The notes below the pieces were generated by a model that searched no databases, was not told where the DNA came from, and saw only the letters and a program-made list of their open reading frames with translations. Positions 1 to 64,000 of a stretch of 64,000 bases of DNA are shown one piece after another (the stretch's first letter is position 1; each line of letters opens with the position of its first letter). The position numbers were made by a program, and so were the translations under genes. This stretch comes from Owenia fusiformis (taxonomy: Eukaryota > Annelida > Polychaeta > Sabellida > Oweniidae), in NCBI GenBank assembly GCA_903813345.2, contig CAIIXF020000001.1, positions 12,259,915 to 12,323,914 on the forward strand, in the 5' to 3' direction.

Positions 1-1
1 A

Positions 2-211
2 TCTCGCCAACGAGGTGCCTATTTTAGCCGTTACTTGAGCTGCCAGGTGAGCGATTGCATAGACATGCTCATATACAACACCAATACAAAACATAAGCTA
101 ATTACCGATGCAACACCCATACCCACCATCGATGCAACCCTAAATGAAAAATCAATTGGATTTTATTGGAATAATACCAATTTAACGGACCAGATGTTCC
201 CAATGCAGCCA
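2..211 (+). CDS. Possible terminal coding exon cut by the left edge, unrecognised
   Basis: From base 2 an open frame of 69 codons reaches a TAA at 209-211. It contains stretches such as GAYFSRYLSCQ, SDCIDMLIYNT and GFYWNNTNLTDQMFPMQP, a normal-looking amino-acid mix with no low-complexity repeat, in DNA where neighbouring frames close quickly. It lacks an initiator in the window, so it would be the 3' end of a gene to the left. I do not recognise a family. A GTGAGC that could act as a donor lies at 47-52, so coding might stop earlier. It could equally be chance open frame or an old transposon remnant. If it really ends a + strand gene, the MIB1 exons further right cannot simply continue from a gene spanning this point. 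Confidence 0.25.
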
Positions 212-1740
212 TAATGACTCAAGTGGCGTTTTTCGACTTTTGACAAAGTGATGTAGAGATTGGGTGCAATGTTTGGTCCCTATGAGTAAAGATATGCTTG
301 ATTGATCTATACCTCATGTTAATGAGTGTTCATTTAGTGCAATGCATGTTATTGAAATCAGGTGGGAATCTCCTATTTAGTTGATAACCACATATGATAG
401 GCTTTGCAGGCCATTTTGGCTGGCTTAGGGTTTGGTTTAATCTTCAGCAATAGCTACATACACTAGTATAACTGCATTTCTGTATCTGCTAGACATTCTT
501 GTCTTACACAACTGACTTGGAAGATTCTCTAGTTTAGATACTGGCTGACATATATGGGCATCCGAACCAAAGGCTGGCCCAATACCAACTGCATCAGTAC
601 CAATATGCCTACATACGCGTAATGCTGTTTTTCTGGTGCAATATTCTCGGAAGCTTCCTTTGAGCGTTGAATGTGAAATGAAGATGCTACTGCAGCTGGC
701 TGAAAGGATAAGATTATCCATACACCTCTCATAAGCAACTTTATATGGATTTTTCACAGATTTGTATACCAGATCTCACCATTATTAAAGAATAATGGCT
801 GTTATGTTGCACACATATTTGGGAAAAATTCCTAAATACATTTTCTTGAATATCAAACTGGCATGGCTTGAGCCAAATGGCAATTCCCAGAATTTAATTC
901 TATAACTTTATCTGCTTCCCATTCACATTCTATAGAGAGGCTCAACAAGAACTTAACATTGAGAAATGCAACTAACCAAAGTATGCCTTGCTACTTCCAC
1001 ATTAATTTTTTAATTTTATCCAATCCTGAAAAATACCAGGAAATGGTGTAAGGCATGAAAAGAAATCTACTTTTACATAGAAGAAATACAGGAAAACAAT
1101 GATAAAGATAAACAAGTGCAAAATAAATATTCCAAAGAAATGTCTAAAATATAATCATTTAGAGACAAAGGCGTCACAATGACCAGGAGCACCCTTTTCT
1201 GACAATCGGGGTAAACCAGGACTTTTAAGATCACAAAGGTCATATACATTTCATCCTATATTTCCAAAAATAAGAGAAAAAGGCCTTTTCACATTTCCTT
1301 TAATTAACCTATTCTCTTCGTTCCTTGCTTTTTATTTCTTATCTTTTATTCAAAATGAAACTTGTTTGTGGTTAACCTCATGCCATGCTATCAGATGAGG
1401 CCAGTTAGGATTATTCCCTGTACAGAAGCACTAATGGTTTTTTTGTTAGCAAAGTTGGTGTAGGCCTAGAGACTGTGTAAGTATGATAGATTCATTTGGA
1501 CATCTTTTATTACATATGGCAGATCAGCCACCAAGAGTTGTGTGTTGAATAATATTGCAATTCCCATAGCAACCATTTAACAAATGTTTGTTTCTATAGA
1601 AACCGAGTCCACGTTTTTTTACATATGTTTTATTTGCACCAAATTAGCTTAGCTTCTTGAAGTGTTATATCCTGCTAGTTTTGTTGGGATCATGACAGAA
1701 ATTCTCTTTACTCCTTTATCTCCCCCCTCCAAACTAATTT
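212..1740. other. Non-coding stretch, nothing recognised
   Basis: AT-rich unique-looking sequence. Open frames on the minus strand at 437-757 have no recognisable motif and overlap each other in different frames. I see no splice-flanked exon, RNA gene or delimited transposon here. Confidence 0.4.
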
Positions 1741-1744
1741 ACCC

Positions 1745-2135
1745 GCTCCCCCTCCTCACTTACTAATGACTCTTGTTTACCCCTCCTCTCTACCTACCAA
1801 TACTCTTATTTAACCCCTCCCCACCTACCAATACTCTTGTTTACCCCCTCCCACCTACCAATACTCTTATTTAACCCCTCCCCACCTACCAATACTCTTG
1901 TTTACCCCCTCCACCCTACCAATACTCTTATTTAACCCCTCCCCATCTACCAATACTCTTGTTTACCCCCTCCCACCTACCAATACTCTTATTTAACCCC
2001 TCCCCACCTACCAATACTCTTGTTTACCCCCTCCCACCTACCAATACTATTGTTTACCCCCTCCCACCTACCAATACTATTGTTTACCCCCTCCCACCTA
2101 TTTATACTCTTGTTTACCCCCTCCCACCTACCACT
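1745..2135 (+). repeat. C-rich minisatellite, about 31-bp units in a 62-bp higher-order pattern
   Basis: Units of the form CCTACCAATACTCTT followed by ATTTAACCCCTCCCCA or GTTTACCCCCTCCCA are repeated about a dozen times. For most of the array the two endings alternate, giving a 62-bp double unit; the last four units carry only the GTTTACC type, two of them with CTATTG in place of CTCTTG. The first units are more degenerate. Open frames crossing the array on both strands are by-products of the periodicity. Confidence 0.9.
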
Positions 2136-2140
2136 TAAAC

Positions 2141-3898
2141 ACATTTCTTTCTGGTTTGGAAATAAAGCTGAAGAGATTGTCATTCAAGTAAGTAACTATG
2201 TTTACACTTATTGTATTAATTACATATATTCCTGGTTTAAATGCTCAAGTATGAAAATATTTTTTAAATCATATACCATTTTACAGCAACATCTATTTGA
2301 TGTCTGATAAGGCTCAACACTATATCTATAAGAGGGGAGTCTAGGTTTTGTTTTAAAAAATCAGTGAACATTGAGTGAGAGTGAAAGATAATGTAACTTA
2401 AATATTCGATGAGAAAACTTTGTAGAAATCAGTAGGAATAGTATCTGGGGCAAGAATTACCCAAGAGAGTATATTTTCGATAGAAAAACCCATGAAGATT
2501 TGATCAGCACTGTGAACACAAAAGTCTTACTTCAAGACCCTGGACTCCCCCTCCCCCTATTTAGACTCCAGGACCATGTTCGACTTCCAGGGTGATTATA
2601 ACATCTTGAGAATCAATGTGGTTCAAGGCTAGCTTACACAAGCGCTATGTGGGTTAGTATTATGCAATATGATATTTTAAAGAATAATTTTGTCATTTTG
2701 TACTCAGGTGCTAATTGAGTGTTGTAGGTTGGTTTTACGTCAGTTAGTAATTGATACCTCATACGTAAATGTATATAACATTTTAAAATCAGAATGAGCT
2801 ATTAAGGAATATGCAATCTAAGAATGAATAAAGATATCAAAATCTGTCCAAAATTTTACAATATACATATTGTCTCAGTAAAAAACAGTAAAGAAAATAT
2901 CTAGCTATGAGATCTAATAAAACATAAAGATTTAAAATTGAAATTTAAAAATAAGCATGGAAAATCATAAATTATTTTAACTTCTAATACTACACTATAC
3001 AAATGAATGTAGAATATACTCTTAATTTACATGTAGAGTCATAATAGAAACAGTTAAATAGATAGGGAACATGTTTTGTTGCAATTTGTAATTGGTTTCC
3101 AGTACCATCTATATCCAACTATAGTCTTATCTGATTCCATTTTGAACAGTCCTCTGTGTTACATCAATTTTATGGATCCCTCCCTCTTATCTAGTTCACC
3201 CCAGGGGGTGGATCTCGTAGTCAAGCAGAGGGGGACCAAAAAGGTTCTGGACGTTAGCGGAAAAATTTTGGGGCACAAACAGGCCCAAAATCATAATATT
3301 GTTTTGGGCCTCGATTTTTTTAGGGTCTACCAAAGTGGAGGTGGATCCCTAGTCCACAAAGCCTTGAAGTAAGACTATGTTACCACCACAAGTGGTGACA
3401 TATTGATATAGTCTCCAAACTTTTTGTGGACAGTGTTTGGCAGTTGGTTTTTGGCAGTCGGCATCGAGATGGGTGGTAGGCATCTGTAACAAATGGCAGC
3501 TGGTGATATTTTGCAGTGTTTAAGACTTATGTTTCGCCCAATAAACTTAAATTAAAAGTTTTACTTACATTATATGTATGAAATACCTGTAAATGAGTTA
3601 TAATCTGACTCTAATGCTCAGTGTACGTTCACTACCATTTCTAAATTATGCTTGGGGTCATCCTTCTTCAAAGGACCTCATTTATGCTATATACTTGTAA
3701 AATACCCTTGCAGCAAGGATGGCTGGGGGTCAGGGCCTTATACATTAGGAAAGACGCAAAATCAAACTATTGAAAAATGTAGTATTAATCCTTACTGTCA
3801 TTCGTTTATTTGCAAAGATTCAAAACATACATGAGATTCTACAAGGATAATTACTCTTCTGACATTTTTGAATATGATTCAGTAATTCTAGAATTCAA
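2141..3898. other. Non-coding stretch with one dispersed repeat copy
   Basis: No gene seen. At about 3378-3510 there is a copy of a dispersed repeat recognised by CACCACAAGTGGTGACATA, a near-perfect palindrome, followed by G/T-rich repeats of the TTGGCAGTTGGTG kind; other copies are near 4120, 4440, 19480 and 23100. A G/C-richer block at 3190-3365 with GGTGGATC near both ends may be another old inserted sequence, but I could not find its boundaries. Confidence 0.4.
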
Positions 3899-4540
3899 CT
3901 GTCAAAATCATTATTTATCAAATTGTCTCCTAATTTTGAGAATGTTGACATAATAACAGTCTAAACTCACAAATTACTAATTGTAAATTTTACAAACACT
4001 CCTCTGAATGCATAAGGAGTATCCTTTCTATTGTTTAATTTTGCTTCTTTAAAAGAGAGTTTCGTCTACTCTGCTTTTACACTCAGTGTATATAAGGATA
4101 ATATGACTCATTTTTATGTCACTACCACAAGTGGTGACATATTGTTAGAGTGTCCAACTTTTCTGTGGCAGTGGCTGGTGTTTGGCAGTTGGTGTTTGGT
4201 GGTTAAAGAGAACTGTGAAAAGGAGAATTGTCAGAATCATTATTTATTTATCAGATTGTCTCCTCATTTTGACAATATTGACATAACAACAGTCTAAACT
4301 CACAAATTACTTATGGTAATTTTACAAGTACAAACACTACTCTGAATGCATAAGGAGTAACCTTTCTTTAAAAGAGAGTTTCGTCTACTCTGCTTTTACA
4401 GTCAGTGTATTTAAGGGAAATTTGACCCATTTGTATGTCACTACCACAAGTGGTGACATATTGTTAGTCTCAAACCTTTTTGTGGTGGCGGTCAGTGGTT
4501 GGTGTTTTCCATTCGGCAGTTGGTGTTTGGCGGTTGATGT
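3899..4540. repeat. Tandem duplication, unit about 330 bp
   Basis: The segment beginning GTCAAAATCATTATTTATC at 3899 and that beginning GTCAGAATCATTATTTATTT at 4228 run parallel through CAGTCTAAACTCACAAATTA, CTGAATGCATAAGGAGTA, TAAAAGAGAGTTTCGTCTAC and CACTACCACAAGTGGTGACA. The copies differ by scattered substitutions and small indels. The unit joins two dispersed motifs of this window, the AAGAGAG/TCGTCT motif and the CACCACAAGTGGTG palindrome, so it is probably a duplicated transposon relic. Confidence 0.85.
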
Positions 4541-7500
4541 TTGGTGGCTGTAACATATGGCAGGTAGTGACATTTTGCATGCTTGCCTCTGGACTGCATA
4601 TATCCTACCCTGTATACTTCACAAGGCATTGGAAGTACTATGGCAAGACATCTTTAGTCCAAGGGTATTTCACTTCTTTCCTGAATTTAAGCATAAATGA
4701 AGTCCTCTGAAGAAGGATGATTTCAAGATTATGTATTGTGTTTCTTTATTCCTAATTGTTGTTTTTGTTGTTTATTTCTGTCATTTTATCATGTGCTTTC
4801 TCGATCTCATGGATTCTAGATCTCACCATCTTTCTAAATCTCACAGTCTTTCTAGATCTCTGAAAGCTCCATGATTTTATCTTCAATAAGTAAATGAAAA
4901 AGTTTCCGTCTATAAATGTAATATTGAGTGTGTCATCAAAAAGAGCAGTAGACAATATTCAAATTGTAATATCTAAGACAGTGTAGGGATATTAGCTTTC
5001 TTTCCAACAATGGGACATTTAATTTTGATAATAACGTAGTATTTTAAAGCTATAAAGATGACAACTGTAACAGTAGGTTTGTATTTAGGTGGAACCTCAA
5101 TAATAAAAATAAACAGAACTTAAAATGTGTATTGATTATATAATGAGAGAACGGGGCGGGGGGGGAAATAAAGATGAGCATGCCATTGAGTGCTTACATA
5201 ATCTAAAAGGGATACTTAGACATACATTTTACATTGACAGTTGAATCTGTCTGATTTGAATACCACTGAAGTTGAAGCTCTCTTTCAATATGTCGAATGA
5301 ATGCAAAGCGAAATACTGGATTAGGTGATCAAGTTTTCAAAATATTTTATCGAGTCAAAGATTTTAATATGGGTGTGGTGTATTGAGATGGGTGTATTGG
5401 TCAAGTAGGATAGGATTTATTTTGACAGGAAAAACTGGAAAAGCATTGAAACATACATAGCACTTGGGACATCCTTTACTGTATTGTCAAAATCTGTTTG
5501 AGTAAAAAGAAAGGCCAGCTTTTGAAGTGATAAAGCTACCAAGAGTAAATCAAATCAGAGATTAGTGTTAGATTGTTAGAATGTGTCTGTTCATTTGAAG
5601 GGACTTGTATAACATGGGGACCAGCCAAGATTTGATAGATAGGTCTTTGATTTGTCCAATATTGGTTTAATTTGCCTCAGAGTGACAGAAGTTCTGTAGT
5701 AAAGTCTATCTCTTGTAATTAGCCAATTTCATATGGAATGATTTCCTGTCACTCAAGCATAGTATCATTTTTGTGATGTGATTTTCCATTACAAATAAAG
5801 CTAATGGTTGAAAATCACATGTGCAATCTCTGTAACATTTCTCTGCATCTTTCGATGATACCCATAAGGCCCTAGGTGATCTTATATGAGGGGATTTATA
5901 TGTAGATATGAAATAGTCTTATGTAGGGTAAGCGTTTCTGGTGAAGTGGAAGATAAAGTAAGCAAGAACGCCAGAAGCCTCCCAAGCAATAGACGGCCAT
6001 GCCTTATATGGGCAAGGTGAAAGGTCGAGTTTTTACATCAGTAGTTAAGAGGGGCCAAATCAGCAGTTATATTCTCCTCATATCCTATATATTTTATATA
6101 ACGTTATATGGGCTTTTGGAGTATTTTGGAGATGCCCCATTATGTGGGCTGTTCCTGTTTGGCTTGAGTTGTGCCTGTTAGACTGAAATGTTGAATGAAA
6201 TACTAGAAAGGAATGAAATATTTTGGTGACTGTCTAAGGAAGGGTCATGCCAACATGAAGTATAACCCAATTTTATATGCTATATAAAAACTTCAATATA
6301 TAATTAGCATCAATATGTAAGTTCATATCGTATATAATTATGTAGGTCAATGTGAGACACATATAATTGTTTGTATATTGAACTTTTGTAGATTGAACTT
6401 AAAAGTAATATGACTTGTTTCTCTGGACTGTGAACTTTGAAACATTCATGCGGTTTTGTCTTAGATTATCACAAACATTGTTTTTTGTGCTTTTTGTATT
6501 TATATTGTGTTACATTCATTTTAAACACCCTCTGTACAATATAAGAGATTTGTGATAAGCTTTGACATAACACAAATGGATTCTTTCAGAATCCCAATGT
6601 CTCAGCTGCTGATGAAGTCATATTTCATATTCAACAATTCACTTTACATATATAGCTCATAATTTGGGGGCAGTTAGGATGGTAAATGATCTATTTTGGA
6701 AAACTTAATAAAAAGATATATTCATTAGATGATACATGTGTAATCTTGATAATATATCATCAAAGATGAATTGGGTCGGATTCAGCTTGCCAGAATGACA
6801 TGGAATGAAAATGGGGTCATGTCTGGGGATAAATTGGAATATTTAAGTTTGGAGATTTCATGAATATAAAACAAGATAGAGTGGCACAAGATATTGTATT
6901 CATCAAGTCAATGTATTGATTGGAAAATCAAAATTAACATGAAGAAATGCTTTGATTTGCAGCAGAACAGAAATGCCTCAAGTTGTAGGATAATAAAATT
7001 ACAATCCAATTGGCACTTATGTCATACTACCATCAGCTATTGCTTAGTACAAGTAAAGTGATGTGATTTAGAAAATATTTGATCAAATTTTTGATGAGTT
7101 ATGCATTCTGAAAAGGGAGAACTTTTGATTTAAAATGTCAAACTCTGAAGAAAATAAACTGCCGAAATGGTACCTACTTTTTAGGTAGGGTTGATTTTCA
7201 ATTCCAGGAAATTTTGATAGAATAGTGAAGTAACAGAGTAATGAGTAATCTTATTACAATTACTGGTACTTGTACGAGGCTCATAGCTGACTGAAATAGA
7301 GAGAACTCTCGAAATGAAATCAACTAAATCAAATTTATGATAAAATCACTAGTCATTTTATTGACCCTGTATTATTGCATAGGAAATACATTTACTACAC
7401 GATCGCTTTGACTCTTGCTCAATCGTATCAGAATAATGATATATCAGATTGAAGATATGTTACAAAGTAGATGCTATTGTTCCAGTTATTTACAAGTACA

Positions 7501-10500
7501 CGTAATTAACATGGTTGATTTTAATTAGGAGTACAAGGCTATGTTTGAGAAGCTGTTACCAGTCACACACATATCTCAAAGTGACATGTGTTAACAAATA
7601 TATCCAAACTTAAACATTATGTTTATCATACAACATTCTTGGAACTAACTGTTTACAGCTTCTAAAATCAATTTTAATATAAACACCGGAACAATTTGTT
7701 TATTTCTTTAAACTAACTCTGTGAATAATTTAAAACATATTTCCAAGCATTTTGAAATTAGAATATTCAAATTGACAATTTCGTAATAAGTAAGAAATTA
7801 GTTTTAGATGTGACAAAGATGTTAAATACATATTGGCAATTTTATGCCACGTGGCTTTTATGCTAATGGTAGTATAATGTTCATTATGCCACAAACTCAC
7901 CATATCACTTCCATTTCATAGAACTCAATTCTTCCTGATTTCCACAATTTCCATAATTGTCTCAGTGCAGCAGATATTTGCCTTAATGTAGCCATAGCAC
8001 TTAAATGCTACATACTTCTTTACATTCCATACATCAGTCTTAGATATGGGCTATAAGGAAGTATGTCACACTCAAAAGCTTGCAAATAAATCTCATCTTG
8101 AGAAATCACCGAAGCTAAGACTGCACTGAATGATGTAGATTTTCGAATAAGTTGTGTACAATTCCAACCAATTCTAGAATCCAGCATGAAGGATTGAATG
8201 CCCTTCATCAGTGTCAGGTTACCCCAATGTGGTGTTATATTTAGCACTAAGGCACTAATCCAGGCTGAATCACTAACTTCAGCCTCTCATCCAGTCAGGT
8301 TTCCTCCAAAGATATATATCCAACTCCAAATGTTCGGTTATATATATAGTGAAAGTAGTACATCATGGGAAATTATCACTTGATGACTGTGTGAGAACCC
8401 CTCCTGAAAATATACCATTCATAGTGTAATTAGCACTGACTATGTGTGAAGCAATAATACCATTATCGAAATCTACAACTTTAAATTATTTCTAGCTCTA
8501 AAGATCCATCATGTCATACATAATCAATGAATGATATAACAATCTGCCATCATGGACCTATAAAAGTTTCAGAAAAGTTTACGAATTAGTATTTCAAACT
8601 TCCACAAAGATTTCTGAGTTTCTGCACTGTCGGCCATATTGGTTTCTCCAGGCCATAGCTCGCTGGTGAAAAGATATTGATTTCTTTGCCATTCCTTACT
8701 ACAATTTGGTAATATCACTCTAGAATTCTTTATTCCCCTGATATACTCACTGTTCTATTGTATGATTACAGTAGCGATCTCCTAAGATTGAGACTTAGTG
8801 TATCAGTGTAGTGTAGTCTCAGCCCCTTACATGTGTATGTGTGTGTGGTTCTCCTCTTGCATGGCTAACATCTGAGTAGTGCCTCAACTCTAGTGCAGTA
8901 AACTATGAGATAAGTTCAAGTGGCACATTCCAAGATACTGGCAGCACTGTGTATGTGTATGGTCTACCAGGCTTCTAGCTTTTATAGCAAGAACTGTCAA
9001 CTGATAGCCCCCTGTGTTGTATCAGTAGATATGGCGGGAACATTGCCCCACTAATCCTTACCAGACCCAGTGTGAATGAAACCCAACCTCTGAGTTAGGG
9101 GCGGAGTTTGGATCAACTAGGATATCTTCACACCTATAAGGCCTGTTTCCTGCCTTCTTATCCTTATATGGCATAGCGCCCATTACCAGACTAGAATCTA
9201 AGTCCCTCCCACCAGCGCCTGGTAACCTGTTGCCATGGCAACCTGACCTTTTGCTCAGGAGCTGTTTCTATGAGATATTTATAGTTTAGGGTTTGTAGTA
9301 GAGCTGATAAGTGAAGTAAGCCTAACAGTAACAGACTCTCTTAGAACTTCTGATCAATGCCTTACAGTTCTAGCTGTAAAATAAACTCTACGATGATTGA
9401 TTTAGTATTTTATCATTCCTACACTATACACATTTATTTTTGTTTGTAACCACTCCCTCTAACCCAAAAAGGATTAAATAGATTAAGGCTGTGTTTTATT
9501 TCAGAATCCAAACAGTTTGAGGAACTTCTTTACTAAAATGAAATGATGAAAGTATTTGGTGAGGACTGAGCGAGACTCTAGAATAGTCTGAGATATCCCC
9601 CTCCCTTTGTATTCCATCATGTCTCTCTTGTTATTGTGAGCATTTGTGCTTTCATCCATAAATCCTCTTTGGGATGGCAGAGTAGACACCCAACCTTCCG
9701 GTTGCAAGAGGGGCATGTTTTCACAGGTTTAGAGGATAGAAAAAATGCAAAACATCACTATTACACAATTATAATCACTTTTACAAATACCAACGTCCAT
9801 GTGGGGACTCAACTGTCATTACAGTGCCCATAAAATGTATTTGTTTATTGTGAATCGTGAAAGTGATTGGTAAGATAATTGATGCAAGAGGGGGAAGAAC
9901 CTATACAAACAGGTATAATGCCCTCAATTTAATGATTGACAATTGAATATCTCTTTATTAAAATGTTTGTTTTTCTTCTTATTCTAGGGTATGTGAACAT
10001 ATGACGATAATTTTGTATTTTGTGATCTCCCAGGGATTTTTTCTAAGTGGGGGAGGCATTCATTCCTTGCCTCTCTCACAGGGTTAACAATTGTTTAAAA
10101 ACATCTTGATGTCCAATTAGCTTTATTAGCTCGCATAGGTGAGATATTGTTATCGCCCGCTTGTCTTCACATAGGTGAGCTATTGTTATCGCCCACTCCT
10201 CTTGTTTTTTGTGTATTATAACTACGTGATGTTCTTGGAGTATTTAGCTAACCATGGGATGAGAGTCCGGAGGGACAACTGGTACTTGGAGACACTGGGA
10301 TGGTGGTTGAAATCAGGGGATTGTTTTCTTTTAGCCAAAAATTCTGTTATTGTCACTTCATTGCCCTTTCTTTTTTGTTCCTTTGCCATTTTTGATTAAT
10401 TTGAGAATTTTTTTTTGATTTTTGAAATGACCAGCATGATCATTTAGAACTAGAAGTGGGACTGCTTAATTATATTCAAGACATTTATAGATGTTTTGCA

Positions 10501-13090
10501 AAATGTTCAACTTTCATGAATAGAAAATGAAACCTCAGGATTGTGAAACAGTGTGACATTCTTTTTCTTATTATATTTAGGCAGTAACATTATAAAACAG
10601 AATAATGAACATGTACTTTACATGTTTTGGCAATTAAATCTTAAATAAAATAGAATTCAGAAAATATTTCAAAAGATGTATGAATTAACATCATCAGGAA
10701 TGTATTATCAAGGTGGTATATCATACATGTTATTCCAAATTAAGATTATATGATTTATTAACTTAATTAATTAAATTAGAATACTATGTAATGACATGAA
10801 ACATCCTGAAGTTGATATGTGTGAACTTTCATCATTATGATTAATATGTCATTCATAAATATTCATATTTCCTGCATCAGTTGCTCAACATTATAATTCC
10901 TGATCTACAAAAATAACAAGAATAGTTCAAAGACTCTGAAATAATTAATTATAAATATATAAAGAGACTGGTTTGTTTCTTTTAGCTGTCAAGAATAAGT
11001 GGCCTTGTTTGTAAAAATATTATTTTGCACCTCATAACCGAGATTATCAAGTTCTCAATGTTCAATAATCATTCCATACAAAGTCCATTTTAGTAGTAAA
11101 AACATGTGTTAATAAATGTTGCTTGCATGTGAAAGTGATGTCACAATGAAGTAGCCTTGGTAATATATCCCATTGTCTCCTTAAGGAGAAGGTGCTCATC
11201 AAGATTGGGTCTCACCTAAGAGCAAGGCACTAACTAGAGTCTAAACAGAAACCATTTGAAAGATGTGCAGAAAATGTGTTAATTTGATTGATGTTCAAAT
11301 GAAATTATTATCAAAATGGAAATTAGTCTTTAAAATAACTACATGTATTAACTTAAGTTATATGCAGATATTGTGTTAAATGCTGTTAATTGAAAATTAA
11401 TTTGACTTATTAAGAAATGTTTTGTTTCGATAGATTGGGTATATACCAAACCCTTGTACATTTCTTTAGAATGCTATGTATACATATGTCAAGATTATAA
11501 AAAATTCTATCACACTCCCATTTATTTGGGAAATTTTGATGTAATCTGAAACTGATTGGAGTCTTTATTCAAATAGAGTATCTGACTACAAATTCAGATT
11601 ATCCATTTTGATATTTGGGCATTTCATGGATGTATCACATCTCTATCATGGTACCTAAATTCATGAATCAGAATTTTATCAGCACTGGTTAATGAGAATG
11701 TGGGATTTATAGGGTTAACAGGCTAACAGTAGCTTTGGCCAAGATAGCAGAACTACTGGTGGCATTGGGCCTAATCTTTTACCATTTTACCAGTCTAACA
11801 TATGTTTCCCATCATGGAACAGGCCTTTCATTAACATAATCCAAAATATCAGCTTTCTCCTGCATAAATTAAACTCTCAGAGATTGGTGGAGCTACAAGA
11901 GAAACAAGAGCCAATAGAATCAACAATATTAGAGATATTTATCTTTAGACTGCCCTTCCTTCCAAGTAGACTAAATATAGAACATAGGTATACTTTCCCC
12001 CTCCCTCAGATCTATATCCCAAAAGGGATATCTCTACATTGGGCAGGAATTGCAATGTTCAAAACAAAAACAAGCAGCAGGTTTTATATTAATGATGGTC
12101 TCATAGCAAATCAATGCCCTGAACTATATCTGAATTCCTGATTTTTGAATACTAAATTGTGATGAATTGAATATTTAAGATTTTATAAGTAAAACAATGT
12201 TAATAAAAGTCAATACATGTGCTTTAGATATTATAGCCCATTTTCATAGAAATTCATCTATAATTCATTTCAGTAAGCCTTGGGATAATTTGATAAATGA
12301 TTTTTGACTACACTTTACGATATATATTTCTAATAAATCAAATTTTCCAGTTATATATTATGAATACAATGTCTACCATGGCCTCATAGAAGCAATGAGA
12401 ACAGGGAAAATAATGTATATGTAGTTTCTTTCTAGTTTGTACTTTGAGTGTATCTTCCCATTGTAATAATTGATTTTGACTTTTCCCAAAATCAATAATT
12501 TTGAGCAAGAGAGAAGTTTATTTGATCTATTGTTCCAATTTCCAGCTTATTAAGAAGATATAATATAATATTTTTACTGACTGTATATAATGTAAAAGCC
12601 TTTCTAGATATGGCTTTCAGTTTGAATATTTTTAGAATAAAAGAAAACTAGGCTCACATCAAGCCCCTATGCCTATGTCCCCCAATTATTCTGTAGAAAT
12701 AGATGGGGGCACAAGAGAATAAATGCAAGAATGGTATAACACTAAATGTCCTTTTTTACAATGGCATATCTATTATACAGTTCTAATATATTAGTCTATA
12801 GTCAGATATATTTACTTTAAGTTTGTTGTTGTTTCAGATAGATGAAGTACAAGTCCATCATGCACATTAGTATAAATGTTGTATTTTTATACCAAACTCG
12901 GTATCCAGCAAATTTAATACCTAATGTTAATAGTTATCATATTTGCCAGTAAAACATGCCTGACTTCTTCATTGATATGCTGCATATAATCCCTTGTTTA
13001 GCTACCTCATAAATATCCTGTTCATAATATAGACTGTATTCTGCCAAAATCAGTTATTGCTTTTGGCTTTCACTGGCTTAATAATCTGCC
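4541..13090. other. Long non-coding stretch, no gene recognised
   Basis: About 8.5 kb of AT-rich sequence. Short open frames occur on both strands (for example minus 8020-8247) but none carries a family motif or fits convincing splice sites. A short near-repeat of GGTGAG(A/C)TATTGTTATCGCCC occurs twice at 10138-10195 and once, inverted, at about 42209-42232, marking another dispersed repeat. I see no RNA gene. Confidence 0.4.
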
Positions 13091-13630
13091 TAACAAACAA
13101 AAGCAAGAAGACAAAAGCAAGTCTATTGCAGATATTTAAGACAAGAGCAAGTATATTGTACATATCTAAAACAAAAGCAAGTCTATTGCAGCTATTTAAG
13201 ACAAGAGCAAGTATATTGTACATATCTAAAACAAATGCAAGTCTATTGCAGATATTTAAGACAAGAGCAAGTATATTGTACATATCTAAAACAAATGCAA
13301 GTCTATTGCAGATATTTAAGACAAGAGCAAGTATATTGTACATATCTAAAACAAAAGCAAGTATATTGCAGATATCTAAATCAAGAGTTCGAACATTGCA
13401 GATATCTAAGATAAGTGCAAGTTTATTGTAGATCATTTAAAACAAAAGCAAGTATTTTCTAGATATCTAAAACAAAAGCAAGTATATTGCATATATACCT
13501 AGAATGAGAGCAATTGTATTCATATTTCTAAAACAAGAGCAAGTGTCTAAAACAAGAGTTAGAATAATGCAGACATTTGAGATAAGAGCAAGTATATTGC
13601 AGATATCCAAACAAATGTAAGATCTGAAAA
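13091..13630 (+). repeat. 60-bp satellite made of two 30-bp half units
   Basis: The two half units are ACAAAAGCAAGTCTATTGCA plus GATATTTAAG, and ACAAGAGCAAGTATATTGTA plus CATATCTAAA. Together they repeat with an exact 60-bp period from about 13111 to 13380 and decay gradually to about 13630. Because 60 is a multiple of three, long open frames appear on both strands (13050-13436 minus, 13057-13431 plus); they are products of the repeat, not genes. Confidence 0.92.
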
Positions 13631-16600
13631 TATCTTTAACAAGAGCATTATTTTTAAGATATATTTAGCAATGTGTATCTGAGGCATAGTACTGTTTACA
13701 CATACAGTATAATATCTATATCAAGTGCATGCCCATTGTTGATGATGCCATGAACATTTAGCCTAAATACTGATATACAGCACACTCCCATATTGTCCTT
13801 ACCCCTTTTTGGTAAATGGACGTCTACATACATTTGTAAAAATTGCCATAAAATATTGTATTTTAAATGCCTGTTTTAAAAATAGATCATAAGTTGAACT
13901 CTCCAAAGAGGTTGTGCATGCCAAAAGCGAAATATATTTGCATTCATCAAACACATTTACAAATGTTAGATGTGCACATGGAAAGCTTGGTGCAGAATGT
14001 CACTTTTAGTTGCTAATTTTTCCAGACTCAATGTTATTTCAATGGGATGTTTCAACAAAAATTGTGCTTAATTTGTCTAAATCTGAATGCTCATCAAGAT
14101 GTTTCCCTTCTTCTTGTCATAAAATATTTTAGACATGCCCTGGATTTTGAAAGAATCAATAATAATTTCTGGATTCTGACCTAGTCCTGTAGTGCTATTC
14201 TTAAGGGTATGATTAACCATGTGGAAAACCTTAGGTGATCCTTCAGTGTCATCATTTGGAATTTAATTTCTTTAGCATGACCAAGTTAGTCTTTAACCTG
14301 CTGGCAGAGTCTAGTTATAAACTAAAGACGAAGCTCTCTTTTAAGATATAAAGTCGAACAAATGCAAAGGGTAGCTAGTCTTGAGGTTTCATTATTGGGG
14401 ATTATCATTTATAGTCTCGTTATGTCATTTATTGATATAAACAAGAACTCCTTTTATAATGTGAGTAACATTTTCTAAACATGAACAAGCCTTGGTTGAA
14501 CTTCAAAGCATAACTCATTCTATATCAGATACAGTAGAGGTTTTTCTCTATATCAGTAGACATAGAGTTGGTTCTGCCATACTTCACCATCATATTCCCT
14601 CTTGCAAACTCTTCACATTACCTCTATCTCTAATGTACGTTGTCCTGTTCAACATTGTTGGGTGCTTTTCTGGGTTATTCTGTTCATCATAAAACTTTCT
14701 AATCTAATGGCTCATTGATCATGTTTGTTTGTATCTGAAGAATCTTGTTGTCAACTACTCTATGAGATAATTCTTTAAAAAGCTTATCTTCATGAGTACA
14801 AGTATACCAGTCTCTGATACTCAGAGTTATTGTCAACCAGTATAAGGTAGTTTCATGTTTCAAAGGAGTTGCAGCATTAAAAAGGAAATTATCATGATGC
14901 AATATTTTAATTAACGTTCAAGAGAAAGCCCATTGTTAAGGAAGGCACAGGTGCTATAAATTTTATGTGAGTCAACTAAATCATCTCCTTCTACTCTGTC
15001 TACCTTATACTGTATATATGAATTATACTATTCTACAATATTAAAAATGTGCATCATGTTAAGTTGAACTGAAAATAGAGATAAATATTAATAAATGTGA
15101 GGAAGTGTACTAGTATAGATATATATGATGATGTACCTGCAAATAAAAGTGATACCTAGATAATCTGTGTCTCCATATATTGTTGATGATAAAAGTAGGC
15201 CATGTTTTTTATTTACCTTGAGATCTCCTGGCCTAAATCACTATGCCCATCGACTTTATTCCTTGCAAAAATCTCTGTTTTCCTCTGAAAAATACATGAA
15301 CATTTTTATTCGAAGGGATTCATAGCTGGCTGGTTTGCTTTAAAGCTAGATCACCTGGTATAAAGCAAATATAAACAGCACATCCTTTCAACACTTTCAT
15401 AAAAAATATGTGACCAAATATATTATATGGCCATTTACAGTATGAATGTAATTTAAACATATAAATAGTTATTTGAATTCATGTGATAACTGTACTTCTT
15501 ACTGAATGAGTTGAAATCAATCTCATTCTGTACTAGTAATTATTAAAGTCATAGTATTGAATTTATAATTGTTGATGAAGTTTATAATGAGGGAAATAAT
15601 GTAATATCCACTGGCAGTAAGTAAGGATAACTAGATCATTAAATCATTTTCAGTAATACTTAAGCTATATTGATTTCTGTATGATTAAACACAATTGGCT
15701 ATTTTTGAAATATTCATGAATTTCTTAAAATAGACACGGGACTTAAAAATTGTTATTTTTATACCAATCGAACAGTCAACCAATGATTTTGACAAATTTA
15801 TTAGATATCAAGTGAGTTTCCATTGCCTGAGGTCATCATATCACACATATTTCACTTGTTATGAATTCCCATATAAACTGAGCTACTCTGCTTGAATCAA
15901 GTAATTAATAAAAAATATGGATTATCGATTAGCGAAGCTTTTGTCACATTTTCTCTTCATTAGAAAGGATGTATAGCAAACAATTATTGTATTGTAGTTG
16001 GGGTCTTTTGAGATAAGATACAAGATACCAAAAACATTAAGCATAAGAGGCTTATTTTAGATGTTTGATTTTATAACTTTCGCTGTATAGATTGGGTAAC
16101 ACCAGCCCCCCCCCCTTCTGCCCCCCCACCCCCAACCATGAGAAATAAGAGTTTAAAAGAAACTACATGAAATTCCAGCATCTTCAATAGACCCCCCTTC
16201 CAATAAAGTGTCTATTAAGATTAGTTACTGATTTCTTCATTAATACATTGTTAGTTTCATCTACAGGTTGACCCTTTCAAAGTCCTTTGAATGAACATAG
16301 TGCACCCCTGGCAAACAGTTCAATCGAACCCTCCATTTGTAAATGATTTATTGAGGCATAAATCACATATTAAAAGTGAATAAAATATTGATATATCTCG
16401 GCATAAACCTGTTTTATTTAATATTTTTCACAATCAAATACATGCCACATTTATGATATTATATTACATATTCTAAAAAACTACCAAAATTAATATATTT
16501 AGTTATTTTATTGCCACCCAAGTTGGGCAGATGAGTGCATTATAGCTGTGAACATACATCCCAACATACTGCTACTGGATTATCCCAAGCTACATATAAT

Positions 16601-19479
16601 TAACAGATCTACATGGATTATCTAAATATAAATCGTAATCACAATCTGGGATATCTAGTATCAGTACATAGTAATGCATAATATTTCCCACATATGTTCA
16701 AGCTGGCATCTTCAATGATATCATCTATCATTATATCTATAGCATACACATGTGTGAAATTAGTCAAAGACATGGTCAGCTTCTGACTGGCCACATCAGT
16801 GCCTATAAATAATATATCAACTACTTTACAAACCTGCTTATCTATTTCCTGGGATAATCTATCAGTGTCTTGATCCCTAATCTCTTCATCTGCTCATCTC
16901 TCTAATCTGTTGTCTCATTGTAGACATGTGGTTGCCATAGATTTCTAGATCCCCAAGTGTTTAGTGGCCATGTGGTATCCAGAATCTAGTTCAGTGTCCA
17001 CAGTGTCTCTGTATTGTACGCATATTGAATGAGTATATTGGTTCAATTGCACTCTGATAACATAGAGCTATTCTTGTCATTTCATTCACTCAGTGACCTA
17101 TGATACTATCAGCTGTTACACTGGCACTACATAATTGTTATACAATGTCTAATATATGCACATTGAGGACCAGTGAAGCTTGGACAGGGTTATTTTCAGG
17201 CCATTCACCAAGCTGGCATTCCATTTGGTCTTTCAGGCGGTAGCTTTCAGGCTAGCCTCGCTTCATATTACATTAATCTACCAGCCATTCTCCATATTTA
17301 GTCTTACCCCAGTCAGTGTTGGTAAAAATAACTGTATTGTCAGTGAAGGGTAGAGGGGAGGAGGGTGGCTATGATGTTTGACCAAGTTCCTACCTCCTTA
17401 CCCCCCTTATTTTATATTGTCCATTATCTATTGTTTCAGTGACCATATCATTAGTTTATCATCCCTGAATATACTTTCTATATCCTGGACTTTGATGTAC
17501 CTATCTGATAAACTTCAGACAATCTTCTTCACTTTCGCTTATCTTATAAGAGTTCTGGGTCCTAGTCATCCGCAGTGGTGGCCCTGAACATGGATATCCT
17601 ATCTGAAATATTTGTGAATGGATTAGAGGCAGATCTACTACCTTATAAAGGGGTAGTAGGATGCATACATACTCCATACATACATTAGCTACTGTGCATT
17701 TAATAAAATCATCACAGTGATATATATTGAAGTATGAATTTATATTTACTTAAAACCCTTTTTAATAGTTTATGCATGTTGACAATGTTGCATTTAGTGC
17801 TATGATTGCTTATTTGCCATGCTGTACAGCCAATTGTTAGGATCGTTTGTCGATGTAATTACATGAGTTAATTCATTTTTTCTTTGTCAGTCCAATAATC
17901 TCTTCCTTCCTACTGTACTTAACATTATTGGTTAATAACAGGCAGTTTTCACGTTAACGACATACTATGCTATAATATTCTCGTTCCAAATTACAATGTG
18001 ATTTGAATGCTAATAACCGAGTCATCATAGCACTGAATGAAGTTTGATGGGAGATAAACTGTAGAAAAGCCCTGTATGTATTCATTCACTTTGTCATCTG
18101 TTTTACAAAATTTAACACAATTATTGTGGCAAGTGCGAAAAATCTTGTTTTAAGATTCTCTTCCTATTTCTTCAACGAGAAAGGTATATGTTGTTTAGGG
18201 ATACTTGTGTTTGAGGGAAAGTGATAGAGGATGACATAGTCTTCCTTGATGTAAGATTTCTGTGTCTATATATATAGCTTTATCTGTAATATAGGCTACA
18301 TGCGATTGATGTAAGAATTCTGTGCCTGTATGGTCTACACATACACTGATATCTATGCGAGACTTGTCTCTGTATAAGTTATACTGTATACATATATTAC
18401 ATATGTTCATCCTTCATATCAGGCTTCACTCAGGCTGGTACCTTTGACCACTTGGTATTCATGCATCCTTGCAGAGTAACCTGAGTTTGAAAGAAATGGT
18501 ACCATCAAAAACTCTGAGATTCTGAGCCTTCATTGCATTTATTCACTGTCTTTTTGACAATGTTCATTCATTATCTCTCTCTCTGAAATTGAAAGAATCT
18601 GACATGGATTTATAAAAAATGATTCCCACAAAACTGGTCTCATTTTTCACTGATAACGCTCATTTTTACAGAAATCAGCCTCACAATAGATGATCCAAAA
18701 ATTGTAGGCATTTTATCAGGATTTTAAGCAAAAATAGGTATATCAATAAAAATTGTCAGATGCTACTTTATCACATGACAATAATCATGTTTTCCTGTGA
18801 GATAGTTGAAGATGAGATAAAAGCTTGGTTGTTTTCATTGATGATAAAACAGTAAAAGAATTAATTAAATGTGACAGCATCAAAGGCAGATTTTGTATTT
18901 TTGAAATCAGAAAGATATATTGGTACATGGCTGTATAGTGATGGTAGGAGTCAATTTATGTTTGACTAACTCTCTCGAACAGGTTTCTGTTATAGAATGG
19001 AAACCGCCACACCCTCGGAACTACATAAATGTATTCTATGAGCTCTGCCATGATGAGATTAATACCATAATTATTTAAAGTATGTGTGAAGTGTAAAAAA
19101 GCAAATGTTTGTGTCTGGTACATAACTCCATATTAATGAGGCTTCGTTTTCTCAAAACTGAGATTGTACAAAAAAAACATTAACTGAACAAATTGATTTG
19201 TTAACATATTTGTAGAATCTCTGAAAGATGATACTGGGTGTGTAAGATTATATTCTGAACTTTGATTCTTTACTGTTATTTATACTTGAAGCAACATTAA
19301 ACTTGAACCCTTTTCAAGAGCTGTATTTCTTTTATACTCTTTCAAAGAGGGATAAATTGTATTATAATTCATTACCCTACATATAATAATTATTAGCAAA
19401 TCAGATTATGTTATATTAATGAGAAGACATAGAGGCAACATGAGTAAAACACAAACAGTACAGTAGAGTAGTACAGTAC
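13631..19479. other. Non-coding stretch, possibly a long MIB1 intron
   Basis: No exon recognised. It includes a C-rich tract at 16106-16138 and, at 14326-14369, an inverted copy of a dispersed motif also found at 56953 and 61757. If MIB1 transcription enters from the left, this and everything before it would be intron. I looked for the ankyrin exon that should directly precede the first MIB1 exon (human NGFNALHHAALRGNP) and did not find it. Confidence 0.4.
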
Positions 19480-19565
19480 AGTGTTCGGTAGTTGGTGTTT
19501 GGCATTATTCAGTTGGTGTTTGGTGTTTGACATCTGTAACAAATGACAGGTGGTGACATTTTACA
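19480..19565 (+). repeat. Dispersed G/T-rich repeat copy
   Basis: GTTGGTGTTTGGCATTATTC, GACATCTGTAACAAATGACA and GGTGGTGACATTTTACATG match the copies near 3430, 4500 and 23150. The palindromic CACCACAAGTGGTG end is missing, so this is a partial copy. Confidence 0.6.
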
Positions 19566-20102
19566 TGTTAATGTTTTCTTTGAGATTGTTAAGCTCTTAA
19601 TTAGTTGATAAGCATATAAACTGTTAAATCATTTATAATAGTCAGAGGGAGTTGTGGCTATCTGGTGTGAAACAGGGTACTCTACTGGCATTCATTAAGA
19701 GGTTAATGACCTCAAGTGACATCTATATTTGTGTTAGCCTGATTATGCTCATATTTGTACTTAGTTACATTTAGCTTGTTCCCATTGGATTCTGTTACAT
19801 TGATGAGAAGACACAAAAGGCAACATGAGAAAAACACAAATCAACTCAAAACCTGTATTAACCAAAAACATACATGAAGCACTCTGTCTTAAAGTAATGT
19901 GATTTACAAAGTGATCCTGTGCCCTTTTACACAAGAGTCTTGCATCAAGTTTCTAGTCTTCTCCCTTATTAATTTCTTATATTTGGTATTTTTCAGATCA
20001 GGTAGGGCCTAATGCAAGACTTACCTAAATTAGAAAGTTAAATGTCTATGTATTCTGTCCGATCACTAGAGCAAGCCATGATGCTTTTAATGTGTGTTTC
20101 AG

Positions 20103-29226
<9,124 letters not shown>

Positions 29227-29357
29227 CTTTGAATCTCTGTGTATCTATGCTGAACAGCAACATAAACTGGACACTGAAGACAATGTGAAATGTACTATGA
29301 TAAAATTCTCACTCTGATTTTGCTAATTTCAAATCCACTGAAAACTCTTCAATAGTG

Positions 29358-29452
29358 AATAAAATTATTGGGTCCTGTTTGGGGGCTGTTTTTAATGTGG
29401 AGCTTATTAGACTGGGTCATTTGTTATGTTTTAAGTGCAGCTGCTCAATAAA
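29358..29452 (+). terminator. MIB1 3' UTR with two AATAAA signals
   Basis: AATAAA occurs at 29358-29363 and 29447-29452, 132 and 221 bp after the MIB1 stop. Either could direct polyadenylation. Confidence 0.55.
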
Positions 29453-29559
29453 TTCAATGATTTAAGGACTTGATAGACGACAGGTCACTTTCGAGTTATT
29501 TGGAAATTCCCTTTTCACTGAACAACATGTAAATATTACTTAAGCAAAATCCAAAATCC

Positions 29560-29718
29560 AGTAAAACCTGTGATCTGGAATGTCACTGTTATATTATTGG
29601 AACACCTCTGATAGTGGGAAACGACCAACTGACTTAATGTTAAATGAACCACTGGAATATCTCCCCTGTGGAACATTTCTCGTGGTACGAAAAGTGTTCC
29701 ACTTACACAGGCTTTACT
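29560..29718. mobile_element. Short MITE with AGTAAAACCTG ends
   Basis: AGTAAAACCTGTGATCTGGA on the left and TTCCACTTACACAGGCTTTA on the right form imperfect inverted repeats, related to 24856-24995. It lies about 330 bp past the MIB1 stop and may end the transcribed region. Confidence 0.55.
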
Positions 29719-32590
29719 AAATATTAACTGCAATAACCAAGCAAAATTATATTTGGTGAATTGTCATGTCCTCCTTATAAAGAATATTCAATATCAGTAT
29801 GTTCTTAGTATTATGATGTTTTAAACTTCAAATTTATTTCGAATTTTCTGAAGCAATGAATTACATGTTGAAGAACATAATTTATAACCCAGATAGATTC
29901 TGCCACTCTTACCCCTTAATATGTCTAGAAGTAAAAATTCATCAGAATCCATTCAAGTGGAATTCGTGTAATAAGAGTGATATTTTAGTATAGGTACATT
30001 GCATACAATATATTTAATGTACCTACATGTATGTATATCTGGAACTGAAATTTGAGTAGTTGTGTATGCTTATATACTAGTAAATGTACCTGTGTATACA
30101 TACAACAGAAGAGACCAATTGTCAGTATAGTTGGTCTACTCAAATCTGATCTACTCAAATTTTGAATATTTGAAATGCTGATTTTAAAGTTAAAATAAGA
30201 GACTATTGCTATTATGAATATCAATTGTATTTGCATGCTTTTTGATCGTCGGTGTTATTATTGTATTGCAGTAAAGCACTAAATATTTATTTCAATCTAA
30301 CTTGACTTCAATTGTCTTTCAAAACATGAAGATCATACATTTTGCAATCCATAACTCTATTTTTGAAATTTGTTGAATCATATTGTTTCAAAAATTAAAT
30401 GTTTATTGCCAATGTTTACACTCATCAATGACAGATTAGAGGTGCAACATTTTTGCACCAGATTTTTAAAGGGTTATATTCAATGTACATTGTACAGGGT
30501 GTCAAAAAACAATGTTCATGCATATTTCAGGCCTGAATGATAGTGTAAATGGTCAAACATGGTGAAATAAAGAATTAGCCAATTAAATAAAGAATTAGCC
30601 AATTAAATAAAGAATTAGCCAATTAGAGTTCATCCTTAAACCTCCCAAGTACCTATAAGTCCAAAGTTTTAACATTCACATCATTGATTTTATACTCCCT
30701 AATAACCAGTTTAGGCCATGAAATCTTTAAAAACAAGGTTCCTTTAATGAGTCTGTAGTTGAGTCATTGCAGCTTTAGATGATTTTTCAAAAGATGCAGT
30801 ACTAGTATTTCATAAAAATCAAAAAAGACCACCTACAAAATCCTATCTGCGTCTGCGTCAGCAGATGTGATATAGAAAAACATGTCCATCTCTTAAGCAT
30901 TTAAAATTTTTCGTATTTTATACATGTATGCTCTGTGAGACATAGATGCTCATACTGAAATCATGTATTACTGCTAATCATCAATTTTGTCAGTCATACA
31001 TCTAAGGTTATTGTAGGGAAGAGCAGGCCAATATAAGGACCTCTGCAATTTCTAGGTTTACATTAATTCTTACCTCTGTCACATCAGGAACAAAATATTG
31101 TAAACAGACCATGGAGACAATAATCTTACATGTAGGTCGTAGGACCAAGATGTTTATTGCAATGTAGACCTTACTTTGTGAATAAAAATATTCTGTGTTT
31201 TAGTACATCTCTAAGTAATTGCAAAATTTACATTATAGGATAATAAGAAGTTCAATAACTGAAAAATAAAAGATGTCTACACTTATAAAATGTATGAGGC
31301 CATCCTGTTTATGGCTAATGTAAAGCTGAATATGTTACATGTTAAAGGTTTTGGGTCTTTACTCTCCTCTTGTTGAATCTATTGGTTATGATCGTAATTA
31401 AGGGAATGCAACAAGATAGAACGGAGTCCTGTGGTCACTATGAGGTAAATTCCAGATACGAGCATTAATATGTTACCCAATGGTATCTGTGTATGTTATG
31501 GGTGTGTTTTATTACATTTGTTGAAGGGAGGGGTCTATCAAAGAATTAATAACATTTTCATTTTATGCAAATTATCTATAGTATTGCCAAATTATCACAT
31601 TTTATTTTTAAAGGCTAAATTATCACTTCACAAAATTATTAATATGTCTTATTCATTCTGGACAATTTGGGAGATAATACATACTAAATCTTAATTATTA
31701 TGATAGACCCCCTCTATTTAATGCCCTGAAACTTTCTGACCACCCCAGCCTTTGTTACACAACTATGTAAAAGGCAGTCAGAATGTTCGGCAACAGATAA
31801 ATAAATCAGCAGTTTTAAAAAATCAACTGACAAAATGTGAGGGAAGTATAAAACAATAGGGTTTAGAAATTCAAATTAATTCATTTATATCATTTATATC
31901 AAAATAAAAAAGGATGTATTTAACAAAAAAAATCAGAAGATCGCAATCATGTCAAAATGTTATAGCTATTTATAATAGAGAATTTTGTATATAGAATTAA
32001 ATTAAACTAACTAGATAAAATGTTGAAACTTTATGCATGGATGACATCTATAAACATTAAATCCTATTGCAACCACTACCTTTATTTGTTTGTTGTTTGA
32101 TGGGAAGTATGTAGGATGACTACTGTAAATTGCTTTGGTTTGACGGCTGTTTTAATTTTGCGAGTTGATAAAAACCTCTAAATTAAGTCTTCGCCAATTT
32201 TTGAAAAATCCCCTGGACCTAAAATCTCGTCTACCCAATGTTTGCACGCAAAATTGACGTTATTCATGACTGAAATCGGGAAGACAAAAATGTGGGATAT
32301 TCTTTCAGACACAAATCCATTTTGGTAAGGTTTGTTTTAAAGTCGAAAAGCCTCAATAAGACAATACAAACCCAGATAAAACTCGAGAGACTGCCGGAAG
32401 GCAGATTTCATGTAATGATTTACGTTCATGTAAACAAGTAAAGTACATATAATCCCCATATAAAACACTGGCCTACGTGACATGTAATATAACATGTTCA
32501 AACTGAAATATAGAAATATGTTTTCAACATAGCATTTGCTTCCGTGTTCTTTATCCCCCTCTACCTGCTTAATAAGGCAATTTATCCTAT
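29719..32590. other. Intergenic stretch, nothing coding recognised
   Basis: AT-rich. It holds the 20-bp tandem repeat at 30565, an isolated mariner-type end ACAGGGTGTCAAAAAACAA at 30494-30512, and at about 32229-32302 a block that recurs inverted at about 39049-39122 (CATGACTGAAATCGGGAAGA). Confidence 0.45.
30565..30624 (+). repeat. 20-bp unit repeated three times
   Basis: AAATAAAGAATTAGCCAATT is present in three identical consecutive copies, implying recent expansion. Confidence 0.95.
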
Positions 32591-32591
32591 G

Positions 32592-32859
32592 CCAAGTAGA
32601 GTTTTAGAGATAAGTTGGAAAGATATATCCCGTATCCTGATTTTGAGGTTTCCATATCCTGAACCTCCATATCTCCCGCCATATCTCCCGCTCCAGGGCA
32701 TATCTTCCCGCTTCGAAAATTTTTTTTTGAAAAAATAAGAAAAAATTGAAAAAAATAAAAAATGTGAAAAAATAAAAAATTGAAAAAAGAAAAAAAAATT
32801 GAAAAAAAATTAGAAAATGTGAAAAAATAATTGAAAGAAAATTAGAAAACTCTACTTGG
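32592..32859. repeat. Repeat family X, copy 2 (left block)
   Basis: The ends CCAAGTAGAGTTTTAG and AAAACTCTACTTGG and the interior CCGTATCCTGATTTTGAGGT match copy 1. A long run of GAAAAAA/AAATTG units at 32718-32845 replaces part of the copy-1 interior. The sequence right of it is interrupted by the large transposon at 32864 and resumes at 38809. Confidence 0.75.
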
Positions 32860-32863
32860 TATA

Positions 32864-33420
32864 TAGGCCAGTCAATTGGTGATTTCACATCTGACAAATT
32901 GCAATAGTTTTGAAACATGGTTTAATTGGTGAATTGATATATATGAAGCAACATATTAAAAATATAGGAAAATATATGTAGTGGACAAATATGAAATTTC
33001 ACTTCTTAGGTACCCCCACCCCAATTTTGACTAGGGGTAAGGGGAAAAATAATTTCTCCATATTTGAATAGTTTCTTCATGTTTTTATGTTGTATTAGTT
33101 CAGGGGAAAGATTTAAAGTGGATTTAAATCTACTTTTAATGCTTTTTTGTGCCAACAATTGACAATTTACCTCCCAAATACACCAAAATATGTTGTCATA
33201 TGGCCAAAATATTTTATAATAATGTATATATTTCTCAATTCCTTGATCCAAGAGCCATAGAAAAATTCATGGTAATACTTCTATATACAGGTGATACACA
33301 TATGGAATACTGACTTCTCAACTTGCAAATTGTTGAAGAAAAAAATATTTAAAATTTCAATTTTTTGCCCCGCCCACTTTTGGGGTGACCTTACTTTTGC
33401 AACATAACTTCCAATATATA
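32864..33420. repeat. Left long inverted terminal repeat of the transposon
   Basis: About 550 bp, matched in inverse by 38250-38805 with many substitutions and small indels. The outermost 16 bp and a 30-bp block around GCCCCGCCCACTTTTGGGGT are the best preserved, suggesting they matter most for mobilisation or have diverged least. Confidence 0.8.
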
Positions 33421-33948
33421 CCACATATGTCCTCAAATTTGATATCAAAATACAGATATAAACCCATTCTGTCTTGTACATAACTTTTTATTGGAGTTAT
33501 TTCCCCTGTCTTGTTAAAAATCTCATAATATGTTGGATGCAAGATAAAATATTAGGGTCCAATTACCGTTACTTAATAACAACTGCGATATCACATATCT
33601 ATAGCTTAAATCAACTCTAATTTGAGAATACAACAAATACAACATGGTTACCTGACCAATAAACACTATCTCTTAGTTATTTAATCATTAAACAGTTTTA
33701 AAATGAAACTTAGAAACACTAGCGCCATCTAAAATTCAAGGGTCGACTTCAAAGTTGACTTCAAACGTTTTTCATCTATTGCAAAATTAGCTTTTCCAAA
33801 TTAATATATTTGAACAGAGGTGTAGAAAAAGAAAAATACAAAATGAACATCAAAATAACAATTATACATTGAATATATAAATAAATAACATCTATTTAAT
33901 ATAAATATACATATATTTATTCTATATAATGTATCAATATTACCAGCC

Positions 33949-36900
33949 ATGTTTCAGAACAACATCAGCTGGTCTGACATGGTCAAATCACGTATTAGTT
34001 TTACTAACGATTTACCATCTGCAGATGCAGTGTACCATAAGGTTTGTAGTGGTAACTTTAGATCAGGCAAGGGCATACCACAACAGTTTCAACTGAGTGA
34101 TGGGGAAAGGCAACCAAAAATGAAAAGAATGAGTGGACACCCTAATAAGACATGCAACGACAAGATGCTTTCAATAAAGTTGTTACCTTTCTTGAGGCGA
34201 ATGATGATGAACAAATAACTGTCACTGATCTTATTAGCAAGGTGAAAGAGTTCATAAATGACAGTGAAATTGAACCCTATAGCTTTAAATACATGAAGAA
34301 AGAGCTGAAAGCATTCTCTGGTGAGAACCTTATCATCAGTGATATCCAAGGAATACAAAATGTTGTTACCTTTCATGACAATGCTGCCAAAATATTGCAT
34401 GCTTTTCATCAACACAAAGGAGACCAAGTAGATGAAAAAGAGAAAATTATAGAAACTGCAGCAAGTTTGATAAAAAGTGCCATAGAGGACAAAAAGCAAT
34501 CTCCCCAAACTTATCCTGAATATGACACAATGTCCTCCATCAATGAGCCATTAGACTTTTTACCTGACATTTTGTCGATGTTTTTGAGCAAGTTGTTTGT
34601 TGGTAAAGATGTTAGAAACAAAGAAGCATGAATTGGACAAGCTATTATGCAGGCCACTCGTCCAAATGCCCTTTTGGCCCCATTACAGCTTGGTCTAGGT
34701 GTGCAGCTCCATCATCATTTCCAGTCAAGATTTTTGATTGACACACGTAACAAACATGGGTTTACTTGCTCATATTCTGAGGTCCAGAAGTTTGAAAGGA
34801 GTGCAGCATTGATGCAAAACACAGACATACCTAACATTACTCCTAATTATGTTGTACATCATGTTGCAGATAATGTAGATCACAACGTTTGAACTCTCGA
34901 TGGCAAGAATACGTTCCATGGAATGGGCATTATTGCAACAGTCACACCTAAAGTGAGAACAACTCGGCCAGTGATCAGACATGATGTGTCTTCAGAAGAT
35001 ATAGAGGCAATTGGTCGCATCAATACTCACTACTATTCAAATGATAATGATTTGTTTAGTAGTTTGAGGCATGAAGAGCTTGTGAGACAATCATTTGATA
35101 AACCTTTAACAGGCTTTGATCTTGTGTGGAAATAATTCTTGTATGATAGTATTTGTGAAACAATGCATGTTGTTTTTTAACTGTATAATTATATATAAAT
35201 GTCTTGTAATTGATTTTGTGAGGAAACCAAGTGTTTGGTTTGAAACACAATAAAATCTTGAATCTTGAATCTTCTTGCTTTTTAAGACTCCTTGTCCACT
35301 TTGGTCAGGATTTATGCAGATGGTTTATAAGGGGGAATATCCTGGTGAATCTTCAGTCATGTTTTCTACCTTTGATAGATATGGACCCAGGTAACATGTC
35401 ATGTATCTACTCCACTCCACTCCACTCCAAATACAGTTGGTCATATGTTATCTGGTAAGGCAGTTTCTAGGGCAGTTAGAGGCCACCTTCTGATCGATAG
35501 TGCATTGAATACTATGTTAGCAGCTCAGATATATGACATTGATCTTGATCAGACCAATGAAGAACAAAATGATTCACAAGAACAACCATTTGTAGAAGTA
35601 GAGAATGATACTACCCATATTGACCTGAAGGAATTGCATCTTGTCCTTGATAAGATAATTAATCATGTTCATGACAATGATGACAAAATTGATGTTGCAA
35701 CAGTCTTTGGAGAAAAGCTTCAAGCTGAGAAGGACTCACTTGAAAACCTAAAAACAGCAAAGCTATGGTTGCAATATATGGATATGATCGACCTATTTAG
35801 GAACTTCATAAAAGGAGAAAGGATTGGGAGTTGGACACTTCATCTCCAATGTTTGCATGATATGTTGCCATATTTTGCAGCAGCAGGTCACAATCTATAC
35901 CTAAAGTCTGTATATCTTTATCTCCAAAAATGAATAACCTTGAAAAAACAGAGCCCAGAGGAATATGCCCATTTTATGAATGGGCTACATGTCATTCGTC
36001 GATCAGATAGGTCATGGGCAGGACTATCTGCAGACCTCATGATTGAGCAATGCCTAATGCGAAGCATCAAGTCAACAGGAGGTCTCACGAGAGGCCGGGG
36101 TGTGGCTGAAATTCAGCGTCTGGTGTGGATTCGTTCCTCACCAGCATGCGGAGAGATAAGCAGTGCAATGCAAGAACTCACTGATATAACATATGCCACA
36201 AGTGAGCAGCATAAAGATGCAACACCAACAAGAATCACCAGAGATGTAACAGATGCTAAATGTATCCTGAAATACCTTGTTGAAAGAAATCCCCTTTTTC
36301 CTGAACAATCATTACGTAACATCACAACAGGAGTTGCAGCTTCTTCTGTCAATGCATATGACGCAAAAGAATTAGGCAACGTGATTGTGGCATCTATGAT
36401 TGGGAAAAAGGTATCTGAGTGTTCCTTCAAAAGAAAAAGCCAAGCTGTGACCATGGGATCAAAAACTGCAGTCAAGGTTAACAATGAAGAAATACACATA
36501 GATCCTATTTTGCTTTTTCAATGCCTAACCATAGCTGGTACACGATCTGGTGATTTGTCAGAGGCTCTAGGTTATGAGCTTTGTTCCTTTCCACTGGCTT
36601 TGTTTGAATCAAAAGGTGTAATGAGACCAGCGGTAAAATCACAACTGGCAGAGGCATTGTGGACACCAAAAATATCTTCCTTACCAGGGCCAAGTGACAA
36701 AGATGTTCAACATGTAATTGATGGAGGCGCCCTTCTTCATCGCATTCCTTGGCAAAAAGGTTTTACATGGGAGAACATTTTAAGCCAATATGTATACTAT
36801 GTGCAGATGAGGTACCAAAATGCTGAAATACTGTTTGATGGGTATCAAAATGGCCCTAGCACAAAAGATGCAACTCATCTTCGTAGAAATGGAGGGAAAA

Positions 36901-37855
36901 CCGGGACTGTAATCCAATTCATTAACACAATGAAACTCCAATGTAAGAAAGAAGATTTCTTAATGAATCAAACAAACAAGCAGAATTCTATTTTTCTGCT
37001 GTCAGAGCGACTAGAATCCATAGGTTGTGAGGTTTTCCATGCAGAGGCAGATGCAGACCTTCTCATTGTAGAGACTGCAATTGAATGTGCTGCAACTTCT
37101 GAGACCATTCTTGTAGGAGATGACACTGATCTCCCTGTGCTGCTTATTCATCACGCCCACAACATTGAACACAACATATTCTTCAAGTCTGAACCAAAGC
37201 AATCCACACACAAAACCAAAATATGGAACATCAAAGATACAAGACTATCTTTAGGTGACATAGTGTGCAGCAACATCCTATTCATTCATGTGTTTCTTGG
37301 CTGTGATACTACATCAAGGCTATTTGGAGTTGGGAAATGGGTCTCAGAAAGGCAGATAAAGAAATCTGATGTATTTCAGAAAAGTGCTTGTACATTTAAA
37401 TTGCATGATGCCACACAAGACATGATATCAAAAGAAGGAGAACCTGCCTTTGTATCATTATTAGGAGGTAAGCTTGGGCAAACCTTTAACAAATTGAGAT
37501 TACAAAAGTTTCATGAGAAAGCTGCCTCTAGTCGAGAGTCTGTTCATCCAAAAGTGCTTCCACCGACACCTGATGCTGCAAAACACCACAGCCTAAGGGT
37601 ATATCATCAAGTACAATCATGGATGGGGGTAAATCTTCCACCAGAAGAATGGGGATGGGGATGAACAATGGCCACTATCTCCCAGTTGCTACAACTTTAC
37701 CGGCAGGACCTTCTTCACTCTTAGAAAAGATCAAATGTAATTGTAAGACAGGTTGCACAATAATGCACTTCACATGTCGAAAGAATGGAATGGACTGTTC
37801 CATGGCATGTGGTGAATGTAGAGGAATATGTGCAAATATAAATAATGATGACTAA
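33949..37855 (+). pseudogene. Decayed transposon protein with XPG/FEN-like nuclease motifs and a Cys-rich tail
   Basis: One intronless reading frame of about 1,250 codons, now in pieces. The N-terminal part (33949-34218) has VYHKVCSGNFRSGKGIP; the frame shifts near 34150-34200 and then runs, in one phase, from 34152 to 37661. In-frame stops are TGA 34629, TGA 34890, TAA 35133 and TGA 35931; 35136-35444 reads only in other frames, and the last 70 codons (37619-37855) are in yet another. The largest intact block, 35940-37664, ends with EVFHAEADADLLIVETA, ILVGDDTDLPVLLI and FLGCDTTSRLFGVGKW, corresponding in order and spacing to the acidic motifs of XPG/FEN nucleases (EAEA, DxD, GCD before a helix-hairpin-helix-like Gly-rich turn). 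The tail holds CNCKTGCTIMHFTCRKNGMD then CSMACGECRGIC, a probable zinc-binding cluster. I recall many near-identical uncharacterised proteins from aquatic invertebrates and fishes. Function is inferred: transposition nuclease. Confidence 0.85.
35136..35444 (+). other. Interruption and deletion inside the transposon gene
   Basis: The main frame is broken. At 35136-35275 the sequence is AT-rich and ends AATAAAATCTTGAATCTTGA, like the 3' tail of an inserted retroposon. Coding similarity returns out of frame at about 35275-35425 (FLPLIDMDPGNMSCIYST), then runs into a CCACT-repeat at 35409-35429 and jumps directly to NTVGHMLSGKAVSRAVRG. Related proteins I recall have several tens of residues between these two motifs, so a deletion at the short repeat is likely. 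Confidence 0.5.
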
Positions 37856-38249
37856 TTGCCAACCGCAATCTCTCTTGAAGTCCAAAATCTGCAATGCCCT
37901 GTAGCAGTCTGAGATACTAGTATTTTAAGATTTCACAAATCTTTCTAAATCAGTGATTGTACTTTTATTTTAAACAAATACACTATTATACCTTCACATA
38001 AGCACATAAATAAGTGCAATGGTCCATAATTGGCACATTTGATATAAATATATGTCAAAACATACAGTATTAGCCTTACAAAATACCCCCCCCCCCCCCC
38101 CATTTTACAGATTTTTCAAATTGCAGTTATAATTTTGTCCAAAACAGGAGTCCCAAACTCTAATAAAAGTTAATATTGGATGAAATATGCCCAAATCATT
38201 CTTTAAGTTGTAGAATTGTTAAGAAATACTGCATAATTTGAAAATTATT

Positions 38250-38805
38250 TAGCAAAAGTAAGGTCACCCCAAAAGTGGGCGGGGCAAAAATGTAAAACTT
38301 ATATATTTTTTTTCTTCCCCAATATGCCACTGATGATACTGGTATCCCATATATGTTATGTCTATATATACATGTATCACCATAATTTTTTTAATCATTT
38401 TGGAATGCACCAGTCTAGAAATATAAGAAAAGATACATGAACTGTCGATCATTTAATGACACATTTGGGGTCGTCGAGGGTGAAACAAAAAATTCTAAGC
38501 CTCAAATGAAAGTTTACTTCGGTAAAAATTTGTCTTTTGTCATTCTATTATCATAATATAACAAGAAAACTTGAAAAAACTATTCAATTATAGATAAAAA
38601 AAAAATTTTTAACAAATAGTCAAATTTAGGGGTGGGTCGTAGGGGGTACCTATGAAGTAAAATTTGACATTTGTCCACTAATTATATTTTCCTATATTTT
38701 TGATATGATATAAGGTGAATATTGATCAACAATTTAAACTAAGTTTGCAAACTATTGCAATTTGTCCTAGGTTAGGCTGTTTTTTTCCACCAATTGACTG
38801 GCCTA
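38250..38805. repeat. Right long inverted terminal repeat of the transposon
   Basis: The inverse counterpart of 32864-33420, ending CCAATTGACTGGCCTA. Just inside the element, a poly-C tract at 38087-38101 lies in the 3' non-coding part of the transposon gene. Confidence 0.8.
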
Positions 38806-38808
38806 ATA

Positions 38809-38960
38809 GGATAAAGCAGTTATTTACGATCGGTTTAGATATTGGGTTCATCCCTCATGAGATATGCACATCTACCTTCGGTCCCTCAGGTAGATATGCA
38901 TATCTCCCTCTGGATAAACCCCATATCCAAAACCTCCCAGTATATAACCCTTATGTATCT
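38809..38960. repeat. Repeat family X, copy 2 (right block)
   Basis: CCTCAGGTAGATATGCATAT through CCATATCCAAAACCTCCCAG matches 22507-22570. The 70 bp between 38809 and here continue the pre-insertion sequence. A third, more diverged copy of this block is at about 40980-41060 (AAACCCCATATCTGAAACCT). Confidence 0.7.
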
Positions 38961-39269
38961 TCAAATAAAACCTTAGCCAAGTTGATTAGAGTCTCTGGAA
39001 CACTTTTGTAAATACATGTAGTTCTCACAAGCAATTTTGTTTGTGAATCTCAAATTTTGTCTTCCCGATTTCAGTCATGAATAACGCCAATTTCGCGTGC
39101 AAACTTTGGGTAGACGTTGTTATTTCCGGACACCCAAACGTGTCAGGAACACATAGACACTTGAATGATCTTGATTGGACATCAGGTTGCAGAAAAATCG
39201 TAATTTTACTGAGTGGCTTCACGAAAAAATAAAAAGACTACGCCTCGTTAACAAATACTGTTTAGACTG

Positions 39270-39715
39270 ACTTCAATTTTTTCAAAATCATCTAGGCCTA
39301 CATGTTTTTAGAAGTTCAAATCTGAATTTATATTTAAGATTTGACCTTCAATGATCTTTTTAAGGTCAAAAGGTCTTTCTTCAACTTGACCAATTTTTTT
39401 TCAAAATCATCTACAAGTTCTCAACAGTTCAAATCTGACTATAGATTTGACCTTCAATGACATTCTCAAGGTCAAAAAGATTTAACCTTCAATGACATTC
39501 TCAAGGACAAAAGGTCTTTTTTCATCTTGCTTCAAATTGACCTTTTTCAAAATCATCTACAAGTTCACAGAAGTTCAAATCTGACTTAAGATTTGAGATT
39601 TCACCTTCAGTGACCTTCTCAGGGTAAAAAAAGGTATTTTTCAACTTGCTTTTATTTTTTCAAATCATCTACAAGTTCTCAGAAATTCCCATCTGACTTA
39701 AGATTGAACTCATAA
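39270..39715 (+). repeat. Degenerate tandem repeat, about 110-130-bp units
   Basis: Three to four rounds of TTTCAAAATCATCTACAAGT, AGTTCAAATCTGACT, GATTTGACCTTCAATGA and CTCAAGGTCAAAAGGTCTTT. One partial unit is doubled internally. Confidence 0.85.
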
Positions 39716-41484
39716 TATTATGAGCAACTAGGTGGTGACGTTTTGCCATGTTAATGCCTTGTTTATTATTGTATCACATTATATGAAGGTAAATCTCCTT
39801 TTGTCACCCTGGACTAACCCGACCATGTGACTTTCCTACTAGCTTGCCTACCGATATCCATATTTTAGGGTTCAATCTACCAGTTTTTGATTATCTAATC
39901 ATGAATTTACAGCCACTTTTGGCCAGACATACACCAGAAGGCAATATGTGGGATGGCAATGTGCAGCTAATGATTGTAGTGTCTGGCTATTTAGTCATTA
40001 GCACAAAGCCTTCTTCATTGTCCTTACTGGTACTGTTCTTTTCAAACAGTTATGTTTCTGTAACAAAATGTTGAAACCTCGAAGACAGGATTTTTCTTTT
40101 TCCCTTATTTCACAAGTTCAAAGACATTTTTATCACAAACATGTGTCAGTATCATATATTTAAGAAAATCTAAACATTTGTGAACAAATAGTTCAGAAGA
40201 ACTAGTTTGAAAAGTGCAGTTCCAGGAATAGTACTTTATTTCCAGAAATGTTTGATTTGGTTGGTTCAAGAAATGATTTAACAAATATCAATCATATTTA
40301 TTCAATACAATATATCTATTTAAGTATAATCTATATGGTTATACACAACAAGCAGTTTCAGCAATAATAAGATACCAGAAAATCATGGGGAACTTAAGAG
40401 CGCAAAATACATCCATGCTAAATTTCTCTACTAGCCCAATACGCAGATACCGCACATACATTTTTCAGAACATTTTTGCGATGAACTTTCCACTAAACAG
40501 TACACATGTTCATTCCGTATAAGCTTGATTTTCTCACATGATCCATTATGATCAAATTGAAAAACTCAAAAAGGAATGTCCGCTTAAAAATTTCACAAAG
40601 TGATATTAAAATTGTTACAAACATCAAACATCTACCATTTTTATTTTTTCAATGGTAATAAAATATACACAAATTCAATTTTTGAAAATCATCAGAAACT
40701 GTGATAATGAATTAACCGTTATTGGAAATAAGAGTAATGCCAAACATGTCTAAACAACCTGCTTTCTCCTATACTTAAAGTTACATGGACTTATACATTT
40801 GTCAAATGTTGAAGACATACATGTACATATCTTCTGATTAACCATATTCAAAACTTTTGAAACTAATTAACAGATATTTCAACTTTTCTTTATACAGAAC
40901 AAATCAGATACTTAGTAATTGGCTGTTGATATGGTGTTTAAACTGGAAATAAATATATATCTGACTGCGGTCCAATGGTCAGTCAATCAAGTAAATATAT
41001 ATATTTCCCTCAAAATAAACCCCATATCTGAAACCTGCTGTTACATAAACCTCACGTACATAGTGTCATGAACATATAACCCATTGTCAGATAACATATA
41101 CATTGAACATCTTTTATATATCATTGTGATTCAATGGATTATTTAACAGAGATCTTAATTCTTGATAGTAAATGCAAATTCTGTTATAAGAGATGAAATA
41201 GATGTACATGTAATATATATATATATATATTATATATATACGAAATAAGCTAGTTTCAACTATACACATTGTAAACACTGGAAATAGGTGGTCTAAAATG
41301 ATGGATCGCAAAGTCACAGATTCCCCAAACTGACGTTCCAATGATGAATTGAGAAACTTCAGATCAGTTCCATGATTCTTCCAAAATAATCCACGAAACA
41401 TATTCAAAAGTCATTGAATATATGCAAAATGTAAATAGTGAAAAAGCTAAGTTCAATGTGAACTAAGTGCTATATTGTATATAT
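39716..41484. other. Intergenic stretch downstream of FKBP12, probably including its 3' UTR
   Basis: No gene seen. On the minus strand AATAAA signals can be read at 40297-40302 and 40235-40240, about 1.2 kb past the FKBP12 stop. An alternating TA tract occurs at 41215-41240. A diverged family X fragment is at about 40980-41060. Confidence 0.4.
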
Positions 41485-41636
41485 CTACTTAATGGCTAAT
41501 AGCTCCACATCAAATATAAGTGTAGCATTGGGGGGAATTACCCCTGGGTAACCGCGGGGACCATAGGCATAGTCGGGAGAACAGGTTAACTTGGCTCTCT
41601 CCCCAACACTCATCTGAGCAACTCCTTCATCCCATC
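41485..41636 (-). CDS. FKBP1A: FKBP12 exon 4 with stop codon
   Basis: [40 protein letters not shown] and [10 protein letters not shown] followed by TAG at 41487-41485; acceptor TGTTACAG. Confidence 0.97.
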
Positions 41637-44600
41637 CTGTAACAATAGCATCAAGACAAAATGTTACAACATAGAATTGCTTGTTTGTGGATTTTGAATT
41701 TTTTGCATGTCAGGCACTCTGCAATATAGTAAATCATGTTCGAAACTTAAATACAGGTCAGTTATCTGATATGTTTTTACAAACTCCTATATGCTGATAT
41801 ATATAATATACAGGTGTATGCTGAATTATTTGATTTGTGCCTACTGCACTTTTTGTTGGCGCCTAGCTGAACCCTGTATATGTAAATACAGTATTGCTAT
41901 AAGCTGCTTTTTAATAAAACTGACATTGGTACTGGGCTCACTTGGGAAGATTTCAATATTTTCAAAATTGAACAGTAGGAGCTAAGAATAATTAAGTTTT
42001 TAGATATGAAATTTGGAGTATACAGTAGTTTTGTACACGTACTTGGTTAGCTTAAATTGAATACATGGATCAATAAATATATTAAATACCATTTTCCACA
42101 ATGAAGTTGGGACAGAGGAATTTCAGAAGCACATTAATAACCCGAGTCTTTGTGACTTGTTTTGCCAAATCGTGTAGACATTATTAATAACAGGTACCAA
42201 ACAAGAGAAGTGGGTGATAACAATAGCTCACCATGTAAGCTAAAAAGAGCTGATAAAAATTAAAATTGCCACCATTTTTAATGGGCAAGCTTTTGAGACA
42301 CCACTTATGGAACAATTGACCACTTTGTATTAACACATTTCAAAAGTGAAACATTTCAACGTTTGATCATATAAAAAGTGCTCGCTCGATCACATACCTT
42401 TGATGACTTGTCCTTTTCCAACCTCAAATGTAAAAACTTTCTTCCTGTCACGAGAAGAATCGAATTTTGTTCCATCTGGCAATGTTCCTGCAAATCAAGA
42501 GAAAGGAATCCTGGTTAAAACACTGAAAAGAACATTTACACCAACACTTGAAAGAACTTATCTTTCCGATAAATCCTGCCACCTTTTGATACATCAGAGA
42601 AACTTGGATATATTGACTAGCTCGATGATGTCATTGGTTGTATTTTTTGAAATTGGCAATAAGTTAATCTTGTACATACATGGTCAGATTTCTACCTACA
42701 ACCAATGACAACATCAATTTAGCCAATACATCGTAGTTTTTGTATTGTATCAAAAGGTGGCGGGATTTATCAAAACAATCTATTATGGTTAAAAACCAAC
42801 AGCACATACAATGTACTTATGATACAGTAAAGGATGTTCATGAACTCACAACACAATTATGGTTTTGGTAACCTCATGGACTTTAAATAAATAAATAATT
42901 GCAGATTGAGTACCAGTCTTTGTTTGATTGATTTAATAAGTGAAAACCTCACCTGTATAGTGCACTTCTACAGTCTGTCCCTGCTTGGGCTTTGTATCAC
43001 CTAAAATACAGGAGAAAAATCAAATAAGTGCATGATTATATCCCAGGGTATGTAACCTAAGAATCAGAAATAGTTGTATATTGATTATAATAAAATGAAT
43101 TAAAGAGGAAAAGTGAAGACAAAACAGGTAAAATCACAGATGCCAGTCAGATCATTTTGTGGTACTTTCAGTAGCTCAATTACTTTTCTTACTTTCAATG
43201 ACAAATTTTGATCTGCTTCAAATTTGCCATTTTGTCAATTTTAGTTCAATAATTATGTTTCTAAATATTTTGGTAAATAATATATTCCATGTTAAGCAAG
43301 CAAACTAATTCAAATGATATCATTTGTGCAAAGATACATTATATACTTTAGGTAGGATTTTTTGCCAGAAAAAACTTAAATCAGAAAATGATCAATTTCA
43401 TCTTGAATATATAATAATAATAGTACACATATCCTTAGTGCAATGCAACTATCTTGCACTAGGAAAGGGTTTCACATCACAAGAATTCAGACTAGAACAG
43501 TTATTAAGCCTACAGTCAGAATTTCTGTCATGCTAGGAGCTTTCATCAATGTTAATATTGTTTTTTAACTTCTATATTTTTGTTATATGTCAGAAAAAGT
43601 CAGTTTCCTGGTGATCCTAAATGAGATCAATTGTCAAGACACAATCCAGATATATTGCCAAGAATTCTGTGCTTTATACTGAATTTCTACGATTTGCAAT
43701 TCACCTTGGCCATGATTCAAGTATCAAAATAATGTTTACAGTATTGGGAAATCAACTGAGGCCAAAAAGACACCAAATCAATGAATAAGACCAAATAAAA
43801 ACTTAGGTAAAACTAGAAGTCAAAAGAGTTAAAGCACATTTAGTCTAGTGGCAGTATTTAGAATAGATAGAGCTCATTGTGATTTAGCCCCAAAATGAGT
43901 AAGGATTACTCTGGACTAAATAAAAAATAGTCCCAGCAAACAAACTGGTGAACATGAAATATTTAGAATTCACAATGGTTTGAGCTTTATTATACTCTAA
44001 CAATGCAAAAAGTATGTATTTCCATTCTCCTTTGATGTTCCAAGGTAAGGTAAGATCATTGTGGTAAGCCATGCACTCTCCATCTCTATCCTTCTGGAGA
44101 GACCGTGGTCTTATGTGGACTTAATTTCGATCTCTGCGATCCTCAAATCAAGCTTTTTCGAGCTCTCCAATCAGAAGCATGAAACACGATAACGTATGTT
44201 GATTGACATGAGATTTAAGGGTGCGGTAGGTGTGGCACCTCAGTCCAACACAATACACAGAATGGCATCGCTAGTGAGTCTATTCCATCGTAAAACTTGA
44301 TTTCAGTCGGGATTGTAGTTCAAACTTGAGCTTTGTTGGGATTTGGAACTGAGACTAACTTAAAGTTGAATCTAGATATGAAAAAAATTCGTTGAATAAA
44401 AACAGCTTTAGCACTTAAATATCCCGGTCTAACTCCATCCAAATCATACAGTTACATTACATGAGATCTATAGATAAAACTTTGACCGTGGTATGTTTGT
44501 TTAACACGGCTTCTTATCGCAATTTAGTCTTTATGTGTCTTAAATCAAGTATTTCTTGTTCGGTTTATCTGATTGGTCCTCATTCAATACGTCACTGCTT

Positions 44601-46920
44601 AAATCAATATTATGAATATTTATGCCAGCCCCTTTGATCGGCATTTCAACCTCGAAATATCAGAGCATCTGAGATGCAACAGAGAGAGATGCTATGAGTA
44701 TCAGAATGAGGTAAGATGATATGTGGAAATTTTGGAGTCTTACAAATACTCCTTGAAGATTTCAAAAATTAACCTCACTTCACAGTTTTCATGTTTTCTT
44801 TAGGGACCCATACACCTTCAATTCATCGTCATGAAAAATATGTTTGTGTGATGTTCACTTTGACATATCTCTTTAATCAGGAAATGCATTGTCATATAAG
44901 GAAAAAAGGGGGATAGGGATATAAGTATAAACCTTTCAATAGATCTAGTAGGATTGTGAATTTTATTGCCAATTGTAATGTCAGTAAATAACAACATCTC
45001 AGGGCGGCGCCTAGTCCAACAACAGTAGACATAGCCTGGGGCTTCGTTTCTTATCTGACTTGTCTTATGGCCCCAGCTTGGCCTAACCTCCATCGTCGTT
45101 TTGGCATAAGTGCGTAATTTTAATAGTTCCCCTTGTTTCGACAAGCGGAACTAATTAAACCCTCATAAGATCCAGGGGGTCAACCCAGTTGTCTGAAACC
45201 CAGTTGTCCGAAACCCAATTCTCCGAAACCCAGTTCTCCGAAACCCAGTTCTCCGAAAATTAGGGGATCTTATCAAAAAATACAATTTCTTAAAACGAAT
45301 CTTGTCGCAACCTCTGCGAATCACGACAGCATAACATTTGAATCACGTTGACATCATTGCAAAATTAGGCTAAATATGCTAAGTCAAGACGTTAATTAGC
45401 CCACGAAAGTTCATGGGTAACTCGAGAACTACAAAATACAACCAAATACTTTTCGAACGTACAATAGCAATATTTCTCACCTAACGTCTTCATAGTTTTA
45501 GGAACGTATTTTAAACGCATGATAGCCAAATATCAAGATACTATATCTGCCTAAATGAAGTTATCTAGTGTTGACAAAGTTTTGAAATATATTTTATCCA
45601 GATCCATCAGAAATTAACTTATCCAATACATTACTTTACTAGTTCTAGTATCTTGCATGACTCGTTCATAAGAATTCTTTAATTCTACCTTGTTCCCAAT
45701 ACGTCCTCAGACAGACAAGAAATTGAAGTCACACCCGTTTGTTTGCGTGGCATATTTATACGTATACGCACTTTCTCTGATTATTGTCAAACAAATACAT
45801 TTCAGGAGAAGAACAAATGCCTGAAACGAATGCCGAAACATAAATCCCAAGTGATTAAGTTTAGAATGTTTTATTCTTTTACGATTTGATAAGAGACCGA
45901 GACTAACAAATTAAATGCGACGAAATATTTTGACAACGTAATTTGTATACTGTTTTATTCTTAAAGTTCTATGCGATAACTTATTTTATCTGTTTCAAAA
46001 TGTTTCATTTTATTTTGCCTATATAAAAGAGATTGAAGAAGATAAGATAAACTGTTCCGTAATATATATTGTGTTTTAATAACCTTTTTTAGAATCACAA
46101 TGTAAAATAAATCTCCCGTTCCTGCCATTCTGGTAACGCCATGCAATGGATGCAATTCAAAGTGAGAGAGAGATCTATGAATATCAGAATGCGTCCATGC
46201 CATTAATTTGGCCAAATACATGGCATTAAACTGACGTAAGCTTAAGTAAGCTACTCCCCCCCCCCTTCTCTGGTAAATTATGACTTTATTTTTCGGAGTA
46301 ATGTGTTTCTGACAAGTGGGTTTCGGGGAATTGGGTTTCGGACAAGTGGGTTTCGGAGAACTGGGTTTCGGACAATTGGGTTTCGGATAACTGGGGTGTA
46401 CCCAGATCCAGAGCTCTCGCAACGCTTTTAGAGTGTGGCAGGGCGCCATACTCTAATTGAGCTGCCACAATCTATCCATAGAAGGTAGTAACCACTGTCT
46501 AAACTGTAGTAACCACAGCCTAAATTGTTGAAAATTCAAGTTAATATTTTGTAAAATCACGATTATAAACATGAGGATCAGATGAGTTGAATCAAGATGC
46601 CAAACGTGGAGTATTCATTATATATTATTTGGAGAACTTCCCATTATCCGTGAAACCTGTGCATCGAATCATTATGAAGTCATTTGAAAAGCAAAAGGAA
46701 CACCTATGCATAGGCCATAGGGTCGATATGAATTCAATTGAAAAGCAAAAGAAGAAAAAATGCCATAATTTTTTCGACCACTAATTTTTTGACCAGATTC
46801 TTCAGATTTTATCTATCATTCCTCAATAAATTATAGGCCAAATTAAAGATTCATCAGACGTTTATTGTTTGCAGAATACATACCATTGCCTGGTGTTATA
46901 ATTTCCCTTTCTACGCCCAT
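41485..46920 (-). CDS. FKBP1A: FKBP12-type peptidyl-prolyl cis-trans isomerase, complete
   Basis: A cytosolic prolyl isomerase of the FKBP family, known to bind FK506 and rapamycin and, in animals, to associate with calcium-release channels and TGF-beta type I receptors. Four minus-strand exons, 46920-46884, 43000-42953, 42487-42398 and 41636-41485, join in phase to 108 residues, exactly the family length. The start [13 protein letters not shown] matches FKBP12 N-termini. Pocket residues are present: Tyr27 in HYTG, Phe37-Asp38 in KFDSS, Val56-Ile57, Trp60 in GWDEGV, and the [20 protein letters not shown] loop followed by [10 protein letters not shown]. All introns are GT-AG. Intron 1 is 3.9 kb and carries a 1.2-kb transposon; intron 2 carries a hairpin MITE. 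FKBP1A and FKBP1B cannot be separated here; invertebrates usually have one such gene. Confidence 0.97.
42398..42487 (-). CDS. FKBP1A: FKBP12 exon 3
   Basis: [20 protein letters not shown] then [10 protein letters not shown], between TTTGCAG and AAAG/GTATGT. Holds the Phe-Asp pair and the beginning of the Val-Ile-x-x-Trp pocket segment. Confidence 0.97.
42568..42771. mobile_element. Long-hairpin MITE in FKBP12 intron 2
   Basis: GATAAATCCTGCCACCTTTT with GATAC at the left is mirrored by GTATCAAAAGGTGGCGGGAT and TTATC at the right. Pairing continues inward through GATGATGTCATTGGTTGTA against TACAACCAATGACAACATC, giving arms of about 80 bp. No coding sequence. Target duplication not clear. Confidence 0.75.
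42953..43000 (-). CDS. FKBP1A: FKBP12 exon 2
   Basis: Sixteen codons, [16 protein letters not shown], between TATTTTAG and ACAG/GTGAGG; contains the pocket Tyr. Phase 1 at both ends. Confidence 0.96.
43001..45175 (-). other. FKBP12 intron 1, distal part
   Basis: No coding features recognised. A minus-strand open frame at 44818-45144 contains stretches that look protein-like ([20 protein letters not shown]) but matches nothing I know and has no splice context; it may be a transposon relic. Confidence 0.4.
45176..46403. mobile_element. 1.2-kb element with 15-bp tandem arrays as inverted ends; 8-bp target duplication
   Basis: Flanked by AGATCCAG at 45168-45175 and 46404-46411. The left end GGGGTCAA leads into five 15-bp units of CCCAGTTGTCCGAAA type (45184-45258). 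The right end has seven inverse units of TTTCGGACAAGTGGG type (46291-46395) and then GTGTACCC. The roughly 1-kb centre is AT-rich; its minus-strand open frame 45961-46449 merely runs into the repeat, giving a Pro-Lys-Pro periodic peptide. It lies in FKBP12 intron 1. Same architecture as 27649-28258 but unrelated unit sequence. Confidence 0.88.
46884..46920 (-). CDS. FKBP1A: FKBP12 exon 1 with start codon
   Basis: ATG at 46920-46918, then [12 protein letters not shown] and the first base of a Gly codon before donor G/GTATGT. The start is fixed by exact agreement with family N-termini. Confidence 0.95.
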
Positions 46921-46996
46921 CTTTTAGGAGGAATTTTATTTTCCAAAAACCTGAAAACCGGTAGACTTGGTAGACACACAGACTAATCTCGCATTT

Positions 46997-47006
46997 TCTC
47001 GCGAGA
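46997..47006. promoter_or_regulatory. TCTCGCGAGA palindrome upstream of FKBP12
   Basis: This perfect 10-bp palindrome lies 77 bp upstream of the FKBP12 ATG. In vertebrates TCTCGCGAGA is an established core promoter element of TATA-less housekeeping genes. No TATA box is seen nearby. A promoter role here is inference from position and identity. Confidence 0.55.
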
Positions 47007-47009
47007 TTA

Positions 47010-50000
47010 TCTGATCTGGGATCCAGGGACCGGTTACAGATTTTTCATCAGATCGCCTTCCAAAGCTCATCTACCCGGCTAGCCTATAGCTCTTTACCTC
47101 TAGGATGAGATTGACGGTTTCCATGTTTAATTCCCCTCGATATGTCCCAGGGATATGTCAATGTTGAATTCCTGCTACTGCAGTGGCGGATTTCCACCGT
47201 GACTGGCGCTCTAACCCCGGGCTCTAGCTCTAAAAGGGAGGGGGGGGGGGGCATTTCAAGCCCGAAAAAATTCCGGGCATATGTGGAAAAATCTTTAGGG
47301 CCCCTTATACCAAAATTTGGGCATAGAAGTTAAAGCCCATTTTTGATAAATTGGCCTAAAATTGAAAATAAGGCCCCGGTAACACGAGAGGATCCAGGAA
47401 CCAACTAGGGCGGGGGCGGGCCCTGGTCTAGTATTTGAAGTATGAAAAAAATCCGTGGTTGCGTGGAAAAGAAATTTGGGCTACTACTTCATTCTCCGAT
47501 CTCAGGGCTTCAAAATCCAGAATACTTCTGAAGGAGGTACGGATTCTGGACACCTGCTTAGGCCTATACTATGGAGGATGCACTACTCAAGTTACGTAAA
47601 CGGATGACCGGGTTTGATCCTTTTTGAAATTCCGTTTACGTTACATAAGATCGATGATTCTGGGCCGAAGTTAAATACTTGGGCATGTTTCTATTTTTGA
47701 CGTTTTGGGTTCTTACCATGTAAATACCGGAAAACAATATATACCAAATTATTCTGAAGTCACAGGTCTTATTTATTATGACACTTACCAGAGCATTTTA
47801 CGAACCCTACTTTAAGTATGATTCGAGACAATGTAATAAAATTCAGAATTTTTATTTTTCAATCGTTTTAAGAGGGGTGCTATATATGATTATTTCTTGA
47901 CACTTTTTGTGTTTGAGACAATAAAAATCTAAAACTATTTAATTCCACTGTTTTCCGGGTCGGAGGTTACAAGGGGAAATAACTACAAGGGGTTCAATGC
48001 TATTCAGTGATTTCTATCCACTTCCAACGTGTTTGAGTCAATTAGAAAAAATAATAAAACGTTTCGATTTCAATTTCCGTGAGGGGGTGCCATAGGGGAT
48101 GATGCCGCATCAATCACATCTCCGTCCCCCATTGAAAATGATAGAATCATTATTTTTTATTCAATTATAATAATGCATCAATTCCTTAGATTATCGTCTT
48201 TACCATGTCATTATCAATGCAACTATGTAAAGACGCTGATTTCTCAACTTCAAAGGAAATCACTGGACCGTCAGGCTGGTTTTTTGTCTACTCGACCATG
48301 GGCTTTCAACTAAAAGCCCATGACTCGACTCATAGGAATTAAATGTTAAGTGTCATATATTTCAGAATTCATCGTTAGGTTTTAGCTGAAATCAAAAAAT
48401 CTGAAGAAAAATATTGTATTTGTTTAAAATTCCTGAGATATCAAATGATTACGGTGTTGAAAATGTCACATATAAAATTTTGCGCTTTAAAATACGCAAA
48501 TTCTAAATCCAGCCATCGTGCACCCGCATAAGAACAAAGAAATTTATCAAAACAAAAACATTTTAGATAGGTTTAGATATAAATTCAGATATTATTTCTC
48601 GATTCTAGAAGTATGGTCTTTTTGGAAAAAGCCTGACCGGTGTTATCGTTCAATCCATTGAACCACTGGCCATACGGCCACGGCGCGGGTGTAAGGCAGA
48701 AAACCCGATGGGCAAGTGATTAAATAGGTACTGATATATCTAAATAAATTTCGATATTCTGTGATTGGCACTCGACTTCATCTCGTGCTAATACAAAATT
48801 TCTCGAGCGCAATATATCCTGTATTGCACTTCAAAGCATTTAATAACTTATACTATTAGGTACTGATATACTTTAAGTTCTCAAAAATTGGGTATATCAG
48901 GTTCAACTTTAAATTTTCCACTTGCTTTTGAAAAGTCACAGGTAGGACATTTTTCAAAGAATATAGCTTTTTGATGGGATATCATTGGACTATGATATCA
49001 TATTTGCCCATCGTGTAATACTGATATCTATGAGTCATGTCCATCGGTTTGCAACCATATTTTAAAGTTTATCATTAACTAGTCTTTCATTATCTCTAGC
49101 CGAAGAGGTTTCTACACAGTGGTACATAGGCGTCCGTCCAAAGGTCTCTATAGAACATAACGGATAGTTATTTCAGCTAATATTATACCTGTGTATTTGA
49201 TTTGGAATCAACCGGGAACTAACTTACATGCGAGTCTATCAGAAAAATGTGAGTAGCTTAACATTAAAACAGATCTTAGATTTTAACCCTTGATTCTATT
49301 ATTGGAATAAACTTGTCGTCATGATCATTGATTGTAAACAGGTTGCTTTTGTGTATTTGACCTATATGGAGTTTTGCCAAAATGGCGGGTCTTTCCTATT
49401 TTATTGTCCAAATATATAATGAAATATATAAAAATGCCAATGCTAGCTGCATTTGACTTCCAATTTCAGTTACTGCATGTATATATTGCATCCAAGATTG
49501 TAAGTGATGGCGTATTGCATTTCCTTGATTCATTTGAATATGACTTCTTGATATAATTATAGCTTGCTTTTTGTGTTTATTTACATAAAATTCACGACCT
49601 TTACGGTATGGAGCCTTGAGGAACTCCTAAGTTAGTATTAAAACCATAAGCTTGTAATAACTATTTATGATCGAGAAATGTTGTGCAGAGAATAGAATGA
49701 GCGAATTCGTTGTGTAAATCAACAGGTTCGAGATACACACAATTGCACAACCGGATTCATTTGACTCCAATGTGAAATTGCTTTCATCAGTGATGCTGGT
49801 TCCCCTTACCGACCCTGATTGAGTATAAACCGGTAGGAAAAGCATAATTCGGTCACTTTATAAATCAATAGAAAAGGGGACCATGATATTGAATAGGACC
49901 AAATAACAGTTAACACCTATAAGCTAAGAAGGGATGTTTTCCAGTGGTCAATGACCTGTTCCTCACAACACCGACCGATATTCATCCATTAACGACTGAC

Positions 50001-52790
50001 TTGTCCATTTTTGGGTTTCATTTATGAAAATTGCCAAAAACAATCATTATGTATGGACTGCATGAATGACTAAGTCATTGTGATACAAGGAGATTAGCTC
50101 GCAATTAAAGCCTCGTTGTACCATTCGGTGGCTGTCGGTTTGAAGTACCCTGTTTAAGCTTTTAGATAGACGTGTTTACTCCCTGGCGCATTTGCCTTTT
50201 TATTTATTCATATTTTGAAAAAAAAGTTTTAAGAAAATAGACGCGAGGATATTTGGTATAATACAATATGTTCATTAAACCAAAGTGACCTATTAGCTTT
50301 CTTGGATGATCAAAACTTGTTTTATACATTGATATTAAAAAATTATCAATATCAAATCAATTTGAATGAAAAGTCAACTTTTGGTTGTTTGATCTAGGGT
50401 GAAGAAAACAGTAGGAGATACCCATTCGCAGATTATGTGAGATTTCATATAATAGTTGGTTATTTCTGATTCTTGTGTATTGTGCAATATGTGATTACCA
50501 TGCATCATGGTAATGATGCTAAATGTGGTATAACAATCACAGTTTGATAACCACAACATCATACTGACTGCAGAACCAGATGACGGCATCATCGTAATAC
50601 TGGGATCTGAGATATTTGCCCCTAAAAACCAATACATGGTGTACATAATGTGTTATATATATCATTTATTTACCTCAATCTCAATAACCTAGATGCGAGT
50701 AGAAATAATATTGATTTACGTCATTAAAAATTCGTAATTCAGTCAAACTGATGTCATATTTGGAATCTACATGTAAAATTACACCTAAATATGTGGTTTT
50801 GAAAAGAGTTTATCAACTTTGAAAAATTAATTTTCTTTGAAAATGTGTTTTCTAGGTCGGGGAGATTCCCCATAGACCCTATGCTGTAAAACCACAAAAA
50901 GTGAAATATCTTTTCTTGTGTTGGGCATATAATATTTTCTTTTACTGGACATATTTTAATTTGTAACTCTATCACATACGTAATGGTAATATGAAAAGTT
51001 AACCACTAAAACTGATGAATATTCAAGTTTAAGGGAATTTTGTAATACCCTGCCATGTTATTTCCCCCGAATCAGCCACCTGGTGGCGAAACTGGTAACT
51101 ACCTACTCGCATCTGAGTAATTAATGTTAATCATGTAACTATCAGTATTGATACTTGACACCATCCGTATATCTACGAGTGTTTTGTATTACAATATCAA
51201 CACCTACAATGAAATTAAAGCTATGACTCAAATACCTTATTGATATGGACATTATAGACTTTTTATGAACTCATACTCCCCCACATACTAGATAGTATTC
51301 TTTAAATCAAGATAGAGAGAAATATGCATTTTATCTCGATATGTATCGTTGTAGTTGTTTATAAGGTCACAATCTCACACGATTACCAGTTGTTTATTTA
51401 AAGTGATAACATTCACCCGTCCTCAAATCACTTAAAAATAAAATATGAACAGTTAAAGTATGATGAATCACGGAATCGGGAATAGTTAAACATTCAGATT
51501 GTTTGGAATATCGTTAATCCCTTGGACTATTGTTTGGTTTGGTCAATGTATGGTCTTCTATGTACTTCATTGTTCTGTTTTTGGACAACAATTAAAGGAG
51601 TATACCCCACCAGTATTTTTCATCTTTGAAGACCTTTCCTTGGTGACCTTTCGATTTCAATTTGGTTTATGCTTGTGTAGCCCATTGTCTTATATGTTTA
51701 CATGCATCTCTGCAAGAGATCATCTTTTTCGAATAAGATATTGGACTCTATATGGTTGAATTTATGATGTTTATAGCATTATTAGTGTCTAAGTAATCAT
51801 AGTCAGGATGACCCACATTTATTATGAAAGTGACTTTCGACATGCATCTGAAGACATCAACTCTATTTGTTTATTGGCATTCTGTTTTGAATGTTTTTAA
51901 GGTTATCAGAAAAGGATATTGGACGGTATTCTGTTTATGTATATTTTATTACAAGTTGCAAACATACATACTATATTTTGTGATAACACTGGATAGCTGT
52001 ATTTATCATGATGGGTACTTGACCTATGGAAGACATGTACATACATATATAATACTCGTATATTAGTATTTCATATAATTGGCGGGAGGGATTACTGTGC
52101 CTCTTCAGTTTCATGATAGGCCACTTTATAAAATTTGTAAAACGCATCAATGAGTATATTTAGACTTTGATATCAAATATGTGTGTGATTTGCGGAAAAA
52201 AAACATATCGAAGGGTATCTTTAACCCAATTAGCCTACGTCTCTTTCGTCATGCCTTCTGTGTTTTCATGTCTTACACCCACTATATCGTCTCATTTGCT
52301 TTACCAACCCGGTCACCATCAATCTTGTTGTTCTTCTTCCTTGTTTTGTTATATCTTCCACCCAACTACTTCTCCTTTTCTAAGTCCTCCGTCTTTCACC
52401 TACATTGTCGTCTCTTTCTCTTTGCCTAGCTTGTAAGGATGCGCCATGTCTCATATCTTTTGTTGTTTTCCACCAAACGCGTCGTCTCACTCGCCACTGG
52501 TCTTCTGCCGATATGTGTTCTCTTTGGGCATGTCATCAACTTGCAATATTTTGACCTTATTTGTTTTCGATAATTTCTCCAAATCATATCTTCTCCCGAG
52601 CTATGCCTACTGTCTCAAGCTGCAATGATTTCCACCCTTCTCTTCCGCTATATGTCCAGCACTCTTCTCACTCTTGGTCTCCAATTGTTTTGTCTTGTTT
52701 TGTATCCGGCTTGCTTTTTAGGCTTTGGTTACAAAGTCACTTTCATATGTTTGTTTTTATTTCAAATGATGACGCATGTATTTATTTTTC
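47010..52790. other. Intergenic stretch between FKBP12 and the glycosidase
   Basis: About 5.8 kb between divergent genes, with no gene recognised. At 47236-47251 is a poly-G run within a G-rich block. The sequence CAGTTTCGCCACCAGGTGG (inverse, near 51075-51095) recurs at 21066-21083. From 52190 to 52720 the + strand is strongly pyrimidine-rich, producing several long hydrophobic open frames without family similarity. Confidence 0.4.
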
Positions 52791-52796
52791 AGCACC

Positions 52797-52964
52797 ATGA
52801 AGCTATATAGCTATAATAACGTTGTTGCCTCTAGTGGCGGTGTACTGCATTCCATCACTTACAGACTTTGAAGACGTTGAAGAATTGTTGGGTCATAGGT
52901 CGAAGAGACAAAGTGGAATCAGTGACGACAATAACAGAGATCCTCATCTCATAGATACAAGAAG
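52797..52964 (+). CDS. PGGHG: Glycosidase exon 1: signal peptide region, frame broken near the start
   Basis: ATG at 52797 follows TTTTTCAGCACC, so a 5' UTR intron acceptor at 52791-52792 is plausible. The ATG frame gives MKLYSYNN and closes at a TGA at 52869-52871. One base over, from 52813, the frame reads IITLLPLVAVYCIPS, a hydrophobic signal core, then DFEDVEELLGHRSKRQSG, and reaches donor AG/GTAGGT in the phase the next exon needs. A one-base difference in the AT-rich TATATAGCTATAATAA would unite them. Either an indel (real or assembly error) or an unseen upstream exon spliced at 52810 explains it. Confidence 0.6.
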
Positions 52965-55900
52965 GTAGGTATTTCAAGTCTCAAGAAAGGTTTACGGTTT
53001 GTTTCAAAGATTTTTTGGGTCATTCTCAAACTGATGTACCTTTAATTTGTGGTATGAAGTTTTGGATTGATAAAAAGATGGCGATGTGGTTTGCTTATAT
53101 CTGGATCTAGACAAATTCATTGCCATCTTTCTATCAAATCAATATTCTATGATTATGCCTAATGTACAGTATAATGTAGAGGTACTGTTTTCATTGGTTT
53201 CCAGTCTGCCATACAGACGTGATGACCGATGGACACTAGACTACAGGTACATGCCCGTGGTGGGCAATGGCCACATGGCAATGTCGGTGTACAACGACTC
53301 TATATTTCTTGACGGTGTATATAACGGCAGGGGTGGTAAGAATATTTTATGAATTATGCTTCTATTGCAAATTATCTCCTCGTGGATCTTTTTTTCAATT
53401 TGTAAAAGCCAATTACACTGTACTTAGTTACCAATTTTAGACGAAATAAAACAATTTGACATTTGTTGCTGGGGGAAGACTCGTTCTACTTTGAAACTAT
53501 TTTAGGTTAACATGCGCCAAAGTTAGCAAATGGTAAGACTACGGAAACATTCAAAGTACAAAATGCAAGCCACAAGGAAACAAAATACTAGTATATCGTA
53601 AACGATAGTTCAAAGTACAAAGACACCATGTCGAATGATCCAACTTCCTCCACGTTTCAAAAAACCATCACAATCCAAAACCACAAGACAATGAAACATT
53701 TCCGTCAAGCCATATTATGTTAGAAGAGGAAATCGTTGATGTGAGTCAAGACACAATGGGGTTTTCGTAAAACACCGACCACCGACCACCGACCAGTCAC
53801 TCTCCACAGTTGGGTACATGTGGTCGGTGGTCGGCTGACGGTCTTTTACATAAGGATGAAAAAATGCAAAATTAGAAGTAAAACTAAAACTGGGAATCCA
53901 ATGACTATACAGGGTGTCAAAAAACAACGGCAGTACCTTTACTAGGTCGTGATTTAAAAACGTATAATTATCATTTCAAATCACGATGAAAACGTTACAT
54001 CGTCGTGGTGTGTAATGTCATATTTTCGTGATGTTTCAGTTGTTAGAAGACCAATTTCATCCTGGTTAGTCACTTTGGAAAAAAACGCACGTAACATTGC
54101 ATTAAGTTCATTCTTCATTCATATGAAACCCAATAACAAAAACACACAAACATCGTCGATGTTGACGTTGTAACGTTATGTTTGATTTCTCAGTTGTTAA
54201 ACGTCAACTGGTAAAAACTACATTTGATATGACAAAAGCTTTCTAATGGTGTACTGAAATGGTAAGTCACTTTTAATCCCGATAAGAGAACGCATGTAAC
54301 ATTATATCGTGTTCCGTATTCAGTAGGCTATGACGATAACAAATCATTTTTGTTTCGAAATTGTTAAATTTCAGTAAAAAATTAGGATAGATTCCCGTAG
54401 AAACGATAGGTTGGTTAATGATAGGTTAGGACCTAAGGCAGGACAATTTATCGAGAGGAGACGGTCATGACCAATTTGTTTGCGTGCCATTCGTTGCAAG
54501 GTACGAAATCGGTAAAAAACGTTGCCTAGTCCAACGATTGACATTCAAAATCAAATTATTAAATTCTAAGGCTACAAATATGTTCGGTCTTTTACATGAT
54601 ATGGTCGGTCTTTTACACATTTTCTTCAAACCCTGTTTTGAGGCTACCAGTGGAAAACACCGACCGGTCGGTGGTCGGTGGGGTCGGTCTTTTCCAAAAA
54701 CCCGACACAATGAATCTATTTTGATTTTTTACAGAGTTCAGTCGAAGAGCCAGGATCCCCGCAGAAGCTGCGCTCAGGGTCAACTTCAGTTCTAGCGTCA
54801 CCAACATTCAGAGGAGGTTTAGATTTAACCTTGACACTGGTAAGTCGAAATGTCAATGCAAATAAACAATGACATCGAAAAGTCGATTATAAAAATTAGT
54901 TCTTCAATGTACCTTTAGAGATTTCAAGCAACATGCTTCAAGAAAATAGTCTTATCTTTCTGTTAGGATCGGTATAGGTACTAAAACAGCTGATCCATGG
55001 ATATTCGTCATTTTGAAATGTTCATGTTCTCTTCCTCTAGGTGTATTTGAAGAAAACATAACCCTACCTCACTGTGATATCGTTCATCGTACGTACTGCC
55101 ACAAGTACTATACCAGGGTGTTTATCCAGGAGATTATTATGACCCCAAGAACTGGGCAGATCCAACAATGTAAACTTCAACTGGATCACCTCAGGGATAA
55201 CTATACAGACGATTTCGAGATCTTCAAGAAAGAACCTTTTAATAACGCCGATTGGTAAGAATGAATAAAATACTGGTATTATCGATGATTTTATATAGTC
55301 CCAATCATTGACTATACCATTACAATTAATTACCTTGCAGGACGAGGCGCTTAAGAACCCATGTTGCAGAAGGCGATGGTGCAAGTCCCCGAGATGTCTA
55401 CATGTTCTTTGATGATATTCCTCGGGATTTATCTTTACCTAGGAATGCACAAAACCCCCAAAGAAATGTATTCGTCATGACTTTAGATACAGACAGATCC
55501 AGGGCAGAGAGAGCATATACGGAGGTTCAGCGGGTTTTATCTACAACCAATGGTTATAATGAACTCTATAAAGATCATCTTGACGCTTGGAGGATACTAT
55601 GGCAGTATGCTAGGATAGAAATAGAGGGGAATGTTCGATTGGCAAAAGTTACAAAAGCTGCACTGTACTATATGATGAGCTCTCTTCCTCCTCTAGTGCG
55701 GGAAACTGGAGGTCCACAGGATACGTACCAACCTGCCAATCCGTTTATGGGATTAGCTCGCAGTGGATTGGGGGCCGGATGTAACACAACCGATTACAAT
55801 GGGCATGTTTTCTGGGATCACGAAATGTTCATGATGCCCCCGATGACCATTTTGTACCCAAGTATTGGCAAGGAAATGCTGATGTACCGCATGAACAGGC

Positions 55901-58900
55901 GATCTGCCGCCAAAGAGAGAGCAAGTCAGACGGGAAACCAGGGTGAGCGATTCCCATGGGAGAGTGCTATCACTGGTCGAGAAATAACTACAAGCTATGC
56001 AAAGTTCCAACAAGAATACGCCCACCACATCACTGGAGCAGTAGGCTGGGCTGCAAGGAATTACTACTCAGCCACTCGTGACCAGGAATTTATGGATAGC
56101 AATGGTGGTTGTGATTTCTCAAAGGAAATAGCACGTTTCTGGCAAAATAAGATGAAATGGAATAACACAAAAGCCAGATGGGACCTCAATGGTAAGTAAG
56201 ATCCTCAACACTGCTGGAGTTTCATAATTTAGTTTTGACCTTAAGCAAGACATTTATTTTCACAGTGAGGTGTAGAATAAGACACGTTCCACGTTTGAAA
56301 AGCCTTATTTCATACGTAATTGTTTTTGAACATCTTTACCGAAACGTGAAAAGGAGTGAAATGAATCAAAAATATAATATAATTGTGAAAAATCAATTTG
56401 GTTCTCTGTTAACTTTGTTGAGGGAGAGATCTAGAATGATTGTGAACTCTATGCCTTAAAACTAACATTTGACTGTTTTGTAGAATGCCAAGGTCCAAAC
56501 GATTTACACAGTTATGTGAACAACAATGCTTATACAAACGCATTAGCCACATTATCAATCCAGTGGGCAAGATACGTTGCCTGTTTATGTAGGTGAGTGA
56601 GTTTGGTGGGGCCATTGTTAGTGCAAACACACAACTGGGTGACTATATTCATCAAGGGATTCACCAGGGGGCTGCCAATGTCACACCTTCACACAATACA
56701 GCATTTTTAAACGACCAGTCATTTGGGTTAAAAGATGGCCTTTGGTGGTAACGTGATCAAGTTCACTCCACGAAATGCGAAATGCTTTTGGAAATGTTTC
56801 TATACCTTGCAACAAATTATGCGGCAAAAACCTGTGTATCGGGCTAGTTAAGGACCATGTCGAAAGGAAACATGGATACCTTATATAACTAAGAATAAGA
56901 ACTAGAAGTGATAACATTAGAATTTTGGACTGAAGCGTGTATAATTGTACCATTTGCATTCGTTTGACTTCACTTCTTAAAGGAGAGCTTCGTCTGTAGT
57001 TTAAAGGCAGAATCTGATCTATAGGGGGTGACAAAATTACAAGAACACATGTATAATTGACTACCAATCTATTCCTTACAATATCAAATAGAATATCTCC
57101 CAAACGATCTACAATATGTTATAAATTGGTGAAGTTACTAATGATTCAAAGTGCAAAAATGAGTGACAAATGTTTAAATTCTCCCAAATAACACCATTCT
57201 TATAGAAAAATAATACATAGTTGTAAAAATCTTTAGTTTTCCTGGAATAAGGTATGCACTTTTGTGATTTTTAGAAAATAGACATGACAAGGAATGACAC
57301 GAGACAAAAATATTCTAAAATTGAAAGAATTTTTTGTTTAGCCTGCTTGCTATATCTGATTCTCTCTTTAACTAGACTCTGCGCGCAGGGTAGTAATATT
57401 GAATCCTTTTCTAGTTATCATATTGACTTTACATACCTCTCATCATCCCTTATTTTGGCCAGTTCTCAGAAAAGTTGAAAGCGCCTGTTCTTGGAAACAC
57501 AAAGGGCTAGAGTTATCCTTACATGGGGATGAAGGGAATTCTGAATTTAAACTACATTATCATCAAGAAAAGAATTAAATTTTCCGAACGCCATGTCAAG
57601 GAAGACATTGGGAGGTCAAACATGGATCCTTCATTTCTTCATTCGCAGATATTACTATTATTTTACCATTAATGATTGTTGTTCCATTATTTTAGACGAA
57701 ACGAGAAAGATGAAATTCCTGATGAATGGATGAGGCGCTCTGTTGACCTTTACATGCCTTATAACGACAGGTACAGGCGTCACGATGAATTTGACGACTA
57801 TGAATACAGAGCTGGTAAATACTCTTAATTATCTTTTTTTATTATATATTATATTTATTTATTATTTTCTCTTTATTGTTATTTATACTTTTTTTAAATA
57901 AAATTACTTCTGTGAGGTTGAGAGTATTTCGAATGTCAACGGCTAAAAATTGAAAATAAAATGCAAACACAAAAATCTGGATTGAAAAAATGATTTTCAT
58001 CGAATTTTGCGAAGGGATAAATTCTTATTAGCACTGGATAAATACAGAGTGTCCACAAAGTCTCCTTATACTGTATACTTTGCATTGTAATTGTAAAAAT
58101 ACTGTATGGACACCCTATATCTTGCATATCCATCGATGGAATACATGGTACCCCGGGAGGGTACCCTTCCTTGGTACTCCTTGGTATTTTCAATGAATAA
58201 TACACTGATTATGGATTCGTCATCTACAGGTAACCAGTCTCTCAAACAAGCGGACACAACACTTCTGCATTACCCACTTGGCTGGAACACAACGAAGGAG
58301 ATAATGCGTAACGATCTGGAGTTCTATGAAGGAAAACTGAACTCTAACCCCCCAGCCTTGACTTATAGTGTCCATGCTATAGGATGGCTAAGAGTACCGG
58401 ATAAGAGTCGGGCTGATTCTATGTTTGAAAGAAGTTATAGCTCTTATGTGCAAGAACCATTTAAGGTAATCTAACGTAATTACATTACCAATGTTTGCAT
58501 ATTTAAGAGGTCTCGCCAGAAATACACTTGAAAATCAAAAGCTAGACCAAAACCAAAAAACATTGTTCGTCGGTTCAATTTATTCTTTCCATTGATCTTA
58601 GTATTAAGTTCTAATTTTGACTATAACATTCTAACTATGCAGACATGGACAGAGTACCCAAATTATCAAGGTTCGGTGAACTTTCTTCCTGGGATGGGAG
58701 GCTTCTTGTCTACATTGTTGTTTGGTTATGCTGGTATCCACATTAAACCCGAAGAGATGATGGTCTACCCTCCTACTCTACCACCCGGTGTTAACACGAT
58801 GAGAATATACGGTGTACATTATCTTGGAAACAGGTGAGTCAATGAAATATAAATGTGTAAAGTACTTTAAAACAATTGAGTAAATGAAAATTACTGTGTA

Positions 58901-61136
58901 TATTTAGAAACAAATGGACTGAATGACTAACGAGGTAAGCGAGTTATAGATAAACTGTGCATTTTAGAAATGATTAAATGACGGACATTTGCTATGTAAA
59001 GTATTCTAAAAACAATAAAGAAACTGACAGTTACTGGGTAAAATATTAATTTGAGTAGCTAAAATGTGATTTTAGAAATACAGGGTGGTCAAAAAAAATG
59101 GCAACCCTAATTTTTCCTCATATCTTTGTCATTTTTGGAAATTTTGCCCTGATATTTGGCACACATGTACATCATTCAATTTCATACTAGACTGTGTTAT
59201 TTCATGAAAATTGGACAGATAATCGCAATGTTGCAGCACTTTAAACAAGATGCCCCAGTTCTCCTATATCGTGCTGTAGGCAAACCTGCACATGTTTTCC
59301 AAACCTGTCAGTGACATAACAGCATCCCTCAGCAAGTATGGCCTGAATGACACATGTGATCTTTATTTTGAGGTCAAATGTCTTTCTGGTGTTATTACCC
59401 TACACTCTATCTTTTGGGTATCCCCACTGGTAAAGATTAAATGGGGCCATATCTGGACTATGGGGTGCCCATTCATTGTCTGTTGTACTGCTGATAATGT
59501 GGTCATTGAAGTGGTCCCAAAGCCAATATTGTGCATCATTTGGTGTATGGGGCATGGTTCTGTCTTGTTGGAACCACTGTTGCTGCCTTTCAACCACCCT
59601 GGGTTCACCTAAAGTCCCCAAGAACTCCATGGGAATCATGGACTTTGACTTTGATGTTGACAGTTATTGCATATATGTTAGCATCATCAAAGGTAAAGGA
59701 CCCAATCTTCTGAGAACACACTAAACTGTGCATCTGTCTGTGTGAAAGTGCCTCTCCACTACTTCATAAAGTGCTTGGCTCCCCAAGAATACATAATTGT
59801 TACAGTTCACCAGTGCATCAAGTTGAAAATGGAGTTCATTTGGATAACAGACCAGCTCAGACAGCCCGAAAGTGGCCATCTGGGGTATGTTGCTTAAAAT
59901 GCAGTAATATTGTGACTATCAGTCCGATGGTCAGGAAATATGCACTGGCGGATCTGGGGGGGGGGCCCAGGGGCCCGGGCCCCCCCCCTTGGGTGGGCCC
60001 AGAAAAAAAAAATTGTGCCCAAAAAAAAATTTGAGCCAAAAAAGGCCTTAAGGGACCAAAAAGTAGGCCTTTTTGGTCATAAATTGGCCTACTAAGGCCT
60101 TATTTTTTAATTTTAGGCCAAATATATGAAGAAAATGGGCCTCAAAATTTCAAAATTTGGGCCCACTTTTGGATTTTTGGGGCCCAAAATATTTTTTCCA
60201 CCGTTTTTTCTTAGACCAGAAGTTTGGGCCCCCCCCCCTTGTTGGTTCCCAGATCCGCCCCTGATATGGTAGGTTGGTAGGAAATTGAATGATGTACAAA
60301 TGTGTAAAATATCAGGGAGTTATTCCTTAGAATGACAAAGATATTAGGAAAAACTAGGGTTGCCGTTTTTTTTGACCACCCTGTATAAGTAACAGAAACA
60401 TTTTGTGTTTTAGAAGTCAATTGAATGACTACAATTTATTTTGTGAAATATACAATATCCCAAAAGAATTAAATCAGGAAAAAACGAGGTTCTAGCCGAT
60501 GTCATTGTTTCAGTGAATTGAAATTGTGCAATTACACATTCGTTGCATTGCTATTGTTGGTTTCCTCTTAAACTGTTAAATACATCCCTTCATCATTCCC
60601 TTTGTACGTTTTAGCTTGGAGTTTGAAATCCAAAGTAGTGGTGTAACATTACGAAATACCGGAGGAGATGGGAAACATCAACTTAGAGTGCGTTTGAACA
60701 ACACTATGGAGGGGGGTCGTCCAGAAGAACGAGAATTTCGTCAAGGTAAGTCAATTGTTTTGATCTACATCCTTACTATTTGCAACTCGTCTTTTTATTT
60801 TCATTTTTTGAATTACGACAAATGCATTTTGAACAAGGGGCGAATGTAGATTCACTGATATTTTTAAATCTTGATAAGATACATATTATATTTCTGTTTA
60901 ACGTATTTTAAGCGCATCTTTCGTTTCCAGGGTCTTCTATCCAAGCAACAAATACAGGGTTGACGATCTTCAGTACAACTGTGACCAACTGCAAACCACC
61001 AGATGATACACTCAGAGTTCGTTATAGTCCTGTGTTTGGTGCTGCACCCCGCATTTCATATTCAATCGTTCTAGTTACCACATTTTTACTTTTACTAACT
61101 TTTATTGTTGAAAGAACAATATTACATTATGTGTGA
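52797..61136 (+). CDS. PGGHG: PGGHG/ATHL1-like GH65-type glycosidase, secretory, membrane-anchored
   Basis: PGGHG removes glucose from glucosyl-galactosyl-hydroxylysine of collagens. Eleven exons: about 52797-52964, 53205-53335, 54735-54839, 55041-55254, 55341-56191, 56484-56592, 57696-57814, 58230-58465, 58643-58833, 60615-60745, 60931-61136; phases agree throughout and give about 820 residues (human 737). Family landmarks in order: VVGNGHMAMSVYNDSIFLDG and VYNGRGG; RRARIPAEAALRV; HVFWDHEMFMMPPMTILYPS; FPWESAITGRE; GPNDLHSYVNNNAYTNAL; SLKQADTTLL; TWTEYPNYQGSVNFLPGMGG. Recalled catalytic residues of human PGGHG are Asp301, Glu430 and Glu574. Here FWD and WTE are kept, but the DEYH Glu is Asp (about residue 495). 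Exon 1 encodes a signal-peptide-like stretch and RSKR, a possible furin site. The last exon ends in a hydrophobic segment, suggesting a membrane anchor. The start is uncertain because of a frame break. Confidence 0.9.
53205..53335 (+). CDS. PGGHG: Glycosidase exon 2: N-terminal GH65-like motif
   Basis: LPYRRDDRWTLDYRYMPVVG then NGHMAMSVYNDSIFLDGVYN. The VGNG and VYNG motifs are family hallmarks. Acceptor GGTTTCCAG, donor GGTG/GTAAGA. Confidence 0.92.
53759..54703. mobile_element. 945-bp Mutator-like non-autonomous element, 9-bp target duplication
   Basis: GGGTTTTCGTAAAACACCGACC at the left and the inverse of GGGTTTTTGGAAAAGACCGACC at the right, flanked by GACACAATG at 53750-53758 and 54704-54712. 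The subterminal regions repeat ACCGACC and GGTCGGTGG motifs. No transposase is seen, and frames inside are shadows. The 9-bp duplication suits Mutator-like elements. An isolated mariner-type end ACAGGGTGTCAAAAAACAA at 53909-53927 suggests a nested older remnant. It sits in glycosidase intron 2. Confidence 0.82.
54735..54839 (+). CDS. PGGHG: Glycosidase exon 3
   Basis: EFSRRARIPAEAALRVNFSS then SVTNIQRRFRFNLDTG; matches the RARIP segment after VYNG in human PGGHG. Its acceptor TTTTTTACAG lies 31 bp past the right end of an intronic transposon. Confidence 0.9.
55041..55254 (+). CDS. PGGHG: Glycosidase exon 4: N-terminal beta domain
   Basis: VFEENITLPHCDIVHRTYCH, KYYTRVFIQEIIMTP; corresponds to the region of QRIYAHRTLPHVLAFSV in the human protein. 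Ends in phase 2 at TG/GTAAGA, completed as Trp in the next exon. Confidence 0.9.
55341..56191 (+). CDS. PGGHG: Glycosidase exon 5: start of the catalytic barrel, conserved Asp
   Basis: The largest exon (851 bp). YNGHVFWDHEMFMMPPMTIL carries the conserved FWD Asp; MLMYRMNRRSAAKERASQTG then NQGERFPWESAITGREITTS is the next family block. The long exon contrasts with the small ones around it. Confidence 0.95.
56484..56592 (+). CDS. PGGHG: Glycosidase exon 6: general-acid motif, altered
   Basis: Reads ECQGPNDLHSYVNNNAYTNA then LATLSIQWARYVACLCR. The family motif is (G/P)PDEYH; here it is GPNDLH. Donor chosen at AG/GTGAGT (56593) because it is the stronger site and gives the phase that exon 7 completes. 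Confidence 0.9.
56953..56995. repeat. Dispersed 40-bp motif
   Basis: TTTGCATTCGTTTGACTTCA followed by CTTCTTAAAGGAGAGCTTCG. Near-identical copies are at 61757-61795 and, inverted, at 14326-14369; the AAGAGAG/TCGTCT half occurs in both units of the 3.9-4.5-kb duplication. Confidence 0.7.
57696..57814 (+). CDS. PGGHG: Glycosidase exon 7
   Basis: RNEKDEIPDEWMRRSVDLYM then PYNDRYRRHDEFDDYEYRAG, aligning with IPSQW and the HPEFDGYE segment of human PGGHG. Acceptor ATTATTTTAG. Confidence 0.9.
58043..58117. mobile_element. 75-bp hairpin MITE, mariner-type ends
   Basis: TACAGAGTGTCCACAAAG and TGGACACCCTA are imperfect inverted repeats bordered by TA. It lies in glycosidase intron 7, about 110 bp before exon 8. 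Confidence 0.5.
58230..58465 (+). CDS. PGGHG: Glycosidase exon 8
   Basis: NQSLKQADTTLLHYPLGWNT, DLEFYEGKLNSNPPALTYSV, and SSYVQEPFK. KQAD and the PA(L/M)T(Y/W)S motif are shared with human PGGHG. Phase 0 end at AAG/GTAATC. Confidence 0.94.
58643..58833 (+). CDS. PGGHG: Glycosidase exon 9: conserved WTE and GMGGF
   Basis: TWTEYPNYQGSVNFLPGMGG then FLSTLLFGYAGIHIKPEEMM. The WTE Glu corresponds to human Glu574. Acceptor CTATGCAG, donor AG/GTGAGT. Confidence 0.95.
59363..59639 (-). pseudogene. Mariner transposase remnant
   Basis: On the minus strand QQQWFQQDRTMPHTPNDAQY, WLWDHFND, TDNEWAPHSPDMAPFNLYQW and GYPKDRV match the second and third catalytic-Asp regions of mariner-like transposases (QQD, and WxPxSPDxxP). 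The frame is split between two phases within these 280 bp, and the N-terminal DNA-binding part is not recognisable. Not functional. Confidence 0.85.
59943..60263. mobile_element. 321-bp MITE nested in the mariner element, 5-bp duplication
   Basis: CACTGGCGGATCTGG and the inverse of CAGGGGCGGATCTGG form the ends, flanked by ATATG at 59938-59942 and 60264-60268. Inside are G/C runs and repeated GGCC/TTTTGG motifs. Its insertion splits the mariner element. Confidence 0.75.
60615..60745 (+). CDS. PGGHG: Glycosidase exon 10: C-terminal beta domain
   Basis: SLEFEIQSSGVTLRNTGGDG then KHQLRVRLNNTMEGG, corresponding to KLNFSFSEDSVTVEVT in the human enzyme. Preceded by a 1.8-kb intron containing a mariner-type element. 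Confidence 0.88.
60931..61136 (+). CDS. PGGHG: Glycosidase exon 11: C-terminal membrane segment
   Basis: After SSIQATNTGLTIFSTTVTNC and VRYSPVFGAAPRIS comes SIVLVTTFLLLLTFIV, a single hydrophobic span followed by ERTILHYV and TGA. This fits a type I membrane anchor, or possibly a lipid-anchor signal. Human PGGHG has no such segment. Confidence 0.88.
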
Positions 61137-62740
61137 ACGAAGTGGACAGTTTTTGTACAATGTACAGGAGTTTCTATCGCATACTTTTAAAGCGTATGAC
61201 TACGTAGGGTAGAGCTCATTCAAAATTTGGAGTACATATGTATAACACGTTGTTAAGTAAACTCGGACGTGAAGAATTATGGTCTTCTAGCTAGGGATTT
61301 GTTATCATTTACTTGCATGAAGATCAAGGTAAATAGTTGTTATTAGGTCACTGGAAAATCCATGAGGGGACAGAAATCCAGGGGGTCATAATATTACACG
61401 TTCACATACCAATTCTTTTAAAACGTGCAACACTATGTAAATAATCCAACGTTAGGTTACAAGTATACAATTTGATTCAAATACAAACGTTTATTGTATT
61501 TCATCTGCACGTAACTTACTATTGTTTTATATGAGGATTCACCTGTAACATCGCCATCTTTTGTTTTTTCTATGTTAGTTTAAACTGCATCAACGTTATC
61601 AAAGTCCATCAAGCTATGGCCAACTAAAGGATCGCAAAGGAGAATAGTGTGATGAAAGTAGCGTTAGTGGCTTGATCAAATGAGATCTTGGATATATAAA
61701 GATAAAACATCTCTTCATTTTATTATATTGAGTGTCCTTTGGGATAACTTATAGCCTTTGCATTCGTTCGACTTCACTTCTTAAAAGAGAGCTTTGGCAT
61801 GCAAAGAAACATCATAATAATGATATGATATGTTATTGAAGGGCATTAGATGACAAATTGTTGGGCCCTGTTTCTGATAGTACATACTTTTGAACGCATT
61901 TTTATAAGAGTTGTAGATATGTATTTGTACTCGTATTTTTAACAACTTTGATGTCTTTTGTACATACTAGTGATCACGATTCAAGAATCATTTTGTATAT
62001 GATGCATATTCAACGGGGATATACATACTTTTCTAATTATAAAATAAACATTGTATTATATTTGTACATGTAATAAATACAAATAGTTGTATTTCGCTTA
62101 TATTCAGACATAAATTAATTCAGAAACATACCCAATAAAAATACACTAAAGGAAGAACGATTTCATTAATTGACGGTTATATCATTTCGAAAGTGGTTGG
62201 CTTGAAATTCCATATCTAAAAGTACCGGTAAATGGAATTGACATTATAGTTATATTTTGTAACACCCAAAGGGAAAAACATATATTGCCCCAACTTAAAA
62301 AGCTGATACATACATATATTTAACTAATTCTGGCGGATGAGTGATTATCTTTACAAACAATTTGTCTAGACTCCTGGGCAATACCCAACAATAAAAAAAC
62401 ACCTGACTATACTAATTAACTCCTACAAAGCAAGAGAACTGGTGAAGTCAGCTAGTCGTGTGTTAATATATGAATTCAAAACTACAGGCGGAATATACTC
62501 CAAAAACTGTACTACTGTATTTTTTGACGCTGAATGGTGATGCCTGTTAATGCGATGGTTAGGCGTAATACCGTATAGTATAGTAGGAACAAGGGGTTCC
62601 CATGCACCCATAAGGTGTGAATAAGTTACATACATTTTTGTAATCCCTAGGGTGTCTATTTAATGAATTCATTTGTTAACATTGCCAACTAATGTCCCAT
62701 AGTACTTTTATGGCGGCATTCAGTTACCATGGTTACGCAT
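61137..62740 (+). other. Glycosidase 3' UTR and downstream non-coding sequence
   Basis: AATAAA occurs at 62043-62048 and again near 62072-62077, about 900 bp after the stop, and could end the transcript. A copy of the dispersed 40-bp motif is at 61757-61795. Nothing else recognised. Confidence 0.45.
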
Positions 62741-63487
62741 CTTTAGACATCTTACCTTGGTATCTTAAATCATTTGTAGCTCTGTCATTATTTGGTCTAT
62801 AGAAATGATATTGGTACCAAATTGAACCTCGTTAAATTTTCAATAAATTTCTGATATTCAATAATGCAAATTATCTAATTTGCATAAATTATGACGTCAT
62901 CAATCTATTTTTGGTTCAGAATTTCCAACTATAGCAATGTATCTATTAGAACTGAGGCCGTATGGCAAAATTTCTGAAAGGTTTTGTCCTTTATTCTATT
63001 AGTAGAAGGTATAAACAACATAAAAGTGAAAACAGATTCAAAATTGAATCAGTATTACAAAAGTTATGTAACTTTCGAGGCAGCTATCGTGAATGTCATT
63101 ATTTGACAATAATATACATACGTCTTACCTTGGAGTCTTGAATCAATGAAGCTTCGTCATTATTTGGTCTATAGAGATGATATTGGTATCTGATTAAACC
63201 TTATTAAGTTTACTATATGGTTACAATATTCAGTTATGCAAATTAGCTAATTTGCATTAATTGTGACGTCATCAATCCATTTTTGGTTCTACATATCCTA
63301 GTATAGCAACATATCTATTAGAACTGAGGCCGTATGACAGAATTTGTGCATAGTTTTGTCCCTTATTTGATGAGTGGAAAATATAAGCAACATTAAAGAT
63401 ACAGCAAATCTTCAAAATTGGATCAGAATTAACAAAATTATCCAGCTTTGGAGGCAGCTACTGTGAACGTCATTGTTTGACAATTAT
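62741..63487. repeat. 372-bp tandem duplication with an octamer palindrome and a CRE palindrome
   Basis: Two head-to-tail copies at an offset of exactly 372 bp where checked. Both keep TCATTATTTGGTCTATAG (62785, 63157), a 22-bp palindrome made of ATGCAAAT, six bases and ATTTGCAT (62864-62885, 63236-63257), TGACGTCA (62892-62899, 63264-63271), and CTATTAGAACTGAGGCCGTA. Divergence elsewhere is visible, so the duplication is not recent. Confidence 0.9.
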
Positions 63488-64000
63488 AAAAAGAATATTA
63501 AATTAACAAAAAAAAGTAACAACCATAGTTGTTTCAATCTTATTGAGTAAAAATGTGCATGTATTGAACTGAACTAATAAGTATGTGGAAAGGTTACATG
63601 TATTTTGACTATCATTCACAGGGGTCAAAACTGTTATCTCGACCCTGTATATTAAAGATCCAATTTTATAATTTACCATGCACTTTCAATGATTCATATA
63701 AATAGTATACATATAGTCTGATTTTTATCATATTCTTCATATTCTTGATTCTTAAAGTATCTGAAGTATAAAGCATGATTAGAAGTGAAGATGATTCATC
63801 ATATGGTTTATGTAATATTTCTAACATTTCAGATGCTATGGTAACATCACTTGATAATGAGGTTTTACATTTCACGTTCTTAAGGAGTTAAAAGAAAGTT
63901 ATTCTCCCTTTGCTTTAGAGATAAATAGTCACATGAATTTGTTTAAAAAAATTATAACTTAATTTAACCCCCTCCTGACAGCCCCAATATTTGAAGATTT
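63488..64000. other. Non-coding right end, nothing recognised
   Basis: AT-rich. A 69-codon minus-strand open frame at 63666-63875 has no recognisable motif or splice context. Confidence 0.4.

Follow-up and report, generated by a model that had tools for sequence, protein, structure and literature searches.

The window analysed here, a stretch of 64,000 nucleotides from the annelid Owenia fusiformis, contains at positions 32864-38805 a transposon copy of 5,942 bp with both ends present. We consider it likely that this element is a dead autonomous DNA transposon with terminal inverted repeats of the Academ kind (AcademX, nuclease-bearing), whose protein would combine a DDE transposase with an EXO1-like nuclease. 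Its nature as a mobile unit is shown by 18-bp ends, 3-bp target duplications and empty sites, and three further lineages have related genes, free of stop codons in L014 and L019, with flanks of the same kind. The window copy itself is dead: its reading frame is broken, and both the middle acidic motif and a portion of the N-terminus have been lost. A preliminary description of this DNA had already proposed a dead transposon with both ends, a view that is supported here. The element is delimited as follows:

32861-32863, no strand: left copy of the target duplication, ATA, 3 bp (single ATA at three empty sites)
32864-32881, forward strand: left terminal inverted repeat, 18 bp, perfect, TAGGCCAGTCAATTGGTG
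32893-33419, forward strand: left arm of the imperfect long inverted repeat, repeat blocks I1-I4
38233-38766, reverse strand: right arm of the imperfect long inverted repeat, repeat blocks I1-I4
38788-38805, reverse strand: right terminal inverted repeat, 18 bp, perfect
38806-38808, no strand: right copy of the target duplication, ATA, 3 bp (single ATA at three empty sites)

The perfect inverted ends had been recognised before, although with a length of 16 rather than 18 bp. As also proposed, they lie within inverted repeats of roughly 550 bp, whose arms are imperfect (complementarity of 71-89% by block and 67% over 560 bp), and the expected 3-bp ATA duplication is seen on both sides. A search of the whole genome (498 Mb) for the ends, as suggested earlier, returned 39 18-bp ends, 36 of them exact and three with one mismatch, versus none for the reversed end pattern used as a control. 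In the host genome, the window-family ends form 15 convergent pairs, 14 of which are flanked by exact 3-bp duplications, whereas shuffled pairs yielded a mean of 1.7 and a maximum of 10 (20,000 shuffles); duplications of 4, 5, 6 or 8 bp were found at none of the 15. Deletion derivatives of the transposon have apparently been mobilised in trans in this genome.

The state of the site before insertion is preserved in empty copies of the host repeat. Once its flanks were joined, 39 of 43 genome matches crossed the junction uninterrupted and thus represent empty sites, the other four comprising three weak matches and the right flank within the window itself. Each of the three empty sites that we extracted has a single ATA at the joint. 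The uninterrupted counterpart previously placed at 21-22.6 kb of the window does not hold up: the flanks do match 21243-21377 and 22504-22590, but these matches are separated by 1,126 bp, compared with about 222 bp in the flanks of the element, and the true empty sites lie elsewhere.

Within the element, the following remnants of the gene can be discerned:

33907-34164, forward strand: remnant of the N-terminal Cys/His region, aligned by tblastn with L014 residues 120-207
34158-35132, forward strand: broken N-terminal coding part; stop codons at positions 34629 and 34890
34869-34880, forward strand: first acidic motif, DNVD, within the broken N-terminal coding part
35142-35277, no strand: 136-bp insert (one TTCTTG counted), a tblastn gap, absent from the C6 copy (L013)
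35413-35428, forward strand: CACTC repeats marking the scar of an internal deletion that removed the counterpart of L013 residues 347-425
35430-37658, forward strand: longest coding remnant, equivalent to L013 residues 426-1169, 95% identical
36687-37433, forward strand: putative XPG/FEN/EXO1-like nuclease domain, from alignments and EXO1 profile matches
37736-37852, forward strand: Cys-rich (CXC-like) tail, in a frame different from that of the nuclease part

The one long intronless gene described previously can be inferred from the relatives, but it is broken in the window copy. The 136-bp insert has TTCTTG at 35136-35141 and 35272-35277 and a tail of TTGAATC repeats, and the deleted counterpart of L013 residues 347-425 carries the middle acidic motif TFDQP with an invariant middle Asp. 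The longest coding remnant is interrupted by one TGA at 35931 and includes the motif DLMIEQ, with its D codon at 36033-36035 and its E codon at 36045-36047. In the nuclease domain, Asp codons are found at 36720 and 36837, followed by EADAD (37044-37058), GDDTD (37116-37130) and the Asp of GCD at 37305; the acidic motifs and the Cys-rich cluster are thus present where they had been reported. A Pfam match of the tail type (TCR/CXC) in two relatives is weak and below the cut-off.

Relatives in the same genome retain stop-free frames of 1,234-1,622 amino acids (L013, 1,234; L014, 1,482; L016 and L018, 1,622; L019, 1,435; L020, 1,468). Frames were counted only where read directly, because the translated genome search reads through stops; at locus C9:29862860, it gave an open frame of 1,562 amino acids versus 969 stop-free in the excised locus. 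Four lineages, including the window family, have inverted ends and 3-bp duplications (TAA in L014, TAT in L015 and TTG in L019), with 23-25% identity between the most distant ones, and far lineages within the genome are only about 23-31% identical. The left end of L019 lies beyond the range of the automatic scan and was read by eye; nine of ten further L019-type pairs have a 3-bp duplication. An exact duplication is absent at one pair of this type and at one of the 15 window-family pairs. In the automatic end search, the long arms also yield inner pairs with other duplication lengths (for example, 2 bp in L013, L014 and L015, and 4 and 8 bp in L019); the 3-bp pairs reported above are those located at the arms' outer boundary. 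For L016, L018, L020 and L021, the same search yielded no convincing ends.

Many other places in the genome show about 45% identity over the nuclease part. Three of them were inspected and proved to be decayed fragments nearest to L014, each with one exact L014-type end, and the 3-kb stretches inspected showed no second end; we therefore rejected the notion of separate XPG genes at these three places. The two domains have changed little, and to a similar degree, at the amino-acid level between L013 and L014 (dN 0.219 and 0.209; dS saturated). For the recent pairs L090/L091 and L091/L092, dN/dS is 0.67 and 0.74, respectively; in the former pair, the nuclease part by itself reaches 1.5 on seven changes. 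Scans of collections of viral contigs and genome contigs found no relative.

The C-terminal domain is supported by profile search as a putative nuclease of the XPG/FEN/EXO1 family with conserved catalytic acids, in agreement with the earlier proposal of an XPG/FEN-type nuclease. When a profile of 16 sequences was compared with 177,635 PDB sequences, EXO1 was the sole type of match (best E = 2.9e-4), accounting for all five matches at E values up to 10. This match combines two blocks, each weak when taken alone (i-Evalues 0.35 and 15), that fall on the catalytic blocks VFD...K...R and GCD...GIG. The XPG catalytic columns are kept across the 16 aligned rows, with the acids, the basic arch residues and GCD..GIG in order, and we take further acidic positions to be equivalents of those in FEN1/EXO1. 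Exceptions in this alignment are L006, which is damaged at EADAD, and L084, whose row begins after the first Asp.

Despite sharing these two blocks with the EXO1/XPG-FEN family, the domain is very divergent, fused behind a transposase-like region and not recognised by the Pfam XPG models (XPG_N and XPG_I). None of ten domain members matched Pfam XPG at E values up to 10, and XPG_I gave ten matches over the whole genome, none of them at the listed transposon-frame places. For the window frames and the relatives, nothing in Pfam exceeded the cut-off and there was no XPG or transposase match; the other matches were weak and to unrelated families, the best being that of one of ten members to the Peptidase M64 N-terminus (E = 0.0043). 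Matches from single-protein PDB searches look like chance and were set aside, hhalign against Methanococci FEN1 (14 of 15 loci usable, few and similar sequences) gave no useful match, and a single-sequence AlphaFold model of the nuclease part, with a mean pLDDT of 31.6, had no readable fold.

Ahead of the XPG domain, the motifs DN.D, T.D and D...E are kept in 13 of 13 aligned relatives, the rows being frames that cover at least 85% of the profile, with broken copies left out. The candidate residues in L014 are D441 or D444, D597 and E874; the placement of the acids, judged by eye, resembles that in DDE enzymes, behind strand-like stretches and within a helix-like one. We infer that this set of D..D, D and D...E forms a transposase of the RNase H fold, although no transposase structure matched the region in a comparison with known structures. 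The preliminary description saw no clear DDE triad, likely because the window copy has lost the counterpart of L013 residues 347-425, and favoured the XPG-type domain as the transposition nuclease, with no DDE domain. The XPG acids of the window copy, found there without a complete DDE set, together with the missing structural and Pfam matches to transposases, agree with such a reading. However, the conservation and DDE-like placement of the acids in the relatives and the removal of the middle part of the window copy by deletion argue against it, and a fixed 3-bp duplication fits strand transfer by DDE enzymes. Academ is, moreover, listed among the superfamilies with a DDD/E transposase in a published account (PMC9587614), and we regard an XPG-type nuclease acting alone as quite improbable. 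One decayed copy can thus mislead: with the likely transposase core concealed by a deletion, the accessory nuclease was the sole enzyme still visible.

With both domains in place, the N-terminal Cys/His fingers and the Cys-rich tail may bind the element ends, while the DDE domain, through the candidate residues named for L014, would cut the 3' ends and join these to phosphates of the target at a spacing of 3 bp. The other (5') strand, or flaps that arise during excision or joining, could then be the substrate of the EXO1-like domain, in a role comparable to that of TnsA beside TnsB in Tn7. A cut-and-paste mode is assumed here from the kind of element, and the window copy itself would no longer be able to perform the reaction. 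It is tempting, if speculative, to go further and propose an obligate two-nuclease single-chain transposase, with an RNase H-type DDE domain for the 3' ends and an EXO1-like domain for the 5' strand. If true, this chain would be a eukaryotic single-chain counterpart of the division of labour between TnsA and TnsB, and this arrangement might explain why the duplication is short and fixed at 3 bp. Alternatively, and this we consider a serious possibility, the DDE domain may cut and join everything, with the EXO1-like domain later trimming insertion flaps or widening the donor gap. EXO1 and FEN1 process gaps and flaps, and the profile matches are to EXO1 rather than to FEN1 or XPG. Similarly, Kolobok lineages bear several unrelated accessory nucleases beside DDE (PMC9587614). 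Conversely, the conserved fusion to the transposase and the like restraint on both domains in L013 and L014 suggest, without proving it, a direct part of the nuclease in the reaction. A role in repair overlaps with the flap part of the two-domain mechanism set out above; widening of the donor gap would favour repair that restores the element.

Two further readings concern the identity of the element. A host or captured gene enclosed by an inverted repeat has nothing in its favour beyond the size and decay of the gene, and is contradicted by the 15 convergent pairs, the target duplications and the three further lineages of the same architecture; because empty sites exist, it is refuted, and we assign it next to no probability. 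A superfamily distinct from Academ, with an XPG domain acquired by convergence, is unlikely; in its favour, Academ was compared by described features and the far lineages are so dissimilar. A mollusc survey found Academ almost exclusively in bivalves and recorded few frames from two annelids (PMC10294476). On the other hand, the 3-bp duplications, the nuclease and the length fit the printed features of Academ (PMC10045372, PMC10294476), so that the initial Academ-like assignment is consistent on these three points, as judged by descriptions. The element probably represents a new family of a known kind, with the comparison to Academ resting on described features. In the literature searched, whose coverage of Academ is incomplete, no paper named Academ and XPG together or joined DDE transposase, XPG and transposon; Academ is named without further bearing in PMC10799480, PMC5753468, PMC9783078 and PMC9143410, as far as their accessible parts extend.

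With its stop-free genes, exact ends, empty sites and two candidate nucleases, the genome offers a test set in which the role of accessory nucleases in eukaryotic DDE transposons is directly testable. In Tn7, the DDE enzyme TnsB is joined by a second, unrelated nuclease, TnsA, for the other strand. The likeness to the window family is a functional analogy only, as Tn7 is bacterial and uses two proteins and a nuclease of the restriction-enzyme fold. The nuclease of AcademX, by comparison, is of the XPG type. Lineages E, D and P of Kolobok also pair their DDE transposase with an additional nuclease whose fold is different, but they differ in their 4-bp TTAA duplications and nuclease folds, and the accessible part of the source makes no mention of an XPG domain (PMC9587614). 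Academ and AcademX have 3-bp duplications, a nuclease and terminal inverted repeats in common with the window family: AcademX is described with target duplications of 3 or 4 bp and a nuclease (PMC10045372), and curated bivalve Academ elements have a mean length of 5,565 bp (PMC10294476), compared with 5,942 bp for the element in the window.

The element at window positions 32864-38805 is a DNA transposon whose ends are defined and whose insertions come with 3-bp duplications. As the preliminary description had it, the ends lie in long inverted repeats, but their perfect part measures 18 bp, not 16. The arms are 67% identical over 560 bp in this copy and 66% in L013, a close relative on contig C6, indicating that their asymmetry does not result from decay of the window copy alone. 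Both flanks bear ATA, in agreement with the proposed 3-bp duplication.

Features of the window copy (gene lesions are relative to L013)
32864-38805: transposon copy, 5,942 bp, with an 18-bp perfect inverted repeat at both termini
Inward to ~33419 (left) and ~38233 (right): longer imperfect inverted arms
34629, 34890 and 35931: stops in the gene
Near 35275, 35363, 35430 and 37643-37658: frame changes between gene pieces ending or beginning there
35142-35277: insert of 136 bp

The genome-wide search for these ends that had been proposed earlier (498 Mb in 525 contigs, C1-C12 being 32-62 Mb long) returned 39 ends with at most one mismatch, 36 of them exact and three with one mismatch, vs none for the reversed control pattern. 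Pairing from the end list yielded 15 convergent pairs spaced 4.5-6.9 kb apart and left nine ends unpaired. An exact 3-bp duplication flanks 14 of the 15 pairs, the exception being a pair on C10 (TAA vs AAG); random re-pairing of the flanks gave a mean of 1.7 and a maximum of 10 matching pairs in 20,000 trials, and duplications of 4, 5, 6 or 8 bp were found in none of the 15. When joined, the two flanks of the window copy have at least 43 genome matches (1,863 first-look candidates, 40 scored). Among the 43 listed, 39 (89-97% identity) begin ahead of the joint and continue across it; the remaining four comprise the right flank in the window itself plus three weak matches (72-77%). Of the through-running sites, three were fetched; each lacks the element and has a single ATA at the joint, showing that the window copy inserted into a dispersed host repeat. 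The supposed uninterrupted counterpart at 21-22.6 kb is related to this repeat but is no clean empty site, its matching parts lying 1,126 bp apart. The host repeat, itself widely dispersed, also contains an imperfect inverted repeat (window 38834-38931; 80% over 44 bp).

Decay was judged against L013, whose stop-free frame, read directly, spans 1,234 aa (92% DNA identity in a global alignment). Stops, frame changes, the 136-bp insert and an internal loss confirm that the window copy is dead. It lacks a counterpart of L013 residues 347-425, which hold the middle acidic motif, TFDQPLWWKA, and its N-terminal Cys/His region is partial. The preliminary description saw no clear DDE triad; the family does have a likely transposase core, which was deleted in the window copy. 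Residues 1-240 of the stop-free relative L014 have no detectable match in L013, so that the completeness of L013 is not proven either. Bordered by TTCTTG on either side and carrying a tail of TTGAATC repeats, the insert resembles a short product of retrotransposition.

Further stop-free frames were read directly in L014 (1,482 aa), L016 and L018 (1,622 aa each), L019 (1,435 aa) and L020 (1,468 aa), as well as in three cut loci (L089, L090 and L091; 1,483-1,497 aa); the L015 gene lies in two frames (1,034 and 268 aa). Identity to L014 is 67% for L013, 57% for L015 and 23-26% for L016, L018, L019, L020 and L021.

Ends of relatives
L014: TAGGC..GCAAATGG; duplication TAA
L015: TACTCCAGTAAAA; duplication TAT
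L019: TAGTGCAGTCAGAATG; 674-bp arms, 98% complementary; duplication TTG

By eye, a TA-N3-CAGT start is common to the window-, L015- and L019-family ends and absent from those of L014. The stretches scanned for L016, L018, L020 and L021 contained no convincing ends. L019-type ends occur 126 times in the genome with at most one mismatch (control 0); 9 of the 10 pairs with fetched flanks have exact 3-bp duplications, and spacing among the pairs listed is mostly ~4 kb. L114 (G000:C1:28892900-28897230), the sole ~4-kb pair fetched in full, shares the long arms (~76% identical) and retains mere scraps of the gene, which makes it a non-autonomous relative. This one member suggests that the numerous ~4-kb group is mobilised in trans. 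L119, L120 and L121 are decayed fragments nearest L014, each with one exact L014-type end; of the many short genome matches confined to the nuclease, they account for at least some. In L090, L091 and L092 (~97% alike), a tandem array of ~49-bp period adjoins the gene, and a 303-aa frame alongside another relative (L017:5964-6872) reads, by eye, like an LTR-retrotransposon integrase.

The L013/L014 comparison shows saturation at synonymous sites, with a dN of 0.219 for the DDE part and 0.209 for the nuclease part. For L016 and L018, which are near-identical, dN/dS is 0.39 overall and 0.28-0.47 in those four of the five parts for which it was computable. The ratios for L090/L091 (0.67; 1.5 on seven changes in the nuclease part) and L091/L092 (0.74) do not support strong recent constraint.

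Across all 13 aligned relatives, whose frames span 85% or more of the profile, D441, N442, D444, D597, H628, D870 and E874 (L014 numbering) are invariant. DDE transposases carry one acid after each of two strands and, beyond a long insert, a third in a helix, and the order of acids here resembles this arrangement, strands and helix being judged by eye. PDB profile searches with the region found no transposase, and we therefore only infer a DDE domain ahead of the nuclease. Literature on Academ lends support: two papers place it among the superfamilies encoding a DDD/E transposase (PMC9587614) and describe bivalve Academ elements gathered with a DDE/D profile (PMC10294476).

The nuclease alignment comprises 16 regions from frames that span 85% or more of the profile, broken copies being left out. 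The aspartates of VFD, AD and GCD and both of those in D-T-D are invariant, as are the K and R that follow VFD; of the 16 rows, 15 have the domain's first Asp. The exceptions are a copy damaged at EADAD (L006) and a row starting after the first Asp (L084). We assume that these residues correspond to those of FEN1/EXO1. Against the PDB, a 10-sequence profile placed EXO1 on top (five of seven matches, best E 0.026), and the 16-sequence profile matched EXO1 exclusively (five of five up to E = 10, best E 2.9e-4), upholding the suggested XPG/FEN-type similarity. The alignment covers the VFD..K..R and GCD..GIG blocks, each weak singly (i-Evalues 0.35 and 15). Among frames of the host XPG-family loci L024-L026, the top match of this 16-sequence profile was an exon of L025 (E 0.0021, nominal 100 sequences) that appears EXO1-like by eye. 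Pfam XPG models did not match the transposon family, making the likeness to XPG/EXO1 a distant one. The profile supports an EXO1-like nuclease as the C-terminal domain.

In the proposed mechanism, the DDE centre would perform strand transfer, while the EXO1-like nuclease ahead of which it lies would deal with the 5' strand or flaps. The nuclease might do so by direct cutting beside the DDE centre, in a one-chain, two-nuclease transposase, which we consider rather unlikely, or it might serve in repair, a role that we consider only slightly more likely; both fit the data. The element is of value for its stop-free relatives and for a corrected picture: the family does have the likely transposase core, which the window copy has lost.

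The elements likely constitute a new family of a known transposon kind. According to one study, duplications measure 3 or 4 bp in AcademX and 9 or 10 in AcademH, lengths tied to nuclease vs helicase (PMC10045372). With their 3-bp duplications and EXO1-like nuclease, the present elements fit with AcademX, beside which they are set by its published description.
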